A DNA stretch of 64,000 nt, from assembly GCF_024612015.1 (NCBI RefSeq), contig NZ_CP102512.1, forward strand, positions 868,001-932,000. The letters run 5' to 3'. The translations under genes were made by a program, and so were the position numbers. The DNA is from Streptomyces sp. CA-210063 (GTDB lineage Bacteria; Actinomycetota; Actinomycetes; Streptomycetales; Streptomycetaceae). A model generated the notes under the pieces. That model was not told where the DNA came from and searched no databases. It saw only the letters and a list, made by a program, of their open reading frames with translations. Below are positions 1-64,000 of this stretch, piece after piece; positions within the stretch are counted from its first letter, which is position 1, and every line of letters starts with the position of its first letter.

Positions 1-279
1 CAGCCGTACGTGGTCGAACGGCTCGAAGTCGGCGACGGGCTCCCGGGTCGCGCCGCCGAACGCCAGCGGCAGCCGTACGCCCGGCAGCCACACGTCCCGG
101 ATCCGCATCCGCAGCCCGGGCACCCCGGCGGCCCGCGCGGCGAGCAGCTCGGCGGCGTGGGCTCCCGCGGTGGGCGAGTTCGCCGTGAAGACGCCGAGGG
201 CGGCGAGGTGCATCGGGTGCTCGGCGGACTCGATGTTCCAGAACGCCAGGTCGAGTGGTGCGAGCAGGTCAGAAGTCAA
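1..279 (-). CDS. WS/DGAT-type wax ester synthase/acyltransferase, N-terminal part
   Basis: Only the first 93 codons are in the window; the gene runs off the left edge. The translation contains APLDLAFWNIES followed by HPMHLAALGVF and a run ending in PFDHVRL, the usual opening of the actinobacterial wax ester synthase/diacylglycerol acyltransferase family (acyl-CoA to alcohol or diacylglycerol). The catalytic HHxxxDG motif would lie outside the window. I chose the TTG at 279 because GAGG lies about 9 bases upstream and no ATG/GTG fits the conserved N-terminus. The gene follows glgC on the same strand after 165 bases, so it probably has its own promoter in 280-444. Confidence 0.75.
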   Translation of the reverse strand, partial: MTSDLLAPLDLAFWNIESAEHPMHLAALGVFTANSPTAGAHAAELLAARAAGVPGLRMRIRDVWLPGVRLPLAFGGATREPVADFEPFDHVRL

Positions 280-444
280 TGGCTTGCCTCGCGTCGACGA
301 AGGGTGAGTCAGCAGTCAACCGCTGTTGGCCGATTACGGTCAAGTACGATCAAGCTACGCACAGTTAACAGCAGATTAAGCCCCACCACCTGGCGAAGGC
401 GGGATGCATGGGACATCCGTGTCCACAGTGGTCACCCTGAAGGG

Positions 445-1665
445 CTAGGAGACCTGCTGACCCTTCCCCAGGGCGATCACTCCGCCCTTGGAGACCGTGT
501 ACAGCTCGGCATCCCGTTCGGGGTTGACGCCGATGGTGGCGCCCGGGGGCACCTGGACATTCTTGTCGAGCACGGCGCCCCGTACGACCGCGCCTCGCCC
601 GATGTGGACGTTGTCGTGCAGAACCGAGCCCTGGACGACGGCGCCCGGGTCGACGACGACACCCGGGGACAGGACGGACCTGGTCACCTGGCCGCGTATC
701 AGGCAGCCCGCACTGATGATCGACTCACTGGCGATGCCGCCCGCGTTGAAGCGGGCCGGGGAGAGCTGGCCGGAACTGGTGTAGATGGGCCAGCTGCGGT
801 TGAAGAGGTTGAAGGCGGGGCGCTCGGCGATGAGGTCCATATGGGCGTCGTAGTAGGCGTCGAGCGTGCCGACGTCCCGCCAGTAGCCCTGGTCGCGGGT
901 GGTCTCGCCGGGCACGTGGTTGGCGCTGAAGTCGTACAGCTGCGACTCGCCCCGGTCGGTGAGCTGGGGCAGGATCGAGCCGCCCATGTCGTGCACGGAA
1001 GTCTCGTCCTCGGCGTCCCGCTGGAGCGCCTCCACCAGCGCCTTGGTCGTGAAGATGTAGTTGCCCATCGAAGCGAACACGCATTCGGGGTCGTCGGCCA
1101 GGCCCGGCGGGTCGGCCGGCTTCTCCAGGAAGCGCTCCACGGTCCGGCCGTCGGAGCCGGGCGTGATCACACCGAAGGAGGACGATTCGGTGCGCGGCAC
1201 GCGTATGCCGGCCACCGTCACGCCCGCGCCGCCCTCGATGTGCTGGGTCAGCATCTGGCGGGGGTCCATGCGGTAGACGTGGTCGGCGCCGAACACGGCG
1301 ATGTACTCGGGCTGTTCGTCGTGCACCAGGTTCAGGGACTGCAGGAGCGCGTCCGCGCTGCCCAGGTACCAGCGCGGGCCGAGCCGCTGCTGGGCCGGGA
1401 CCGGGGTGACGTAGTTGCCCAGCAGGCTCGACATCCGCCAGGTGGTGGTGATGTGCCGGTCCAGCGAGTGCGACTTGTACTGCGTGAGCACACAGATGCG
1501 CAGGATGTCCGCGTTGACGAGATTGGACAGGACGAAATCCACCAGGCGATACGTTCCGCCAAAGGTCACCGCCGGTTTCGCACGGTCGGCGGTCAGGGGC
1601 ATCAGCCTCTTGCCCTCACCGCCCGCCAGTACGATTCCCAGCACCGAAGGTCCACCGCGCCGCAT
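445..1665 (-). CDS. glgC: Glucose-1-phosphate adenylyltransferase (ADP-glucose pyrophosphorylase)
   Basis: Makes ADP-glucose and pyrophosphate from glucose-1-phosphate and ATP, the committed step of bacterial glycogen/alpha-glucan synthesis. The 406-aa protein has the family length. It opens with the nucleotide-binding [13 protein letters not shown] loop followed by RAKPAV, contains the sugar-phosphate region around [10 protein letters not shown], and ends in a left-handed beta-helix (hexapeptide-like repeats from about residue 290). The ATG at 1665 lies 45 bases downstream of the glgA-like gene on the same strand, so the two probably form one transcription unit glgA-glgC. Confidence 0.96.
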
Positions 1666-1710
1666 GCCGCCGCCCCTCTACACCCGGTTGTGCCGAAGCC
1701 TGTGCCTTGA

Positions 1711-2862
1711 CTACCCCTGCTTGAGGACTTCCTCGTAAAGCTGGACCGTCCGCCGGGCGACCGCGTCCCAGCCGAACTCCCGCACCGCCCGCTCCCGTCC
1801 GGCCTCACCCATACGGGCGGCCGCCTCGGGATCGGCGAGCAACGAGTCGAGGGCGCGGGCCAGCTGAGCCTCGAAGTCGTCCTCGGTCGACACGAGGAGG
1901 CCTGTGACGCCGTCCTCCACGACCTCCGGGATACCGCCGACCCGCGAGGCCACCACGGCCGTGCCACAGGCCATGGCCTCCAGGTTGACGATGCCCAGCG
2001 GCTCGTACACCGACGGGCAGACGAACACGGCGGCGTGCGTGAGGAGCTGGATCACGTCCGGGCGCGGCAGCATCTGCGGGATCCAGAACAGGCCCTCGCG
2101 CACACGGCTCAGTTCCGCGAAGAGGTCACGGAACTCCTGGTCGATCTCCGGGGTGTCGGGTGCGCCGGCGCAGAGCACGACCTGCACGGCCGGGTCGATG
2201 TCCCGTACGGCGCGCAGCAGGTGGGGCACGCCCTTCTGCCGGGTGATGCGGCCGACGAAGAGGACGTACGGGCGGCCGGTGTCGACGCCGACGCGGTCGA
2301 GGACGTCCGTGCCGTGGTCCGGCCGGTAGAGCGAGGTGTCGATGCCGTTGTGCACGACGCGGACCTTGGCCGGGTCGAGGGCCGGATAGCAGCCGAGGAT
2401 GTCGTCGCGCATGGCGCCGGAGACGGCGATCACCGCGTCGGCGGACTCGATGGCGGTGCGCTCGGCCCAGCTGGACAGGGCGTAGCCGCCGCCCAGCTGC
2501 TCGGCCTTCCAGGGGCGCAGCGGCTCCAGCGAGTGGGCGGTCATCACATGCGGGATGCCGTGCAGCAGCTTGCCGAAGTGGCCGGCGAGATTGGCGTACC
2601 AGGTGTGCGAGTGGACCAGTTCGCGGCCTTCGAGGCCGGCGGCGATGGAGAGGTCCACGGAGAAGGTGCGCAGCGCGTCGTTGGCGCCGTCGAGCGCGGA
2701 CCAGGGCCGGTGGCGTACGACGCCGCCGCCCGCCCCCTCGCCCCAGCAGTGCACGTCCAGATCGACGAGGGACCTCAACTCGTGGGCGAGGAACTCGACA
2801 TGGACCCCCGCGCCACCGTAGACGTCGGGCGGATACTCCCGGGTCAGCAGGCCGACTCGCAC
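1711..2862 (-). CDS. glgA: Glycogen synthase, actinobacterial GT4 type (GlgA/GlgM)
   Basis: A 383-aa GT-B glycosyltransferase beginning MRVGLLTREYPPDVYGGAGVHVEFLAHEL, with the C-terminal donor site EPLGIVNLEAMACGTAVVAS. This is the short actinobacterial GlgA class (GT4), not the enteric GT5 enzyme. The mycobacterial homologue (GlgM, Rv1212c) is known to use ADP-glucose and glucose-1-phosphate to make maltose-1-phosphate for the GlgE pathway, so the product may be maltose-1-phosphate rather than a direct glycogen chain. It is directly upstream of glgC, which supplies ADP-glucose. The family call is secure; the acceptor is inferred. Confidence 0.93.
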   Translation of the reverse strand: MRVGLLTREYPPDVYGGAGVHVEFLAHELRSLVDLDVHCWGEGAGGGVVRHRPWSALDGANDALRTFSVDLSIAAGLEGRELVHSHTWYANLAGHFGKLLHGIPHVMTAHSLEPLRPWKAEQLGGGYALSSWAERTAIESADAVIAVSGAMRDDILGCYPALDPAKVRVVHNGIDTSLYRPDHGTDVLDRVGVDTGRPYVLFVGRITRQKGVPHLLRAVRDIDPAVQVVLCAGAPDTPEIDQEFRDLFAELSRVREGLFWIPQMLPRPDVIQLLTHAAVFVCPSVYEPLGIVNLEAMACGTAVVASRVGGIPEVVEDGVTGLLVSTEDDFEAQLARALDSLLADPEAAARMGEAGRERAVREFGWDAVARRTVQLYEEVLKQG

Positions 2863-2956
2863 CCGGAACCCCCTGTCTCAGTGGCTGGTTCCCACATGGT
2901 CACTCAGAAGGGTCGGTTGGGGAAGACCGCGATTCCGCGCGGCGGCGCACCACCTG

Positions 2957-3676
2957 TCAGGTGCGGCGGGGCGGCCGGTCGAAGCAGCAGTCGCCGCACA
3001 GCCCCCCGCCGGGCAGCCGGTAGTAGAGGCAGCAACTGCGGCGACGGTACGTGGCCGGGTCGAGCGTGCCGGCCAGGTCGGGGTGTGCGAACAGGTCGGC
3101 GGCGAGCGCGCGGGCCCGAGTCCCCACCTCGGTACGGCCGTTGTCGACGGCCCAACGGTCGATCTGGCGTACGGCGCCCATGAGCGCGGACGCGGCGTTC
3201 CCCCACAACAGGCGGGCGGAGATGGGAAGTTGTGCGCGCAGAGCCGCTGCCAGCGGCAGGAGATGGCCGTCCCGTACGACCTCGCCGATCCGCTCGGCGG
3301 GCAGGCTGCGCACCTCGCTCAGCCACAGCTCGTCGGGGGCGCTCGCGTCCGCGTCCCAGCGCAGGAGGCGCGGGTCGAGGTCGGGTACGCGGTCGTACAG
3401 GGCGGCCGCCCCGAGGGCCACCGACCACAGGCGCGCGGCGAAGCCGAGGTGGGCGACGGAGGCGGCCACGCGCGGTTCGGGAGCGCGGACACTCCGCGCG
3501 ACTTTCCGGACGCGGAAAATTACGGGATTCGCGTAAACCTCCTCGTCCATATCGGCATCCCGTGCCGCGTAGGCCTCCGCGAGTGTGGGCGGCGGGCCGT
3601 GCGGCGGTTCTCCCGTGCGTAGGACGAAGAAGCCGCCGAGGGCCGAGAGGGCGGTGAGGCCGGGGTCGTGGTCCAC
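2957..3676 (-). CDS. FhuF-like (2Fe-2S)-binding protein, putative ferric-siderophore reductase
   Basis: 239 aa. The C-terminus carries CCLYYRLPGGGLCGDCCF, matching the CCxxYxxxxxxxCxxC cluster that binds the 2Fe-2S centre in FhuF-type ferric-iron reductases; the rest is the helical FhuF-like fold with no membrane segments. Role by family: reductive iron release from imported ferric siderophores in the cytoplasm. The GTG at 3676 is the only usual start in this frame before a stop at about 3712. There is no clear Shine-Dalgarno, so a leaderless or weakly translated start is possible. It is a single gene upstream of the glgA operon with no siderophore genes nearby. Confidence 0.85.
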   Translation of the reverse strand: MDHDPGLTALSALGGFFVLRTGEPPHGPPPTLAEAYAARDADMDEEVYANPVIFRVRKVARSVRAPEPRVAASVAHLGFAARLWSVALGAAALYDRVPDLDPRLLRWDADASAPDELWLSEVRSLPAERIGEVVRDGHLLPLAAALRAQLPISARLLWGNAASALMGAVRQIDRWAVDNGRTEVGTRARALAADLFAHPDLAGTLDPATYRRRSCCLYYRLPGGGLCGDCCFDRPPRRT

Positions 3677-3904
3677 GAGGACGAGTAGTACCAGGAGCCG
3701 TGTCCGCGCTCACCTGGGGGCTTGCACTCAGTGTCGCCCGCCGGGGGTATGACGGAGGGCCGTTCGTACTCCATCGGTAGTAGGACTCATTAAGTGCTCA
3801 GGTACGACGACGCGAACGCTTTCGCGAGGCATCGTGGTCACTATGAAAGCCGAGCGTCCACCGCGCCGGGCCCGGAGCCCTCGCGCTTCGCTGAGGAGCC
3901 CCTC

Positions 3905-5026
3905 ATGAGTGCCCTCGCGTTGTCCGTCCTGTTGTCGTTCGTCTCCGCCGTCGCGTATGCGGGCGGGGCGATCGTGCAGGAGCGTGTCGCGGTGTCCTCC
4001 CCCGGTCACTCCTACGCGCCGCTGCGCCGGTCGGGCTGGTGGGCCGCCGTCGGGCTGAACGGCCTCGGCGGGCTGCTGCATGTGGTGGCCCTGGCCTTCG
4101 GCCCGCTGAGCCTGGTGCAGCCGCTGGGCGCGCTGACCATCGTCTTCGCCCTGCCCATGGCGGCCCTCTTCGTGGGCCGCAAGGCGGGCGCGACGGCCTG
4201 GCGGGGCGCGATCATGGCGACGGTGGGCCTCGCGGGCCTGCTCTCCCTGGTCGGCTCGGCCGATGTGCAGTCCTTGGACACCGCCCAGCGGGTGGTGGTG
4301 GCCGTGGTCAGCGGTGGCGCGGTGGCCGCGCTGATGGTGGCGGCGCGCGCCGCGCACCGGCACCCGGCGGTGCGCAGCATCCTGCTGGCGGTCGCCTCCG
4401 GTGTCGCGTTCGGTATGTCCTCGGTGTTCACCAAGACGGTCGCCGTCGACTGGACGGACGGCGTCACGCTCTTCGACCTGCCGACCCTCGCGGTCATAGG
4501 CGTCTTCGCGACGGCCGGCCTGCTGCTGTCCCAGGCCGCCTACCGGGGCGGCGGCCTCGCGGCCCCGCTCGCCACGCTGACCGTGGTGAACCCGGTGGTG
4601 GCCGCGGCGGTCGGCATCACGATGTTCGGCGAGACGTTCCGCTACGGCACCACCGGCACCGTCCTCGCGCTGGGCTGCGGCGTCGTCGCGGCGGGCGGTC
4701 TGATCCTGCTGACCACCGAGCGTCTCGGCGACGAGGACCGGGCGGAGCGGGCCGACGAGGACGTCACGGTCCCGGCCGCCGACCGGGAGTCGCTCGCCCT
4801 GGAGGAGCTGCTCGCGGGACTGCCTCGGCAGTCCGCCGGGGTCCCGGGCGCCGGCGACGTGATCGGCCTGGACAAGCGTGTGGTCGTGCCTGCCCCGTTC
4901 CTGGGGAGGAGCGCGGCGGAGGTGGACGACGCTCCGCCCGGACTGCTGCTGCGGCCGTTCCACGGCGAGCTGTACGTCCCGCGCACGCTCCTCGACCGGC
5001 ATCACGACGACCGGGTGAATTCCTGA
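3905..5026 (+). CDS. DMT-superfamily (EamA-like) transporter
   Basis: 373 aa. About ten hydrophobic segments occupy residues 5-280, with the drug/metabolite-transporter repeat arrangement (LVQPLGALTIVFALPMAALF and VVNPVVAAAVGITMFGETF are the two half-repeat signatures). A hydrophilic Glu/Asp/Arg-rich C-terminal tail of about 90 residues is presumably cytoplasmic. The frame opens further upstream, but the ATG at 3905 is preceded by GAGGAG and starts exactly at the first membrane helix. Substrate cannot be told from sequence. The gene ends against a bidirectional hairpin shared with the convergent cell-wall hydrolase gene. Confidence 0.87.
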   Translation: MSALALSVLLSFVSAVAYAGGAIVQERVAVSSPGHSYAPLRRSGWWAAVGLNGLGGLLHVVALAFGPLSLVQPLGALTIVFALPMAALFVGRKAGATAWRGAIMATVGLAGLLSLVGSADVQSLDTAQRVVVAVVSGGAVAALMVAARAAHRHPAVRSILLAVASGVAFGMSSVFTKTVAVDWTDGVTLFDLPTLAVIGVFATAGLLLSQAAYRGGGLAAPLATLTVVNPVVAAAVGITMFGETFRYGTTGTVLALGCGVVAAGGLILLTTERLGDEDRAERADEDVTVPAADRESLALEELLAGLPRQSAGVPGAGDVIGLDKRVVVPAPFLGRSAAEVDDAPPGLLLRPFHGELYVPRTLLDRHHDDRVNS

Positions 5027-5051
5027 GCGGGGGCCCGGACCGGGCCCCCGC
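5027..5051. terminator. Bidirectional hairpin between convergent genes
   Basis: Inverted repeat GCGGGGGCCC / GGGCCCCCGC with a GGACC loop, starting immediately after the transporter stop codon and ending 7 bases before the stop of the opposing hydrolase gene. There is no T-run, as usual for streptomycete terminators. Confidence 0.75.
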
Positions 5052-5057
5052 ACCACG

Positions 5058-6500
<1,443 letters not shown>

Positions 6501-7940
6501 ATGAGCACTTCAGCCCAGATCGGCGTCACGGGCCTCGCGGTGATGGGGAGCAACCTCGCCCGCAACTTCGCGCGCAACGGCTATACGGTCGCCGTCCACA
6601 ACCGCTCGGCGGCGAAGACCCACGCGCTGGTGAAGGAGCACGGACACGAGGGCGACTTCATCGCGGCCGAGAGCGCCAAGGAGTTCGTGCAGGCGCTCGA
6701 GCGGCCCCGGCGGCTGGTCGTCATGGTGAAGGCGGGCGGACCGACGGACGCGGTGATCGAGGAGTTCGCACCGCTCCTGGAGCCCGGCGACATGATCATC
6801 GACGGCGGCAACGCGCACTTCGCCGACACCCGCCGCCGTGAGGCCGCGCTGCGCGAGCAGGGCATCCACTTCGTCGGCGCGGGCATCTCCGGCGGTGAGG
6901 AGGGCGCGCTCAACGGACCCAGCATCATGCCGGGCGGCCCGGCCGAGTCGTACGACTCCCTCGGCCCGATGCTGGAGAAGATCTCCGCGAAGGCCGCCGA
7001 CGGGGCGCCCTGCGTGACGCACGTCGGTCCGGACGGCGCCGGGCACTTCGTGAAGATGGTCCACAACGGCATCGAGTACGCCGACATGCAGCTGATCGGC
7101 GAGGCGTACCAGCTGCTGCGCGACGTGGCCGGCTACACCCCCGCGCAGATCGCGGAGATCTTCCGCACCTGGAACACCGGGCGGCTCGACTCGTATCTGA
7201 TCGAGATCACGGCCGAGGTGCTGGCGCACGTGGACGAGGCGACCGGCAAGCCGTTCGTGGACGTGGTCGTGGACCAGGCGGAGCAGAAAGGCACCGGCCG
7301 CTGGACCGTCCAGATCGCGCTGGACCTGGGCGTTCCGGTGTCCGGCATCGCCGAGGCCGTCTTCGCGCGGTCCCTGTCGGGTCACGCCGCGCTGCGCGAG
7401 GCCTCCCGCTCGCTGGCCGGCCCGAAGGCCACGCCGCTCAGCGCGGCCGAGGCGGGTGCCTTCGCCGACCGGGTCGAGCAGGCGCTGTACGCGTCCAAGA
7501 TCGTGTCGTACACCCAGGGCTTCCACGAGATCGACGCGGCCCGCGACGAGTACGACTGGAACATCGACCTGGGCAGGGTCGCCTCCATCTGGCGTGGCGG
7601 CTGCATCATCCGGGCGGCGTTCCTCGACCGGATCCGCGCGGCGTACGACGCGCGGCCCGACCTGCCGAGCCTGCTCTCCGACGAGACGTTCGCCCAGGAG
7701 ATCGCGGCGGCGCAGGACGACTGGCGTGAGGTGCTGGTCGCCGCCACGCGTCAGGGTGTGCCCACGCCCGGTTTCGCCGCGGCGCTGGCGTACTACGACG
7801 CGCTGCGTGCCGAGCGGTTGCCTGCGGCGCTCACGCAGGGGCAGCGGGACTTCTTCGGGGCGCACACGTATCGGAGGGTGGACCGGGAGGGGTCGTTCCA
7901 CACGATGTGGGGGCAGGGGCGGTCTGAGATCGAGGCCTAA
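6501..7940 (+). CDS. gnd: 6-phosphogluconate dehydrogenase (decarboxylating)
   Basis: 479 aa, the length of the long dimeric family. Converts 6-phosphogluconate to ribulose-5-phosphate and CO2 with NADP reduction in the pentose phosphate pathway. Visible motifs: GVTGLAVMGSNLARNFARNGY (Rossmann loop), the VHNRSAAKT adenosine-phosphate region, the family signature around GISGGEEGAL and the substrate residues in HNGIEYADMQL. ATG at 6501 has AGGAGCC 7 bases upstream; the longer open frame upstream has no family homology. Single transcription unit closed by a hairpin at 8026. Confidence 0.97.
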   Translation: MSTSAQIGVTGLAVMGSNLARNFARNGYTVAVHNRSAAKTHALVKEHGHEGDFIAAESAKEFVQALERPRRLVVMVKAGGPTDAVIEEFAPLLEPGDMIIDGGNAHFADTRRREAALREQGIHFVGAGISGGEEGALNGPSIMPGGPAESYDSLGPMLEKISAKAADGAPCVTHVGPDGAGHFVKMVHNGIEYADMQLIGEAYQLLRDVAGYTPAQIAEIFRTWNTGRLDSYLIEITAEVLAHVDEATGKPFVDVVVDQAEQKGTGRWTVQIALDLGVPVSGIAEAVFARSLSGHAALREASRSLAGPKATPLSAAEAGAFADRVEQALYASKIVSYTQGFHEIDAARDEYDWNIDLGRVASIWRGGCIIRAAFLDRIRAAYDARPDLPSLLSDETFAQEIAAAQDDWREVLVAATRQGVPTPGFAAALAYYDALRAERLPAALTQGQRDFFGAHTYRRVDREGSFHTMWGQGRSEIEA

Positions 7941-7989
7941 GGAGGTGGGGGGTGCGGACCGGTTGGCGACTGCGGTCGCGTGTGGCTGG

Positions 7990-8011
7990 TCGCGCAGTTC
8001 CCCGCGCCCCT
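7990..8011. repeat. Copy of a 22-bp dispersed intergenic repeat
   Basis: These 22 bases are identical to the left arm of the perfect hairpin at 58069-58090, 50 kb away. The word (core CGCGCAGTTCCCCGCGCCCC) is of a kind common in Streptomyces intergenic DNA. Here only one arm is present. Confidence 0.8.
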
Positions 8012-8025
8012 GAGTTGCTTGATGT

Positions 8026-8055
8026 GGCCCGGCAGGGAGAAGTTCCTGCCGGGCC
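8026..8055. terminator. Hairpin after gnd
   Basis: GGCCCGGCAGG / CCTGCCGGGCC, 11-bp perfect stem with an 8-base loop, between gnd (+) and the proline-rich gene (-). It can serve both. Confidence 0.75.
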
Positions 8056-8078
8056 GATCTGCTGTTGCCCGACACCTG

Positions 8079-8282
8079 CTACGACACAGGGCCCGGCTTC
8101 GGTTCGCCCGGGACCGGGTCCGGGCCCGGGGGCTTGGGCACCGGGTCCGGTTCCGGGGTGGGGCGGGGGTCGGGAGTGGGGACCGGGTCCGGGAACGGGG
8201 TCGGCGGGAAGGGTTCCGGGTGGTCGGGGCCCGGGCCCGGGGTGGGGCCGGGCTTCACGGGGTCCGGGTCTGGGTGCGTCAT
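8079..8282 (-). CDS. Small proline-rich protein (67 aa), unknown function
   Basis: ATG at 8282 has a textbook GGAGG five bases upstream, which is why I accept this low-complexity frame. The 67-residue product begins MTHPDPDPVKPG and is almost entirely Pro, Asp, Gly, Glu and Lys in a loose PDPxP/PGP pattern: no hydrophobic core, no signal peptide, no membrane helix. It should be intrinsically disordered. Extreme GC composition could produce such a frame by chance, so the ribosome binding site is the main support. It is convergent to gnd and on the same strand as the GNAT gene behind it. Confidence 0.55.
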   Translation of the reverse strand: MTHPDPDPVKPGPTPGPGPDHPEPFPPTPFPDPVPTPDPRPTPEPDPVPKPPGPDPVPGEPKPGPVS

Positions 8283-8399
8283 CGCGTCCTCCAGCCAGTG
8301 AGTACGTCGGCCATGGACTTGTGCCACGGGTACCCGTCACCCGCACGGGCAGTCACCCGGTCGACCGAACCGCTGTGACCGGCCTCGGTGGCGGCCCCC

Positions 8400-8744
8400 T
8401 CAGAACCCCTCGGGGTGCGCGCTGAGCCAGTCCTTCGCGGCCCGCAGCAGCTCGGGGTCGGCGGCCGGGGCCTCGTCGGGGTGGCGTTCGGCCCACCTGA
8501 CGACGTACGGGCACAGGGGTGCCACGACCACGCCCTCGCGGGCCGCGATGCCGTACAGCTCCCGTGCCAGCGAGCCCGCGACGCCCTTGCCCTCGTGCGC
8601 GGGCTCGACGATCGTGTGGACCGGGACGAGCGCGCCCTGCGGGGATTCGAGGACGAAGTACTGGATGTGACCTGCCAACTCGTCGCCGGCGAAGGCCTCC
8701 AGTCGGCCGGCCGCCCGGTCGTCGCGGATCTGTACGTCGCTCAT
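8400..8744 (-). CDS. GNAT-family N-acetyltransferase (short COG2388 type)
   Basis: 114 aa. The compact YjdJ-like subfamily of GCN5-related acetyltransferases: a beta-rich N-terminal half (AGHIQYFVLESPQGALVPVHTIVEP), then the acetyl-CoA pyrophosphate loop as HEGKGVAGSLARELYGIA, and VAPLCPYVVRWAERHP near the end. The CPYV region is conserved in this subfamily. ATG at 8744 follows GAGGAG; an in-frame GTG at 8756 lies on top of that site and is less likely. Acetyl acceptor unknown. Downstream of panD on the same strand with a 46-base gap, so co-transcription is possible. Confidence 0.85.
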   Translation of the reverse strand: MSDVQIRDDRAAGRLEAFAGDELAGHIQYFVLESPQGALVPVHTIVEPAHEGKGVAGSLARELYGIAAREGVVVAPLCPYVVRWAERHPDEAPAADPELLRAAKDWLSAHPEGF

Positions 8745-8790
8745 GGCACTCCTCACGTGCGGTGGGGACGCCGTACGGCCGCGCGTGGCC

Positions 8791-9210
8791 TCAGGCGGTG
8801 ACGGCCTGCGGGCTGCGCCGCTGGTCCGAACCCGGCACCGGCTCGGACGCGTCCGCCCCGAGAGCCACGATCCGGTTGTCGCGGTCCACGTGCACGACCC
8901 TGGGCTCCAGGGTCCGGGCCTCGGCGTCGGAGACCTGAGCGTAACTGATGATGATCACGAGATCTCCGGGATGGACGAGATGGGCCGCGGCACCGTTGAT
9001 CCCGACGACCCCCGAGCCCCGCTCGCCCTCGATGACGTACGTCTCCAGGCGGGCGCCGTTGGTGATGTCCACGATGTGCACGAGCTCGCCGGGCAGCAGA
9101 TCGGCGGCGTCGAGCAGGTCGGCGTCGATGGTCACCGATCCGACATAGTGCAGGTCGGCCTGGGTGACCGTGGCACGGTGAATCTTGGACTTGAACAGAG
9201 TACGCAGCAC
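8791..9210 (-). CDS. panD: Aspartate 1-decarboxylase proenzyme
   Basis: 139 aa. Makes beta-alanine from L-aspartate for pantothenate and coenzyme A. The self-cleaving site is HYVGSVTID: chain breakage between Gly24 and Ser25 turns Ser25 into the catalytic pyruvoyl group. K9 and the [19 protein letters not shown] block are also typical. GTG start at 9210, with AGGAGTCC 4-11 bases upstream. No other pan genes are nearby. The first ten codons and the leader have a second, degenerate copy at 40959-41042 in the same orientation, so the 5' end of this gene is a junction with the sugar island. Confidence 0.97.
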
Positions 9211-9261
9211 TTTGGACTCCTGGAAGACGGCTCCCTGCCTGCTTTCTGCAGGTCAAGGGCG
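9182..9261. repeat. Left direct repeat: panD 5' end and leader
   Basis: Matches 40963-41040 in the same orientation. Shared exact blocks: 16 bases at 9182-9197 (panD codons 5-10), TACGCAGCA (start codon region), GGCTCCCTGCCTGC at 9229-9242 and TGCAGGTCAAGGGC at 9247-9260. A further GGCTCCCTGCCTG lies at 9330-9342. The copies are diverged elsewhere, so this is an old duplication. Confidence 0.75.
9229..9261 (-). promoter_or_regulatory. panD 5' leader with conserved small hairpin
   Basis: On the minus strand the leader reads TTGACCTGC-AGAAA-GCAGG-CAGGGAGCC: a CCTGC/GCAGG stem with an A-rich loop, 19-33 bases upstream of the GTG. The orphan copy at 41011-41042 keeps the stem but has loop AAAAAC. 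Stem conserved while the loop varies suggests a structured leader; function unknown. Between here and 9442 I see no gene. Confidence 0.45.
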
Positions 9262-9442
9262 GTATTTACTGTACACCGGCACGTGTCGGAGTCGATGATT
9301 GTGAGGAACATCGCTTCACTCTGCGAGCAGGCTCCCTGCCTGGGCTTCCACGCCAACCAGGCTGTTGCGCCATCGTCGGCCAAGCACCCGCTCGAGCACC
9401 TGTCTCGGAGTGCGCGAGAACTAATGCTGACCGGATGCTGAT

Positions 9443-10444
9443 TTACCTGACGATGCGCCAGGCAAGCACTTCTTCGAGCACGGAGCCATCCTCCGCATCG
9501 ACCTGGAAGTCGTTCACGCACTCGGCAGCCCGGGGCTTCATCCGGTCCCGAAACATTAGGCGGTCGAGTGGACCGACGACTGCTGATGCCCCACAGGTGT
9601 TGTAGCGGTCGAGCCAGCGGAATGCGTCGAGGCGTGCCTCGCGTTCGCCGGACCAGGTCTTGCGGATCTGCAGCGACTCGCGTGTTGCCCTCGCCGGTGA
9701 CGACGAGGTCGCTCCCGGCCAGCAGTTCGTCGGCACCGAGCGGGGTGAGGAAGTAGTCGGCCACGACCGCACCCGCCCGCCCAGCAGCATCCCGGCATAC
9801 CCGAGCCCGCCGGCCGCCCCGGCACCGGGGACATCGGCGAGACCTGCCGCTTCTGCGACGCCCGCCGCTTCCAGTCGCCGTACGAAGCCGGCGAGCGCGT
9901 CGTCCAGTTCCCGCACCTCGCTTGCGGTCGCCCCCTTCTGGGGGCCGTAGACGGCGGCCGCGCCCGCCGTCCCGAGCAGCGGGTTGTCCACGTCGGTGGC
10001 GAGGACGAGGTCCACTCCCGCCAAGGCCGCGCGGGCCTCGGCGAGGTGAACCGTGCGGAGAGCGGCGAGTCCCGCGCCGCCCAGGCCGATCGGTGTGCCG
10101 TCCTCCCCGGCCAGCGTCGCGCCGAGGGACTGCAGCAGGCCCGCGCCACCGTCGGTGGTGGCGACCCCTCCGAGCGCGAGGACGATCGTGTCCGCCTCGT
10201 CGGCCAGCGCGTACTGGAGGGCCTGGCCGATGCCTCGGCTGGTGGCCGTGAGGGGCGCCTTGCGCCCGCCCGGCAGAACACCCAGTCCGCAGATGGCCGC
10301 CGCCTCGATGAGAACGGTACGGCCGCGCACCGCGACCTCGGCCGTGACGGGCCGGCCGGTCGGGCCGGTCACCATGATCTTCTCGGAGCCGAACCGGCCC
10401 GCGCAGGTGGCGGCCACGCTCCCCTCGCCCCCGTCCGCCAACGG
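9443..10444 (-). pseudogene. Glycerate kinase remnant, broken at both ends and frameshifted
   Basis: Residues from PLADGGEGSVAATCAGRFG through LEAAGVAEAAGLADVPGAGAAGGLGYAGMLLGG are the middle of a GlxK/GarK-type glycerate kinase (2-phosphoglycerate from glycerate and ATP). The normal first 80-90 residues are missing. After about 9760 the expected continuation VADYFLTPLGADELLAGSDLVVTGEG is in another frame. The C-terminus is then replaced by transposase sequence (9524-9646). The upstream end is joined directly to a dctA fragment. Not expected to be active. Confidence 0.8.
9524..9646 (-). mobile_element. IS3-like transposase C-terminal remnant
   Basis: EARLDAFRWLDRYNT resembles the end of IS3-family OrfB integrases (…RYNTRRRHS…). 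The RRRHS part is scrambled by a frameshift, and a LMFRDRMKPRAA stretch follows. Only about 40 codons remain; no ends or target duplications could be identified. It sits at the broken 3' side of the glycerate kinase remnant. Confidence 0.5.
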
Positions 10445-10448
10445 GAGT

Positions 10449-10535
10449 CACCTGGACGTACAACTGCCGGTACCACGGCTTCGCCGCGATACGCACGGCC
10501 TGTTCGACTCGTCCGTTGCCCGGGGGATGCGTCAT
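10449..10535 (-). pseudogene. N-terminal remnant of a C4-dicarboxylate transporter (DctA-like)
   Basis: Starts MTHPPGNG and contains KPWYRQLYVQV, the conserved opening of DctA-type dicarboxylate:cation symporters just before the first membrane helix. It then runs straight into the glycerate kinase fragment. About 29 codons survive. The pair looks like the two edges of a deletion that removed the rest of dctA and the start of the kinase gene. Confidence 0.55.
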
Positions 10536-10713
10536 TGCGGCCTCCCTGATCGCGTGGTATCGAGCCCGATCGGTCCGCGCCGACTTTCGCCACAGTGAAC
10601 CGGGCCACAGATGAGGGGTCCACGACCAAAATCAATGCCCCCTATAGGCGTGGCCTGTCAGTACCGGCACAGGCCGAAGGCCCCGTTGATGCAACCCCGG
10701 GTCGATGTGCGTC

Positions 10714-11601
10714 TCAGAGCCGGCCCCGCCAGGAGCAGGCTGCCGTTCCCCTGATCGGTACGGGGATGCCGAGTACCGCGCCGGAGATCGCGGTCGGGTC
10801 CCGCACCCCGTACCGGGCCGTGGTGACGAAGAGGCGGTTGTCGTCGGGGTGCAGACACACCGACGTGGGGTGCGGGGCGGGGACGGTCAGGGTGTGGAGC
10901 AGGCGTCCGTCGGGATGGTAGCGGCGGACCGCCCCGGCTCCCCACAGCGCGACCCACAGACAGCCCTCCTCGTCGACGGTCATTCCGTCGGGGCTGCCTT
11001 CGCCGTCACGCAGTTGGGCGAAGGTTTCCGGGCCACCGGTGAGGTCGCCCGAGACGGGGTCGACCCGGCAGCGCAGGACGGTGCCGACGGCCGTGTCGGC
11101 GACGTACATGGTGGTGCCGTCGGCGGTGAACGCCGGGCCGTTGGCGATGGTCAGGCCGTCGAGGACGCGTACCACCGTGCCGTCGGGGTCCGTGCGGTAG
11201 AGGGAGCCCGCGCTGGGGGTGCCGTCGTAGGCCATGCTGCCGGCCCAGAAGCGCCCGGCGCGGTCTGCGACGCCGTCGTTCATCCGGCTGGGGACCGGGG
11301 TGCGGTCCTCGGGGCGGTCCAGCCATTCCAGGGTGCCGTCGGGGGTGAGCAGCGCGATGCCGGTGCCCGCGGCGGCGATCCAGGTGTCCGGTCGGCCGTA
11401 CACCGGCGCGACGGCGCCCAACGGTACGTCGAGACAGGCGAGTTCGGTCGGTCCGGTGTCGTCGCGGTCGTCGGGCACTTCGAAGAGCCGGCCGCTGAGG
11501 ATGTCGACGTACACGTACCGGCCGTCGAACCAGCGGCCGCCCTCGGCGAGTTCGTATGCTCCCTCCACGAGGAGCGTCGCCGACGGTGCCGTTGATGTCA
11601 T
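10714..11601 (-). CDS. SMP-30/gluconolactonase-family sugar lactonase
   Basis: 295 aa, six-bladed beta-propeller of the SMP-30/LRE family. Markers: LAEGGRWFDGRYVYVDI (metal Glu of blade 1), SRMNDGVADRAGRFWAGSM (metal-binding Asn and conserved WAG), and GSPDGMTVDEEGCLWVALW (metal-binding Asp). Hydrolyses sugar-1,4-lactones; in this operon the likely substrate is D-galactono-lactone made by the SDR. ATG at 11601 follows AGGAGACGG. Last gene of the galactonate operon, 15 bases after the kinase. Confidence 0.92.
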   Translation of the reverse strand: MTSTAPSATLLVEGAYELAEGGRWFDGRYVYVDILSGRLFEVPDDRDDTGPTELACLDVPLGAVAPVYGRPDTWIAAAGTGIALLTPDGTLEWLDRPEDRTPVPSRMNDGVADRAGRFWAGSMAYDGTPSAGSLYRTDPDGTVVRVLDGLTIANGPAFTADGTTMYVADTAVGTVLRCRVDPVSGDLTGGPETFAQLRDGEGSPDGMTVDEEGCLWVALWGAGAVRRYHPDGRLLHTLTVPAPHPTSVCLHPDDNRLFVTTARYGVRDPTAISGAVLGIPVPIRGTAACSWRGRL

Positions 11602-11616
11602 GTTCCGTCTCCTGGG

Positions 11617-12591
11617 TCAGCGGATGGTGGTGCCGTCGGGCTGGTCGAACAGGCCGAGTTCGTCCCGCGTGGGAAGGCCCTCCCAGTCGCCCCGGGTGGC
11701 GACGGCGAACGCCGCGGTGGTGACGGCTCGGTGCAGCCGGGCGGGGACGTCCGCGCCGTCGAGGAGTCCGGACAGGTATCCGGCCACGAAGGCGTCGCCC
11801 GCGCCGACCAGGTCGACGGCGTGGACCTGGCGCGCCGCGCGGTCGGTCGCCCCGTCGGCGGTGACGCTGGTCGCGCCCTGTGCGCCCCGTTTGATGACCA
11901 CCTCGGTCACGCCTGCCGCCAGGATGCTGTGCACGGCCTCGGATTCGCCCGCACCGGGTCGTTCCAGCGCCAGCGGCAGTTCGTCCTCGGAGGCGATGAG
12001 CAGGTCGGTACGGGCCAACAGCGGCCGGAGGGCGGTGCGGGCGCGGTCGGCGGTCCACAGCCGGGAGCGGTGGTTGACGTCGAGGCATACGGTGATGCCC
12101 GCTTCGCGGGCTGTGGTGGCGGCGGCCAGGGCGGCCTCGGCCGCCGAACGGCTGAGCGCCGGTGTGATGCCGGTCAGATGCAGGATGCGGGGTTCCGGAG
12201 CCAGCGCGGGCAGGACGTCGGCCGGTAAGACGGCCGAACCGGCGGAACCGGCACGGTAGTAGCTGACGCGCGTGAGCGTGCCCAGGCGGGGTTCGGTGAG
12301 CAGCAGTCCCGTGGGGCGGCCGGTGTCGTCGGTGACCGCGTGGTCGATGTCGACGCCCTCGGCGCGCAGGGTGCGCAGTACCAGCGCGCCGAGTTCGTCC
12401 GCGCCGACCCGGCCGGCCCAGCGCACCCGGTGCCCGAGCCGGGCGAGGCCGATGGCGACGTTGGACTCGGCTCCCGCGACCGACAGGCCGAGGCTGCCGC
12501 CGAGCCGCAGTGCGCCGTGGGCGCGGAGCGCCGCCATCGTCTCGCCGAAGGTCACCACCTCGGGCGCGGCCTGGCCGACCGGTGTCGTCAC
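11617..12591 (-). CDS. PfkB-family 2-keto-3-deoxy-sugar-acid kinase (KDG/KDGal kinase)
   Basis: 324 aa ribokinase-fold sugar kinase. Opens with VVTFGETMAALRAHG and AGAESNVAIGLARLG (PfkB signature 1 region). The C-terminal signature VDLVGAGDAFVAGYLSG carries the catalytic Asp in GAGD. Placed between dehydratase and aldolase genes, it should phosphorylate 2-keto-3-deoxy-galactonate (or gluconate) at C6. This PfkB enzyme would replace the unrelated enteric DgoK. The GTG start overlaps the aldolase stop by four bases (GTGA), indicating translational coupling. Confidence 0.9.
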   Translation of the reverse strand: MTTPVGQAAPEVVTFGETMAALRAHGALRLGGSLGLSVAGAESNVAIGLARLGHRVRWAGRVGADELGALVLRTLRAEGVDIDHAVTDDTGRPTGLLLTEPRLGTLTRVSYYRAGSAGSAVLPADVLPALAPEPRILHLTGITPALSRSAAEAALAAATTAREAGITVCLDVNHRSRLWTADRARTALRPLLARTDLLIASEDELPLALERPGAGESEAVHSILAAGVTEVVIKRGAQGATSVTADGATDRAARQVHAVDLVGAGDAFVAGYLSGLLDGADVPARLHRAVTTAAFAVATRGDWEGLPTRDELGLFDQPDGTTIR

Positions 12592-13208
12592 GGTGTCTCC
12601 CCTGCGGCCACCTTGCGGAACTCGGCCGCTCGGGCCCGGAGTTGATCGAGGTCGCCACCGTCGGCCGCGTCCCCCACAAGAGGTGAGCCGACGCCCACGG
12701 CGAGGGCACCCCGCTCCAGATAGTCGCGGGCCACCTGCGCGTCCACTCCGCCGACGGGTACGAACGGCACCTCGGGGAAGGGGTCGCGCAGGGCCCGCAG
12801 ATAACCGGGGCCGCCCAGAGTGCCGGGGAAGAGTTTGATCGCGGCGGCACCCCGTGCGAGGGCGAGTTCGATCTCGGTCGGCGTCAGGGCACCCATCAGT
12901 ACGGGTATGCCGTAGGGCTCCAGCCCGTCGACCAGAGCCGGAGTGACGAGGTACGACGCACCGGCGTCCACGGCGCGGGCCGCGTCCGCCGCCGAGCGCA
13001 CGGTTCCAGCGCCGAGGAGTGCGTCGGGGCCGAGTTCGGCGCGGGCCTGCCGGATGACGGTCAGGGCGTCGGCGGTGGTCAGTGAGACCTCGATGGCCGC
13101 GACGCCCTCCTCGGTGAGAGTGCGTACGGTGTGCAGGGCCGCTGAGGGGTCCTTGCCCCGCACGATCGCCAGCAGGCGGTGGGCTCGGAGGGATTCCACC
13201 AGGTTCAT
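12588..13208 (-). CDS. KDPG/KDPGal-type class I aldolase
   Basis: 206 aa, Eda/DgoA-family TIM barrel. K125 in AIKLFPG is the Schiff-base lysine; E40 in AIEVSLTT is the general acid/base. The Eda phosphate-pocket Arg (EVTLRT in Eda) is Thr here, as in DgoA-like enzymes, which fits 2-keto-3-deoxy-6-phosphogalactonate as substrate. Products are pyruvate and glyceraldehyde-3-phosphate. ATG at 13208 has AAGGAGAG at a rather long spacing. Third enzyme of the operon in pathway order, between dgoD and the kinase. Confidence 0.92.
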   Translation of the reverse strand: MNLVESLRAHRLLAIVRGKDPSAALHTVRTLTEEGVAAIEVSLTTADALTVIRQARAELGPDALLGAGTVRSAADAARAVDAGASYLVTPALVDGLEPYGIPVLMGALTPTEIELALARGAAAIKLFPGTLGGPGYLRALRDPFPEVPFVPVGGVDAQVARDYLERGALAVGVGSPLVGDAADGGDLDQLRARAAEFRKVAAGETP

Positions 13209-13278
13209 GGGAGCGGGCTCTCCTTGGGTTCGGGGTGTGCGGGCCTGATGGTGCTCACCATTCGGTACCTGGGGGTGC

Positions 13279-14424
13279 TCACCACTCGGTGAAACCCCCG
13301 TCCGCGCCCCGCCATACGGGGTTGCGCCAGCGGTGTCCGGTCTCGGCGGCGCGGCGTACCGCCTTCTCGTCGATGTCGACGCCGAGGCCGGGGCGGGAGG
13401 CGGCGACGGCGTATCCGTCCTGGAAGCGGAAGGGTTCGGGGTCCATCACGTACTCCAGCAGGTCGCACTGCTGGTTGTAGTGGATGCCCATGCTCTGTTC
13501 CTGGATGAGGAAGTTCGGCACGGAGAAGGCGATCTGCAGGCTTGCGGCCAGGGCGATGGGGCCGAGGGGGCAGTGCGGGGCCAGGGCGACGTCGTACGTC
13601 TCGGCCATAGCGGCGATGCGGCGGACCTCGGAGATGCCGCCGGCGTGCGAGAGGTCGGGCTGGGCGACGGCGATGCCGCTGGTCATGACCTCGCGGAAGT
13701 CCCAGCGGGAGTACAGGCGTTCGCCGGTGGCGAGCGGGATGCTCGTGGACTCCACCAGGCTGCGCAGGTGGCCCGAGTGTTCCGGTGCGACGGGTTCCTC
13801 GACGAACAGCGGGTGCAGCGGTTCCAGCAGGGGCAGCAGGCGGCGTGACATGGCGGTGGAGGCCCTGCCGTGGAAGTCGACGGCGATGTCCCGCTCGTCG
13901 CCCAGCACCTCGCGGACGGCAGCGACGCGCTCGACGACCTCGGCGGTGCGTGCCGGGGTGTCGATCGGGGCGAGTTCGGCCGAGGCGTTCATCTTCACGG
14001 CGGTGAAGCCCGCCTTCATCTGCTCCTCGGCCAGCTCCGCGACATCGCTGGGGCGGTCGCCGCCGATCCAGGCGTACATCCGGACGCGGTCGCGTACGGG
14101 GCCGCCGAGGAGGCGGTGCACCGGGACGCCGTAGGTCTTGCCCGCGATGTCCCACAGGGCCTGGTCGATGCCGGCGACGGCGCTGGAGAGGATGGGGCCG
14201 CCCCGGTAGAAGCCGCCCTTGGTGAGCACCTGCCAGTGGTCCTCGATGCGCAGCGGGTCCCGGCCGACGAGGTAGTCGGCCAGTTCGTGGACCGCGGCGC
14301 GTACGGTCTCGGCGCGGCCCTCGATCACGGGCTCGCCCCAGCCGGTGACGCCCTCGTCGGTGGCGACGCGCAGGAACAGCCAGCGCGGGGCCACCAGGAA
14401 CGTCTCAAGTCCGGTTATCTTCAA
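13279..14424 (-). CDS. dgoD: D-galactonate dehydratase (enolase superfamily)
   Basis: 381 aa, colinear along its whole length with the enteric DgoD as I know it: PRWLFLRVATDEGVTGWGEPVIEGRA, GGFYRGGPILSSAVAGIDQALWDI, VDFHGR (catalytic His), FVEEPV and ATGER (metal Glu), LAPHCPLGPIALAASLQI (second catalytic His) and QEQSMGIHYN. Dehydrates D-galactonate to 2-keto-3-deoxy-galactonate. The start is TTG at 14424, with GAGGAATCCCC just upstream, and overlaps the regulator stop by four bases (TTGA). This gene fixes the operon's substrate as galactonate rather than gluconate with good confidence. Confidence 0.95.
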   Translation of the reverse strand: MKITGLETFLVAPRWLFLRVATDEGVTGWGEPVIEGRAETVRAAVHELADYLVGRDPLRIEDHWQVLTKGGFYRGGPILSSAVAGIDQALWDIAGKTYGVPVHRLLGGPVRDRVRMYAWIGGDRPSDVAELAEEQMKAGFTAVKMNASAELAPIDTPARTAEVVERVAAVREVLGDERDIAVDFHGRASTAMSRRLLPLLEPLHPLFVEEPVAPEHSGHLRSLVESTSIPLATGERLYSRWDFREVMTSGIAVAQPDLSHAGGISEVRRIAAMAETYDVALAPHCPLGPIALAASLQIAFSVPNFLIQEQSMGIHYNQQCDLLEYVMDPEPFRFQDGYAVAASRPGLGVDIDEKAVRRAAETGHRWRNPVWRGADGGFTEW

Positions 14425-15167
14425 GGGGATTCCTCGGGGAGCGGGTCGGTCGCGAGGTCGGCGAGGTCTTCCTGGGCCTTTACGGCCGCCAGGTCCTGGG
14501 ACGCCTGCGCGAGCAGTGACTCGACGGCGGCCACCGCCGCGTCCGGATCACCCGCCTCGACCGCCGCCAGCAGTTCCTGGTGCACGGGGATGGAGTCGGA
14601 GAAGTGCCGGGCGCCGTGCACGATGCGGTCACGGACACGCAGACCGGCCTCGATGACGACCTCCATCCGGCTGAGCAGTTCGTTGTGCGCGGCGTCCAGC
14701 AGGGCGCGGTGGAAGGCCAGGTCCGCCTCGACCATCGCGTCCGCGTCCGTCCCGGCCGCCGCCATCGCGTCGAGTGCCTGCCGCAGCGCGTCCAGGTCGG
14801 CGGGGGTGCGGCGGGCCGCGGCGAGCCTGGCTCCGGCGGGCTCGACTATCGCGCGGACCTCGGCGAGATCCTCCAGGAAGCCGTCGGTGGGGGCGCTGCT
14901 GCCCTGCCAGCGCAGCAGGTCGCTGTCGAGCAGGTTCCAGTCGGCGCGGGGCCGGATGGTCGTCCCGCGTTTCTGCTTCGACTCCAGCAGGCCCTTGGAC
15001 GCCAGCACGCGCAGCGCCTCGCGCACGACGGTCTTGCTGACGCCCAGCTCGGTCTCGAACTTGACGGGGTCCACCACGGAGCCCGGGGGGTAGTCGCCAC
15101 GAATGATGCGCCGGCCCAGCTCCTCCACCGCCTGGCCGTGCAGCCCCCTACCGGGATGAGTCACCAC
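14421..15167 (-). CDS. GntR-family (FCD subclass) regulator of the galactonate operon
   Basis: 248 aa. N-terminal winged helix (residues 8-75: HGQAVEELGRRIIRGDYPPGS, SKTVVREALRVLASKGLLESKQKRGTTI), then an FCD effector domain whose metal/acid ligands include DADAMVEADLAFHRALLDAAHNELL. Comparable in type and position to the enteric galactonate repressor DgoR, so galactonate or a related acid is the likely inducer. Two tandem GTG codons (15167 and 15164) follow GGAG; either may be used. It lies inside the operon it probably controls, and its target may be the AT-rich dyad at 16045. Confidence 0.9.
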   Translation of the reverse strand: MVTHPGRGLHGQAVEELGRRIIRGDYPPGSVVDPVKFETELGVSKTVVREALRVLASKGLLESKQKRGTTIRPRADWNLLDSDLLRWQGSSAPTDGFLEDLAEVRAIVEPAGARLAAARRTPADLDALRQALDAMAAAGTDADAMVEADLAFHRALLDAAHNELLSRMEVVIEAGLRVRDRIVHGARHFSDSIPVHQELLAAVEAGDPDAAVAAVESLLAQASQDLAAVKAQEDLADLATDPLPEESP

Positions 15168-15234
15168 GTTCTCCGTTTCCGTTCAGTTGCTGTTCGCGGA
15201 TGCCGCGTACAGCTCCCCGCGCAGGACGCCTCGC

Positions 15235-15996
15235 TCACGAGGACTCCTTCATGACGCTCCATCCTCCATCGATCACCAGGCTCGCGCCGGTCACATAGGA
15301 GGCGTCCGCAGATGCCAGGAACGCGACCGCCGAGGCGACCTCCTCCGGCTGCCCGAACCGCTTCGCCGCCGTGGCCGCCACGCTGCGCGCCCGCTCGGAC
15401 TCCGGGATGCCGTCCCAGGCCGCGGTGAGGATGGGGCCGGGCAGCACCGTGTTGACCCGGATGTCCGGCCCGTACTCGACAGCCAGTTGCCGCCCCAGCG
15501 AGCACAGCGCGCCCTTCGCGGCCGCGTAGGCGGCGTGGCCGGGCAGGCCCATGACGGCGTGTACCGAGGAGGTGAGGACGACGGATCCCGACGCCTCGCG
15601 CAGCATGGCCGCGAAGGTCTTCATCCCGCGCCAGGCCGGCTTCAGCAGTACGGCCATCTGACCGTCCCACTCGGCCTCGCTCAACTCGTGGGCGGGCTTG
15701 TTGAGTTGGGCGAAGGCGTTGCTGTGCAGCACGTCCAGCCGCCCGTGCCGCTCGTCGACGTGGCGGGCCAGGTTCGCCCAGTCGGCGGCCGAGGTCACAT
15801 CGCACCGTACGTACTCCGCCCGGCCGCCGGCGTCCTCGATGCCCGCGGCGAGCGTCTTGCCCGCCGTGTCGTCCACGTCCGTGACCACGACGGTCGCACC
15901 CTCGTCGGCGAGCCTTCGCGCCGTGGCCGCGCCTATCCCGTGCGCGGCGCCGGTGATCACCGCCACGCGTCCCGCCATCCTGCGGCACTCCGTCAT
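15235..15996 (-). CDS. SDR-family sugar dehydrogenase, probable galactose dehydrogenase
   Basis: 253 aa classical short-chain dehydrogenase: cofactor loop TGAAHGIGAA, acidic residue in VVVTDVDD (NAD preference), catalytic Ser in VVLTSSVHAV, Tyr-Lys in HAAYAAAKGAL, C-terminal YVTGASLVIDGGWSV. As first gene of an operon that continues with galactonate-specific enzymes and a lactonase, its best role is oxidation of D-galactose to D-galactono-lactone; other aldoses cannot be excluded from sequence. ATG at 15996 (MTECRRMAGRVAVITG) follows GGGAGACG; the frame extends to 16038 without support. Confidence 0.88.
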   Translation of the reverse strand: MTECRRMAGRVAVITGAAHGIGAATARRLADEGATVVVTDVDDTAGKTLAAGIEDAGGRAEYVRCDVTSAADWANLARHVDERHGRLDVLHSNAFAQLNKPAHELSEAEWDGQMAVLLKPAWRGMKTFAAMLREASGSVVLTSSVHAVMGLPGHAAYAAAKGALCSLGRQLAVEYGPDIRVNTVLPGPILTAAWDGIPESERARSVAATAAKRFGQPEEVASAVAFLASADASYVTGASLVIDGGWSVMKESS

Positions 15997-16044
15997 CGTG
16001 CGCGTCTCCCGTCTGGTGCCTGCTGACGACACCACCATAGCTCT

Positions 16045-16061
16045 TTCAATTAATTATGAAT
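16045..16061. promoter_or_regulatory. AT-rich dyad in the divergent SDR/ABC-transporter promoter
   Basis: TTCA-N8-TGAA in the stretch TTCAATTAATTATGAAT, very AT-rich for this genome, 49 bases upstream of the SDR start and 96 bases upstream of the binding-protein start. A similar element (shared AATNATGAAT) is at 21585. Probable operator of the local GntR regulator or a shared one. Confidence 0.45.
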
Positions 16062-16156
16062 ATATCTTGACGGCGTGGCGATGCCGCTCCAAGACTGACC
16101 GGCATTGCCGCACGAGCGAGCCGCGGAAGAAGCCACAAGGGACACAAGGGACACAC

Positions 16157-17506
16157 ATGAACAGCTCACCACCCTCGCGGAGGACGGTGCTCCGATGGGG
16201 CGCCGGGGCGACCGGAGCACTTGCCGCGCTTCCCGCTCTCACCGCCTGCGGTCAGACCGTGGGAGCCGCCCGCACGACCCGGCAGGCGGCCACCCGCCCC
16301 GGACAGAAGGTGAACCTCGTCTTCTGGACCTGGGTGCCGATGCAGAAGACCGTCGACCTGTGGAACCGGACGCACCCCGACATCCACGTCGAGATGCAGA
16401 CCATCCCCCAGAACGTGCAGGGCGGCTACCAGAAGATGCACGCCTCGCTGACGGCCGGGAACCCGCCGGACCTGGCGCAGGTCGAGTACCACGAGCTTCC
16501 CGGCTTCATGCTGGTCAACGGCCTGACGGACCTGAGCGCGTACGGTGCCGACGAGCTGCGCGACAGCTACGTGCCGTGGCAGTGGAACCAGGGCGTCTTC
16601 GACGGGCGGGTCCGTACCATCCCGCAGGCGTCGGGCCCGATGGGCCTCTTCTACCGCAAGGACCTCTTCGAGAAGTGGGGCATCGAGGCGCCCGCCACCT
16701 GGGCCGAGTTCGAACAGGCCGCCCGCGTGGTCAAGGCCCGCGGCGGCGGCGCCCGGCTGTGCACGTTCGCGCCCAACCAGCCGAGCTGGTTCGCCGCGAT
16801 GTGCTGGCAGCGCGGTGCGCGCTGGATACGGACCGAGGGCGACGACTGGATCGTCGACATGAACAGCGACCTCTCGCGCGAGGTGGCCGACTTCTGGGAG
16901 CGGATGGTCCGCGACGACCTCGTGTTCGTCGGGCCCGACATGTCCAGTGCCTGGTTCAGGCAGGTCCAGACCGGACAGATCTCCGCCTGGGTCGGCCCCC
17001 AGTGGGGCGACGCGATGCTGCGCAGCAACGCCCCGGGCACCAAGGGGAAGTGGCGGGTCGCTCCCCTGCCGCAGTGGACCCGGGGGGACAACGCCTCCGC
17101 CAACTGGGGCGGATCGTCCACCGCCATCCTCCAGGGCACCCGCCACCCGCGTGAGGCGCTGCGGTTCGCGCACTGGGTCAACACCGACCCCGAGGCCGTG
17201 GACCTGAACATCTCGGTCGGCTACGGCTGGCCCGCCGCCACCGGCGTCTTCCGCGGATCGGCACTCGACAAGCCCGACCCGTTCTTCGGCGGCCAGCGGT
17301 ACAACGACGTGTTCACCGCCTCCGACCGGGCCATCGACACCTCCTGGAAGTGGTCCCCCACCACGGACGCCGACTTCGCCCAGTTCGGCGATGCCTTCGG
17401 TGCGGCCATAGCCGGAGGCGGTTCCCTCGCCGCGACGCTGGCCGGCGCTCAGAAGAACACCGTGGACAACCTGCTGGCCAAGGGACTCAAGGCGAGGAGC
17501 GCGTGA
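16157..17506 (+). CDS. ABC sugar transporter, substrate-binding lipoprotein
   Basis: 449 aa. Tat signal (SRRTVLRWGAGATGALAALPAL) ending in a lipobox LTAC, so it is anchored outside the membrane. Mature part is a family-1 extracellular solute-binding protein: NLVFWTWVPMQKTVDLWNRTHPDIHVEM, GNPPDLAQVEYHELP, APATWAEFEQAARVVK. Delivers an oligosaccharide to the two permeases that follow. ATG at 16157, AGGG upstream. Divergent from the galactonate operon, sharing its promoter region, so the imported sugar is probably a galactoside. Confidence 0.92.
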   Translation: MNSSPPSRRTVLRWGAGATGALAALPALTACGQTVGAARTTRQAATRPGQKVNLVFWTWVPMQKTVDLWNRTHPDIHVEMQTIPQNVQGGYQKMHASLTAGNPPDLAQVEYHELPGFMLVNGLTDLSAYGADELRDSYVPWQWNQGVFDGRVRTIPQASGPMGLFYRKDLFEKWGIEAPATWAEFEQAARVVKARGGGARLCTFAPNQPSWFAAMCWQRGARWIRTEGDDWIVDMNSDLSREVADFWERMVRDDLVFVGPDMSSAWFRQVQTGQISAWVGPQWGDAMLRSNAPGTKGKWRVAPLPQWTRGDNASANWGGSSTAILQGTRHPREALRFAHWVNTDPEAVDLNISVGYGWPAATGVFRGSALDKPDPFFGGQRYNDVFTASDRAIDTSWKWSPTTDADFAQFGDAFGAAIAGGGSLAATLAGAQKNTVDNLLAKGLKARSA

Positions 17507-18474
17507 TGAGCACCGCGATCAGCCGGACGAAGAACCGGACGGAGAGCCGGACGATGAAACCGACACCGGGCGGCCGGCGGTCCGCGCGTCCGGACCGGGC
17601 GGCATGGACGTTCCTCCTCCCCTTCGTCGCCCTCTTCCTGTTCACCTTCGTCCTCCCGCTCGGCTACGCCGTCTACCAGAGCATGCTCAAGCCGGTCCGC
17701 TCCGGTGCGCTGGGCCTGGGTCCGGCCACCGTCGGCTTCGCCGGGCTGGACAACTACTCCCTCGCCCTGCAGCAGTCGGCCTTCCTGGAGAGCTTCGCGC
17801 GGGTGCTGCTCTTCGGCGTCGTGCAGATCCCCGTGATGCTGATGCTGGCCACCGCGCTGGCACTGGCCCTCGACACGCTCTCCCACCGCTGGGCGGGGAT
17901 CCTGCGGGCCGCCTACTTCCTGCCGTACGGCGTTCCCGGCGTCATCGCCTCGATCCTGTGGGGCTTCTTGTACGTACCGGGCGTGAGCCCGGTCGTCGAC
18001 CTGCTCGGCAGGGTCGGCCTCGCGCCCGACTTCCTCGGCTACGACAGCGTGCTGTGGTCCATCGCCAACATCGTGATCTGGGAGTTCGCCGGCTACAACA
18101 TGCTGGTGATCGTCGCCCAGCTCAAGGCGATCCCGCAGGAGCTCTACGAGGCCGCGCGCATCGACGGGGCCGGTGCGTGGCAGACGGCGATCCGGATCAA
18201 GCTGCCCCTGGCCCGGCCCGCCCTCGTCCTCACCGGTGTCTTCTCCATCATCGGCACGCTGCAGCTCTTCGCCGAGCCGCTCGTCATCAAGCCGCTGACC
18301 TCGACGGTCACCAGTTCGTACACACCGAACCTGAGCGCCTACAACGAGGCGTTCGCCAACAACAACATCTACCTCGCCGCAGCCGAGTCGGTGATCCTCG
18401 CCCTCGTCGCGAGCGTGCTGTCCTTCGGCTTCCTCAGCCTGGTGAACCGCGGGAAGGGAAGGGATGCACGGTGA
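17506..18474 (+). CDS. ABC sugar transporter permease (MalF type)
   Basis: 322 aa, six predicted helices, with the cytoplasmic EAA loop as EAARIDGAGAWQTAIRIKLPLARPALVL. A hydrophilic, Arg/Lys-rich N-terminal tail of about 35 residues precedes the first helix. The ATG at 17506 overlaps the last base of the previous stop (TGATG), showing translational coupling with the binding protein; a longer frame starting at 17350 lies inside that gene and is discarded. No ATPase gene is linked: such CUT1 importers in Streptomyces usually share the MsiK ATPase encoded elsewhere. Confidence 0.92.
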   Translation: MSTAISRTKNRTESRTMKPTPGGRRSARPDRAAWTFLLPFVALFLFTFVLPLGYAVYQSMLKPVRSGALGLGPATVGFAGLDNYSLALQQSAFLESFARVLLFGVVQIPVMLMLATALALALDTLSHRWAGILRAAYFLPYGVPGVIASILWGFLYVPGVSPVVDLLGRVGLAPDFLGYDSVLWSIANIVIWEFAGYNMLVIVAQLKAIPQELYEAARIDGAGAWQTAIRIKLPLARPALVLTGVFSIIGTLQLFAEPLVIKPLTSTVTSSYTPNLSAYNEAFANNNIYLAAAESVILALVASVLSFGFLSLVNRGKGRDAR

Positions 18475-19403
18475 GCGTGTCCACACCCGACGTCAGGAAG
18501 CCGACGGCCGCCGCCGCCCGAACTCCACGGGCCGCCACAGGACGCCGGGCCGGCACGCCGCGCTGCGGCGTGAAGCCCTCGCGGATCCTGCTCGTCGCGC
18601 TGCTGACCGTCGCGGCGCTCTACTTCCTGCTGCCCGTCTACTGGCTGCTGGTGGCCTCCACCAAGAGCGGTGCCGACCTCTTCGGCAGTTTCGGCCTGTG
18701 GTTCTCCGACCCGCAGTGGCTGCACAACCTGTCCCAGGTCTTCTCCTACAACGACGGCGTGTTCTGGAGCTGGACGTGGAACAGCCTCCTGTACGCGGGG
18801 GTCGGCGGCGCGCTGGCGACCCTGCTCGCGTGCGCCGCCGGGTACGCCCTGGCCGTGTACCGCTTCCGCGGACGGGAGACGGTCTTCAGGGTGGTGCTCG
18901 CCGGTGTGCTGCTGCCCAGCACCGCGCTCGCCCTCCCCTTGTACCTGCTGTTCAGCAAGGTGGGTCTGGCCAACACCTACTGGGCCGTGCTGATCCCCAG
19001 CGTGGTCAGTCCGTTCGGCGTATATCTGTGCCGTATCTACGCCGAGGCGGCGGTGCCCGTCGAGATGCTGGAGGCGGCACGCGTCGACGGCGCCGGCGAG
19101 TGGCGGATCTTCGGCACCCTCGTGCTGCGCACCATGACGCCCGCGCTGGTGACCGTCTTCCTCTTCCAGTTCGTCGGCATCTGGAACAACTACTTCCTGC
19201 CGCTGGTCATGCTCTCCGACGACCGCAAGTACCCGATCACCCTGGGCCTGACGACGTGGCAGTCGGCGGCCGACCGCAATCCCGAGCTCTACCAGCTCAC
19301 GATCGGCGGCGCGTTCCTGTCGATCCTCCCGCTGGCCGCCGCGATGCTCGTCCTCCAGCGCTACTGGCGTTCCGGCCTGACCCAGGGCAGCGTCAAGGGC
19401 TGA
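18471..19403 (+). CDS. ABC sugar transporter permease (MalG type)
   Basis: 310 aa. Six helices starting at about residue 38, after a Thr/Ala/Arg-rich cytoplasmic tail; EAA loop EAARVDGAGEWRIFGTLVLRTMTPALV; C-terminal GLTQGSVKG is the characteristic MalG-type ending that faces the ATPase. The GTG at 18471 overlaps the MalF-type stop by four bases (GTGA). Completes the first importer; the operon ends at a hairpin at 19406. Confidence 0.92.
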   Translation: MSVSTPDVRKPTAAAARTPRAATGRRAGTPRCGVKPSRILLVALLTVAALYFLLPVYWLLVASTKSGADLFGSFGLWFSDPQWLHNLSQVFSYNDGVFWSWTWNSLLYAGVGGALATLLACAAGYALAVYRFRGRETVFRVVLAGVLLPSTALALPLYLLFSKVGLANTYWAVLIPSVVSPFGVYLCRIYAEAAVPVEMLEAARVDGAGEWRIFGTLVLRTMTPALVTVFLFQFVGIWNNYFLPLVMLSDDRKYPITLGLTTWQSAADRNPELYQLTIGGAFLSILPLAAAMLVLQRYWRSGLTQGSVKG

Positions 19404-19405
19404 GC

Positions 19406-19434
19406 GAGGGGAGGGGCGGCCCGCCCCTCCCCTC
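19406..19434. terminator. Bidirectional hairpin between permease and GH2 genes
   Basis: GAGGGGAGGGGCGG paired with CCGCCCCTCCCCTC around a single central base; two or three of the inner pairs must open to form a loop. It lies between two convergent genes. Confidence 0.75.
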
Positions 19435-19458
19435 CACGCCACCGCGTCTACCGAAAGG

Positions 19459-21507
19459 TCACCTGCCCCTGGGGTATACCGCCTCCAGGAACGCGTCGTA
19501 CACGAGCTTGGGCCGCTCCTCGGCGAAGGTGAGCAGCCCCATGACGGAGATGCCGTTGTAGTCCTGGTTGTAACCGGCCCGCTGTTTGTAATCCTTGAGA
19601 ACCCAGTAGGTGAATCCGGCGACGAACTCGCTGCGCGCGGCCACCTGGTCCCAGTGCACGGTGAAGCTCGCCGCCTGCCACTCCTCCGTACCCTGCGTGG
19701 TGGCGGGGCCGTGGGTGCCGGCCACGGACCAGGTGCCGTTCTCGGTGATCAGGATCGGCTTGTCGGGATACTTCGCGTGCACCGCGTCCAGCGTGGGGCC
19801 GAGGTCGGCGTCCTTGCCGTAGAAGTAGCCGAAGTACTCGTTGAACCCGATGACGTCGGCGAGGTCGAACGCGGGGTCGTTGCTCGTGTTGGAGGCCCAG
19901 GTCACGGGGCGGGCGGTGAGGTCGACGGCCTTCACGGCGGCCTTGAGATCGGCGAGCCAGGCCCGGTAGACGGGGGCGCCGTCGGGGTCGATCTCCGACT
20001 CGTTCTGGAGGCCCCACAGGATCACCGAGGGGTGGTTGTGCTGGTTCCACGCCATGGTCAGGGCCAGGGCGCGGGCGAGGCCGTAGCGCTCGGTCTGGAG
20101 CTTTTCCTGCGGGGTGTTGAGCCACATGGTGTCGATGTCGTCCATCACCAGCATGCCGTGCTCGTCCGCCCAGTCGTAGACGTACGGGTGGCGGTTGTAG
20201 ACGCAGTTGCGGATGAAGTTGGCGCCCACTGCCGTGATGTGGCCCAGTTCCCGGTCGTACTCGGCCGGTGTCATCGCCCTGCCGTGCGCTGCCGTCTCCT
20301 CGTGCCAGTTGAGGCCCTTGAGGAACAGCGGCTTGCCGTTCAGCCGCAACTGGGCGTCGGCTACGGTCAGTTCGCGTACGCCGTAGGCGGTGGACAGCGT
20401 GTCGACCCGTGGGCCCGCGGTTCTCCCGGCGGTCAGGGTGGCGCGGGCGGTGAGCATGTGCGGCGCGGCCGGGCTCCAGCGTGGCGCGCCGGGTATACGG
20501 ACCGCGACCCGTACGACGCCCGCCGACCGGGCCGCGATCCTGGCCGCGACGACGGTGGGCCGGGCGCCGCTCCCCCGGCCGGGATCCAGAGTGAGCCGGC
20601 CGTCGAAGTCGGAGGTGCCGTGGTTCTCGACGACCGCGTGTGCCTCCAGGCGCCCGTTCGCGGCGGACACGAGCAGTTTGGCGACGGTGACCTGCGGGAC
20701 CGCCTCGATCCACGCCGACCGGGTCAGACCCGCGTAGGGCCAGTAGTCGACGGGCTTGTACGGCAGTTCGTGGTCGTCGGTGACCGGCTGCGGAGTCGCG
20801 GCGGTGTAGTCGGTGTAGCTGGCCCGGCGGAAGACCCGCACGGCGATCGTCTGGCGGGTCCCCGGCCTCAGAGCCCCCGCCGCCGGGAGCGCGAAGGGCG
20901 AGTTGGCGCCCTCGTGCTTGCCAAGGTGCTTGCCGTCGAGCCAGACCTCGGCGCTGTAGCCGGCGGCCAGGAAGGCGACGCGTACGTGCCGGGCACGCCA
21001 GGACGCGGGCACGTCGACGGTGGTGCGGTACCAGGCGTAGCCGTCGGCGAACGCCGTGCCCTGGCCGAAGGGGGCGGTCTCCGAGCCGAAGCCGGGGGTG
21101 TTCAGCAGGTCCCAGGCCGCCGGGACGTCGATGAGGTCCCAGGCCCGGTCGTCGTGGCGCGGGGACTGCCAGCCCTCGTCGAGTCCCTGGTCGGCGGGGT
21201 CGAAGCGGAAGCGCCACCGCTTGTCCAGGGACAGGTAGTCGCGCGTGGGCTCGTGGGTGCGCCAGCCGTCGAAGGCGGGGAGCACCGTGCCGTACTGGAA
21301 GACGACGTTGGTGCCGCCGACCGCGCGCACATGGGTGCCGGAGGGCTCGGTGGCGGGGTGGGTGTCGAGAACCGGGCCGTTCGCGGCGGCCGCGGCCGGG
21401 CCGTCCGCCGCTCGCGCCGTCTCCGGCCAGGCCGGCAGGGCGACGAAGGCGGCCGCGCCGAGTGCCGTGACGACGGTGCGCCGGGACGGGTGGATGGATT
21501 CGGTCAT
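19459..21507 (-). CDS. Tat-exported glycoside hydrolase family 2 enzyme (beta-galactosidase/glucuronidase type)
   Basis: 682 aa. Tat signal in HPSRRTVVTALGAAAFVAL; then sugar-binding and immunoglobulin-like domains (KRWRFRFDPADQG, WYRTTVDVPASW, GYSAEVWLDGKHLGKHEG, typical GH2) and a TIM barrel with acid/base Glu in ILWGLQNESEIDPDG and nucleophile Glu in PILITENGTW. Length and motifs resemble beta-glucuronidase/small beta-galactosidase groups; within this locus beta-galactosidase or beta-glucuronidase on galactan side chains is plausible. ATG at 21507 follows GAGGAG; upstream in-frame codons would hide the signal peptide. Divergent from the cytosolic hydrolase at 21666. Confidence 0.9.
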   Translation of the reverse strand: MTESIHPSRRTVVTALGAAAFVALPAWPETARAADGPAAAAANGPVLDTHPATEPSGTHVRAVGGTNVVFQYGTVLPAFDGWRTHEPTRDYLSLDKRWRFRFDPADQGLDEGWQSPRHDDRAWDLIDVPAAWDLLNTPGFGSETAPFGQGTAFADGYAWYRTTVDVPASWRARHVRVAFLAAGYSAEVWLDGKHLGKHEGANSPFALPAAGALRPGTRQTIAVRVFRRASYTDYTAATPQPVTDDHELPYKPVDYWPYAGLTRSAWIEAVPQVTVAKLLVSAANGRLEAHAVVENHGTSDFDGRLTLDPGRGSGARPTVVAARIAARSAGVVRVAVRIPGAPRWSPAAPHMLTARATLTAGRTAGPRVDTLSTAYGVRELTVADAQLRLNGKPLFLKGLNWHEETAAHGRAMTPAEYDRELGHITAVGANFIRNCVYNRHPYVYDWADEHGMLVMDDIDTMWLNTPQEKLQTERYGLARALALTMAWNQHNHPSVILWGLQNESEIDPDGAPVYRAWLADLKAAVKAVDLTARPVTWASNTSNDPAFDLADVIGFNEYFGYFYGKDADLGPTLDAVHAKYPDKPILITENGTWSVAGTHGPATTQGTEEWQAASFTVHWDQVAARSEFVAGFTYWVLKDYKQRAGYNQDYNGISVMGLLTFAEERPKLVYDAFLEAVYPRGR

Positions 21508-21584
21508 GACAGGCGGCTCCTCGATGCACATACGTGTTCGTCCGCCCCACAGCCTGGACAACCCCGTTACCCTCGTCAAGGATT

Positions 21585-21601
21585 ATTCATAAATAATGAA
21601 T
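21585..21601. promoter_or_regulatory. AT-rich inverted repeat in the divergent glycosidase promoter
   Basis: ATTCAT-AAATA-ATGAAT, a perfect 6-bp dyad in an A/T island, between the starts of GH2 (21507) and the cytosolic hydrolase (21666). It resembles the element at 16045, so one regulator may control both divergent promoters. Confidence 0.55.
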
Positions 21602-21665
21602 TGAGCTAGCGTGATGCCGTCGAGCCGCCGACGGCGTCCCACCGCACACGAAGACGGGTGACCTC

Positions 21666-22955
21666 ATGACCACCGCACAACAGCAAGCGACCACGAGCGA
21701 GACCACGGGCCGACTCGCCATCACCCTGTGGGACTTCAGCTGGTACACGCAGGCAGGACCCGGCGAGCCCTTCGCCGACCTCGACCGCGCCTTCGCCGAG
21801 ACCGTGGACCGGGGCTTCAACACCGTGCGCGTCTGCGCCATGCCCTTCCTGCTGTTCTCCGGCCGCGTCCCCGACCCGGAGTCCATCGAGGTCCGCGGCC
21901 TGGGCGGGGAGTTCGGACAGCGCACCCGCTGGTACGACGTGCGCGGCGGCTATCCGCTGGACGGCCGCCGACGGCTCGTCGAGCTGTTCGAGGCCGCCGC
22001 CCGCCACGACTGCAAGGTGGTCGTGTCCTCCTGGGAGTACCAGCAGTCCCCCAGCTTCGCCGACACCGACGTCTGGCACCGCGCCCTGGCCGAGGTGCCC
22101 GGCCCGGACCGCGCGAAGGCGGTGGCCGAAGCCCTCGCCGAACTCCTCGACTTCCTCACCGAGCGCGGGCTGGCCGACCACGTCGCCTACGTCGAGGTGC
22201 ACAACGAGGTCGACAACTGCTCCCTCGTACCGCGCGACGGCGCCACCCACTACGCCTATCTGCGCGGCCCCCTCGACCGCGCCGTGAAGCTGCTGCGGGC
22301 CCGCCACCCCGGCATCCCCGTCACCTACTCGCTGGGCGAGCCCTGGCCGAGCGAGATCGACGACCTGCCGGAGGGGGCGCAGATCGCGCACTTCCACTTC
22401 TACGTCTACGGCGTGCTCGGCGCGCTCTACGAGGCTGTCGGACTCGGGCACGGCACCGAGGCGGCGCCCGAGACGGCCACCTGGCCCACGCCCGAACTGG
22501 CCGCCATGCTGCGCCCCGACGCGCCCGCCTTCGCCGACTACCAGCCGGACGAACCCTGGCGACTGGCCGCCACCGGAATCCCGCGCGAACTGTTCTACGC
22601 ACACGACTGGGTCGACCCCGACCGCTGGGACCTGTGGCTCTACGAGAACTATCCGGCCCACCGGCAGGCCATGCGGGACACACTGGCCGGATGGGTCGAC
22701 TCCGTCGCCGACTTCGCCCGTCACCGTGGCATCCCCGCCGTCCTCGGCGAAGGCGTCGTGGGCTACACCCCGCTGCTGACGCGCTTCGAGGAGGACGCCG
22801 TCGGCAAGGACATCGCCGAGTTCGTCGTCGACCGCTGCCTCGCCGCGGGCTTCCAGGGCGTCGTCCTGACCTCCAACGCGGCCCCGCACCACCCCATGTG
22901 GCACACCGACCGGGACTGGATGCAGCGGGTCAACGCCCGTATCACCGCGGCCTGA
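21666..22955 (+). CDS. Cytosolic cellulase-like TIM-barrel glycosidase, specificity unknown
   Basis: 429 aa with no signal peptide, so it should act on imported oligosaccharides. The frame has (beta/alpha)8 features of clan-A glycosidases: LAITLWDFSWYT near the start, VAYVEVHNEVDNC with the expected acid/base Glu, and IPAVLGEGVVGYTP with the expected nucleophile Glu. It resembles the bacterial 'sugar-binding cellulase-like' proteins rather than a named GH family that I recognise. Start ATG 21666 with GGGTGACC upstream. Expressed divergently from the secreted GH2 and probably co-regulated with the galactonate operon. Confidence 0.75.
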   Translation: MTTAQQQATTSETTGRLAITLWDFSWYTQAGPGEPFADLDRAFAETVDRGFNTVRVCAMPFLLFSGRVPDPESIEVRGLGGEFGQRTRWYDVRGGYPLDGRRRLVELFEAAARHDCKVVVSSWEYQQSPSFADTDVWHRALAEVPGPDRAKAVAEALAELLDFLTERGLADHVAYVEVHNEVDNCSLVPRDGATHYAYLRGPLDRAVKLLRARHPGIPVTYSLGEPWPSEIDDLPEGAQIAHFHFYVYGVLGALYEAVGLGHGTEAAPETATWPTPELAAMLRPDAPAFADYQPDEPWRLAATGIPRELFYAHDWVDPDRWDLWLYENYPAHRQAMRDTLAGWVDSVADFARHRGIPAVLGEGVVGYTPLLTRFEEDAVGKDIAEFVVDRCLAAGFQGVVLTSNAAPHHPMWHTDRDWMQRVNARITAA

Positions 22956-23161
22956 TCACGCCCCGGCGGCGGCCGGGAACACCGGTGGTCCCGCGATGCG
23001 CGAGATGACGGGACCCCGCGCCGGAACCGGTACCCGCCTGGGCAGGCCGCCCGTCGACCACAAGGACGGCCTGTCCGGTCTTGGCCGTGTGGCTGAGGAT
23101 GCGGAGATCCTCCGCGCGCTGGACCAGACCCGCCGCCTGCATGCTCCCCGCCTGACCAATA

Positions 23162-23194
23162 CGGAGAGCGGGCTGGATACACGCCCGCTCTCCG
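23162..23194. terminator. Hairpin between convergent glycosidase genes
   Basis: CGGAGAGCGGGC / GCCCGCTCTCCG, 12-bp perfect stem, 9-base loop, 17 bases beyond the stop of the sialidase-fold gene. The 206 bases between it and the plus-strand stop hold nothing I recognise. Confidence 0.75.
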
Positions 23195-23210
23195 CACCAT
23201 ACGCAGCCAC

Positions 23211-25271
23211 TCAGTTGATGCGGACGATCTTCCAGAGCTGGTCGTCGAGGTCCAGGGCGTTCCACTGCACGACTGCCGCGCCGTTGCTGGTGGAGGACTG
23301 GGCGACGGCGGCGTTGAAGCCGCTGCCCACGTTCTTGAGTGCGTAGTAGCCGTTGCCCGCGTCGGTGAGGGTCCACTTCTGCGAGTTCGCGGCGGACGGC
23401 GTGTTCTGGACGACGGCCGCTCCGGCGGTGGTGGAGCCGTTACGGATGTCCAGGTTCAGGTTGCTGTTGGCGTTCCTGATGGTCCAGGCTCCGCTGCCGG
23501 CGGGCTGGAAGGTGAACATCTGGCAGAGACAGGCCGAGTTCTGCCACTGCTGGACTGCCGTGTTGGTGGCGGTCGATCCCTGCGGGATGTCCAGGTACCT
23601 CCCGCTGTTCTTGTTGACGAAGACGTACTGACCGGTACCCAGCGGCGGCAGGGCGGTCTGGGTGAGGTTCCAGCGCTGGCAGGCGCAGCTGGTGCCACTC
23701 CACTGGACGGCGGCGGTGCCGACCGCGGTGGAGGCGTTCGGGATCTCCAGGTGCTTGCCGGTCACCCGGTTGGTGATGGTGTACCCGCCGGCCTGGTGCG
23801 GGGCGACGGCCCACTCGTGGTCCAGGGTGCCGTTGTCGTCCCACTGGAGGATCTTGGCGCCGTCGGCGGTGGACTGGTTCTCCACGCCGAGTACCTTGCC
23901 GCTGGCGACGTTGAAGATCTCGAAGTAGCCCGAGCTCTGCTGCACGAAGCGCCACTGCTGGTTGGTGGAGGTGGTCGGGGTCTGCTGGGTGGCGTTCGTG
24001 CCGTTGGTGGTGGAGCCGCCCGCGATGCTCAGCATGAGGCTGGAGCCCGCGTTCGACATGGTGTAGGTGGCACCGTCCGAGATGCCGCCGCCCAGGTCGA
24101 TGGTGCTGTAGGTGACGGGGTTGGAGAGGTTGCTGCCTCCGTTGCCGCCGCTGAGCACGAGCAGGCTGTGGCCGTCGGGCAGGGGCACCATGCCGCGGCT
24201 GTAGCCGTTGGCGACGTTGGAGCGGATGCGCGTCCAGGTGTTCGCGGCGCCGTTCTGCGTGTTGAGGAACAGGTCGGTGGTGCTGTAGGCGCCGACGACG
24301 AGCGTGCCGTTCGGACCGCCGGTGGGCAGCCACGTGATGTACGGGGTGCTGGTGGGGACCGCGCCGTCCGTCGACCGCAGGGGAATGCCCGTGACGGAGT
24401 CGAAAGCCTCCGGGTCGGCGGAGATCTTGTAGTAGACGGCGAAGTTGCCCGAGGGCGAGCCGCCGTACTCGTACGTCATGACGTAGTTGCCGTTGGGCAG
24501 CTGCGCGACGGTGGCCATACCCGGGCGCTGGCTGTAGGTGGGCATCGCCACGTCGTCCACGACCGGCCCCCAGTTGCGGAGGTCCGTGGTGACCTGGTGG
24601 ACGATCTTCTGGCCGTGGTCGGGGTCGCGCTGGTCGGAGTAGTAGACGATCAGCTTGCCGTTGGCGTGGAGGAAGAACGGCTCCCACACGGGGGTGTTGC
24701 CATTGCCGTTCTGGTCGAATGCCGGGCCGCCGGTGGCGATGTTGCTGACGAAGCTCCAGGTCTGTCCGCGGTCGGTGCTGGCATAGACATCGATCTTGAT
24801 GGCCGAGCGGTCGGCGGGGACGGAAGCCCCGGCGGCGAGGATGGTTCCCGCGGGGAAGCCGCCCACCGCCGTGGGCAGCTCGTAGAGCTCGGGCTGCCAG
24901 CGCATGCCCCAGCCGTTCTGGGTGTCGGCGACCTCGGAGATCTTCGTCCAGGAGGTGCCGTTGTTCGTACTGCGGTAGATGGGGAGGACCGGCGTGCCGG
25001 AGGTGTACTGCTCGAACGTCGCGAGGATGGTGCCGTTGGCGGAGCCGTTGTGCTGCATCCGCATCCCCCGCGGGTAGAGCGACCCGGGCGAGGGCGCACT
25101 CGACGGCGGGGTGTACATCGTCTGCGAGGGACGGGCCAGGGCGTCCGCACGGCCGGCGGGCATGACCATGGCCACCGCCGTGACGAGCAGGACGAAAGCC
25201 AGGGACAAGAAGAAGACGGGACGGGAACGCGGAGCGGCGCCGGGTCTGGCGCCTGCCTGCGCAGGGGACAT
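23211..25271 (-). CDS. Secreted sialidase-fold glycosidase (GH93-like candidate) with ricin-type lectin repeats
   Basis: 686 aa. Signal peptide (RSRPVFFLSLAFVLLVTAVAMVMPAGRADA). Residues about 50-400 form a six-bladed propeller with Asp-box repeats (STNNGTSW, STDRGQTW) and conserved SLYPRGMRMQHNG, WEPFFLHANGKLIVYYSDQRD and NYVMTYEYGG. This looks like exo-arabinanase-type (GH93) or related sialidase-fold enzymes more than true sialidases. The C-terminal 270 residues are two beta-trefoil/RICIN_2 lectin units (repeated NQQW, HEW, QRW, QKW, LWK motifs). In a galactan locus it could trim arabinose side chains; that is inference. ATG at 25271 follows GGGAGCC. Confidence 0.85.
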   Translation of the reverse strand: MSPAQAGARPGAAPRSRPVFFLSLAFVLLVTAVAMVMPAGRADALARPSQTMYTPPSSAPSPGSLYPRGMRMQHNGSANGTILATFEQYTSGTPVLPIYRSTNNGTSWTKISEVADTQNGWGMRWQPELYELPTAVGGFPAGTILAAGASVPADRSAIKIDVYASTDRGQTWSFVSNIATGGPAFDQNGNGNTPVWEPFFLHANGKLIVYYSDQRDPDHGQKIVHQVTTDLRNWGPVVDDVAMPTYSQRPGMATVAQLPNGNYVMTYEYGGSPSGNFAVYYKISADPEAFDSVTGIPLRSTDGAVPTSTPYITWLPTGGPNGTLVVGAYSTTDLFLNTQNGAANTWTRIRSNVANGYSRGMVPLPDGHSLLVLSGGNGGSNLSNPVTYSTIDLGGGISDGATYTMSNAGSSLMLSIAGGSTTNGTNATQQTPTTSTNQQWRFVQQSSGYFEIFNVASGKVLGVENQSTADGAKILQWDDNGTLDHEWAVAPHQAGGYTITNRVTGKHLEIPNASTAVGTAAVQWSGTSCACQRWNLTQTALPPLGTGQYVFVNKNSGRYLDIPQGSTATNTAVQQWQNSACLCQMFTFQPAGSGAWTIRNANSNLNLDIRNGSTTAGAAVVQNTPSAANSQKWTLTDAGNGYYALKNVGSGFNAAVAQSSTSNGAAVVQWNALDLDDQLWKIVRIN

Positions 25272-25494
25272 TGCGGCTCCCAGGGGGAAGGTGTGTTTCG
25301 GTTTCCGCCGCCGGCTCGGAACGACTCAGGGTGACGCGGCGGAGTTCGTTGGGCGCGTGGCCCGGCGGACAGCCGGGCGACACTGCCGGGCACGGCTCGC
25401 GAGCGGGGGGCACGGCGCGACAAGCGCGGAACGGTGGAGGTGGAGCGCCCCGGCGTGTGGGTGCGCCGGAGCAGTGCACGGGGTGCGGGGTGGA

Positions 25495-26532
25495 TCAGAG
25501 GGAGGGCGGGGGTGCGGTGGAACCGCGGACGATCAGTTCGACGGGTGGGTCGTTCGCCGGTGGCGGTTCGGTGTCGGGCTTCTCGATGGCGTGTACAAGA
25601 AGCTGGATTCCTTGGTGGGATGCGGCCTCGAAGGGCTGGCGGACGGTGGTCAGCGGGGGTGAGACGTAGGCGAAGACGGGGTTGCCGTCGAATCCGACCA
25701 CGCTGACGTCTTCCGGCACACGACGACCGCTTTCCCGCAGGCCGTGGATCAGTCCGATGGCCATCTCGTCGCCCGCGGCGAACACCGCGGTCACCGATCG
25801 GTCCGAGGCCAGCCCGAGGCCCGCGGCGTACCCGGAGGCCGCAGACCAGTCGCCGTTGAGCACGGGCGGTTCGTGCGCGCCTCGTGCCGCCAGCGCCGCC
25901 TGCCATCCCTCGATGCGGTCCTTGGTGGCGTACCACCGCCGCGGTCCGGCGAGGTGATGGACGGTCGAATGCCCCAGGTCCAGCAGGTGTTCGGTGGCCG
26001 CGCGCGCCAGCTGACGGGCACCCACGCCGACGCTCAGTGTCCGGGCGGCGGTGAAGGCGGGTGGTGCTCCCAGGAAGAGGACCGGTACGTCGACACCGAG
26101 CGGGACTTCTCCTTCGACGACGGGTTCCGAGACGACGATGCCGTCCACTCCCTGTTCGAGGAGTGACTCCACGGCGCCGGCGATGCTTTCCGGGTCGCCG
26201 TCGGGGGTGTTGACCACGCGAAGCGCGTAACCGGCGTCCCGTACGGCCTGTTCGATGCCCACCAGCAGGGAGGCGGTTCCGTACCCGGCTGTCGCCAGAG
26301 CGACCACACCGATGGAGCGGGTACGGCCGGAGGCCAGTGCCCTGGCCGCGTGGTTCAGCCGGTAGCCGAGTTCCTCGGCGGCTGCCAGGACACGTCGGCG
26401 GGACTCGTCGGAGACGTACGGCTCGTTGTTGAGGACCCGGGAGACCGTCTTGCGTGAGACGCCGGCCAGCCTGGCCACGTCCTCACTGCGCGGCGCGGAG
26501 GAGCCGACACCACGCTCCACCCCTGTTGCCAT
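25495..26532 (-). CDS. LacI-family transcriptional regulator
   Basis: 345 aa. HTH with hinge: DVARLAGVSRKTVSRVLNNEPYVSDESRRRVLAAAEELGYRLNHAARALASGRT; then a periplasmic-binding-protein-like sensor ending TTVRQPFEAASHQGIQLLVHAI. Should repress the adjacent importer/GH42 operon until a galactoside (or a product) binds. ATG at 26532 follows GGGAGACTTC; an earlier in-frame ATG at 26544 has no spacing for that site. Two adjacent palindromes lie 48-74 bases upstream of its start, probably its own operators. Confidence 0.93.
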   Translation of the reverse strand: MATGVERGVGSSAPRSEDVARLAGVSRKTVSRVLNNEPYVSDESRRRVLAAAEELGYRLNHAARALASGRTRSIGVVALATAGYGTASLLVGIEQAVRDAGYALRVVNTPDGDPESIAGAVESLLEQGVDGIVVSEPVVEGEVPLGVDVPVLFLGAPPAFTAARTLSVGVGARQLARAATEHLLDLGHSTVHHLAGPRRWYATKDRIEGWQAALAARGAHEPPVLNGDWSAASGYAAGLGLASDRSVTAVFAAGDEMAIGLIHGLRESGRRVPEDVSVVGFDGNPVFAYVSPPLTTVRQPFEAASHQGIQLLVHAIEKPDTEPPPANDPPVELIVRGSTAPPPSL

Positions 26533-26579
26533 GAAGTCTCCCAACGACCGTGTGCCTACATCGAGCTAGGTCAGTGACA

Positions 26580-26606
26580 TGACCACGCGGTCTGACCGCG
26601 CGGTCA
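26580..26606. promoter_or_regulatory. Tandem LacI-type operators
   Basis: GACCACGCGGTC (26581-26592) next to the perfect 14-bp palindrome TGACCGCGCGGTCA (26593-26606). Even symmetry with a central CG is the LacI/GalR operator style. They lie between the lacI start (26532) and the second importer (27040), closer to lacI. The rest of 26533-27039 (507 bases) holds no gene I accept; an open frame there is only the upstream extension of the binding-protein gene. Confidence 0.6.
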
Positions 26607-27039
26607 ATGTCTACGCACCCGCCGAGAACACGTCAAGAGTTTTCGCAACGCCACTTGCCTCCGACGCGAGCGGACGCCGGGGCCCGCGGCCGGGCGGAGG
26701 GCGTTGCCGCAGGCGCTCCAGGAAACGTGCCCGACACCCATTGCTGCAGTTCAAGCAGTGTTTTCTCCATACGGAACGACTCGACGGCCAGCCGGGTCAG
26801 TCCTGTCCGTCCGCTCCGGCTGCCCGGACAACGGGCTCCCGATCGGACCTGGATCCATCACACATTGCCGGACGCGACGTCTTGACAGCCAGTACACAGA
26901 GCGTTCACGCTTCCTGGCGTCCACCGATCGCACTTGTTCGATCGTGTTTGGTTCTGGTCACTCGGCGGCTGTTTCTCCGCCAACCCCCTTCCGGCTGACG
27001 CGCCATGCCTGGGTACCGCCAGATCTGTCAGGAGTCGAA

Positions 27040-28350
27040 ATGCACCATTCATCCCTTGGCCAGCCCATGCCTGGCACCAGCCGCCGCACCGTGCTCCGCG
27101 GGCTTGGCGGAGCCGCGCTACTGGGTGCCGGCATTCCCCTGCTGAGTGCCTGCGCCGACAGCTCCGTGTCGTCGGACACCAAGACCGTCACCGTGGGCTC
27201 CAACGCGTCCGACGCCGTCCCGAAGAAGGGGTACGCCGACGTCTACGCGGCCTTCACGAAGCAGTCCGGGATCGCGGTCGACATCAACACCAAGGACCAC
27301 AACACCTTCCAGGAGCAGATCAACACCTACCTGCAGGGCACCCCGGATGACGTGTTCCAGTGGTTCGCCGGCTATCGGATGCAGTTCTTCGCGGCCAAGG
27401 GGCTCGCCTCCCCGATCGACGACGTGTGGAAGACGATCGGCGGCAACTTCCCCTCAGCGATGCACGACCTGAGCAAGGGTCAGGACGGCAAGTACTACCT
27501 GGTACCCCTCACCACGTCCCCGTGGGCGGTCTTCTACCGCAAGAGTGTCTTCCAGCAGTACGGCTACGAGGTCCCCACCACGTGGGACGCGTACGTCGCC
27601 CTGTGCAAGCAGATGAAGAAGGACGGCCTCGTCCCGATCGCGTACGGCGACAAGGACGCCTGGCCGGCGATGGGCTCCTTCGACCAGATCAACTTCCGCC
27701 TCAACGGCTACGACTTCCATGTCGAGCTGATGGCGGGCAAGGCTTCGTGGACCGACGCGAAGGTCCGCAAGGTCTTCGACACCTGGGCCGAGACCCTCCC
27801 CTACCACCAGGAGGGCGCGGTCGGCCGTACCTGGCAGGACGCCGCCCAGACTCTGGTGGCGAAGAAGGCCGGCATGTATATGCTCGGCATGTTCGTGGCC
27901 CAGCAGTTCACCAACAAGGCGGACCTGGACGACCTCGACTTCTTCGCCTTCCCCGAGATAGACCCGGCGTACGGCCAGGACACCGTGGAGGCGCCGACCG
28001 ACGGCATCATGCTCAGCAAGAAGCCCAAGAACCACGCCGGTTCCGTCAAGCTGCTCGAATTCCTGGGCACGCCGCAGGCCGAGGAGATCTACCTGAAGGC
28101 CGACCCGAGCCTGATCGCCGCCTCCACGAAGGCCGACACCTCCGGCTACAGCGCCCTCCAGAAGAAGGGCTACGAGATGATCGCGCAGGCGAAGCATCTC
28201 ACCCAGTTCATGGACCGTGACAGCCGGCCCGACTTCACCTCCACGGTGATGCAGCCCGCACTCCAGAAGTTCATCCGCGACCCCAAGGGCATCGACAGCC
28301 TGCTGTCCTCGATCGAGCGTCAGAAGAAGACGATCTTCGCGTCCGGCTGA
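27040..28350 (+). CDS. ABC sugar transporter 2, substrate-binding lipoprotein
   Basis: 436 aa. Tat signal SRRTVLRGLGGAALLGAGIPLL plus lipobox LSAC; mature domain typical of family-1 solute-binding proteins (FQEQINTYLQGTPDDVFQWFAGYRMQ, SPWAVFYRKSVFQQYGYEVPTTWDAY). Relatively Lys/Tyr-rich compared with the first importer's protein. ATG at 27040 preceded by CAGGAG at ideal distance. It starts an operon with two permeases and a GH42 beta-galactosidase, so beta-galactosides are the likely ligands. Confidence 0.93.
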   Translation: MHHSSLGQPMPGTSRRTVLRGLGGAALLGAGIPLLSACADSSVSSDTKTVTVGSNASDAVPKKGYADVYAAFTKQSGIAVDINTKDHNTFQEQINTYLQGTPDDVFQWFAGYRMQFFAAKGLASPIDDVWKTIGGNFPSAMHDLSKGQDGKYYLVPLTTSPWAVFYRKSVFQQYGYEVPTTWDAYVALCKQMKKDGLVPIAYGDKDAWPAMGSFDQINFRLNGYDFHVELMAGKASWTDAKVRKVFDTWAETLPYHQEGAVGRTWQDAAQTLVAKKAGMYMLGMFVAQQFTNKADLDDLDFFAFPEIDPAYGQDTVEAPTDGIMLSKKPKNHAGSVKLLEFLGTPQAEEIYLKADPSLIAASTKADTSGYSALQKKGYEMIAQAKHLTQFMDRDSRPDFTSTVMQPALQKFIRDPKGIDSLLSSIERQKKTIFASG

Positions 28351-28372
28351 GCCCGACTCCCTTCTGAAGCGG

Positions 28373-29368
28373 ATGAACACCGACACCATGAGCTCCGACG
28401 CGATCACGAAGATCCCGGAGGCGGCCGCGGCGCCGCCTCCGGGCGCCGCGACGCCGAAGAGGCGGGTTCCGCAGGGCCACCAGCGCCTGCTGACCCGCCG
28501 CGACCGGATCACGCTCGGCCTGATGGCCGGCCTGCCGACGATCCTGCACGTGTCCCTGGTCTGGGTCACCGCCCTGGCCTCCATCGCCCTCGCCTTCACC
28601 ACCTGGGACGGCATCGGCTTCGACTCGATCCAGTGGGTCGGGCTCCAGAACTTCAAGGAACTCTTCGAGCAGAACCCGCAGTTCTGGCCCGCCCTCCAGC
28701 ACAACGTCATCTGGTTCGTCGTCCTGATCGCGCTCCCCACGCCGCTCGGCCTGTTCCTGGCCGTGCAGTTGGACAAGAAGATCCGGTTCAGCCGGGTCTA
28801 CCAGACGGCGTTCTTCCTGCCGGTCGTGCTGTCGATGGCGGTCATCGGGTTCGTCTGGCAGCTGGTGTACAACCCGGACACCGGCCTGATCAACAGCATC
28901 GTCGGGGCCAACGAGCCCGGCCGCTACATCGACTGGATCGGCGACCCCGACCTCAACCTCTGGGCGATCCTCGTCGCCGCCTCCTGGCGCCACACCGGCT
29001 ACATGATGATCCTGTACCTGGCCGGCCTGAAGGGCGTCGACCCGTCGCTGCGGGAGGCCTCCGCCCTGGACGGTGCCAACGAGTGGCAGACGTTCAAGAA
29101 CGTCATCTTCCCGACCCTGCGGCCGACCAACACCGTCGTGCTGGTCGTCACCATCATCGAGGCCCTGCGCGCCTTCGACCTCGTCTTCGTCTTCAACAAG
29201 GGCGCCGAGGGCACCGAGCTGCTGTCGATCCTCGTGACCAACAACATCATCGGCGAGTCCAGCCGGATCGGCTACGGCTCGGCCATCGCCGTCGTCCTGC
29301 TGGTCATCTCGCTCGTCGTGATCATCCCCTACCTGGTGGCCACCTTCCGGAAGGAGCGGCGCGCATGA
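28373..29368 (+). CDS. ABC sugar transporter 2, permease (MalF type)
   Basis: 331 aa. Cytoplasmic N-terminal tail rich in Ala/Pro, first helix from about residue 48, EAA loop REASALDGANEWQTFKNVIFPTLRPTNTVV. Start ATG at 28373, 22 bases after the binding-protein stop; an alternative ATG at 28388 is possible because the Shine-Dalgarno is weak. Pairs with the MalG-type permease that overlaps its stop. Confidence 0.9.
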   Translation: MNTDTMSSDAITKIPEAAAAPPPGAATPKRRVPQGHQRLLTRRDRITLGLMAGLPTILHVSLVWVTALASIALAFTTWDGIGFDSIQWVGLQNFKELFEQNPQFWPALQHNVIWFVVLIALPTPLGLFLAVQLDKKIRFSRVYQTAFFLPVVLSMAVIGFVWQLVYNPDTGLINSIVGANEPGRYIDWIGDPDLNLWAILVAASWRHTGYMMILYLAGLKGVDPSLREASALDGANEWQTFKNVIFPTLRPTNTVVLVVTIIEALRAFDLVFVFNKGAEGTELLSILVTNNIIGESSRIGYGSAIAVVLLVISLVVIIPYLVATFRKERRA

Positions 29369-30249
29369 GCTCCACCGTCATGACCAAGGTCCGTACGCCC
29401 GTCCGGCCCGCCCGGGTCCTGCTGCACGTCTTCCTCGCGGGCGCCGCGCTGGCCTGGCTCGCGCCGCTGCTCTGGGCGCTGTACTCGGCCATGCGGTCGT
29501 ACGCGGAGACCAGCGAGAAGGGCTATGTGTCCTGGCCCGACGAGCTGAGCTTCGACAACTTCACGAACGCGTTCACGCAGTCGGACATGGGGCACTACTT
29601 CGTCAACACGATGATCATCGCCGTGCCGGCGGTGCTGGTGACGCTGTTCCTGTCGTCGATGGTCGCCTTCTACGTCAGCCGCTTCGACTTCCGGATCAAC
29701 CTCTTCCTGCTCCTGGTCTTCACCGCGGGCAACCTGCTCCCGCAACAGGTCATCATCACCCCGCTGTACCGCCTGTACCTGCTCGTGGACCTGCCCGGCA
29801 TCACGATGTCCGGCAAGCTCTACGACTCCGCGCTCGGCCTGGTGTTGATCCACGTGGCCTTCCAGTCCGGCTTCTGCGCGTTCGTGCTGAGCAACTACAT
29901 GCGCTCGCTCCCGCACGAACTGACCGAGGCCGCGCTGGTCGACGGCGCCTCGGTGTGGCGGCAGTACTGGCAGATCGTGCTCCCGCTGTGCCGCCCGGCC
30001 ATGGCGGCCCTGGCCACTCTGCTCTCCATCTGGATCTACAACGACTTCTTCTGGGCCCTGGTCCTGATCTCCACCGGCGAGAACATGCCGATCACCTCGG
30101 CACTGAACAACCTCACCGGGGCGTACTTCACCGACCCGAACCTGGTCGCGGCAGGCGCCCTGCTCACCGCGATCCCGACGCTGATCGTCTACTTCGTGCT
30201 GCAGCGGCAGTTCGTCAGCGGCCTCACGCTGGGCGCCAACAAGGGCTGA
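29365..30249 (+). CDS. ABC sugar transporter 2, permease (MalG type)
   Basis: 294 aa, six helices, EAA loop EAALVDGASVWRQYWQIVLPLCRPAMAAL, and a C-terminus SGLTLGANKG of the form that docks to a MsiK/MalK ATPase, which is not encoded in this locus. The ATG overlaps the preceding stop by four bases (ATGA), with AAGGAG upstream. Confidence 0.92.
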   Translation: MSSTVMTKVRTPVRPARVLLHVFLAGAALAWLAPLLWALYSAMRSYAETSEKGYVSWPDELSFDNFTNAFTQSDMGHYFVNTMIIAVPAVLVTLFLSSMVAFYVSRFDFRINLFLLLVFTAGNLLPQQVIITPLYRLYLLVDLPGITMSGKLYDSALGLVLIHVAFQSGFCAFVLSNYMRSLPHELTEAALVDGASVWRQYWQIVLPLCRPAMAALATLLSIWIYNDFFWALVLISTGENMPITSALNNLTGAYFTDPNLVAAGALLTAIPTLIVYFVLQRQFVSGLTLGANKG

Positions 30250-30296
30250 CACACCCCCTCTTGCCCCTCCCCTACACCCCTCCCGGAGCATCACCA

Positions 30297-32312
30297 GTGA
30301 GTACCGCACGCCGTCTTCGCATACCTGGAATCGCCTACGGAGGTGACTACAACCCCGAGCAGTGGCCCGAGGAGGTCTGGGCGGAGGACATGCGGCTGAT
30401 GCGCGAGGCCGGGGTGACCATGGTCAGCGTCGGCATCTTCTCCTGGGCGCTGCTCGAACCGTCCGAGGGCGTCTACGACTTCGCCCGCATGGACAAGATC
30501 CTCGACCTGCTCCACGCCAACGGTATCTCCGCAGACCTGGCCACCCCCACGGCGGCCCCGCCGGCCTGGCTCTTCGTCGAGCACCCGGAAGCCCTGCCGG
30601 TCGACAAGGACGGCCGCCGACTGACGTACGGCAGCCGCCAGACCTTCTGCCCGTCCAGCCCCGCCTACCGCCGAGCGGCGCTGCGGATCACCGAAGCCCT
30701 CGCCGAGCGCTACGCCACCCACCCGGCCGTCGCCATGTGGCACGTCCACAACGAGTACGGCTGCCACAACGACGCCTGCTACTGCGACACCAGCGCCGCC
30801 GCCTTCCGCACCTGGCTGCGCGCCCGCTACGACAATGATCTGGACACCCTCAACCACGCCTGGGGCACCACCTTCTGGAGCCAGTGGTACTACTCGTGGG
30901 ACCAGATCCTGCCGCCCCGCACCACCGCGGCTCCCCCGAACCCCACCCAGCGGCTCGACTGGCGCCGTTTCTGCTCCGACGAACTACTCTCCCTGTGCAC
31001 CGCCGAACGGGAGGTACTGCGGCGGGCCGCTCCGGACACCCCCGCGACCACCAACTTCCTGGTCCTGCGCACCATCGACGCTCTCGACTACTGGCGCTGG
31101 GCACCCGAGCTGGACATCCTCTCCAACGACCACTACCTGCTGTCCGACGACCCGGAGGCCGAGGTCGACATCGCCCTCCACGGCGACCTGATGCGTTCGC
31201 TCGCGGGCGGCCCGTGGTTCCTCATGGAGCACTCGACCGGTGCCGTCAACTGGCAGCCCGTCAACCGTGCCAAGCTCCCCGGGGAAATGCGCCGCAACGC
31301 GCTCGCGCACGTGGCCCACGGCGCCGACGGCATCGCGTTCTTCCAGTGGCGGGCGGCGAGGGCGGGCGCCGAGCAGTGGCACTCGGCGATGCTCCCGCAC
31401 GCCGGCACCGACAGCCAGATCTGGCGCGACGTCGTCCAACTCGGCGCCGAACTACGGGCGTTGGCCGAAGTGCGGGACTCCACCAGCACGGCACAGGTGG
31501 CGATCGTGTGGGACTGGGACGCCCGCTGGGCACTGGAACTGCCCTCCCAGCCCAGCGGCGAACTGCGCTACCAGGACTTGGTACGGGACTGGTACACCCC
31601 CCTGCGGCGGGCCGGGGTCGCCGTCGACTTCGTACGCCCCGACGACCCCGGACTCGACCGCTACAAACTCGTCCTGGCACCCTCGATGTACCTGGTCACG
31701 GAGGCGGCCGCGGCGAACCTCACCCGGTTCACCGAACGCGGGGGCACTCTTGCCGTCGGCTTCCACAGCGGCATGGTCGACGAGAACTGCCATGTGTACC
31801 TGGGCGGTTACCCCGGCGCCTTCCGCGATGTCCTCGGCGTGGTCACCGACGAGCTCTTCCCCCTGCTGCCGGGCGAGACGACCGGCCTGACCGGCGACGT
31901 GGCGCCGGGAGCCACGGCCGACCTGTGGTCGGAACGCGTCCGGCTCACCGGCGCACAGGCCGTCGCCTCCCACGCCGACGGCCCACTGGCCGGCCACCCC
32001 GCCGTCACCCGCCACCGGCACGGCGACGGCACTGCCTGGTATCTGGCCACACACCCCGACCAGGACACGCTCGCCGCCCTGCTCGACCGCATCCGTCAGG
32101 ACGCCGGCGTCACACCGGAGCACGACGCACCCGCCGGGATCGAGGTCGTCCGGCGCCGGGGTGCGGAAGCCGACTATCTGTTCCTCATCGACCACACGGG
32201 AAAGGGCGCCGAAGTGTTCGCCGAAGGCGTCGAACTCCTCACCGGCACGCCGGTCTCCGGCACTGTCAGCGTCCCACCGGGAGCCGTCGCCGTCATCCGC
32301 GAGCCACGCTGA
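30297..32312 (+). CDS. GH42 beta-galactosidase (cytosolic)
   Basis: 671 aa, complete three-domain GH42: TIM barrel from IAYGGDYNPEQWPEEVWAEDMRLM (family hallmark), acid/base Glu in MWHVHNEYGCHND, nucleophile Glu in GPWFLMEHSTGAVNW, a trimerisation domain with AIVWDWDARWALE, and a small C-terminal beta domain. The Cys pattern around YGCHNDACYC matches the zinc site of many GH42 enzymes. No signal peptide: releases galactose from imported beta-galacto-oligosaccharides, feeding the galactonate operon. GTG at 30297 with GGAG nine bases upstream; 47 bases after the permease, so one operon. Confidence 0.95.
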   Translation: MSTARRLRIPGIAYGGDYNPEQWPEEVWAEDMRLMREAGVTMVSVGIFSWALLEPSEGVYDFARMDKILDLLHANGISADLATPTAAPPAWLFVEHPEALPVDKDGRRLTYGSRQTFCPSSPAYRRAALRITEALAERYATHPAVAMWHVHNEYGCHNDACYCDTSAAAFRTWLRARYDNDLDTLNHAWGTTFWSQWYYSWDQILPPRTTAAPPNPTQRLDWRRFCSDELLSLCTAEREVLRRAAPDTPATTNFLVLRTIDALDYWRWAPELDILSNDHYLLSDDPEAEVDIALHGDLMRSLAGGPWFLMEHSTGAVNWQPVNRAKLPGEMRRNALAHVAHGADGIAFFQWRAARAGAEQWHSAMLPHAGTDSQIWRDVVQLGAELRALAEVRDSTSTAQVAIVWDWDARWALELPSQPSGELRYQDLVRDWYTPLRRAGVAVDFVRPDDPGLDRYKLVLAPSMYLVTEAAAANLTRFTERGGTLAVGFHSGMVDENCHVYLGGYPGAFRDVLGVVTDELFPLLPGETTGLTGDVAPGATADLWSERVRLTGAQAVASHADGPLAGHPAVTRHRHGDGTAWYLATHPDQDTLAALLDRIRQDAGVTPEHDAPAGIEVVRRRGAEADYLFLIDHTGKGAEVFAEGVELLTGTPVSGTVSVPPGAVAVIREPR

Positions 32313-32472
32313 CCAGAGCGCAGGTCCTGGGCCGCCGACATCGCGGTCGAGTACGTCAGGGGGACGCGGCGGTGGTGACGCCCTCGCCAGGGAGCGTGCC
32401 GACGAACCGTGGGCACGCTGCCGTGGAACAGTCAGACGATCCCCGCCTGCCCGCCGTCGACCAGGGCTTGTG

Positions 32473-33141
32473 TCACCGGTGGTCCGGGACCAACACGATC
32501 CGGCCTCGGAGCCCGCCTTCGGCGAGGGCCCGGTGGGCATCCGCGATCTGCTCCAGGGAATAGGTCCTGGCCACCCGCAGGCTGATCAGACCGGCGCCCG
32601 CATAGGCCGCCAGCTTGGCCAGGCGCCCGGCGTCCGTGTGCCACGCCATATTGATCATCCGCACCTGGCGGCGCGCCATGGGCGCGGAGTTGAGCAGCGA
32701 CACGAACACACCGCCGTGCCGCACGGCGTCCGCCGCCCCGGCGGCCAGGTTGGCCGCGTCGACCGCTCCGTCCACGCCCCCAGGCACCAGTCGGCGCACC
32801 GTGGGCACAAGGTCGTCGTCGCGCGAGACGAAAAGCCGTGCGCCGGCCTCCCGCACGAGCTTCTCGTCGGCCGGTCCGGCCTGGGCGATCACGTTCAGCC
32901 CCCGCAGCCGCGCAAGCTCGACCGTGAAGAGCCCCACCCCGCCGGCGGCGCCCGACACCAGCAGCCACTCCCCCGGCTCCAGGGCCACCTTGAGTCCCGT
33001 GCGCACCATGACGTCGGCGAAGTTGACCGAAGCCGCGGCCACCTTGACCAGCACCTCTCCGGGCCCCGGTTCGGGGGTCGCCACGTCGACGATCTCGATC
33101 GCCTCGGGGCCGCCGGACTCCCTGACTACTGCTGCACGCAT
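32473..33141 (-). CDS. Zinc-independent quinone oxidoreductase-like MDR protein with an internal deletion
   Basis: 222 aa, against about 320 for the family. The N-terminus MRAAVVRESGGPEAIEIVDVATPEPGPGEVLVKVAAASVNFADVMVRTGL is a normal QOR start. It is followed at once by LEPGEWLLVSGAAGGVGLFTVELARLRG, the cofactor domain. The segment between, which carries part of the catalytic domain, is missing without breaking the frame. The protein is therefore probably inactive, though a stable NADPH-binding fold could remain. ATG at 33141. Divergent from a similarly damaged regulator at 33285. The 160 bases after it hold nothing firm. Confidence 0.65.
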   Translation of the reverse strand: MRAAVVRESGGPEAIEIVDVATPEPGPGEVLVKVAAASVNFADVMVRTGLKVALEPGEWLLVSGAAGGVGLFTVELARLRGLNVIAQAGPADEKLVREAGARLFVSRDDDLVPTVRRLVPGGVDGAVDAANLAAGAADAVRHGGVFVSLLNSAPMARRQVRMINMAWHTDAGRLAKLAAYAGAGLISLRVARTYSLEQIADAHRALAEGGLRGRIVLVPDHR

Positions 33142-33284
33142 CTGACCTGTCCTTCTCTCCGCGCCTCCCGTGCGGAAGTCGCAGGTCCGACGTTGGTCCA
33201 CCGATGAGCTGCGAGGAAGGTCCGCTGTTACCTGGGTCCAGCAGGGCCAGGCAGGTCTGTGGTCGGCGGCGTACCGTCGGTGGG

Positions 33285-34075
33285 GTGGAGACGACTATCG
33301 GGGAGTTCCTGCGCATCCGACGCGAGCGCATCACACCCGAACAGGCGGGGCTGCCCCCCAGCCTCACCCGGCGGCGGGTACCGGGGCTGCGACGCGAGGA
33401 GGTCGCCCTGCTCGCCGGTGTCAGCCCGGACCACTACCAGCGCCTGGAGCAGGGGCGTACCGCTCAGGTCTCCGACCAGGTGCTCGACGCTGTCGCGCAG
33501 GCGCTCTCCCTCTCGGACGTGGAGACCGAGCACCTTCGCAACCTGGCTCGCCCGCGTCGAGCCGACGCCGAGGCGAGAGCCACGCAACGGGTATCGAGAG
33601 CAGTGCCCGACGAGCCGCTGGTCCGGCTGCTGGAGGCCATGGGGGACGCGCCCGCGCTGCTGCTCGGTACTCGAACTGGGAGGCGATCGCCGCCGAGACG
33701 GTCGCCCAGTTGCGCCTGCTCACGGGGCGCCGGCCCGACGACGCCAAACTGGCAGCGCTGGTCGGTGAGCTGGCCATCCGCAGCGAGCCGTTCCAACGGC
33801 TGTGGGCGACCGGCGACGTACGGGAGAAGCGGCTGGGCGTCGTCCGTGTCGTGCACCCGGTCGTCGGCACGCTCGAGTTCGACTACCACATGCTCACCGT
33901 GCCAGCACGTCCCGATCGCTCACTGATCACCTACCTGCCCCGGCTCGGCTCACCGACCGCCGAGGCCCTCGGGATGCTGCTGAGCTGGGTTGCCGGCCGA
34001 ACCGGCCCGGCCGGTCGGGAAGTACCCGCCGCAGCGCCGGAGTCCGACGGAGATGCGGGCCCGGCGACCGCCTGA
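33285..34075 (+). pseudogene. XRE/MmyB-type transcriptional regulator, deleted and frameshifted
   Basis: The first frame from GTG 33285 gives IGEFLRIRRERITPEQAGL and PGLRREEVALLAGVSPDHYQRLEQGR (HTH) up to LEAMGDAPALLLGTR. The ligand-binding half (NWEAIAAETVAQLRLLTGR through FDYHMLTVPARPDRSLITYLP) is in another frame from about 33680 to the stop at 34075. Compared with intact MmyB-like regulators, about 40 residues are missing at the junction, so this is a deletion rather than a one-base error. It probably once controlled the divergent oxidoreductase. Confidence 0.75.
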
Positions 34076-34187
34076 GCGTCCTTGGAAGAGACGTCGATGT
34101 CCGGACTCCGCGGGACAGCGTGACGCGTCCCGTGTCCGGTGGTGATCCGCCGCCGGTGGTCGCGGCTCTTTCCCCAACGGGCGGATG

Positions 34188-34224
34188 CTCGTCGGCGGGA
34201 ACCGCTGTGGGTCCCGCCGACGAG
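34188..34224. terminator. Hairpin between the HTH remnant and the SnoaL-like gene
   Basis: CTCGTCGGCGGGA / TCCCGCCGACGAG, 13-bp perfect stem with an 11-base loop, between convergent genes. Confidence 0.75.
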
Positions 34225-34247
34225 AGGTCACGACACCGTGGGGATGA

Positions 34248-34682
34248 TCAGTTGAGGGCCGGGGCGAGGATCGGGTGCGTCGCGCGGTGGGTGATCTTCC
34301 AGTGCCCGCTGTCGAGCCGGTAGTGGTCGTTCAGTTCGACGATGTGTCCGGCGTTCGCGGCCGGATAGAGGGCGGGGCCCTCGTCGACAGGGGTGGGTCC
34401 GGCGTAGGCAAGAAGGGAGACGGTGCCCTGGGCGCTCCCGTCCCCGATGGTGTGGAAGTGCTGGTTGGTGACGAGGTGGCGGACCGTCACCTCGGGACCG
34501 GAACGAGCGTGGAGCACGTCCAGGATCTCGGCATGACCGCGCAGCTTGCGCCCATGGACCTCGTACAGGGCGTCGGGGGCGAAGAGTTCGAGCAGCTCGT
34601 CGTACTCGCGACGGTCGTAGTGGTGGAAGAAGGCCGTGTTCAGCCGGGCCAGCGACCAGGTCGTGGTCTCCTCGGGTGTCAT
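34248..34682 (-). CDS. SnoaL/NTF2-like protein
   Basis: 144 aa. Alpha+beta cone fold of the SnoaL-like superfamily: an N-terminal helix pair (ARLNTAFFHHYDRREYDELLELFAPDALYEV), then beta strands with RHLVTNQHFHTIGDGSAQGTVSLLAY and SGHWKITHRATHPIL. Members are small isomerases, cyclases or dehydratases; no specific substrate can be read. ATG at 34682 follows GGGGGAGAAGG and overlaps the dioxygenase stop by four bases, so it was translated with that gene, and a role in the same aromatic pathway is likely. Confidence 0.8.
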   Translation of the reverse strand: MTPEETTTWSLARLNTAFFHHYDRREYDELLELFAPDALYEVHGRKLRGHAEILDVLHARSGPEVTVRHLVTNQHFHTIGDGSAQGTVSLLAYAGPTPVDEGPALYPAANAGHIVELNDHYRLDSGHWKITHRATHPILAPALN

Positions 34683-35567
34683 GCCTTCTCCCCCTTCGGG
34701 GTGATGGTGTCCGGGCTGGTGCGGGTCTTGAGGACGAAGTCGAACTCCATGCTCCGGTAGGGGCCCTGGAAACCGTGTGCGGCTATGTCCTCGGGGTCCT
34801 CGTGCAGGGCGGTGTCCGCCTGCAGGGCGGGGTGGGCCAGCTTCGGGCCGACGAAGTCGACGGGGATGACGGGGTCTCCCTTGAAGTAGATCTCGCCGAA
34901 CCAGGGGGTGATCAGGTCGGGGTGGTGGACCTCGTAGTGGATGTGGGCCGGACGGTAGAGGCTGCGGCCGATGGCCGCGGCGGCCTCGACGACCCTGTCG
35001 ATCGCCATGGCGTAGGCATCGGCGTAGGCGACAGGGGTGACGGTGGTGAAGGTGTAGCGGCCGTCGGCGTCGGTGAACAGGTGCCCGCGCAGGTTGTACT
35101 TGGGCACTCCGTCGTCGTACAGACCGGAGTAGTTGCCGTTGTTGGCCGCGTGGTAGATCTCCAGCTTGGCGCCCGCGAGCGGCTGTCCGTGGCCGTCCAG
35201 GACGCGGCCGGACACGACCAGCGGGGTGCCGGGCTCGTCCGGCCTCATCGGCAGAGTGCCGGGGTTGTCGATCCGTGGGGAGCCGGGGATGACGGTGGGG
35301 CTCTTGACGTCCTCGGAGGGGGTGTAGCCGTCCCGGCCGCCCTGGAAGAGCTCGCCGTAGAGCGGCATGGCGGCCAGCGCCAGGGGGGGCGCCGGTGGCC
35401 TGCTGCATCTGCTGCAGCACGTCGGTGACGGCGTTGAGGTCGTCGAAGGTCAGTCCTTCCTCGTCGCGGAGGCGGGCCAGGGCGTCCTTGAACGCCTCGA
35501 CGAGTCGTACCGTGCGGGGGTTGATCAGCGCCGGGTCGACGTAGGACGGATCGGTGGTCGTGGTCAT
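34679..35567 (-). pseudogene. Intradiol ring-cleavage dioxygenase (catechol/hydroxyquinol type) with a frameshift
   Basis: N-terminal dioxygenase domain in one frame (SYVDPALINPRTVRLVEAFKDALARL to LQQMQQATGAP, ATG 35567), catalytic domain in another (MPLYGELFQGGRDG to the stop). The catalytic part has the non-haem iron ligands in the form of Tyr residues in GNYSGLYDDG and YNLRGHLFTD and the HIHYEVHHP motif. The switch falls at a run of seven G (plus strand, about 35386-35392), so this may be a sequencing error or a slippage site rather than decay. Cleaves catechol-like rings to muconate-type acids if intact. Confidence 0.75.
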
Positions 35568-35786
35568 TCCGGTCTGCTCCTTCATGGTGGGGGATCACTG
35601 AGGGCGGGCATCAGGCGCCCGGGGTGCGAGGGGAGTCGGAGGGGCACGGCTGCGAAACCCGGTGGCGACGGTCTTCATGGCGTGGTCTTTTCGGACGGCG
35701 GGCGGTTCGGTGGCGAGGACTTCGACGGATTCGTCGGATTCGTCGGATGTCGGCCATGGGGTGACCCCGCAAGGCCCGCAGACGCC

Positions 35787-35927
35787 TCACCAGAAGTCCA
35801 GGCCCACCTCGTCGGCGAGCTTGATGGCCTCCAGCACATCGCGGAGGGCCTGGGCGGTGGGGCCGCGGCTGCCGTCCGCACGGCGCGGGGTGTTGCCGAA
35901 GGAGTAGACGCCGAGTTCGAAGGTCAT
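35787..35927 (-). pseudogene. N-terminal remnant of an LLM-class flavin-dependent oxidoreductase
   Basis: 46 codons: MTFELGVYSFGNTP, then GPTAQALRDVLEAIKLADEVGLDFW and a stop. This is the first beta strand and helix of a luciferase-like monooxygenase; the normal next segment (GEHH) is absent. ATG at 35927. The 219 bases to the dioxygenase start show no further homology that I can recognise. Confidence 0.65.
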
Positions 35928-35944
35928 GGCGGGCCGGTCCTGAG

Positions 35945-36607
35945 TCAGTTGCTGATGGCGGGCATGGCCCGCCGGTAGCGGGCGTCGGTGAGCTGGAGGA
36001 CGAGGAACGCTCGGGAAGCCCTCCGGGCCGCCGTCACCGATCCAGACGTTGATCGCCACGTGTGCGGCGTGCACACCGCTGCCGGCCAGTTCGTTGGCCA
36101 GGTTATTGACCCAGTTGCGCAGGGCGGCGCCGGCGGCGTTGACGTTGCCGAGCATGGGAACGAGATCCACCGAACCGCCGCCGGTGGTGAACAGCAGGGT
36201 GCCGACGCCCGCCTCGCGCATCGCGGGCAGCACCGCGTGGGTCGCGGCGACGGCGCCGTAGAAGACATACTCGATCTGCGGCTGCAGATTGCCCACAGTG
36301 GCCTCGGAGGGGGCGACCATGGTGAGGCCGGGCACCGGGGAGTGCGGCCGGGGAGTACTCCAGTACGTCGATGCCGCCGAAAAGGGCCTTGGCCGCGTCC
36401 AGAGCATCCGTCAGTGAGGCGCGGTCCAGCACGTCGGCGGGGAACGCGGCGGCCGTGATGCCTTCCTGGCCGAGCTGGTCGACGAGCGTCTGCAGCTTCT
36501 TCCTTGGTGCGGGAGATCAGGGCGCCGTCGAAGCCGCGGCTGCCGACGGTGCGGGCGATGGCCAGGCCCATTCCGGGGCCTGCGCCGACGATGGCGGTAG
36601 TGGGCAC
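35945..36607 (-). pseudogene. Short-chain dehydrogenase, multiply frameshifted
   Basis: Starts well with MPTTAIVGAGPGMGLAIARTVGSRGFDGALISRTKEE. Later pieces in other frames supply LDRASLTDALDAAKALFGGIDVLEYSP, LTMVAPSEATVGNLQPQIEYVFYGAVAATHAVLPAM and FTTGGGSVDLVPMLGNVNAAGAALRNWVNNLANELAGSGVHAAHVAINVWIGDGG. At least three frame changes are needed, so the gene is dead. It belongs to a strand-consistent series of damaged genes (34.2-36.6 kb). Confidence 0.75.
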
Positions 36608-36640
36608 GATGGCTTTGTCTTCCGTGAAGAGGGGCCGGTT

Positions 36641-37579
36641 TCAGGCGCAGGTGACGGCGATCTTGCCCGGGGTACTGGCGCCGAAGGCGGCGAAAGCCTC
36701 CGGGGCCTGCTCCAGCGAGTAGGTGGCCGTGACCGGCACACGCAGTGCGCCGGAGGCGACCTGCTCGGCCAGGGAAGTCAGGATCTGGGCGCCAGGGGTG
36801 GCCATGATCGCGTGGACGGTGACTTCCTGCCCCTTGACGTCGTCCTGGGACAGGCCGGTAGCGGAGGCGAGCTGTCCGCCCGGCCGCAGCAGAGCGGCCG
36901 GCGCCGGGCCGTCGCCCGCCAGGTGCAGCACCGCGTCCACACCGTCCGGGGCGATCGCGCGGACCTGTCCCTCCAGGTCACCGGTGAAGTCGACCACGTG
37001 CACCTCCGCGCCGGTGAGGCCGGCGACGAAGTCGGCCTGGGCGCCGGGACGGGCAGTCGCCACCACCTTCGCACCGCGGCTTGCGGCGAGTTGCACCGCC
37101 AGCGCGCCCACCCCGCCGGAGGCCCCGGAGACCAGCACCGTCTCGCCCTCGGACAGGGCCACCGCGTCCAGGCTCACCTGGGCGGTGGCCCCGGCCACGC
37201 CCAGCGCGCCCGCGTCCCCCACCGTCAGGCCGACGGGAATGTGGGCGACGCCGTGTCCGGCGGGCACGGTGACGTACTGGGCCAGCGACCCGGCGCCCAG
37301 GAACGGCTTCAGCACGACACCGAAGACCGCGTCGCCGACCGCGAAGCCGTACACGCCCTCGCCGAGTTCCTCGACGGTGCCCGCGAAGTCCTGGCCGAGG
37401 ACCAGGGGGAAGCGGTGCTCCATGAACGCCTGCGTGTAGCCGGCGGCGGTGGCGAGGTCGAAGCCGTTCAAGGAGGCGGCGGCCACCTTGACCAACAATT
37501 CCCCGGCTTTTGGACGAGGGGTCTCCACCTCGGCCACGGCCGGGGGCGAGGGGACGGAATCGAGTGTTGCAGCACGCAT
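36641..37579 (-). CDS. NADP-dependent MDR oxidoreductase (zinc-free quinone reductase type)
   Basis: 312 aa, intact. GroES-like half (VKVAAASLNGFDLATAAGYTQAF, PLVLGQDFAGTVEELGEGVYGFAVGDAVFGV), cofactor half with VLVSGASGGVGALAVQLAASRGAKVVATARP, and the C-terminus EAFAAFGASTPGKIAVTCA. No structural zinc cysteines. ATG at 37579 follows CAGGAG; a much longer open frame upstream is antisense to the TetR gene and is rejected. Divergent TetR gene and a 22-bp operator between them suggest induction by a reactive quinone or aldehyde. Confidence 0.9.
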   Translation of the reverse strand: MRAATLDSVPSPPAVAEVETPRPKAGELLVKVAAASLNGFDLATAAGYTQAFMEHRFPLVLGQDFAGTVEELGEGVYGFAVGDAVFGVVLKPFLGAGSLAQYVTVPAGHGVAHIPVGLTVGDAGALGVAGATAQVSLDAVALSEGETVLVSGASGGVGALAVQLAASRGAKVVATARPGAQADFVAGLTGAEVHVVDFTGDLEGQVRAIAPDGVDAVLHLAGDGPAPAALLRPGGQLASATGLSQDDVKGQEVTVHAIMATPGAQILTSLAEQVASGALRVPVTATYSLEQAPEAFAAFGASTPGKIAVTCA

Positions 37580-37595
37580 GACAGCACTCCTGATT

Positions 37596-37617
37596 AAGTG
37601 GACCGGTCGGCCCACTT
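37596..37617. promoter_or_regulatory. TetR-type operator
   Basis: AAGTGGACCG-GT-CGGCCCACTT: 9 of 10 bases form an inverted repeat, 17 bases upstream of the oxidoreductase start and 62 bases before the tetR start. Confidence 0.65.
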
Positions 37618-37678
37618 TCACTGTCTCCCACCGTACAACAGAACCGGCCCACCCGTTCCAGTTGAGTAGAGTGGGAGC

Positions 37679-38371
37679 ATGACCTCCCCGCCTTCCGATC
37701 AGACGCCGAGCCGGCAGCCCGGCACGGGACTGCGCGCCGACGCCGAGCGCAACCGCGACCGCATCCTGGCCGCCGCCCGCCGCCTCTACGCCACCGAAGG
37801 ACTCGGCGTCTCCATGACCTCGGTCGCCCGGGAGGCAGGGGTCGGCAAAGCCACCCTCTCCCGCCGCTTCGCCACCCGGGAGGAACTCGTCAACGCGGTC
37901 TTCGCCGACCGCATGGACGCCTACGCCGACGCCGTCACCGCCGCCCTGGACGACCCCGACCCCTGGCACGGCTTCACCGGCTACATCACCGCTGTCTGCG
38001 CCATGCAGGCCGCCGACCGCGGCTTCGCCGACGTGCTGACCATGACCTTCCCCACCGCCAAAGCGCTGGAGGCCCGTCGCGCCGAGGCCTACCAGAGCCT
38101 CCTCGAACTCATCGCCCACGCCAAGGACACCGGGCACCTGCGCGACGACTTCACCCACCAGGATGTGGTCATCCTGCTCATGGCCAACGCCGGCGTCATC
38201 GCCGCCACCGGCGACGCCGCCCCCGACACCTGGCGCCGCCTCGTCGGCCACATGCTCCGCTCCTACGCCGCGCCCGGGGCCCCGATCCCCGCCCTGCCCG
38301 AAGCACCGGCGCCCACCGTCCTGTACCGGGCCATGGTCCGCCTCTCACGAACCGGGCCGGCCGCCACCTAG
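37679..38371 (+). CDS. TetR-family transcriptional regulator
   Basis: 230 aa. HTH at residues 18-65 (AERNRDRILAAARRLYATEGLGVSMTSVAREAGVGKATLSRRFATREELV), followed by an all-helical ligand domain (AVCAMQAADRGFADVLTMTFPTAKALEARRAEAYQSLLELIAHAKDTG). ATG at 37679 with GTGGGAGC directly upstream. Likely controls the divergent oxidoreductase and itself via the 22-bp dyad. Its stop codon is the loop of a hairpin. Confidence 0.93.
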   Translation: MTSPPSDQTPSRQPGTGLRADAERNRDRILAAARRLYATEGLGVSMTSVAREAGVGKATLSRRFATREELVNAVFADRMDAYADAVTAALDDPDPWHGFTGYITAVCAMQAADRGFADVLTMTFPTAKALEARRAEAYQSLLELIAHAKDTGHLRDDFTHQDVVILLMANAGVIAATGDAAPDTWRRLVGHMLRSYAAPGAPIPALPEAPAPTVLYRAMVRLSRTGPAAT

Positions 38372-38381
38372 GGTGGCGGCC
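38359..38381 (+). terminator. Hairpin enclosing the tetR stop codon
   Basis: GGCCGCCACC-TAG-GGTGGCGGCC: 10-bp stem whose three-base loop is exactly the TAG stop codon, followed by TTGG. Confidence 0.65.
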
Positions 38382-38497
38382 TTGGCTCGTCTACGGCGCC
38401 ATCGTGTGCGGGGAACCGGTTGCGGGGCTCTCGCTGCGGTGCAGCGACGGCCGGAACCCTCGGAGTGGGCCACTCGACAAGATGTCGGCGGCCCCGG

Positions 38498-38749
38498 TCA
38501 CGGCGAGTCCCTGGCCGGCGACCCGGTCGACGGTCCGCCGAGGCGCCCAAGCGTCGTCCCCGGGAGTGCGGCGGTCGCGAGCACGGGCGGCTTGCGCCAC
38601 AGGACCTCCGGGGTCGGGACCGGCGCGAGGGACATCGCCTCGACCTCGACGTCGATGCGCGCCTGATCGACGTCCACCTTCAGGAACATGCCGCCGACGC
38701 GCAGAGTCGCCCGCTCGGAATGGGCGACGACGACTTTGACCTCATCCAT
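38498..38749 (-). pseudogene. N-terminal remnant of an aminoglycoside phosphotransferase-like gene
   Basis: 83 codons: MDEVKVVVAHSERATLRVGGMFLKVDVD, VEVEAMSLAPVPTPEVLWRKPPVLATAALPGTTLGRLG. This is the N-lobe of the streptomycete APH-like kinase family (Lys in FLKVD binds ATP). It stops after GGPSTGSPARDSP, before the catalytic loop HGD and the DxD region. Without the C-lobe it cannot phosphorylate anything. Another casualty in the damaged right part of the island. Confidence 0.7.
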
Positions 38750-38947
38750 GGGCGACCAGTATCCCGGGGATGATCGCCGGCGTCGCCGGGTTTATCGCGT
38801 GCGATTACGCGGCTGACCGCGTCCCCCTACCCAGCGGCCTCGTGCACGGCACCGACCTCTGACCAGGTCAAGCCCACCACTTTTGTTAGGAGTCCCAACG
38901 CCAGTACCCGGTGCGAAGGTTCGGAGTTCTTCCTCCAGCATCCGTTC

Positions 38948-39020
38948 GGGAGAGTAGCTCAGCGGGAAGAGCGCCGCTACCTGCGTGGCGGAGGTCGCGG
39001 GCTCGAATCCCGCCTCGCGA
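38948..39020 (+). tRNA. tRNA-like sequence, degenerate; possible tRNA pseudogene
   Basis: T8-A9, a perfect D stem GCTC/GAGC (38957-38971), variable loop GAGGTC and a perfect T arm GCGGG-CTCGAAT-CCCGC (38997-39013). The anticodon arm gives either a 6- or 8-base loop (CGCTA/TGGCG or CCGCT/GGCGG), and only about 4 of 7 acceptor pairs form. No identity can be assigned. It may be a remnant left by an integrating element. Confidence 0.45.
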
Positions 39021-39069
39021 TCGCCGGACCGATCTTGAATTTCGGGCGTATCTTCATTTCGGCGAATCG

Positions 39070-40227
39070 TCAGGTCTTGCGCACGGCGCCGGTGAAGCCG
39101 GCGACGAACAGGGTGGCCAACGCCCACGCGGCCAGCTGCAGCAGCCAGCCCGCGACGGTGAGGGTCTGCCCTGCAGGGGTGCCGGTGGTCAAGACGGGGG
39201 CGCACAGGTCCCGCGCCCCCGTCTTGACCACCGGCAGACCCAGATCCAAACCCACGCCGACCCGCTCCACGACGCTGCAGGGCGTCGTGGGTGTGCTCGC
39301 GCGGGCGGTGTGCCCCAGGCCGCCCGGCCCGCCGAGGACGACCGCCAGCGCGACCGAGCCGGCGAGGACGGCGAACAACAGCAGCAGCGCTCGCCAGGGT
39401 TGATAACCGAAGCCGAGGGCCAGCCCGGTGAATCGGGCCCAGGCCCGGTCACGCCGCCGAAGCCCGCCACGGTCGATCTGGTCCCGCCGCTGCGCCATGA
39501 GAATGTCCCGCACCTCGCTGTCGTGACCGGCCGCCCGGTGGACGGCGGCCAACTGCTGGTACGGCTGAGCGGAGTAGCCGGGCGTGTGGTCACGCAACAG
39601 CTCCAGCCACCGGGACAACCCGACCGGCGCCGGCAGGTCCGCGTAGGTCAGCCCGTCGATGCCGACCAGGGCCCCCGTGGCCTGACCCGACCGAGTCACC
39701 CCGCTGGTGTCCAAAAACAGCGAACCTTCACCCGACAGGCCGTTCAAGGCGAGCACGGCGTGTCCGGCGCCGGTTGCCCGGAACCCGGCGCGGAGGAACA
39801 CGCTGTGATCGACCCGCAGACCGTCGGCGTGCAGGGCGGGACCGGACGTGTTCGCCAGCCGCGCACCGTCGCAATCCAGCAGACCGAGGTGGGCGCCGAG
39901 GAACCGGACCGCGCCGGAAGGTGTGTCGGCGGTGGCAACCGCTCCGCGCATCGTCATCACCGGCGCGGTGAAGCGTGCGGCGTCAACCGGTGGGTCGTGC
40001 GAACCCGCGGGGTGCATGAACAGCGCCTGGCGCACCGTCAGCAGTTCCTCGCCAGGAGCCGCCTCGTGCTGTCCGCCCCTCAGTTGCATGCGCTCTATCT
40101 CCAAGGCCCGGTCCCCGATGAGGAATTGCCCCTTGGTCTGCTGCTGTACGACGTCCCGCAGTTCGGCCACGATCTGCTCGTAGCGCTGCCGGCTGACGCT
40201 CCCGACTTTGTCCGTGACAGCCGTCAT
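39070..40227 (-). CDS. Membrane protein of unknown function with a chimeric N-terminus
   Basis: 385 aa. Residues 1-45 (VGSVSRQRYEQIVAELRDVVQQQTKGQFLIGDRALEIERM) look like the opening of a DNA-binding protein found with streptomycete plasmid or integrative-element genes. From about residue 50 the protein changes to a membrane-associated type (MTMRGAVATADTPSGAVRFLGAHLGLLDCDGARLANTSGPALHADGL, repeated short beta units). It ends with two hydrophobic segments (ALLLLFAVLAGSVALAVVL and LLQLAAWALATLFVAGF). I infer a fusion of two genes by deletion. ATG at 40227; an earlier in-frame start at 40281 is less likely. Confidence 0.6.
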   Translation of the reverse strand: MTAVTDKVGSVSRQRYEQIVAELRDVVQQQTKGQFLIGDRALEIERMQLRGGQHEAAPGEELLTVRQALFMHPAGSHDPPVDAARFTAPVMTMRGAVATADTPSGAVRFLGAHLGLLDCDGARLANTSGPALHADGLRVDHSVFLRAGFRATGAGHAVLALNGLSGEGSLFLDTSGVTRSGQATGALVGIDGLTYADLPAPVGLSRWLELLRDHTPGYSAQPYQQLAAVHRAAGHDSEVRDILMAQRRDQIDRGGLRRRDRAWARFTGLALGFGYQPWRALLLLFAVLAGSVALAVVLGGPGGLGHTARASTPTTPCSVVERVGVGLDLGLPVVKTGARDLCAPVLTTGTPAGQTLTVAGWLLQLAAWALATLFVAGFTGAVRKT

Positions 40228-40387
40228 CGTGGCCACCACCCCTCGCGGTCGGGGCCCGGCGGACCGGACCGCCGGTGACACACCCCGGCCCTGCCATCAG
40301 CAGCAGCGCACCCGACAGATCGACCACCGGTAGTGACGGGAACTGAGCGAAACTGGGCGAACAGCGCCGCAATTGGGGCCTTTTCGC

Positions 40388-40424
40388 CGTTCGTTCAAGC
40401 GTCAGCTGGACGCTTGAACGAACG
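40388..40424. repeat. Perfect 16-bp inverted repeat over the zinc-ribbon gene stop
   Basis: CGTTCGTTCAAGCGTC and its exact complement separated by AGCTG. It overlaps the last codons and stop (40402) of the zinc-ribbon gene. It may be a terminator, but the long AT-balanced arms also fit a protein-binding dyad. Confidence 0.7.
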
Positions 40425-40713
40425 CTTCCCTCCGGTGGTGCCAGGCCCTCTTCCGGCACTGCGGCGAGCAGTACACCGCATCGCTGCGGTGGTCCACCCC
40501 GGCCACCCAGGCCTCCCCGCACTCCGGGCAGACACGCCGGCCCTCGCCCCGCTCCAACGCGGCCACCCGCCGCCGAAGCCGACGTACCCGGCGCCACTGC
40601 CTGGACCGACACACCCCCGAGCAGTGCACCGCCCGAGGCGCGGCCTCCGGCACCAGCCGCGAACCGCACCCGGGACAACGCCGCTCTCCCACCGGCCCGT
40701 TGACCCCGGCCAC
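40402..40713 (-). CDS. Small tandem zinc-ribbon protein
   Basis: 103 aa with two copies of one module. CPGCGSRL…AVHCSGVCRSRQWRR (about residues 13-43) and CPECGEAWVAG…AVYCSPQCRKRAWHHRR (about 62-95) each supply CxxC + CxxxC for one zinc, with an Arg-rich helix (RRVRRLRRRVAALERG) between. Very basic, so nucleic-acid binding is likely; similar small zinc proteins accompany integrative elements and plasmids in Streptomyces. GTG at 40713 has no strong Shine-Dalgarno. Between it and the panD stub (40714-40958) I recognise no gene. Confidence 0.65.
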   Translation of the reverse strand: MAGVNGPVGERRCPGCGSRLVPEAAPRAVHCSGVCRSRQWRRVRRLRRRVAALERGEGRRVCPECGEAWVAGVDHRSDAVYCSPQCRKRAWHHRREAFVQASS

Positions 40714-40958
40714 CCAGCCAGCCTAGACCCCCTCAAAGATCCAGAAGAGGGGTTCAGAAACGGGCACTGAAGACCGCCCCCATCCCACGGGCGAGCTGTC
40801 GAGCCACGTATCAAGCCTTCCGAGCAGGGCGTCGGGCGGGGCAGCCGACACCTGCCGCGGGTGCACGTCAGCAAGCCGGAAGCCGTCCGGCCTGATGCTG
40901 ACCGTTTGCTGACCTGGAGGCGGAGATCAGCGCTCTGACCCGCGGAAACACCCAAACG

Positions 40959-40991
40959 CTAGATCTTGGACTTGAACATGCTACGCAGCAT
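40959..40991 (-). pseudogene. panD 5'-end stub (MLRSMFKSKI, then stop)
   Basis: ATG at 40991 opens a frame MLRSMFKSKI-stop, against [10 protein letters not shown] in intact panD. Homology ends exactly at codon 10. The leader upstream (41011-41042) also matches the panD leader. It is in the same orientation as panD, 31.8 kb away. Best read as the displaced original start of panD. Confidence 0.75.
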
Positions 40992-41042
40992 GGAGGCGCT
41001 CCCGGACCTAGGCTCCCTGCCTGCGTTTTTGCAGGTCAAGGG
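40963..41042. repeat. Right direct repeat: displaced panD 5' end and leader
   Basis: Counterpart of 9182-9261. Exact blocks: 16 bases at 40963-40978, TACGCAGCA at 40982-40990, GGCTCCCTGCCTGC at 41011-41024 and GCAGGTCAAGGGC at 41031-41042 plus flank. The CCTGC/GCAGG stem is kept with a different loop. Together the two copies bracket the sugar island. Confidence 0.75.
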
Positions 41043-41137
41043 CTGTTTCCATACCTTACGACGAGTCGCATGTCCGGTCAGCATGCGCGGGAGGCTTTTG
41101 AGGGCTCGTGCGGCAGACCGGCGGCGCACGGCCCCTG

Positions 41138-41172
41138 TCAGCGGCGGCGGCGAACCCGGCCGCCGCCGCTGA
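41138..41172 (-). terminator. Terminator of the prenyltransferase-tryptophanase gene
   Basis: CAGCGGCGGCGGC / GCCGCCGCCGCTG with a 7-base loop (14 pairs including the outer T-A), 22 bases downstream of the stop at 41194. Confidence 0.75.
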
Positions 41173-41193
41173 ACACCAGGGTCGAGCGTGCTG

Positions 41194-43779
41194 TCAGCCG
41201 GTCACCGGCTGCAGTTTGGCGCGGAAGTGCCGAAGAATCGGGGACTGGTCCACGATTCTGTAGCCCCGGACGGATTCCGCGCCTTTGGCGATCCGTTCCA
41301 GGGTCCTGCCGACGTGGTCGTAGTGACTGCGGGTGTAGACCCGGCGCGGGAGCGCCAGCCTGACCAGTTCGTACGGCGCGCTCTTGGTGGGGTTGCCGTC
41401 CTCGTCCTCCTCGCCGAGGTAGAGGGAACCGAGTTCGGCCGAGCGGATGCCGCCTTCGAGGTAGAGGCGGCAGGCGAGGGCGTGGCCCGGGTAATGGTGG
41501 GGCGGTATGTGGGGAAGCAATCGTCCGGCGTTGAGGTACAAGGCATGCAGCCCCGGGGGTTCGAGGATGTCGACGCCCGCCGCGCGGACCCGGTCGGCGA
41601 GATGGGAGGCGACGTCGGCCCGCTCCGCGAGGTACGCGGGCTCGGTCACCTCCAGCAGGCCGGTGGCCATCATGTCGAGGTCGCGTCCCGCGAGACCGCC
41701 GTACGTGGCGAAGCCCTCGGTGGCGATGAGGAGCCGTTCGCACTTCTCGGCGAGTTCCGGGTCGTTGAGGCCGATGAAGCCGCCGATGTGGACGATGCCG
41801 TCCTTCTTGGCACTCATCACACAGCCGTCGGCCAGCCGGAACGCTTCCTCGGCGACCTGGCGCGGGGTACGGCCGCGGTATGCCTCCTCGTGGCGGGTCA
41901 CCAGCCAGGCGTTCTCGGCGAACCTGGCGGCGTCGAGGATCATCGGGACGCCGTGCCGGCGGCAGATCTCGGCGGTCTGCTTCAGGTTCTCCATGGAGAC
42001 CGGCTGGCCGCCGCCCCCGTTGTTGGTGATCGTCATGATCACCACGCGGACGCGGGAGCCGTCCGGACCCTCCAGCGTGCGCCGGAGTACGGCCAGGTCG
42101 ATGTTGCCCTTGAAGGGGTGGGCACTGTCGAGGTCGCGGGCCTCGGCGCACGGAATGTCATGCGCCTGACATCCAGCAAGTTGGACGTTGGCCCGGGTCG
42201 TGTCGAAGTGGGTGTTGGACAGGACGATGCCGCCGGGTTCGAGGAGCGTCGTGAAGAGGATGCGTTCCGCGGCGCGCCCCTGGTGGGCCGGCAGGATGTG
42301 TTTGTAGCCGGTCAGCTCCGTCACGGTCTCGTGGAAGCGATAGAAGGAGCGCGAACCCGCGTAGGACTCGTCGCCCTCCATGCCCGCCGCGAGTTGCGCG
42401 GCCGAGATGGCGCCGGTGCCCGAGTCGCTGAGCAGATCGATGGTCACCTCCTCGGCGCGCAGGTCGAAGAGGTTGTAGTGCACCCGCTCCAGCGCCGCTT
42501 CGCGCTGTTGCCGAGTGGTGAGCGCGATGGGCTCGACGACTTTGATGCGGTAGGGCTCCATGCCGGTCCTTGCTCCTGACGTGCTGCGGGTTGCCGCGTG
42601 GTTGATGTGTCGGCGACTGGGCTCATGCCGTCCGGATGACGGCGTGCCGTAGCCCGACGGCGGGGTGTTCGGCGGCCGGACCTCGTAGGCCTCCGATGAG
42701 AGGTACGTGGTCACCCGGGGTGGCTGATCCTGCTCATGGGCCAGCGCCACGTACGCGATGAGCCCGGCACCGTCCTGCGGCCGCCGCGGGGTGATGGCGC
42801 CCAGCGACCGGGCGAGCGCGCCGGTGTCCAGCCCGTGGCGACCGAGGACGGCCCCAGCCCGCTGGAGTGCCTCCGCGTCGTCCCGGACGTAGTCCCTGAT
42901 CGGGACATGCAGGGTGAAGCCGGTGGGGCCACCGGTCGTCCTCGTGAAGGAATGGCAGGTAAGGACGGGGCGCCTGTCGAACGTGGCCCTCAGGGCCGAC
43001 GGGTGTTGCGTTCCGTCGTCGAATCCGCCCGCCGTGCGGAGGAACTCCTCCAGCGTCTGGTTGTCGGGGCCGGATTCCATCCGGCACAGACCACCGGCGG
43101 CTGTGGTCGGCAGTCCGTGATGAGTGGCGTAGATCTTCACTCGGGGCGCCGCCCAGTCGCCCAGGTCGAGCGCGAAGAACGGGTAGCCGTCGGCCGGCGG
43201 CAGCGCGTCGAAGGCGTGCCGGTGGCCCAGCCGGTCCAGTGCTTCCCGTAACGTCTCGGCGGCCCGCGTCGCGCCGGCCGCCGCTGGGTTCAGGTAGACC
43301 TTGGCCTTGGGTACACCGCCGGGGCGCAGCTCCAGCGCGATCCACAGCGCCAGGGGGCCCTGAGGGTCCGTGGGTAAGAACAGGTCCTCCAGCACGTCGA
43401 GTTGATCGGTGGCGAAGGCCCAGCGCCGCGCCATCGACCGGACGACGCGCAGTCCGGCGCGGCCGTTGTCCCTCAGGCTGTCGGCATCGCATCCCGGTTC
43501 CAGCAGCACACGCACCGTCGGCGGCGCGTCCGGTGTGAAGGAGAGCGAGAACTCCACCGGCGTGGAGTCGTCGGACAGGAAAGTGCGGGAGGGGGGCGGC
43601 AGGTCCAGGGGCCGTTCGGCCACCGCTCCCAGCGAGTCGTTCAGTACGTGCGCGTATGTCTCGGCGTCGGATCGTCCGAGCCCCGACACCTGGCACAACC
43701 GCAGCAACTGGCCCGTCACGAGCCCGCCGAGCGTCCGGTCACTCCCGGTGCTCCCGGTGCCGGACCCGATGGCGCTCAC
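41194..43779 (-). CDS. Fused DMATS-type indole/tryptophan prenyltransferase - tryptophanase
   Basis: One uninterrupted 861-codon frame. Residues 1 to about 370 are an ABBA-fold aromatic prenyltransferase of the DMATS family (KAKVYLNPAAAGATRAAETL, PRVKIYATHHGLP, GFTLHVPIRDYVRDDAEAL, VTTYLSSEAYEV). Residues about 370-406 are a Ser/Arg/Pro-rich linker. Residues 407-861 are a full-length tryptophanase (HYNLFDLRAEEVTIDLLSDSGTGA, AGSRSFYRF, ITNNGGGGQPVSM, DAARFAENAW, PLP lysine in SAKKDG). The first half should attach a dimethylallyl group to tryptophan, the second release the indole with pyruvate and ammonia. Streptomyces with separate genes for these two steps are known. ATG 42561 (407) has AGGAG at long spacing, so separate internal translation is possible. 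GTG start at 43779 with GGGAG. Confidence 0.88.
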   Translation of the reverse strand: MSAIGSGTGSTGSDRTLGGLVTGQLLRLCQVSGLGRSDAETYAHVLNDSLGAVAERPLDLPPPSRTFLSDDSTPVEFSLSFTPDAPPTVRVLLEPGCDADSLRDNGRAGLRVVRSMARRWAFATDQLDVLEDLFLPTDPQGPLALWIALELRPGGVPKAKVYLNPAAAGATRAAETLREALDRLGHRHAFDALPPADGYPFFALDLGDWAAPRVKIYATHHGLPTTAAGGLCRMESGPDNQTLEEFLRTAGGFDDGTQHPSALRATFDRRPVLTCHSFTRTTGGPTGFTLHVPIRDYVRDDAEALQRAGAVLGRHGLDTGALARSLGAITPRRPQDGAGLIAYVALAHEQDQPPRVTTYLSSEAYEVRPPNTPPSGYGTPSSGRHEPSRRHINHAATRSTSGARTGMEPYRIKVVEPIALTTRQQREAALERVHYNLFDLRAEEVTIDLLSDSGTGAISAAQLAAGMEGDESYAGSRSFYRFHETVTELTGYKHILPAHQGRAAERILFTTLLEPGGIVLSNTHFDTTRANVQLAGCQAHDIPCAEARDLDSAHPFKGNIDLAVLRRTLEGPDGSRVRVVIMTITNNGGGGQPVSMENLKQTAEICRRHGVPMILDAARFAENAWLVTRHEEAYRGRTPRQVAEEAFRLADGCVMSAKKDGIVHIGGFIGLNDPELAEKCERLLIATEGFATYGGLAGRDLDMMATGLLEVTEPAYLAERADVASHLADRVRAAGVDILEPPGLHALYLNAGRLLPHIPPHHYPGHALACRLYLEGGIRSAELGSLYLGEEDEDGNPTKSAPYELVRLALPRRVYTRSHYDHVGRTLERIAKGAESVRGYRIVDQSPILRHFRAKLQPVTG

Positions 43780-44009
43780 CGGTGCTCCCGCCGCTGCTCG
43801 GAGTGCGGGGGTGGGGCTTGTGTCCCGTGGATGGGGGTGCGAGGGGACACAGAAAGATACCCGCCGACCTGGGCGGGTATCTCGTCTCGCGGCGACTGGT
43901 GGCGGGGCACGCCCCTCGCAGTCTCCGCGTGGTGTAACGCGGTCTGTCGTCGGGAGCGGGAAATGTCAGGATGTCGAGCAGAAGCGGCGCCGGTGGACAC
44001 GTATTCCAC
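43776..44009 (-). CDS. Possible 77-aa leader ORF coupled to the fusion gene
   Basis: GTG at 44009 has an excellent AAAGGGAGG Shine-Dalgarno, and the frame ends with TGA overlapping the prenyltransferase GTG (GTGA). The peptide (MEYVSTGAASARHPDISR… rich in Arg, Ser, His, Pro) matches nothing I know, has no membrane segment and no tryptophan, so it is not a TnaC analogue. It spans the hairpin at 43855-43882. Could be a translational leader or chance. Confidence 0.35.
   Translation of the reverse strand: MEYVSTGAASARHPDISRSRRQTALHHAETARGVPRHQSPRDEIPAQVGGYLSVSPRTPIHGTQAPPPHSEQRREHR
43855..43882 (-). terminator. Intrinsic-terminator-like hairpin upstream of the fusion gene
   Basis: AGATACCCGCC / GGCGGGTATCT, 11-bp perfect stem with 6-base loop; on the minus strand it is followed by TTCTG. 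It lies 76 bases upstream of the fusion-gene start and 229 bases after the P450 stop, so it either ends the P450 operon or attenuates the leader of the fusion gene. Confidence 0.55.
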
Positions 44010-44110
44010 GACACCTCCCTTTGTTCATTGGTCACCACGAATGTCGCCGCGTTACTACCCCTTTGGTTGAATACTCATGCAGTGCGTTCTGTTACAGGCT
44101 GTTGCGTGCG

Positions 44111-45451
44111 TCACCCCTTCAACCAGGACAGGAAGGAGCCCCACACACCTCGCTCCGTTTTCCGGGCCGCCGGGGTGTTCTCGCCGAGTGCGGGCGCCTG
44201 CGTCGCTTGCGGGGGGTTGGGCCGCTCCACCACCTGCGGGGTGAAGCGGCAGGGCAGCGCGGCCAAGGCGCGGTGGAAGGGGCCCGGACGCCAGGTCAGG
44301 CTGTCCTCGGGCACCGCGAGTTCGATGTCGTGCAGCCGGTTGAGCAGGTTCTCGATGGCCACCATGGTGACGAGCCGCGCGAGTTCCTTCGAGGGGCAGG
44401 CGTGCGGGCCGGCGCTCCATGACAAGTGGGCTCGCCTGCCGCCGGTCTGGCGGGCGGCGGCGAGCGCCGGGTCGGTGTTGGCGGCCGTCATGCTGACGAG
44501 GACCAGATCGCCCGCCCGCAGCTTCGTCCCGCCGAACTCCATGTCGGCCGCGGGGTAGTGCGGCGCGTAGTTCGCCATGGGCGGGTTCTCCCACAGCGTG
44601 TCGTCGATGGCCTCCTCGATCAGGCCACCGTCGGCGTACCGGTCGTGGAGAAGCAACCGGTGCAACGTGTTGCCGATGAGGTTGCGCAGCGGTTCGGCGC
44701 CCGCGCCCAGGAGCAGGATCAACTGGTGGACCAGCTCTTCGTCGGTCAGCCGCGCCTGGTGTCGCATCAGGTACGAGGTGACGTCGTCGGCCGGCCTGGC
44801 CCGCTTGAGCGCCACCAGTTCGAACACGGCCTGCCCCAGCACTTCGTTCGCCTTCTCGGCGTTGACGCCTTCGAAGACTCCGGATATGCCGAAGACGACC
44901 CTGTCACCGATGTCCGCCGGGCAGCCGAAGAGCTCGTTGAACACGAGGAGCGGCAGCTGCTTGACGTAGTCGTTCATCAGGTCGACCGAACCGCGGGAGG
45001 CGACCTGGGCCATGAGGTAGTCGGAGGCCCGCTTGGTCATGTCGCTCAGTCGGCGGGAGTCCACCTTGGCGAGGCTGTCGGTGACCGCCTGACGCAGTCG
45101 CGCGTGCTCGGCGCCGTCGGTGAACATGCAGTTGGGCCGGTACCCCAGCATCGGCACGACCGGGCTGTCCGGGCCGACCTTGCCTTCGGCGACGTCTCGC
45201 CAACGGCGTGCGTCCTTGCGGAAGTTGCCGGGATCCTGGAGCAGTTTCAGCGCCGTCGCGTGGTCCGTGACGAGGGTCGCGTCCACGCCGGGAGCGATCT
45301 CGACCGGCGCGGTCGGCCCGTAGTGCCGCATGTGCGCGTAGTACGCCTGCGGATCCGCCGCGAAATCCGGCCCGTACAACGGAACGCGCTGTCCGCTGTC
45401 GTGGGCCGGGCAGCCGGGTGGCGGTGCGGGGAAGGTGGAATCGGAGGTCAT
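44111..45451 (-). CDS. Conservon-associated cytochrome P450 lacking ExxR
   Basis: 446 aa. Haem loop WSAGPHACPSKELARLV has the axial Cys. The I-helix reads LLGAGAEPLRNLIG, without the usual acid-Thr pair, and the K-helix reads DDTLWENPP where ExxR is expected. This matches the CYP156/CYP157 P450s of Streptomyces conservons, known to lack ExxR. A 45-residue Pro/Ala-rich C-terminal extension ends GVWGSFLSWLKG, possibly membrane-associating. ATG 45451, 13 bases after cvnD. Either an unusual oxidase acting on the neighbouring prenyl-indole product or a non-catalytic haem protein in the signalling complex. Confidence 0.92.
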   Translation of the reverse strand: MTSDSTFPAPPPGCPAHDSGQRVPLYGPDFAADPQAYYAHMRHYGPTAPVEIAPGVDATLVTDHATALKLLQDPGNFRKDARRWRDVAEGKVGPDSPVVPMLGYRPNCMFTDGAEHARLRQAVTDSLAKVDSRRLSDMTKRASDYLMAQVASRGSVDLMNDYVKQLPLLVFNELFGCPADIGDRVVFGISGVFEGVNAEKANEVLGQAVFELVALKRARPADDVTSYLMRHQARLTDEELVHQLILLLGAGAEPLRNLIGNTLHRLLLHDRYADGGLIEEAIDDTLWENPPMANYAPHYPAADMEFGGTKLRAGDLVLVSMTAANTDPALAAARQTGGRRAHLSWSAGPHACPSKELARLVTMVAIENLLNRLHDIELAVPEDSLTWRPGPFHRALAALPCRFTPQVVERPNPPQATQAPALGENTPAARKTERGVWGSFLSWLKG

Positions 45452-45464
45452 GTCTGCTCTGCTC

Positions 45465-46058
45465 CTAACGGGCGCGGTCCATCAAGTAGCGGACGAGCGT
45501 GATCAGTGCTTCGGCCGACGACCTCTCGTCCCGCGCGTCGCAGGTGACGATAGGGGTGTCGTCGAGCAGATCCAGCGCTTCGCGCAGCGCCCTTGCGTCA
45601 CGTATCGACGTACCGTCGAAATGGTTGACCGCGATCGCGTAGTCGAGTCCGTACTGCTCGATCAGGTCGATCACGGCGAATGAGTCGGCCAGCCTCTCGG
45701 GGTCGACCAGCACGAGCGCCCCGAGGGCGCCGCGGGCCATGTCCTCCCACATCTGCACGAAGCGAAGCTGGCCGGGGGTGCCGAAGAGATACAGCACGAC
45801 GCGGTCGCTGACGGTGAGACGGCCGAAGTCCATGGCGACCGTGGTGGTGGTCTTGCCCTGGACGCCCTTGAGGTCGTCGATCGCCTCGCCCGCCTGGGTC
45901 ATCGTCTCCTCGGTGGAGAGCGGCGAGATCTCGGAGATCGACCCGATGAACGTGGTCTTGCCCACCGCGAAGTGCCCGACGACCAGGATCTTCACGGCGG
46001 TCTGCGTCTCGCCGTCCGGGACGTACGCCCGCTCATCCAAACTTGGACTGGAGACCAT
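45465..46058 (-). CDS. cvnD: Conservon small GTPase (CvnD)
   Basis: 197 aa Ras-like ATP/GTP-binding protein: P-loop GHFAVGKTTF, switch residues around TTTTVAMDFGRL, G3 LFGTPGQLRF (with Thr-Pro-Gly in place of Ala-Gly), G4-like NHFDG. Fourth member of the CvnABCD membrane-proximal signalling complex. ATG at 46058, preceded by GAGGAGG, lies 26 bases inside the end of cvnC. Confidence 0.95.
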   Translation of the reverse strand: MVSSPSLDERAYVPDGETQTAVKILVVGHFAVGKTTFIGSISEISPLSTEETMTQAGEAIDDLKGVQGKTTTTVAMDFGRLTVSDRVVLYLFGTPGQLRFVQMWEDMARGALGALVLVDPERLADSFAVIDLIEQYGLDYAIAVNHFDGTSIRDARALREALDLLDDTPIVTCDARDERSSAEALITLVRYLMDRAR

Positions 46059-46410
46059 TGAGCACCTCCTCGAGAATCTGCAGGTTGGCGACGGGAGCAC
46101 GCGGAACCGGCGGGCGGGTGACGAGGTAGCCGGCCTCGGACAGCGCGGCCAGCAGGATTTTCACCACCCCCACCGGCAATTGGGTGTGCCCCGCGATCTC
46201 GGCGACGGAGAGGTAACCGCCGACACACATACTCAGCAGGTCCTGCTCCTCGGGCGAGAGGCGCGCCGGCCGCTGCTGCTGGTCGGCGACCGCCGTGACC
46301 AGTGTGATCAGGGAAAACTGGCTCTCACCGGGAAGACTGCGGCCACCGGTGATGACATACGGCCGTACTAACTCGGCAGCCTCGGGCTCCTGCTTGTCGG
46401 AATCGGTCAT
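46033..46410 (-). CDS. cvnC: Conservon DUF742 winged-helix protein (CvnC)
   Basis: 125 aa DUF742 domain: LVRPYVITGGRSLP at the start, LSVAEIAGHTQLPVGVVKILLAALSEAGYLVTR forms a winged-helix-like core. Binds partners in the conservon complex in family studies. ATG at 46410 overlaps the cvnB stop by four bases; its 3' end overlaps cvnD. Confidence 0.95.
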   Translation of the reverse strand: MTDSDKQEPEAAELVRPYVITGGRSLPGESQFSLITLVTAVADQQQRPARLSPEEQDLLSMCVGGYLSVAEIAGHTQLPVGVVKILLAALSEAGYLVTRPPVPRAPVANLQILEEVLNGLQSKFG

Positions 46411-46808
46411 GGCCGTATCACGCTGCTCTCCCGGGGTGGAGCGGTCATGACCTTGCCCAACTGGCCGACGAGTTGCTGCATGCGGAAGGTGATGTCCGCC
46501 ATGTCGATGTCGGAGGAGGCCGACACGGCGAGGTAGGCACCGTCACCGGCCGAGATCAGGAAGATCCAGCCGCCGTCGAACTCGACGAGTGTCTGCTGCC
46601 ACCGCAGATCCGACCGGGAGCAGAAGAACGCCAGCGATCGGCTGAGCGACTGCATGCCGCTCATCGCGGCGGCTGCCTTGTCGGCGTCGTCCTTGTCCAC
46701 TCCCTTCGAACGGGCCCTCAGCAACCCGTCGGAGGAGACCAGAACCGCGTGGAGAGCTCCGGGGATCTCCAAGGCGCTGTCAAGCATCCAAGAAAGATCG
46801 TTGTTCAT
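46407..46808 (-). CDS. cvnB: Conservon Roadblock/LC7 protein (CvnB)
   Basis: 133 aa Roadblock/LC7 fold: SWMLDSALEIPGALHAVLVSSDGLLRARSKGVDKDDADKAAAAMSGM, FLISAGDGAYLAVSASSDIDMADITFRM. In this family such proteins form dimers that regulate the partner GTPase (MglB-like). Its start overlaps the cvnA stop (ATGA). Confidence 0.95.
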   Translation of the reverse strand: MNNDLSWMLDSALEIPGALHAVLVSSDGLLRARSKGVDKDDADKAAAAMSGMQSLSRSLAFFCSRSDLRWQQTLVEFDGGWIFLISAGDGAYLAVSASSDIDMADITFRMQQLVGQLGKVMTAPPRESSVIRP

Positions 46809-48013
46809 TCGGCCTCGTGCCCTTCGCTGCTTGCGTCACGGGTGCTGCTCGGACGCTCACCCGCCTGCGGATGTGTGGCGCGGCCCGCGTCCGTGCCCTG
46901 CTTGAAGGCGGCCATGATCGCTGCCGTGTCCTCACTGCGGCGCCTCGTGGCCGGTGAGGCGGGCGAGTCGGTCGAGACCAGGGCCATCGGCCGCTTGCGC
47001 CGCCGCTTGGGCAGGCCGTCCTCGGTCGTGGCGATGGGCAGCGAGGGCTCGGGGTCGGTCTCGTACACCGAGGGACGTTCCTCGGCGGGCGGCGGCGGCA
47101 CCTCTTTCGGCGCCACCGAGTCCACCGGCACCGTCGGCTGCCTCGGCTCCGGCATGCTGGTCAGCAGCTCGTCGGGCAGCAGCACGACCGCCCGCACACC
47201 TCCGTAGGGGGAGGTGGAGTCCACCGACACCGTGAAGCCGAAGCGCTCGCAGAGGACACCGATCACCGCGAAGCCGAACTGCGGAGGGTTGCCCAGCCCC
47301 GAGACGCCCGTGACCCGCTCGCTCGTCAGGAGCCTCTCGGCCCTGGCCTTCTCTTCCTCGTTCATACCGACACCGGCGTCATCGACGACGATGCAGACAC
47401 CCTTGGGCACGGAGCGGACGTTGATCTCCACCACGGTGTCCGGGCTGGAGTAACTGGTCGCGTTGTCGAGCAACTCGGCGAGCGCCAGCGCCACCGGTTC
47501 GACGGCCCGGCTGGTGATACCGAAGTCGACCTTCGACAGGATCTGCGCCCGCTGGAAATGCCGGATCCTGCCCTGGGCACTGCGGACCACGTCGTACACC
47601 GAGGCCGTGTCGCGGTGCCGGCCGAGCCAGCCCTCGCACAACACGGCGATGGACTGGGCACGTCGACCGAACTGCGCGTTCATGTGGTCGATCTCCAGGA
47701 GGTCCTGGAGCATGACGGAGTCGCCGTACTTCCGCTGCAGCCCGGAAATGATGCGCTGCTGCTCGGCGGCGAGACCCTGCAGTGTCCGCATGGCGGACTT
47801 CAGGGCCGTCCTCGTTTCTCCCTCGGCTTCCTGTTGGGCCGCACGGACGGACTCCGAGTATTGGCTCTCCAACTCACCGTAGTGCTTTCTGAGCCCTGCG
47901 ATCTCCTGTCGTAATGTCCGCGCCGCCCGTCGCTGACGAACAATCAGGGCGACGGCGGCAAGGGTCACGACAACGAGTGCCCAGAGTGCCGGATTTTGTA
48001 TGTATTGCGTCAT
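46805..48013 (-). CDS. cvnA: Conservon sensor histidine-kinase-like ATPase (CvnA)
   Basis: 402 aa. One N-terminal membrane helix (ALWALVVVTLAAVALIV), a coiled coil (residues about 30-75, QEIAGLRKHYGELESQYSESVRAAQQEAEGE), then a helical dimerisation region and an HATPase_c domain (ALAELLDNATSYSSPDTVVEI, VDDAGVGMNEEEKARAE, GFAVIGVLCERFG). No long extracellular sensor. The last 120 residues are a disordered Pro/Glu/Arg-rich tail. ATG at 48013 with AAGAAGG. First gene of cvnABCD-P450. Confidence 0.94.
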   Translation of the reverse strand: MTQYIQNPALWALVVVTLAAVALIVRQRRAARTLRQEIAGLRKHYGELESQYSESVRAAQQEAEGETRTALKSAMRTLQGLAAEQQRIISGLQRKYGDSVMLQDLLEIDHMNAQFGRRAQSIAVLCEGWLGRHRDTASVYDVVRSAQGRIRHFQRAQILSKVDFGITSRAVEPVALALAELLDNATSYSSPDTVVEINVRSVPKGVCIVVDDAGVGMNEEEKARAERLLTSERVTGVSGLGNPPQFGFAVIGVLCERFGFTVSVDSTSPYGGVRAVVLLPDELLTSMPEPRQPTVPVDSVAPKEVPPPPAEERPSVYETDPEPSLPIATTEDGLPKRRRKRPMALVSTDSPASPATRRRSEDTAAIMAAFKQGTDAGRATHPQAGERPSSTRDASSEGHEAE

Positions 48014-48536
48014 GAGACCTTCTTCAGGCGGCTGATAGCCAGCTACTGAATTCCCGTCAATTCACACAGACCGAAGGCTCAGCCACTCCGGGGTTGCCAC
48101 CCAGGCCTCCACCAATGGCGAGAGATGCTCCTTTTGCACCCATCCGTCCGTTCGGTAAGTGCGGTGATCGTATCACCACTCCGGGTGGTGACGGGTCGTC
48201 AATCTGCGGAGTACTTGCGAAGGTTGAGCCCTACGGCAAGCAGCCGCGCACGTGGGGCGAGGCCGGCTGGAGGCGTCGCCCTCGGCGGCGATACGGAATC
48301 GACTCCGGCCGGCAGCGGTTGGTGCCTGACTGCCAGGGCCAGCCGGTCGGGAAGCGCCCGGTGCGCAGCACCATGTACTCGTTCACCGACCACAGGTCAG
48401 GCCGCCGCTGGCGATTCGGCCCATCGCGCGATGTGCCTCCCGGACTCCATGATGGGAAGCAAGCGGAATCTATTGCAGGACGACAAGGCGAGGCGGTGTG
48501 CCGACGAACCGCCGTATCAACACCACGGAGGCTGTC
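48014..48536. promoter_or_regulatory. Divergent intergenic region, no gene found
   Basis: 523 bases between cvnA (-) and the flavoprotein (+). A small dyad TCACCAC-N5-GTGGTGA lies at about 48173-48191. Open frames in 48190-48500 have no homology I recognise and atypical amino-acid content. Promoters for both genes must lie here. Confidence 0.4.
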
Positions 48537-50033
48537 ATGGCACTCAAGGAACCCGGTCCCGTCAACAGACGTCAGTTCCTGTTCCGGTGCGGAGCGGGGA
48601 CCGTAGCACTCGTGGCGGGCTTCGATCTGCTTGCCCGGCAGTGGGTGACGGAGGCCGCAGCCGCGGAAAGTGCCTCGTTCGCCACAGCGCCACCTCTCGA
48701 CGGCACCCTCACATTCGACGCGGAATCCATCGCGGCGAATTCGCACGACCAGGGCAACATCGTGTTCCGGACACCGTGCGCGGTGCTCCGGCCAGGTTCG
48801 GTCCAGGACATCCGGAAGATGGTCGGCTTCTGCGCCGACCACGACATCACGGTCGCACCGGCCGGCACGCATCACGCGATGTTCGGTCAACCACTCGTGA
48901 GCGGTGGCCTGATCATCGAAATGCAATCACTGAACACGATCCACTCGATCGGCACGGACGGCGCCGACGTCGATGCCGGCGTGCTGTGGAAGGACGTGAT
49001 CGAGGCCGCGTACGAGCAGGGTCTCACGCCGGCGTCGATCACCAGCTACATCAGGACGACAGTCGGCGGGACCCTGTCCATGGGCGGCATCGGGATGATG
49101 TCGGCCTATCGGGCCGGCGCGCAGGTCGATCACGCCCAGCAACTCCAGGTGGTCACTGGCGAGGGTCGGCTGAAGTGGTGCTCGGGCACGCAGAACAGCG
49201 ACCTGTTCGAGGCGGCACTCGCCGGACTGGGCCAGTGTGGCGTGATCACGCGAGCGACCATCGACCTGGTGCCCGCCAAGCGGCTGGCTCGGACGTACCG
49301 GATCGAGTACTCGGACATACCGACCTTCTTCCAGGACATCCGCGTCCTTGCGAACCGGGGCGAGTTCGACTCGCTCGGCAGCATTCCCCAGCCAGGCACG
49401 GCGCAGCCGCTGACGCTGTGGGCCACCGTCTTCCACAACCCTGGCGACGTGCCCGACGCGTCCCATCTGCTCCGTGGGCTCAGCTCGGCCGCGGACGCGG
49501 CGGCCTTCGAGGACTACCCCTATCTCGACTACATCTCCTTGGTCACCACCATGTACGACGCGTTCGCGGCGAACCTGGACTGGGACGCGAAAGTCAAGCC
49601 CTGGTCGGACCTGTTCCTTCCGGACGGCGCCGTGGAGCAGTACGTCGAGTCGGTGTTCCCGTCGTTGACCGCCGAGGACCTGGGGCCGACCGGTTTCGGG
49701 CTGATCTTCCCGATGCTGCGTTCGAGCTACGGCCGACCGCTGCTGCGACTCCCCGACGAGGCAGGCGGCCCCTGGGTCTGGCTGGTCAGCGTGCTGACCG
49801 ATTCAGCGGAGTCCGGCCCCGATCCTGAGTTCGCGTCACGGATGATGGACCGCAACTATCGCTTCTACCAGGAGGCGGCTGCCCTCGGCGGCGTGCGCTA
49901 CCCGCACGGCGCATGCGCGTTCACGCAAGCCGACTGGCAAGCGCACTACGGCTCGATGTGGGCGCAGTTCCTCTCGTGGAAGAATCACTACGACCCGAGC
50001 GGCATCCTCACTCCCGGCCCGAGCATCTTCTGA
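48537..50033 (+). CDS. Tat-exported FAD-dependent oxidase, cytokinin-dehydrogenase-like
   Basis: 498 aa. Tat signal (NRRQFLFRCGAGTVALVAGFDLLA). FAD-binding type 4 domain with FRTPCAVLRPGSVQDIRKMV and VAPAGTHHAMFGQPLVSGGLIIEM; the His in this loop is where VAO-type enzymes bind FAD covalently. GGTLSMGGIGMMSAYRAGAQVDH follows. The C-terminus (MWAQFLSWKNHYDPSGILTPGPSIF) is that of cytokinin dehydrogenases, which oxidise dimethylallyl-amines. True substrate unknown; a dimethylallyl compound would fit the prenyltransferase nearby. ATG at 48537 with GGAGG. Confidence 0.87.
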   Translation: MALKEPGPVNRRQFLFRCGAGTVALVAGFDLLARQWVTEAAAAESASFATAPPLDGTLTFDAESIAANSHDQGNIVFRTPCAVLRPGSVQDIRKMVGFCADHDITVAPAGTHHAMFGQPLVSGGLIIEMQSLNTIHSIGTDGADVDAGVLWKDVIEAAYEQGLTPASITSYIRTTVGGTLSMGGIGMMSAYRAGAQVDHAQQLQVVTGEGRLKWCSGTQNSDLFEAALAGLGQCGVITRATIDLVPAKRLARTYRIEYSDIPTFFQDIRVLANRGEFDSLGSIPQPGTAQPLTLWATVFHNPGDVPDASHLLRGLSSAADAAAFEDYPYLDYISLVTTMYDAFAANLDWDAKVKPWSDLFLPDGAVEQYVESVFPSLTAEDLGPTGFGLIFPMLRSSYGRPLLRLPDEAGGPWVWLVSVLTDSAESGPDPEFASRMMDRNYRFYQEAAALGGVRYPHGACAFTQADWQAHYGSMWAQFLSWKNHYDPSGILTPGPSIF

Positions 50034-50474
50034 CCTGGCTCGCCGACGGTACTCCACCGCGCCCTACGTCGCCGCTCGGCCTCCTCGATGAGCAACGCGG
50101 ACCTCGCCCTCCCGGACCGCGTCAGCCGGTCCCCGAGCAGCGGTCTTTCCCCTGGCGCTTCGCGGTGTGCCGCATGCGACGGACGTATCGGCATGACACC
50201 GCCGGGGGGCGAGGACGCCCGTGACCGGCTCGGTCACGTGGACCCGTGCTCGTACGGGCATGCGACGACGTCCCGCAGTCCCCGTCCGGCGCCTGGTCGG
50301 CCGGTCCGGCGCCCCTCACCGCGCAGGGCGACATCCAGGACAGGGGTTCCGGCCGGGAGGACGTTCGTCCAGGGCACTGTCCGGTTCAGCTGTTCGCCTA
50401 CTCTGTGAGTGGGGCTCACTGTGAGCTGCGTTGCACATCTGGCCATCGGCTGGAGCCGCACTATCGTGGAAGGC
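50034..50474. other. Intergenic stretch without a recognised gene
   Basis: 441 bases between the flavoprotein stop and the nucleotidyltransferase start. I see short overlapping open frames only, none with a convincing ribosome site or homology, and no strong hairpin. Confidence 0.4.
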
Positions 50475-51092
50475 ATGGGCGATCTCGCCGGCCCGGACGA
50501 CGACGGGCTCCCTCCCGACCGGACCCAGGCCATCCTCGAAGCGGCCAAAGAGGTCGCTTCGCTGCTCAAGGCCGGTGGGCACTCCTTCGCGCTGGCGGGC
50601 GGTGTCGCCGTGTACGCGCACGGCGGCCCGGGGACGCTCCAGCACGACGTCGACTTCTGTGTGCTGCCGGAGGACATCGACGCCGTCACCGTCACGCTGG
50701 AGGCCGCGGGGCTGAAGGTGGTCGAGCCGCCCGAGGACTGGCTGCTGAAGACCCGCAGCCAGGGGCAGGACGTCGATCTGATCTTCCGGCCGTCCCAGAG
50801 ACCGGTCAGCCGCGAACTGCTGGACCGGGCGGAGATGCTCTCGGTCGAATCCGTGTGGATGCCCGTGCTGGCGCCGACGGATCTGCTCATCGGGCGCCTC
50901 ATGGCGTTCTCCGAGCACTACTGCGACTTCGGTGCCGTGCTGCCCATCGCCCGCACCCTGCGCGAGAAGATCGACTGGAGTCGGGTACGGCGCGAATGCG
51001 GCGCCGAGCCGATGCCGGACGCCTTCCTCTATCTGCTGGAACGCCTCAATGTGATCGAGCCGGAGGAGACCGGCGATGGCGACAGGACATGA
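50475..51092 (+). CDS. Nucleotidyltransferase-fold protein
   Basis: 205 aa. FALAGGVAVYAHGGPGTLQHDVDFCVLPEDIDAV carries the GG…DxD-type metal motif of minimal nucleotidyltransferases (AbiEii/NTase family), followed by LKTRSQGQDVDLIFRPS with the third acidic residue. A C-terminal helical part (APTDLLIGRLMAFSEHYCDFGAVLPIARTLREKIDW) is typical too. Could modify a tRNA or a small molecule; no antitoxin-like partner is adjacent. Start chosen as ATG 50475 (MGDLAGPDDDG) because the frame upstream has no family similarity. First of a three-gene overlapping set. Confidence 0.82.
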   Translation: MGDLAGPDDDGLPPDRTQAILEAAKEVASLLKAGGHSFALAGGVAVYAHGGPGTLQHDVDFCVLPEDIDAVTVTLEAAGLKVVEPPEDWLLKTRSQGQDVDLIFRPSQRPVSRELLDRAEMLSVESVWMPVLAPTDLLIGRLMAFSEHYCDFGAVLPIARTLREKIDWSRVRRECGAEPMPDAFLYLLERLNVIEPEETGDGDRT

Positions 51093-51387
51093 CAACCCAC
51101 CGGTGAGCGGGCCCGGGGACGGTGCCGCCCACCCGGCGGCGCACACCGAGTACCGCATAGCCCACCTCGAGGAGCGGCTCGCCCGGAGCGATCTGGCCGA
51201 GCTGGGGATGCGGATCGAGGCCCGCGGCGACGCCGTGCACATCACGGGTACGGCGTCCACGGTGGCCGATCGCGAGACGATCCTGCGGATCGCGGCGGCG
51301 GAGCTGCCGGGCGTGGCCGTACGGGCGGACATCACGTTGGCCGATGTCACCGCCCCGGACCCGGACCGTTCGGAGGAGCTGTCGTGA
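51076..51387 (+). CDS. BON-domain protein
   Basis: 103 aa. Residues about 40-95 form a BON domain (GMRIEARGDAVHITGTASTVADRETILRIAAAELPGVAVRADITLADV), usually a phospholipid- or envelope-binding module. No signal peptide or membrane helix. ATG at 51076 follows GGAGACC and lies inside the end of the nucleotidyltransferase gene; its own stop overlaps the next start. Confidence 0.8.
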   Translation: MATGHDNPPVSGPGDGAAHPAAHTEYRIAHLEERLARSDLAELGMRIEARGDAVHITGTASTVADRETILRIAAAELPGVAVRADITLADVTAPDPDRSEELS

Positions 51388-52124
51388 TCCGGGTCGCGGC
51401 GGTCGGGGACATCCATCTGGGACCGGACAGCCGAGGTCTGCTCCGCCCGGCGTTCGAGACGCTGCCCGACCACGCCGATCTCCTGTTGCTCGCCGGGGAC
51501 CTCACCCGCCACGGCACACCGCAGGAGGCGCGGGTCGTGGCCGGCGAGGTGGCGGGGCTGCCGGTGCCGGTCGTCGCCGTACTCGGCAACCACGACCACC
51601 ACGCCGAGCGGCCCGACGACGTGACGGCCGTGTTGCGGGACGCGGGCGTGACCGTGCTGGAGGGCGAGGGAACCGCCTTCGACGTCGACGGGGTACGGGT
51701 CGGGGTTGCCGGGACGAAGGGGTTCGGCGGCGGCTTCGCCGGGCGCAGCGGCAGCGAGTTCGGCGAACCCGAGATGAAGGCCTTCGTCCGCCACACCCGG
51801 GGTCTCGCGGACGGTCTGCGCCGCGCCCTCGACGCGTTGGCGGAGGACGGCTGCGCGGTCCGTATCGCGCTCACCCACTTCTCGCCCGTGCCGGACACAC
51901 TCGTCGGTGAGCCGCTGGAGATCTACCCCTTCCTCGGCAGCTATCTGCTGGCCGAGGCGATGGACGAGTCCGGCGCCGACCTCGCCGTCCACGGCCACGC
52001 CCATCTGGGCACCGAGCACGGCATCACGAGCGGCGGTGTACGGGTGCGCAATGTCGCCCAGCCGGTCATCCGGCGCGCCTTCGCGGTGTACCAGTTGCCG
52101 GTGGACGGGGCCCGCGCCTCGTAA
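51384..52124 (+). CDS. Calcineurin-like metallophosphoesterase
   Basis: 246 aa with the whole motif set: VGDIHLG (DxH), LLLAGDLTRHG (GDxxxxG), VLGNHDHHA (GNHD), ALTHFSP (H) and VHGHAHLG (GHxH), binding two metal ions. Cytosolic phosphoesterase of unknown substrate. GTG at 51384 overlaps the BON-gene stop by four bases (GTGA), so the three genes 50475-52124 are translated together. Confidence 0.92.
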   Translation: MIRVAAVGDIHLGPDSRGLLRPAFETLPDHADLLLLAGDLTRHGTPQEARVVAGEVAGLPVPVVAVLGNHDHHAERPDDVTAVLRDAGVTVLEGEGTAFDVDGVRVGVAGTKGFGGGFAGRSGSEFGEPEMKAFVRHTRGLADGLRRALDALAEDGCAVRIALTHFSPVPDTLVGEPLEIYPFLGSYLLAEAMDESGADLAVHGHAHLGTEHGITSGGVRVRNVAQPVIRRAFAVYQLPVDGARAS

Positions 52125-52259
52125 GGCCGCACGCCCCAGGGGTCGTTGCCCCAGCCGGGGGACGGCGTGTCCGTGCCCGTCGCGCTGCCCGGGCCGGACC
52201 GCGAGGCCGCGCTACCGTCCGTCGACACATCCGTCGACAGCCGAACGGGAGGTCCTGGG

Positions 52260-52691
52260 ATGCCCTGGCGATGGCGATGGCGATGGGGATGGGGAGCCGC
52301 GGCGGGAACCGTCCTGCTGCTGACGACCGGCTGCGGGACGGTCGAGGAGCGGCGCACGGGGGCCCTGGACGCGGCCCTCGACTTCGAGCGGGCGCTGGGC
52401 GCGGGGGACGGCGTCGCCGTCTGTGCCGTGCTGGCACCGGCCGTCCGGGAGGAGATCGAGCAGTCCGCCGGGGCGTCGTGCGAGGAAGGTGTTCTGGAAG
52501 AGGAGGTTCCGTCCGTCACCGCGGCCTCGAACGACGTCGAGGGCATCGACGTCAGCGGACGCCAGGCCCGGGTGGAGTTCCCGACGGACACCCTGTTCCT
52601 GTCTCAGTTCTCCGGGGGCTGGAAGGTCGTCGCCGCCGGGTGCGGCCCGCAGCCGGAGCGGCCCTACCGGTGTCGGCTGAAGGGCGGGTGA
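52260..52691 (+). CDS. Small lipoprotein with a tryptophan-rich signal
   Basis: 143 aa. Signal peptide MPWRWRWRWGWGAAAGTVLLLTTGC with lipobox LTTGC; the alternating Trp-Arg head is unusual. The mature part (ALDFERALGAGDGVAVCAVLAPAVREEIEQ … FLSQFSGGWKVVAAGCGPQPERPYRCRLKGG) looks like a small NTF2-like surface domain with two possible disulphides. ATG at 52260 follows GGGAGG. It heads a set with the 27-residue peptide and the DUF6766 protein. Confidence 0.85.
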   Translation: MPWRWRWRWGWGAAAGTVLLLTTGCGTVEERRTGALDAALDFERALGAGDGVAVCAVLAPAVREEIEQSAGASCEEGVLEEEVPSVTAASNDVEGIDVSGRQARVEFPTDTLFLSQFSGGWKVVAAGCGPQPERPYRCRLKGG

Positions 52692-52698
52692 GGACGTC

Positions 52699-52782
52699 GT
52701 GCGCGTCATGTTCGCCCTGTGCCTGCTGGTGATCGCGGGTGGTCTGGCCTACTGCATCACGCTGGGCGTGCTGCACCGGTGA
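52699..52782 (+). CDS. 27-residue single-pass membrane peptide
   Basis: MRVMFALCLLVIAGGLAYCITLGVLHR: a single hydrophobic helix of about 20 residues. GTG at 52699 lies 7 bases after the lipoprotein stop with GAGGACG directly upstream, and the stop overlaps the next start (GTGA). Tight packing on both sides is the reason I accept it. Possibly an assembly or regulatory subunit of the neighbouring membrane protein. Confidence 0.6.
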   Translation: MRVMFALCLLVIAGGLAYCITLGVLHR

Positions 52783-53465
52783 CTCGGGCCGTGCGGCGGT
52801 TCCTGTGGGAGAACAGTCTGGGGCTCGCCTTTCTGACGCTGTTCGGGCTCGCCGTGGTCGGCCAGGCCTTCGCCGGTCGCGCCGACTTCAACAACCAGCT
52901 CGCGGCGGAGGACCTCCAGCAGGTCACTCTCGGCGAGTACATGACGTCCTCGGACTTCGCCGTCGACGTCATGGAGAACTGGCAGTCCGAGTACCTGCAG
53001 TTCTTCCTGTACGTCTTCCTCACGGTCTGGCTGGTGCAGCGCGGTTCACCGGAGTCCAAGAGCCTGCACAAGAGCGGTGTCGAGTCCGACGAGGAGCAGC
53101 GCGTGGGGCCGCACGCGAGTCCGGAGTCCCCCCGCTGGGCGGCGGCCGGCGGCCTCCGCCTCAAGCTGTACGCCAGTTCGCTCGGCTATGTCATGGGAGC
53201 CGTCTTCGTGCTGTCCTGGCTCGCCCAGTCGATCACCGGTGTGTCCGCGTACAACGAGGAGCGGCTGAGGCAGCTTCAGGCGCCCACGAGCTGGCCCGAG
53301 TACATCGTCTCGGCCGACTTCTGGGACCGTACACTGCAGAACTGGCAGTCGGAGTTCCTCGCCATCGCCTCCATGGCGATCCTCTCGATCTATCTGCGTC
53401 AGCGCGGTTCCCCGGAGTCCAAGCCGGTCGGGTCCGCCCACACGTCGACGGGCGTCGAGGGCTGA
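52779..53465 (+). CDS. DUF6766-family membrane protein
   Basis: 228 aa with a duplicated architecture. Helix LAFLTLFGLAVVGQAFAG…ENWQSEYLQFFLYVFLTVWLVQRGSPESK, then a second copy MGAVFVLSWLAQSITG…NWQSEFLAIASMAILSIYLRQRGSPESKP. Each half has two helices joined by the conserved NWQSE(Y/F)L motif and ends in QRGSPESK. Function unknown. GTG at 52779 overlaps the 27-residue peptide's stop, so the three small genes probably form one operon. Confidence 0.88.
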   Translation: MTRAVRRFLWENSLGLAFLTLFGLAVVGQAFAGRADFNNQLAAEDLQQVTLGEYMTSSDFAVDVMENWQSEYLQFFLYVFLTVWLVQRGSPESKSLHKSGVESDEEQRVGPHASPESPRWAAAGGLRLKLYASSLGYVMGAVFVLSWLAQSITGVSAYNEERLRQLQAPTSWPEYIVSADFWDRTLQNWQSEFLAIASMAILSIYLRQRGSPESKPVGSAHTSTGVEG

Positions 53466-53487
53466 ACCACGGGGAACCGCACGGCTC

Positions 53488-55398
53488 CTACGCGGCGGCG
53501 ACCGGCGACTCCGCGACCGGCCGGTCGGCCTCCGCCGCCGACTTGTCGAACTGCGTCCGGTACAGCTCCGCGTACCGTCCGCCGACCGCCAGCAGCTCCT
53601 CGTGCGTGCCGCGTTCCACGATCCGGCCGGCCTCGACGACGAGGATCTGGTCGGCGGTCCGTACGGTCGACAGACGGTGGGCGATGACCACGGCGGTCCT
53701 GCCCTCCAGCGCCTCGGCGAGGGCCTCCTGGACGGCTGCCTCCGAGGTGTTGTCGAGGTGGGCGGTGGCCTCGTCGAGGATGACGACGCGCTGGCGGGCC
53801 AGGAGCAGCCGGGCGATGGTCATGCGCTGGCGTTCGCCGCCGGAGAGGCGGTAGCCGCGCTCGCCGACGACGGTGTCGAGGGCGTCGGGCAGGGACCGTA
53901 CGAGGTCGTCGAGGCGGGCCCGGCGCAGGACGTCCCACAGGTCGTCGTCCGTGGCGTCGGGGCGGGCGAGGAGCAGGTTGGCGCGGACGGTCTCGTGGAA
54001 GAGGTGGCCGTCCTGGGTGACCATGCCGAGGGTGCCGCGCAGCGACGCCGCGCTCAGGTCGCGCACATCGACGCCGCCGATACGGACGGCGCCCGCGTCC
54101 GTGTCGTACAGCCGGGGCAGCAGCTGGGCGACGGTCGACTTGCCGGCGCCGGAGGAGCCGACGAGGGCGACGGTCTGGCCGGGTTCGGCGCGGAAGGAGA
54201 CACCGTGCAGGACCTCGGTGCCGCCGCGGGTGTCGAGGGCGGCCACCTCCTCCAGGGAGGCGAGGGAGACCTTGTCGGCGGACGGGTAGCCGAAGCGGAC
54301 GTCGTCGAACTCGACTGCGACCGGCCCTTCGGGCACCTCGCGGGCGTCCGGTTTCTCCTCGATGAGCGGCTTCAGGTCCAGCACCTCGAAGACGCGCTCG
54401 AAGCTCACCAGGGCGCTCATGATCTCGACGCGCGCCCCGGCCAGCGCGGTCAGCGGTGCGTACAGCCGGGTCAGCAGCAGCGCCAGGGACACGATCGCGC
54501 CGGCCTCCAGGGTGCCGCGCAGCGCGAACCAGCCGCCGAGGCCGTACACCAGGGCGAGCGCGAGGGCCGAGACGAGGGTGAGGGCGGTGATGAACGCCGA
54601 CTGCGCCATCGCCGTGCGCACGCCGATGTCCCGCACTCGGCTGGCTCGCATCGCGAACTCGGCGGACTCGTCCTCGGGCCGTCCGAAGAGTTTGACCAGG
54701 GTGGCGCCGGGCGCCGAGAAGCGCTCGGTCATGCGGGTGCCCATGGCCGCGTTGAGGTCGGCCGCCTCCCGCTGCAGCCTGGCCATACGGCGGCCCATGC
54801 GCCGGGCCGGGATGACGAAGACGGGGAGCAGGACGAGCGAGAGGAGGGTGATCTGCCAGGAGAGGGTGAGCATCACGGCGAGGGTGAGCAGCAGCGTGAC
54901 CAGGTTGCTCACGACTCCGGACAGGGTGTTGCTGAACGCCCGCTGGGCGCCGATGACGTCGTTGTTGAGTCGACTGACGAGCGCTCCCGTACGAGTACGT
55001 GTGAAGAACGCGACCGGCATGCGCTGCACATGATCGAAGACGGCGGTCCGCAGATCGAGGATGAGTCCCTCTCCGAGTGTGGCCGACAATCGTCGGCCCA
55101 GCAGCCCGAGCGCCGCTTCGGCGACCGCTATGAGGGCGATGAGCACGGCAAGGCGGACGACGAGTGCCTCGTCCCCACCCGACACGATCACATCCACGAC
55201 GTTCCCCGCGAGCACCGGCGTGGCGACGGCGAGCAGCGCGGTCACGACACTGAGGCCGACGAACCACGTGATACGGCGACGATGTGGACGGGCGAAGGCG
55301 CCGATACGCCGTAGCGTCGTCCGGGCGAAGGGGCGGCTCTGCTGCTGGGCGGTCATCATGCCCTGCAGCTGGGTCCAGGCGGTGGTCTCCATACTCAT
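53488..55398 (-). CDS. ABC exporter, fused membrane and ATPase domains
   Basis: 636 aa half-transporter. Six-helix ABC_membrane domain (residues about 35-320; FFTRTRTGALVSRLNNDV is the coupling region) and nucleotide-binding domain with Walker A VGSSGAGKST, Q-loop MVTQDGHLF, signature LSGGERQRM, Walker B RVVILDEATAHLD and H-loop IAHRLSTVRTAD. An insert between ATPase strand 1 and Walker A (SADKVSLASLEEVAALDTRGG) is typical of the actinobacterial lipid/drug exporters. ATG at 55398; upstream frame is antisense to the next gene and rejected. Exported substrate unknown. Confidence 0.93.
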   Translation of the reverse strand: MSMETTAWTQLQGMMTAQQQSRPFARTTLRRIGAFARPHRRRITWFVGLSVVTALLAVATPVLAGNVVDVIVSGGDEALVVRLAVLIALIAVAEAALGLLGRRLSATLGEGLILDLRTAVFDHVQRMPVAFFTRTRTGALVSRLNNDVIGAQRAFSNTLSGVVSNLVTLLLTLAVMLTLSWQITLLSLVLLPVFVIPARRMGRRMARLQREAADLNAAMGTRMTERFSAPGATLVKLFGRPEDESAEFAMRASRVRDIGVRTAMAQSAFITALTLVSALALALVYGLGGWFALRGTLEAGAIVSLALLLTRLYAPLTALAGARVEIMSALVSFERVFEVLDLKPLIEEKPDAREVPEGPVAVEFDDVRFGYPSADKVSLASLEEVAALDTRGGTEVLHGVSFRAEPGQTVALVGSSGAGKSTVAQLLPRLYDTDAGAVRIGGVDVRDLSAASLRGTLGMVTQDGHLFHETVRANLLLARPDATDDDLWDVLRRARLDDLVRSLPDALDTVVGERGYRLSGGERQRMTIARLLLARQRVVILDEATAHLDNTSEAAVQEALAEALEGRTAVVIAHRLSTVRTADQILVVEAGRIVERGTHEELLAVGGRYAELYRTQFDKSAAEADRPVAESPVAAA

Positions 55399-55422
55399 AC
55401 GAAGGACGTTAGAACCTCGACC

Positions 55423-56607
55423 ATGCTTGAGGTCAACATCCGCCGTGGAGGACGCCCGCACGCGGTGAAGTCCACCGCCGGTCAACCGCCGTCCCCGCGC
55501 CCGCAACCCCCTGTTGGCCGGGCATGGAGAACCTCTCCCGGTGTGAGCGCGATACGACTGCCCGAGGGCCGGACACAGGAGCAGGACGAGCAGGACGACG
55601 GTCGGGGTCAGGGCCGGGAGCAGAGTGACGGAGAAGGCCAGGTCCCGGAGCGGGGCGGCCGGGGGCGGGGGCTCCGCCGGCGTGTTCCGGTGCGGCGGAT
55701 CCTCTGTCTTCTCCCCCTCGTCCTGGTCCTGGTGGTCGCCGTGCGCCACCGTTCCGTTCTCGTGGAGGGGTTCGCCCATCTCGCGACCGCGCGGTGGCCC
55801 TGGCTGGTGGTGGCGATCGGTGTGACATGTCTGACGTGGGTCGCGGCAGCCGTGACCCGGCAGGGCGCGCTCGTCGAGCGACTGCCCGCGGGGCGGCTGC
55901 TGGCCACCCAGTTCGCGGCGGGCGCGGCGAACCATCTGCTGCCGACCGGTCTGGGCGCGAGCGCGGTGAACCTGCGCTTCATGACGGTGTGCGGAGTGTC
56001 GCTGCCCCGTTCGTCGGCGGCGCTCGCGCTGTATCTGCTCGCGGAGTCGATCGCCCGGGTCGGCCTGCTGCTGGCCCTGCTGCTCGCGTTCCCCAAGGCA
56101 CTGCGACTCGGCCCCCTTCTTCCTGAGGGCACATCGACTCCCCTGCTGATCGCGGTCGTCGCCGCCGTCTGCGTCGCCGTGGCCGTGGTCCTCCTCGTAC
56201 GACCGTTGCGTGCGGCCGTGTTCGGCTTCGCGCGGACCGCGCTGGGCGAGGCCCGCTCGGTGCACACCCGGCCGACGCGGATCCTCGCGCTGTGGGGCGG
56301 TTCGCTGGCGTTCCCGGCACTCCAGGCGACCGGACTGGTCACCGTGGGGCTGGCGTTGGGCCTCGACATACCTGTCACGCACATGGCGCTCGCCTATCTC
56401 GCCGCCACGGTCGCGGTCGCCCTCGTGCCGACACCGGGCGGCCTCGGCACCGTGGAGGCCGCGCTCGTGGTCGCCCTGGTGGCGGCCGGCGGCCCGGCGG
56501 CCGTGGCGACCGCGGTGGTGCTGGCGTTCCGGATCATCACGGTCTGGCTGCCGCTGCTGCCGGGCGCGTTGACGCTCGGCGCGCTGGTCCGGCTGAAGGT
56601 GATCTGA
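55423..56607 (+). CDS. Flippase-like integral membrane protein (LPG synthase TM/UPF0104 domain)
   Basis: Up to 394 aa; about eight helices from residue 92 on. Characteristic pieces: QFAAGAANHLLPTGLGASAVNLRFM and the C-terminal ALVPTPGGLGTVEAALVVALVAAG, the two signatures of the lysylphosphatidylglycerol-synthase membrane domain, here without the catalytic C-terminal domain. Such stand-alone forms are proposed polyisoprenol-glycan or lipid flippases. The first 85 residues are low-complexity and the ATG at 55423 lacks a good ribosome site, so a later start is possible. Confidence 0.8.
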   Translation: MLEVNIRRGGRPHAVKSTAGQPPSPRPQPPVGRAWRTSPGVSAIRLPEGRTQEQDEQDDGRGQGREQSDGEGQVPERGGRGRGLRRRVPVRRILCLLPLVLVLVVAVRHRSVLVEGFAHLATARWPWLVVAIGVTCLTWVAAAVTRQGALVERLPAGRLLATQFAAGAANHLLPTGLGASAVNLRFMTVCGVSLPRSSAALALYLLAESIARVGLLLALLLAFPKALRLGPLLPEGTSTPLLIAVVAAVCVAVAVVLLVRPLRAAVFGFARTALGEARSVHTRPTRILALWGGSLAFPALQATGLVTVGLALGLDIPVTHMALAYLAATVAVALVPTPGGLGTVEAALVVALVAAGGPAAVATAVVLAFRIITVWLPLLPGALTLGALVRLKVI

Positions 56608-56894
56608 CCTCGGAGTCGGGCGCCGGAGCGAGGGAGCCGTCCCGGCGGTGCACATCCGGACATTCCCGCTGAGCCGGTGGCCGGTCGTCGGCCGATCCAC
56701 GCAGGTCCGGTGCCGATCAGCCGTATGGATACGGCAGGATGAGCGGTCGCGCCCGACGTCGTACACACGTCCGGGCAAGCGTGATCGTGCATTCCGGATT
56801 CGAGCAGGTGGCAAGTGACGACACATCACATACGGCCCGTGGGACCCGACATACGGCCGGTCGGCCGCTCCCCGCGCCCCTCGGGAGGCGACCG

Positions 56895-60537
<3,643 letters not shown>

Positions 60538-60583
60538 CCCTCACGCACGCCCTGTGCGGACCGCGGACCACGGTTGCGCACAG

Positions 60584-60621
60584 CACCGCCCCGGCCGGAA
60601 TCGTTCCCGGCCGGGGCGGTG
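60584..60621 (+). terminator. Terminator of icd
   Basis: CACCGCCCCGGCCGG / CCGGCCGGGGCGGTG, 15-bp stem, 8-base loop, followed by TGCTTT. Strong rho-independent type; a second CCGGCCGGGGC copy follows. Confidence 0.85.
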
Positions 60622-60771
60622 TGCTTTCCGGCCGGGGCGCAGGAGAACCGCCGCATCGGCACGCTGCCGGCGAACTCGGAGACGGTCGCCACCGAGTCCT
60701 GCCCCAGCGCGGCTCAGCCCTCGCTGGTCCGCCCGTAGCGGCCGCGGGCGGACACCCTTGCGTGCTGCCCG

Positions 60772-61767
60772 TCAGTCGGTGCCGAGTGCCGAGCGCAGGG
60801 TGGTGATCGCCTGCCCGATCGCCGCCTCGGCGGCATGCGTCTCGCGCAGGGCGTCGAGCATGACGAAGTCGTGGATGATGCCCTGGTAGCGCACGGCGGT
60901 CACCGGTACGCCGGCCGCGCGGAGCTTGTTCGCGTACGCCTCGCCCTCGTCGCGCAGGACGTCGGCCTCGGCGGTGATGACGAGGGCCGGGGGCAGGCCC
61001 TTGAGCTGCTGAGGGGTGGCGCGCAGCGGTGACGCGGTGATCTCGGCGCGCTCCTTCTCGCTGGTCGTGTACTGGTCCCAGAACCAGCGCATGGCGTCCC
61101 GCCGCAGGAAGTAGCCCTCGGCGAACTGGTCGTAGGAGCCGGTGTCGAAGGCGGCGTCGGTGACCGGGTAGAAGAGCACCTGCTGGACCAGGGGCACATC
61201 GCCCCGCTCCTTGGCCATCAGGGTCAGCGCGGCACTCATGTTGCCGCCGACGGAGTCACCGGCCACGGCGATACGCGTGGCGTCCAGGTAGTGGCCGGCG
61301 CCCTCGGTGACGATCCAGCGGGCCACCGCGTAGTTCTGCTCGACGGCGACCGGGTAGCGGGCCTCGGGCGAGAGGTCGTACTCGGGGAAGACGACCGCGG
61401 CCCGTGCGCCCACGGCCAGTTCGCGCACCAGCCGGTCGTGGGTGTGGGCGTTGCCGAAGACCCAGCCGGCGCCGTGGATGTAGAGGATCACCGGAAGCAC
61501 ACCCTTGGCTCCCACCGGGCGGACGACACGCGCCCTGACCTCGCCGGTGGGCCCACCCGGGACGGTCACCCACTCCTCGTCCACGGCCGGTTTGGCGACG
61601 TCGCCCGACTGCACCTCGTCGACGGTCTTACGGCCCTCGACCGGCCCGAGGTCGAACAGATACGGCGGGTTCGCGGTCGCCTCCGCGAAGGCCGCGGCGG
61701 CGGGCTCCAGGACGGGACGGGGGCCGGCTGTGCCGGTGATTCCGGTGGTGCCGGTGGTCTCGGACAT
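60772..61767 (-). CDS. Alpha/beta hydrolase of the HSL (acetyl-esterase) family
   Basis: 331 aa. Oxyanion-hole HGAGWVFG, nucleophile GDSVGGNMS, Asp in [21 protein letters not shown] and His in [12 protein letters not shown] make a full catalytic triad of the hormone-sensitive-lipase family. Cytosolic carboxylesterase, substrate unknown. ATG at 61767 follows GAGGAGATC; upstream frame is rejected. Divergent from an OhrR-like regulator that probably controls it. Confidence 0.92.
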
Positions 61768-61854
61768 GGCGATCTCCTCGGATGCGGTGCCGCGGGCAGG
61801 CTCGGTCGGCGTCGTTCGCCGTGGTCGGCGACACAGCCACAACAGTAGCGCGCG

Positions 61855-61907
61855 ATTAAGTAGTGCACAACCAATTATCGCCCTACTGTCTATCGCACGA
61901 CCATTTA
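61855..61907. promoter_or_regulatory. Candidate MarR/OhrR operators
   Basis: AT-rich divergent promoter. Block ATTAAGTAGTGCACAACC…ATTAT at 61855-61878 is centred on GTGCAC. The half TGCACAACCAATTA (61864-61877) recurs as CGCACGACCATTTA 30 bases on (61894-61907), three helical turns apart. Confidence 0.45.
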
Positions 61908-61984
61908 GTGCCAGATACAATCGAGGGCACTCAAAGGTAGGGTTGGAGATCGTCATGTAGAGCACGGGACCGAGGAGCGACACC

Positions 61985-62464
61985 GTGAGCACAGCCGGCG
62001 ACATCGTGAGCACAGCCGGAGCGGCGCCGGCAGAGGGGCACAGCCTCCTCCTGGACGATCAACTCTGCTTCGCCCTGTACGCCGCCTCCCGCGCGGTCAC
62101 GGCCCGCTACCGGCCGCTGCTCGACGAACTGGGGCTGACCTATCCGCAGTACCTGGTCATGCTCGTGCTCTGGGAGCAGGACTCGATCTCCGTGCGCGAT
62201 CTGGGGGCCGCGCTCCAGCTCGAGTCCAGCACCCTCTCCCCGCTCCTGAAGCGCCTGGAGGCCGGCGGCCTGCTCCGCCGCGAGCGCCGTACGGACGACG
62301 AGCGCTCCGTCGCCATCCGCCTCACCGAGGCCGGGGCCCAGCTCAAGGAGCGGGCCCGGACCGTCCCCGTGGACATCGGCGACGCCATGGGCCTGACCCC
62401 CGAACAGCACACCCTCACCAAGCAGTTGCTCCGACTCCTCACGGCGAACGTCAGCCAGGGATGA
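61985..62464 (+). CDS. MarR-family regulator, OhrR-like
   Basis: 159 aa. Winged helix ISVRDLGAALQLESSTLSPLLKRLEAGGLLRRERRTDDERSVAIRLTEAG. The N-terminal DDQLCFALYAASRAV contains the single reactive Cys that OhrR proteins use to sense organic peroxides, and YPQYLVMLVLWEQ is the OhrR-type dimer helix. No ohr gene is adjacent; the likely target is the divergent esterase. GTG at 61985 with GAGGAGCG upstream; a second in-frame GTG at 62006 is possible. Confidence 0.9.
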   Translation: MSTAGDIVSTAGAAPAEGHSLLLDDQLCFALYAASRAVTARYRPLLDELGLTYPQYLVMLVLWEQDSISVRDLGAALQLESSTLSPLLKRLEAGGLLRRERRTDDERSVAIRLTEAGAQLKERARTVPVDIGDAMGLTPEQHTLTKQLLRLLTANVSQG

Positions 62465-62593
62465 GTTGAGGGGAGTATGCCCGGGGAAGGCGGTGTCGCC
62501 GCCGTACATCCTCAGGAGGCGATCGCGCCCCCAGGCACGCGAGAAGCCGCCCTCCCCTTATAGGAGAGAACGGCCTCCGACCTGCCACAAAGC

Positions 62594-62638
62594 TGGTCGG
62601 GACGACAGGATTTGAACCTGCGACCCCTTGACCCCCAG
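62594..62638 (-). other. 3' fragment of a tRNA-Pro gene (attachment-site scar)
   Basis: Minus strand: CTGGGGGTCAAG (anticodon loop with GGG, and 3' stem), variable loop GGGTC, T arm GCAGG-TTCAAAT-CCTGT, acceptor CGTCCCG, discriminator A and encoded CCA. The 5' half of the tRNA is missing. Such 3' fragments are left when an element integrates into a tRNA gene. Confidence 0.75.
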
Positions 62639-62647
62639 GAGTAGGGG

Positions 62648-63172
62648 TCATCCTTTTTGTCTGCACATACGGCCAGAAAACAAGGAGCATGGCGTGCGGT
62701 GTCGCGCGTGCCGTTCAGGTGCCCGGAAACCCGGGTTCGCGAACCGGGCCGCCTGGGCCCGCAGCGTCTCCAGGTACCTCATCTTGGCCGTCAGTGACGG
62801 CTTCGCCCACTCCTCCAGCCAGGGAAAGGGAGCGAGGACGGCCTGTGCCCGATACAGGCTCCGTCCCGCGCCGCGCCAATGGGAGAAGATCAGGCCCCAC
62901 AGATGTTCGGCGTCCTCACGTGCATCCCGTACCGATGAGCCGCCTTCCGCCTCCTCGTCGTCATCACCGTCAAGGTTCTGTTCAGCACGAAGAAGCACAG
63001 CGGCGTCCCGTGCCTCCTCGTCGGTCCAGCATTCGTCCTCGTCCGGCGCCGTGTAGGACTGCGACTGGTGCAACAGGCCCGTCCCGCCGAGGGCCCGCAG
63101 GAACATGCCCAGCCCGGTAGTCGGCCGACCCCCGATACCCATGCGGCGCACCGCGAGCACAGCCGTCGCCAC
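62648..63172 (-). CDS. Hypothetical protein next to the tRNA scar
   Basis: 174 aa if it starts at GTG 63172, which has GGAAG seven bases upstream (MATAVLAVRRMGIGG…); an in-frame GTG at 63301 and an ATG at 63142 are alternatives. Contains an acidic stretch (ECWTDEEARDAAVLLRAEQNLDGDDDEEAEGG) and a helical aromatic part (HLWGLIFSHWRGAGRSLYRAQAVLAPFPWLEEWAKPSLTAKMRYLETL). I do not recognise the family. No signal or membrane helix. It ends 10 bases from the tRNA fragment, so it should be the terminal gene of an integrated element. Confidence 0.5.
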   Translation of the reverse strand: MATAVLAVRRMGIGGRPTTGLGMFLRALGGTGLLHQSQSYTAPDEDECWTDEEARDAAVLLRAEQNLDGDDDEEAEGGSSVRDAREDAEHLWGLIFSHWRGAGRSLYRAQAVLAPFPWLEEWAKPSLTAKMRYLETLRAQAARFANPGFRAPERHARHRTPCSLFSGRMCRQKG

Positions 63173-63487
63173 GTCGCCGCTTCCAGCGACACGTCGACAG
63201 TCCGGGACGCTCTCTGGCCTGTCCACGCTGTCCTCCACAAACCCGGGTGCCCTGGCCGCCTGTCCAGCCGCCGGGACCGGTGGACCGCAGCTGCCGAGCA
63301 CAGGGAGTCCCGCGACGGCCCTGTTCTCGTGGGAAGGTTGCGTCCATGGAGATGGTGTACGGGTTCGACCTGATCCGGGGCCAGGACCGGTTTCAGTTCG
63401 GGCCGCGGCCCAGGCCGTCCACGCGCGTCCTTCCGCCGGCAGGGCCGCAGGCCCCGGGCACCACCCCTCATCGACGGGCGGTCGTCC
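63173..63487. other. Intergenic stretch, no firm gene
   Basis: 315 bases. A plus-strand frame from ATG 63346 (MEMVYGFDLIRGQDRFQFGP…) has GGAAGG upstream but runs into antisense of the LuxR gene and may be the start of a broken gene. Nothing else seen. Confidence 0.3.
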
Positions 63488-64000
63488 CTACGGTCCGTCG
63501 CGCAGCTCGGACCGAATGTGGAGGACAGCGAGGCCGGCCCGCGACGTGACGCCAGTCTTGCGGTAGATGCGGCTGAGGTGGCTCTCGACCGTGCGGGGGC
63601 TGAGGTAGAGCCGGGCTGCGATGTCGGGGGTGGTCAGGCCTTCGGCGATCAGGGCGGCGATCTCACGTTCGCGGCGGGAGAGGGGCGCGGACACGGTGTC
63701 GGGCGCGTCGCCGGCGGCCGGGGGGCCGAACACGGCCGGGCGGAACACGTCCGCCAGGCCGGTCAGCAGACGTGCACCGCCGGTCGCGGCGAGGTGCCGG
63801 GCGCGTGTCCACATGGCTCGGGCGCGGTCCGGGTGACCGGCGGCCGCGGTCAGGGGGGCGCCGAGCAGCAGGCTGAATGCCTCCCACCGGACCGCTCCGA
63901 CACGGGCCGACTGCTCCACGGCTTCCTCGAACAGTTCGACCGCCGTCGCCGTGTCGCCTTCGGTACGCGCGATGTGGGCCGCGCTGCGCAGCGCCGAGGC
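63488..64000 (-). CDS. LuxR-family regulator (large, TPR-like), C-terminal part
   Basis: 171 codons up to the right window edge; the start is outside. The last 65 residues are a LuxR DNA-binding domain ([56 protein letters not shown]). Before it come helical repeats ([58 protein letters not shown]), as in the large LAL/MalT-like ATPases with TPR arms. Probably part of the DNA beyond the tRNA scar. Confidence 0.85.

Follow-up and report, generated by a model that had tools for sequence, protein, structure and literature searches.

An indole prenyltransferase and a tryptophanase joined in one reading frame in Streptomyces sp. CA-210063, with a putative internal start retained

A stop-free frame that runs through two enzymes raises the question of what is made from it: one bifunctional protein, a fusion together with one of its halves, or two separate proteins disguised by an error. 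The locus considered here lies in Streptomyces sp. CA-210063 (GCF_024612015.1, NZ_CP102512.1 positions 868,001–932,000), and the whole stretch of 64,000 nt is referred to as the window. An earlier note on this DNA had claimed a stop-free frame of 861 codons at 41194–43779 and left the strand unstated. The frame is present on the minus strand (43779 to 41194), these bases contain stops when read on the plus strand, and every motif that had been quoted for the prenyltransferase and the tryptophanase was found in it. The gene and its parts are as follows.

41194–43779, minus strand: fused gene for a DMATS-type indole prenyltransferase, a linker and a tryptophanase (861 aa, GTG start, TGA stop, both Pfam domains)
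42670–43779, minus strand: prenyltransferase (DMATS/ABBA) domain, residues 1–370 (PF11991; PriB 5inj, E 1.8e-138; Foldseek 5k9m, TMt 0.97)
42562–42669, minus strand: 36-codon linker, residues 371–406 (predicted disordered; no third-position excess of changes)
42573–42577, minus strand: AGGAG, putative retained Shine–Dalgarno of the tryptophanase, 11 nt before the ATG (a second, AAGG, at 42568–42571)
42559–42561, minus strand: internal ATG, codon 407, at the same place as the tryptophanase start in split relatives
41194–42561, minus strand: tryptophanase domain, 455 aa (PF01212; 8sij, E 1.2e-127; PLP lysine K659 and Trp-type D526 and H851 in fusion numbering)

Domains of the fused protein

The 861-aa product matched the Pfam models PF11991 (Trp_DMAT; residues 42–318, 36.9 bits against a cut-off of 25) and PF01212 (Beta_elim_lyase; residues 448–823, 227.8 bits against a cut-off of 27). 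Both halves had been described as complete, which is borne out by these domains together with full-length similarity to solved members, and the linker of 36 residues that had been proposed between them occupies residues 371–406. By calculation, the fusion has a mass of 93.1 kDa and its tryptophanase half one of 49.9 kDa. An AlphaFold2 model of the fusion, built from 25 fused sequences, consists of two domains and a linker (mean pLDDT 76.5), with pLDDT below 50 at residues 368–419 and several low stretches also in the tryptophanase half; at a pTM of 0.49, the modelled placement of the domains relative to each other is unsure. When the model was searched with Foldseek, PriB was ranked first (5k9m), followed by 5-DMATS, IptA, and tryptophanases and TPLs.

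The window prenyltransferase is 58–63% identical over the domain to the solved PriB, 5-DMATS and IptA; the match to PriB (5inj) covered residues 27–393, and 6zs0/6zrz and 7w8u also matched lengthwise. By this full-length similarity and by its predicted fold, it would be placed with the bacterial PriB/IptA kind. On the NCBI model TIGR03429, for which there was no PriB reference score, it scored 136.3 against a cut-off of 163.85. Residues E76, R90, K160, Y162, R213, K215, Y217, R295, Y297 and Y359 are invariant among 25 aligned fused proteins, and we take them to have the indole- and diphosphate-binding roles carried over from fungal DMATS. The predicted prenylation site is left as C-5 or C-6, since identity is similar to C-5 and C-6 enzymes alike.

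In the tryptophanase half, alignment to Proteus vulgaris 1ax4 equates K659 with K266 (Lys-266), D526 with Asp-133 and H851 with His-458. Where the window protein has D526 and H851, tyrosine phenol-lyase 9j3u carries T and F, and on the strength of this Trp-type pair tryptophan, not tyrosine, is the predicted substrate type. K659, D616, R619 (presumably catalytic), D526, H851, R502 and Y473 are all invariant in 25 of the 28 fused proteins listed below (P0001 standing for the window's own P0002, and P0007, P0008 and P0031 being excluded). For the catalytic residues of TIL other than R619, the roles are those given in the pertinent portion of PMC11301627. The domain passed the NCBIfam subfamily model PRK13238 (613.3 against a cut-off of 285) and fell below the cut-offs of both TnaA equivalog models (TIGR02617, 442.3 against 825.8; NF053783, 475.1 against 750). 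These scores point to a divergent branch, so the protein is named a tryptophanase by subfamily and residues and not a TnaA equivalog, and its preferred substrate is predicted from the two residues D526 and H851.

Fused and split forms among relatives

A protein search with the whole fusion, in which 7991 candidates were scored, found both Pfam domains in 28 of the best 120 of 2580 matches, one of the 28 being the window's own protein. The earlier note had called for a search for both domain families in one chain, and this one returned 27 further protein clusters among those best 120. P0003–P0022 are 68–90% identical to the fusion, and most carry a Streptomyces name (scabiei, europaeiscabiei, bottropensis, griseiscabiei and others); P0023–P0028 and P0031 are 48–54% identical, with Micromonospora sp. 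HM5-17 as the source of P0025. The record of P0008 is partial. P0031, known from one contig of 3,202 bases, is missing part of the tryptophanase N terminus and appears decayed. Many fused proteins are thus already in databases, mostly under the name 'tryptophanase' (P0018, P0024 and P0025 also or only as 'DMATS type aromatic prenyltransferase'), so that half of the protein is easily overlooked. The statement that no fusion of this kind had been described agrees with the literature searched, in that no description was found among the open-licence PubMed Central papers listed, as judged by titles and the beginnings of abstracts. Two other long chains, P0039 (927 aa) and P0103 (893 aa), each contain two matched tryptophanase/tyrosine-phenol-lyase stretches; neither has a prenyltransferase match, which rules them out as further prenyltransferase fusions.

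Each locus was then classed by what separates its two halves: whether the tryptophanase follows the prenyltransferase in the same frame, and whether a stop lies between them. Among 392 Streptomyces genomes, 63 had a match, and of the 30 loci read from this set 28 had both halves: 6 fused, 4 in the same frame with a stop and 18 in another frame. A second set of 27 loci contained 11 fused, 9 same-frame pairs with a stop, 6 in another frame and 1 without a pair; a third set of 12 loci, for which some genomes were repeated from the earlier sets, contained 4, 5 and 3, respectively. Outside Streptomycetaceae, one of 20 pairs was fused in family f39 (19 new loci and L072; 42 of 250 genomes matched) and none of 18 pairs from L100–L118, nor L071, in family f48 (67 of 150 genomes matched), and in family f21 (22 genomes) the one match was to a tryptophanase half only. 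A further table of 394 genomes held a full match without a stop in two (G000 and G476); the loci from that search (L119–L144) stand outside the sorting and the trees. Most of the pairs read are two adjacent genes. Fused and same-frame pairs make up 10 of the 28 in the 392-genome survey, near the third that chance alone would give. 'Pre-fused' pairs are thus not overrepresented, and fusion may often amount to no more than the loss of a stop. In two plasmid-borne relatives, the annotation has the prenyltransferase and the tryptophanase as separate genes; in one of them, pSALBX2 of Streptomyces sp. CL7 (L164, 7929–10580), these genes have a polyketide synthase, P450s and methyltransferases nearby, and the 18.5 kb shown contain no conservon.

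Independent confirmation of the frame through the linker, for which the earlier note had also asked, came from other genomes, as the frame is open in the DNA of relatives that include Streptomyces europaeiscabiei, Streptomyces stelliscabiei, Streptomyces caniscabiei and Streptomyces scabiei 87.22 (L032, L033, L034 and L044). A sequencing or assembly error or a pseudogene, behind which two separate proteins are really made, would fit with the small changes by which fused and split forms differ and with the majority of split pairs among the 392 genomes. The same fusion, however, recurs across many independent genomes and in protein clusters of several origins, and this, together with the invariant catalytic residues, in effect refutes the explanation, as do the first 60 tryptophanase codons, whose differences of 0.019, 0.004 and 0.155 at codon positions 1, 2 and 3 are those of strong purifying selection; the chance left to it is negligible.

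Trees were built with LG+G4 without a mixture model. On the main tree, which is centred on Streptomyces and has 67 rows of the two domains with the linker left out, the state switches between fused and split 7 times, 6 of these changes being forced by well-supported branches (bootstrap range 7–8), and 6 changes are counted on the 53 DNA-backed rows. A wider quick tree of 82 rows has 11 changes, 9 of them forced. A tree of f39/f48 relatives (44 rows, 5 fused), in which the outgroup did not hold together, has 3, all forced, with DNA for L145 only among its five fused rows. Protein records without DNA underlie 23 of the 39 fused rows in the 82-row tree and 14 of 30 in the 67-row tree. The main tree omits 15 of the 82 rows (P0008, P0022–P0028, P0031, L048, L057, L058, L062, L071 and L072), and the sequence set from which the trees were drawn omits 11 repeat loci (L001, L002, L034, L044, L050, L059, L060, L066 and L068–L070), the window's P0001 and P0002, four proteins with a tryptophanase identical to that of a locus (P0006, P0014, P0015 and P0020) and loci without both halves (none of L073–L099 had both). 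The fused state thus looks recurrent, and a single origin is not favoured by the trees. Tree changes cannot separate gain from loss, and some of those counted may be re-splitting.

Particular branches suggest how such changes could arise. In L023, L024, L025 and L027, the prenyltransferase frame runs 28 nt past the tryptophanase start in another frame, so that translation of the two might be coupled. Their sister L009 carries 7 extra bases that resemble a small tandem duplication and put both halves in one frame, which makes it, as read from the DNA, the cleanest single fusion event. L006-like genes keep a TGA and L038 a TAA, and L036, L046 and the window group are without the stop owing to different sequence changes, which hints at separate fusions or re-splitting. 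In the window's own clade, all nine distinct genomes with DNA are fused, and the next branch, L038, is split.

The linker, the internal start and a lineage without one

The linker was compared among the nine distinct genomes of the window's fused clade, picked from the tree, with a 15-nt insert in L032 removed and a deletion in L005/L035 treated as gaps. About 104 parsimony changes fall on its 36 codons (39, 35 and 30 by codon position); a protein-conserved linker is ruled out by the absence of the third-position excess that is present in the flanking domains. The G+C content by codon position (0.57, 0.78 and 0.76 for residues 370–406) is also less coding-like than that of either domain. Two indels occurred, +15 (L032) and a shared −48 (L005/L035), both multiples of three, and the linker is stop-free in all nine genomes. 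Neutral simulation gives the same outcome in 5–8% of cases; with a P of only 0.05–0.08, a strong claim that selection holds the frame open was dropped, and the open frame and frame-keeping indels are suggestive of such selection, no more.

A different pattern is seen just ahead of the tryptophanase. In the same nine genomes, the Shine–Dalgarno stretch TCAGGAGCA has 0 changes in 9 sites, compared with 1.13 per neighbouring site. A Poisson test, which is rough with so few genomes, puts P at about 4e-5. The codons of this stretch are little used in the genes of the window (TCA, 8 of 183; GGA, 22 of 273; GCA, 22 of 364). Among 23 fused loci there are 15 distinct upstream sequences, and each of the 15 has an ATG or GTG at the inner start. 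An AGGAG, GGAG or AAGG/AGGA motif lies 5–11 nt before it in 14 of the 15, the weak exception being L007/L050, in which the Shine–Dalgarno is weakened. The DNA is conserved here as a ribosome-binding site would be, which argues that free tryptophanase is probably made too, and the window locus would then yield a 93-kDa fusion and a free 50-kDa tryptophanase. That the internal ATG might allow the second half to be made alone had been mentioned as an aside; with the Shine–Dalgarno conserved, it carries more weight than was thought.

The frozen Shine–Dalgarno within a freely changing linker, the near-universal motif at 5–11 nt and the near-chance share of same-frame pairs would also be expected if the stop had been lost incidentally, so that the fusion is a tolerated read-on with no function as such and the working tryptophanase comes from the internal start. 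We consider this explanation rather unlikely, because the window's own clade is fused throughout despite the many linker changes and the two indels, both of which kept the frame, and because of one lineage outside Streptomyces, L145, in which the fused form is the only one.

The L145 protein is fused and 100% identical to P0025 of HM5-17. Its DNA has no in-frame ATG, GTG or TTG from codon −52 to +74 around LPPYRIK, the nearest in-frame GTG being at −53, within the prenyltransferase, and no Shine–Dalgarno-like motif accompanies the CTG codons at −2, 0 and +42. At this place, most of the split relatives examined from its family have an ATG, GTG or TTG preceded by a GGAG-like motif. Compared with four split relatives, the L145 tryptophanase differs by 0.075–0.093, 0.053–0.067 and 0.304–0.339 at codon positions 1, 2 and 3. 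It thus appears to be under purifying selection yet could be made only as a fusion, so the fusion itself would have to work there. This one genome offers the best comparative evidence for a working fused form.

L145 is also, as to its start codon, a case of an obligate bifunctional enzyme, in which all tryptophanase is made as fusion with no use of the internal ATG, and prenyltryptophan is passed on faster through tethering (channelling), and the apparently repeated fusion of two consecutive steps would suit such an enzyme. The window's clade has instead kept the Shine–Dalgarno and start against a fast-changing background, and neither the predicted disorder of the linker nor the unsure overall placement in the model (pTM 0.49) favours it. 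We regard an obligate enzyme as distinctly improbable. The direct channelling that the earlier note proposed for the window fusion is no more than a possibility, with a linker that is predicted to be disordered and whose amino acids are not conserved.

Gene neighbourhood, proposed function and comparison with known systems

Five genes upstream of the fused gene bear on its pathway.

44111–45451, minus strand: cytochrome P450, CYP157-like, upstream in the cluster (K-helix DDTLW, no EXXR)
45465–46100, minus strand: CvnD-type small GTPase of a conservon
46033–46410, minus strand: CvnC-type DUF742 protein (gene order of the annotated similar record L165)
46407–46808, minus strand: CvnB-type roadblock protein (gene order of L165)
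46805–48013, minus strand: CvnA-type sensor-kinase-like protein (gene order of L165)

The P450 keeps the cysteine region WSAGPHACPS, and the replacement of EXXR in its K-helix is a departure described for conservon-linked CYP157 in the relevant part of PMC3599690. All 11 fused loci with flanking sequence have the P450 and the four conservon genes (CvnA–CvnD) upstream, as do many split loci; L053, L054, L055 and L058 have none of the five neighbours, L057 is without a CvnD match, and the sequences of L037 and L048 end too soon to show them. The Type A indole-prenyltransferase cluster, that of IptA in Streptomyces sp. SN-593, comprises a prenyltransferase, a tryptophanase and a four-gene conservon, with a P450 in some cases (Ozaki et al. 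2013, PMC3617294, in the sections describing these clusters). By gene content, the window locus would be such a Type A prenylindole cluster. The earlier note had held that Streptomyces use the two activities in sequence as separate proteins, and this accords with the split relatives and with those sections of PMC3617294.

As a whole, the explanation that we judge reasonably probable is a Type A cluster with a bifunctional fusion, an inner start that also yields free tryptophanase, and co-assembly of the two products; the bifunctional-enzyme reading is likely on the sequence evidence. That almost half of the main tree's fused rows are protein records alone lowers our confidence slightly. With no stop of its own, the prenyltransferase gene would give full-length prenyltransferase that always carries a C-terminal tryptophanase. 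The N-terminal domain is predicted to transfer a dimethylallyl group to C-5 or C-6 of the tryptophan indole ring, and the C-terminal PLP domain would convert the prenylated product to prenylindole, pyruvate and ammonia. From the old tryptophanase start and Shine–Dalgarno inside the gene, free tryptophanase would probably be produced as well. Tryptophanases act as oligomers (tetramers), for which reason fusion and free subunits would probably co-assemble, as a tryptophanase core with prenyltransferase arms on flexible tethers. A bolder version, which we put forward tentatively and lean against, is that the nested gene sets the proportion of fusion to free tryptophanase, such that a mixed core with few tethered prenyltransferases forms a self-assembling two-step complex that evolved repeatedly and became an obligate fusion in one lineage.

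The preferred reading would make the locus a variant of the known prenylindole pathway with two steps in one chain, and the fused proteins ready-made candidates for bifunctional prenylindole catalysts. The relatives also form a natural series, from halves in another frame, to the same frame with one stop, to fused with an inner start and finally fused without one, in which two adjacent genes can be seen becoming one enzyme. This series offers a test case for whether tethering successive enzymes improves flux or merely follows stop loss.

Among known systems, the Type A cluster matches the window in gene content (44111–48013 on the minus strand together with the fused gene); the relevant passages of PMC3617294 mention one gene for the prenyltransferase and another for the tryptophanase and contain no word starting with 'fus', whereas the window has one frame. 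Among the nearest non-fused relatives, the split pairs L006, L037, L038, L041, L045, L048 and L062 share the frame and a similar Shine–Dalgarno with the window gene, but in them the prenyltransferase is ended by a stop (TGA; TAA in L038) 30 nt ahead of the tryptophanase GTG, which the window gene does not have; in L039, the distance is 39 nt, not 30. PriB (5inj, 5k9m, 5jxm), IptA (7w8u–7w8y) and the 5-DMATS of Streptomyces coelicolor (6zrz, 6zs0) have the same fold as that predicted for the window domain and are stand-alone enzymes, whereas the window prenyltransferase is fused to a tryptophanase. The solved tryptophanases of P. vulgaris (1ax4), Fusobacterium varium (8sij) and B. theta (8sbg) are about 40–43% identical to the window protein and have in common with it the PLP lysine and the equivalents of Asp-133 and His-458; the window protein differs from them in scoring under the TnaA equivalog cut-offs and in bearing a prenyltransferase at its N terminus.
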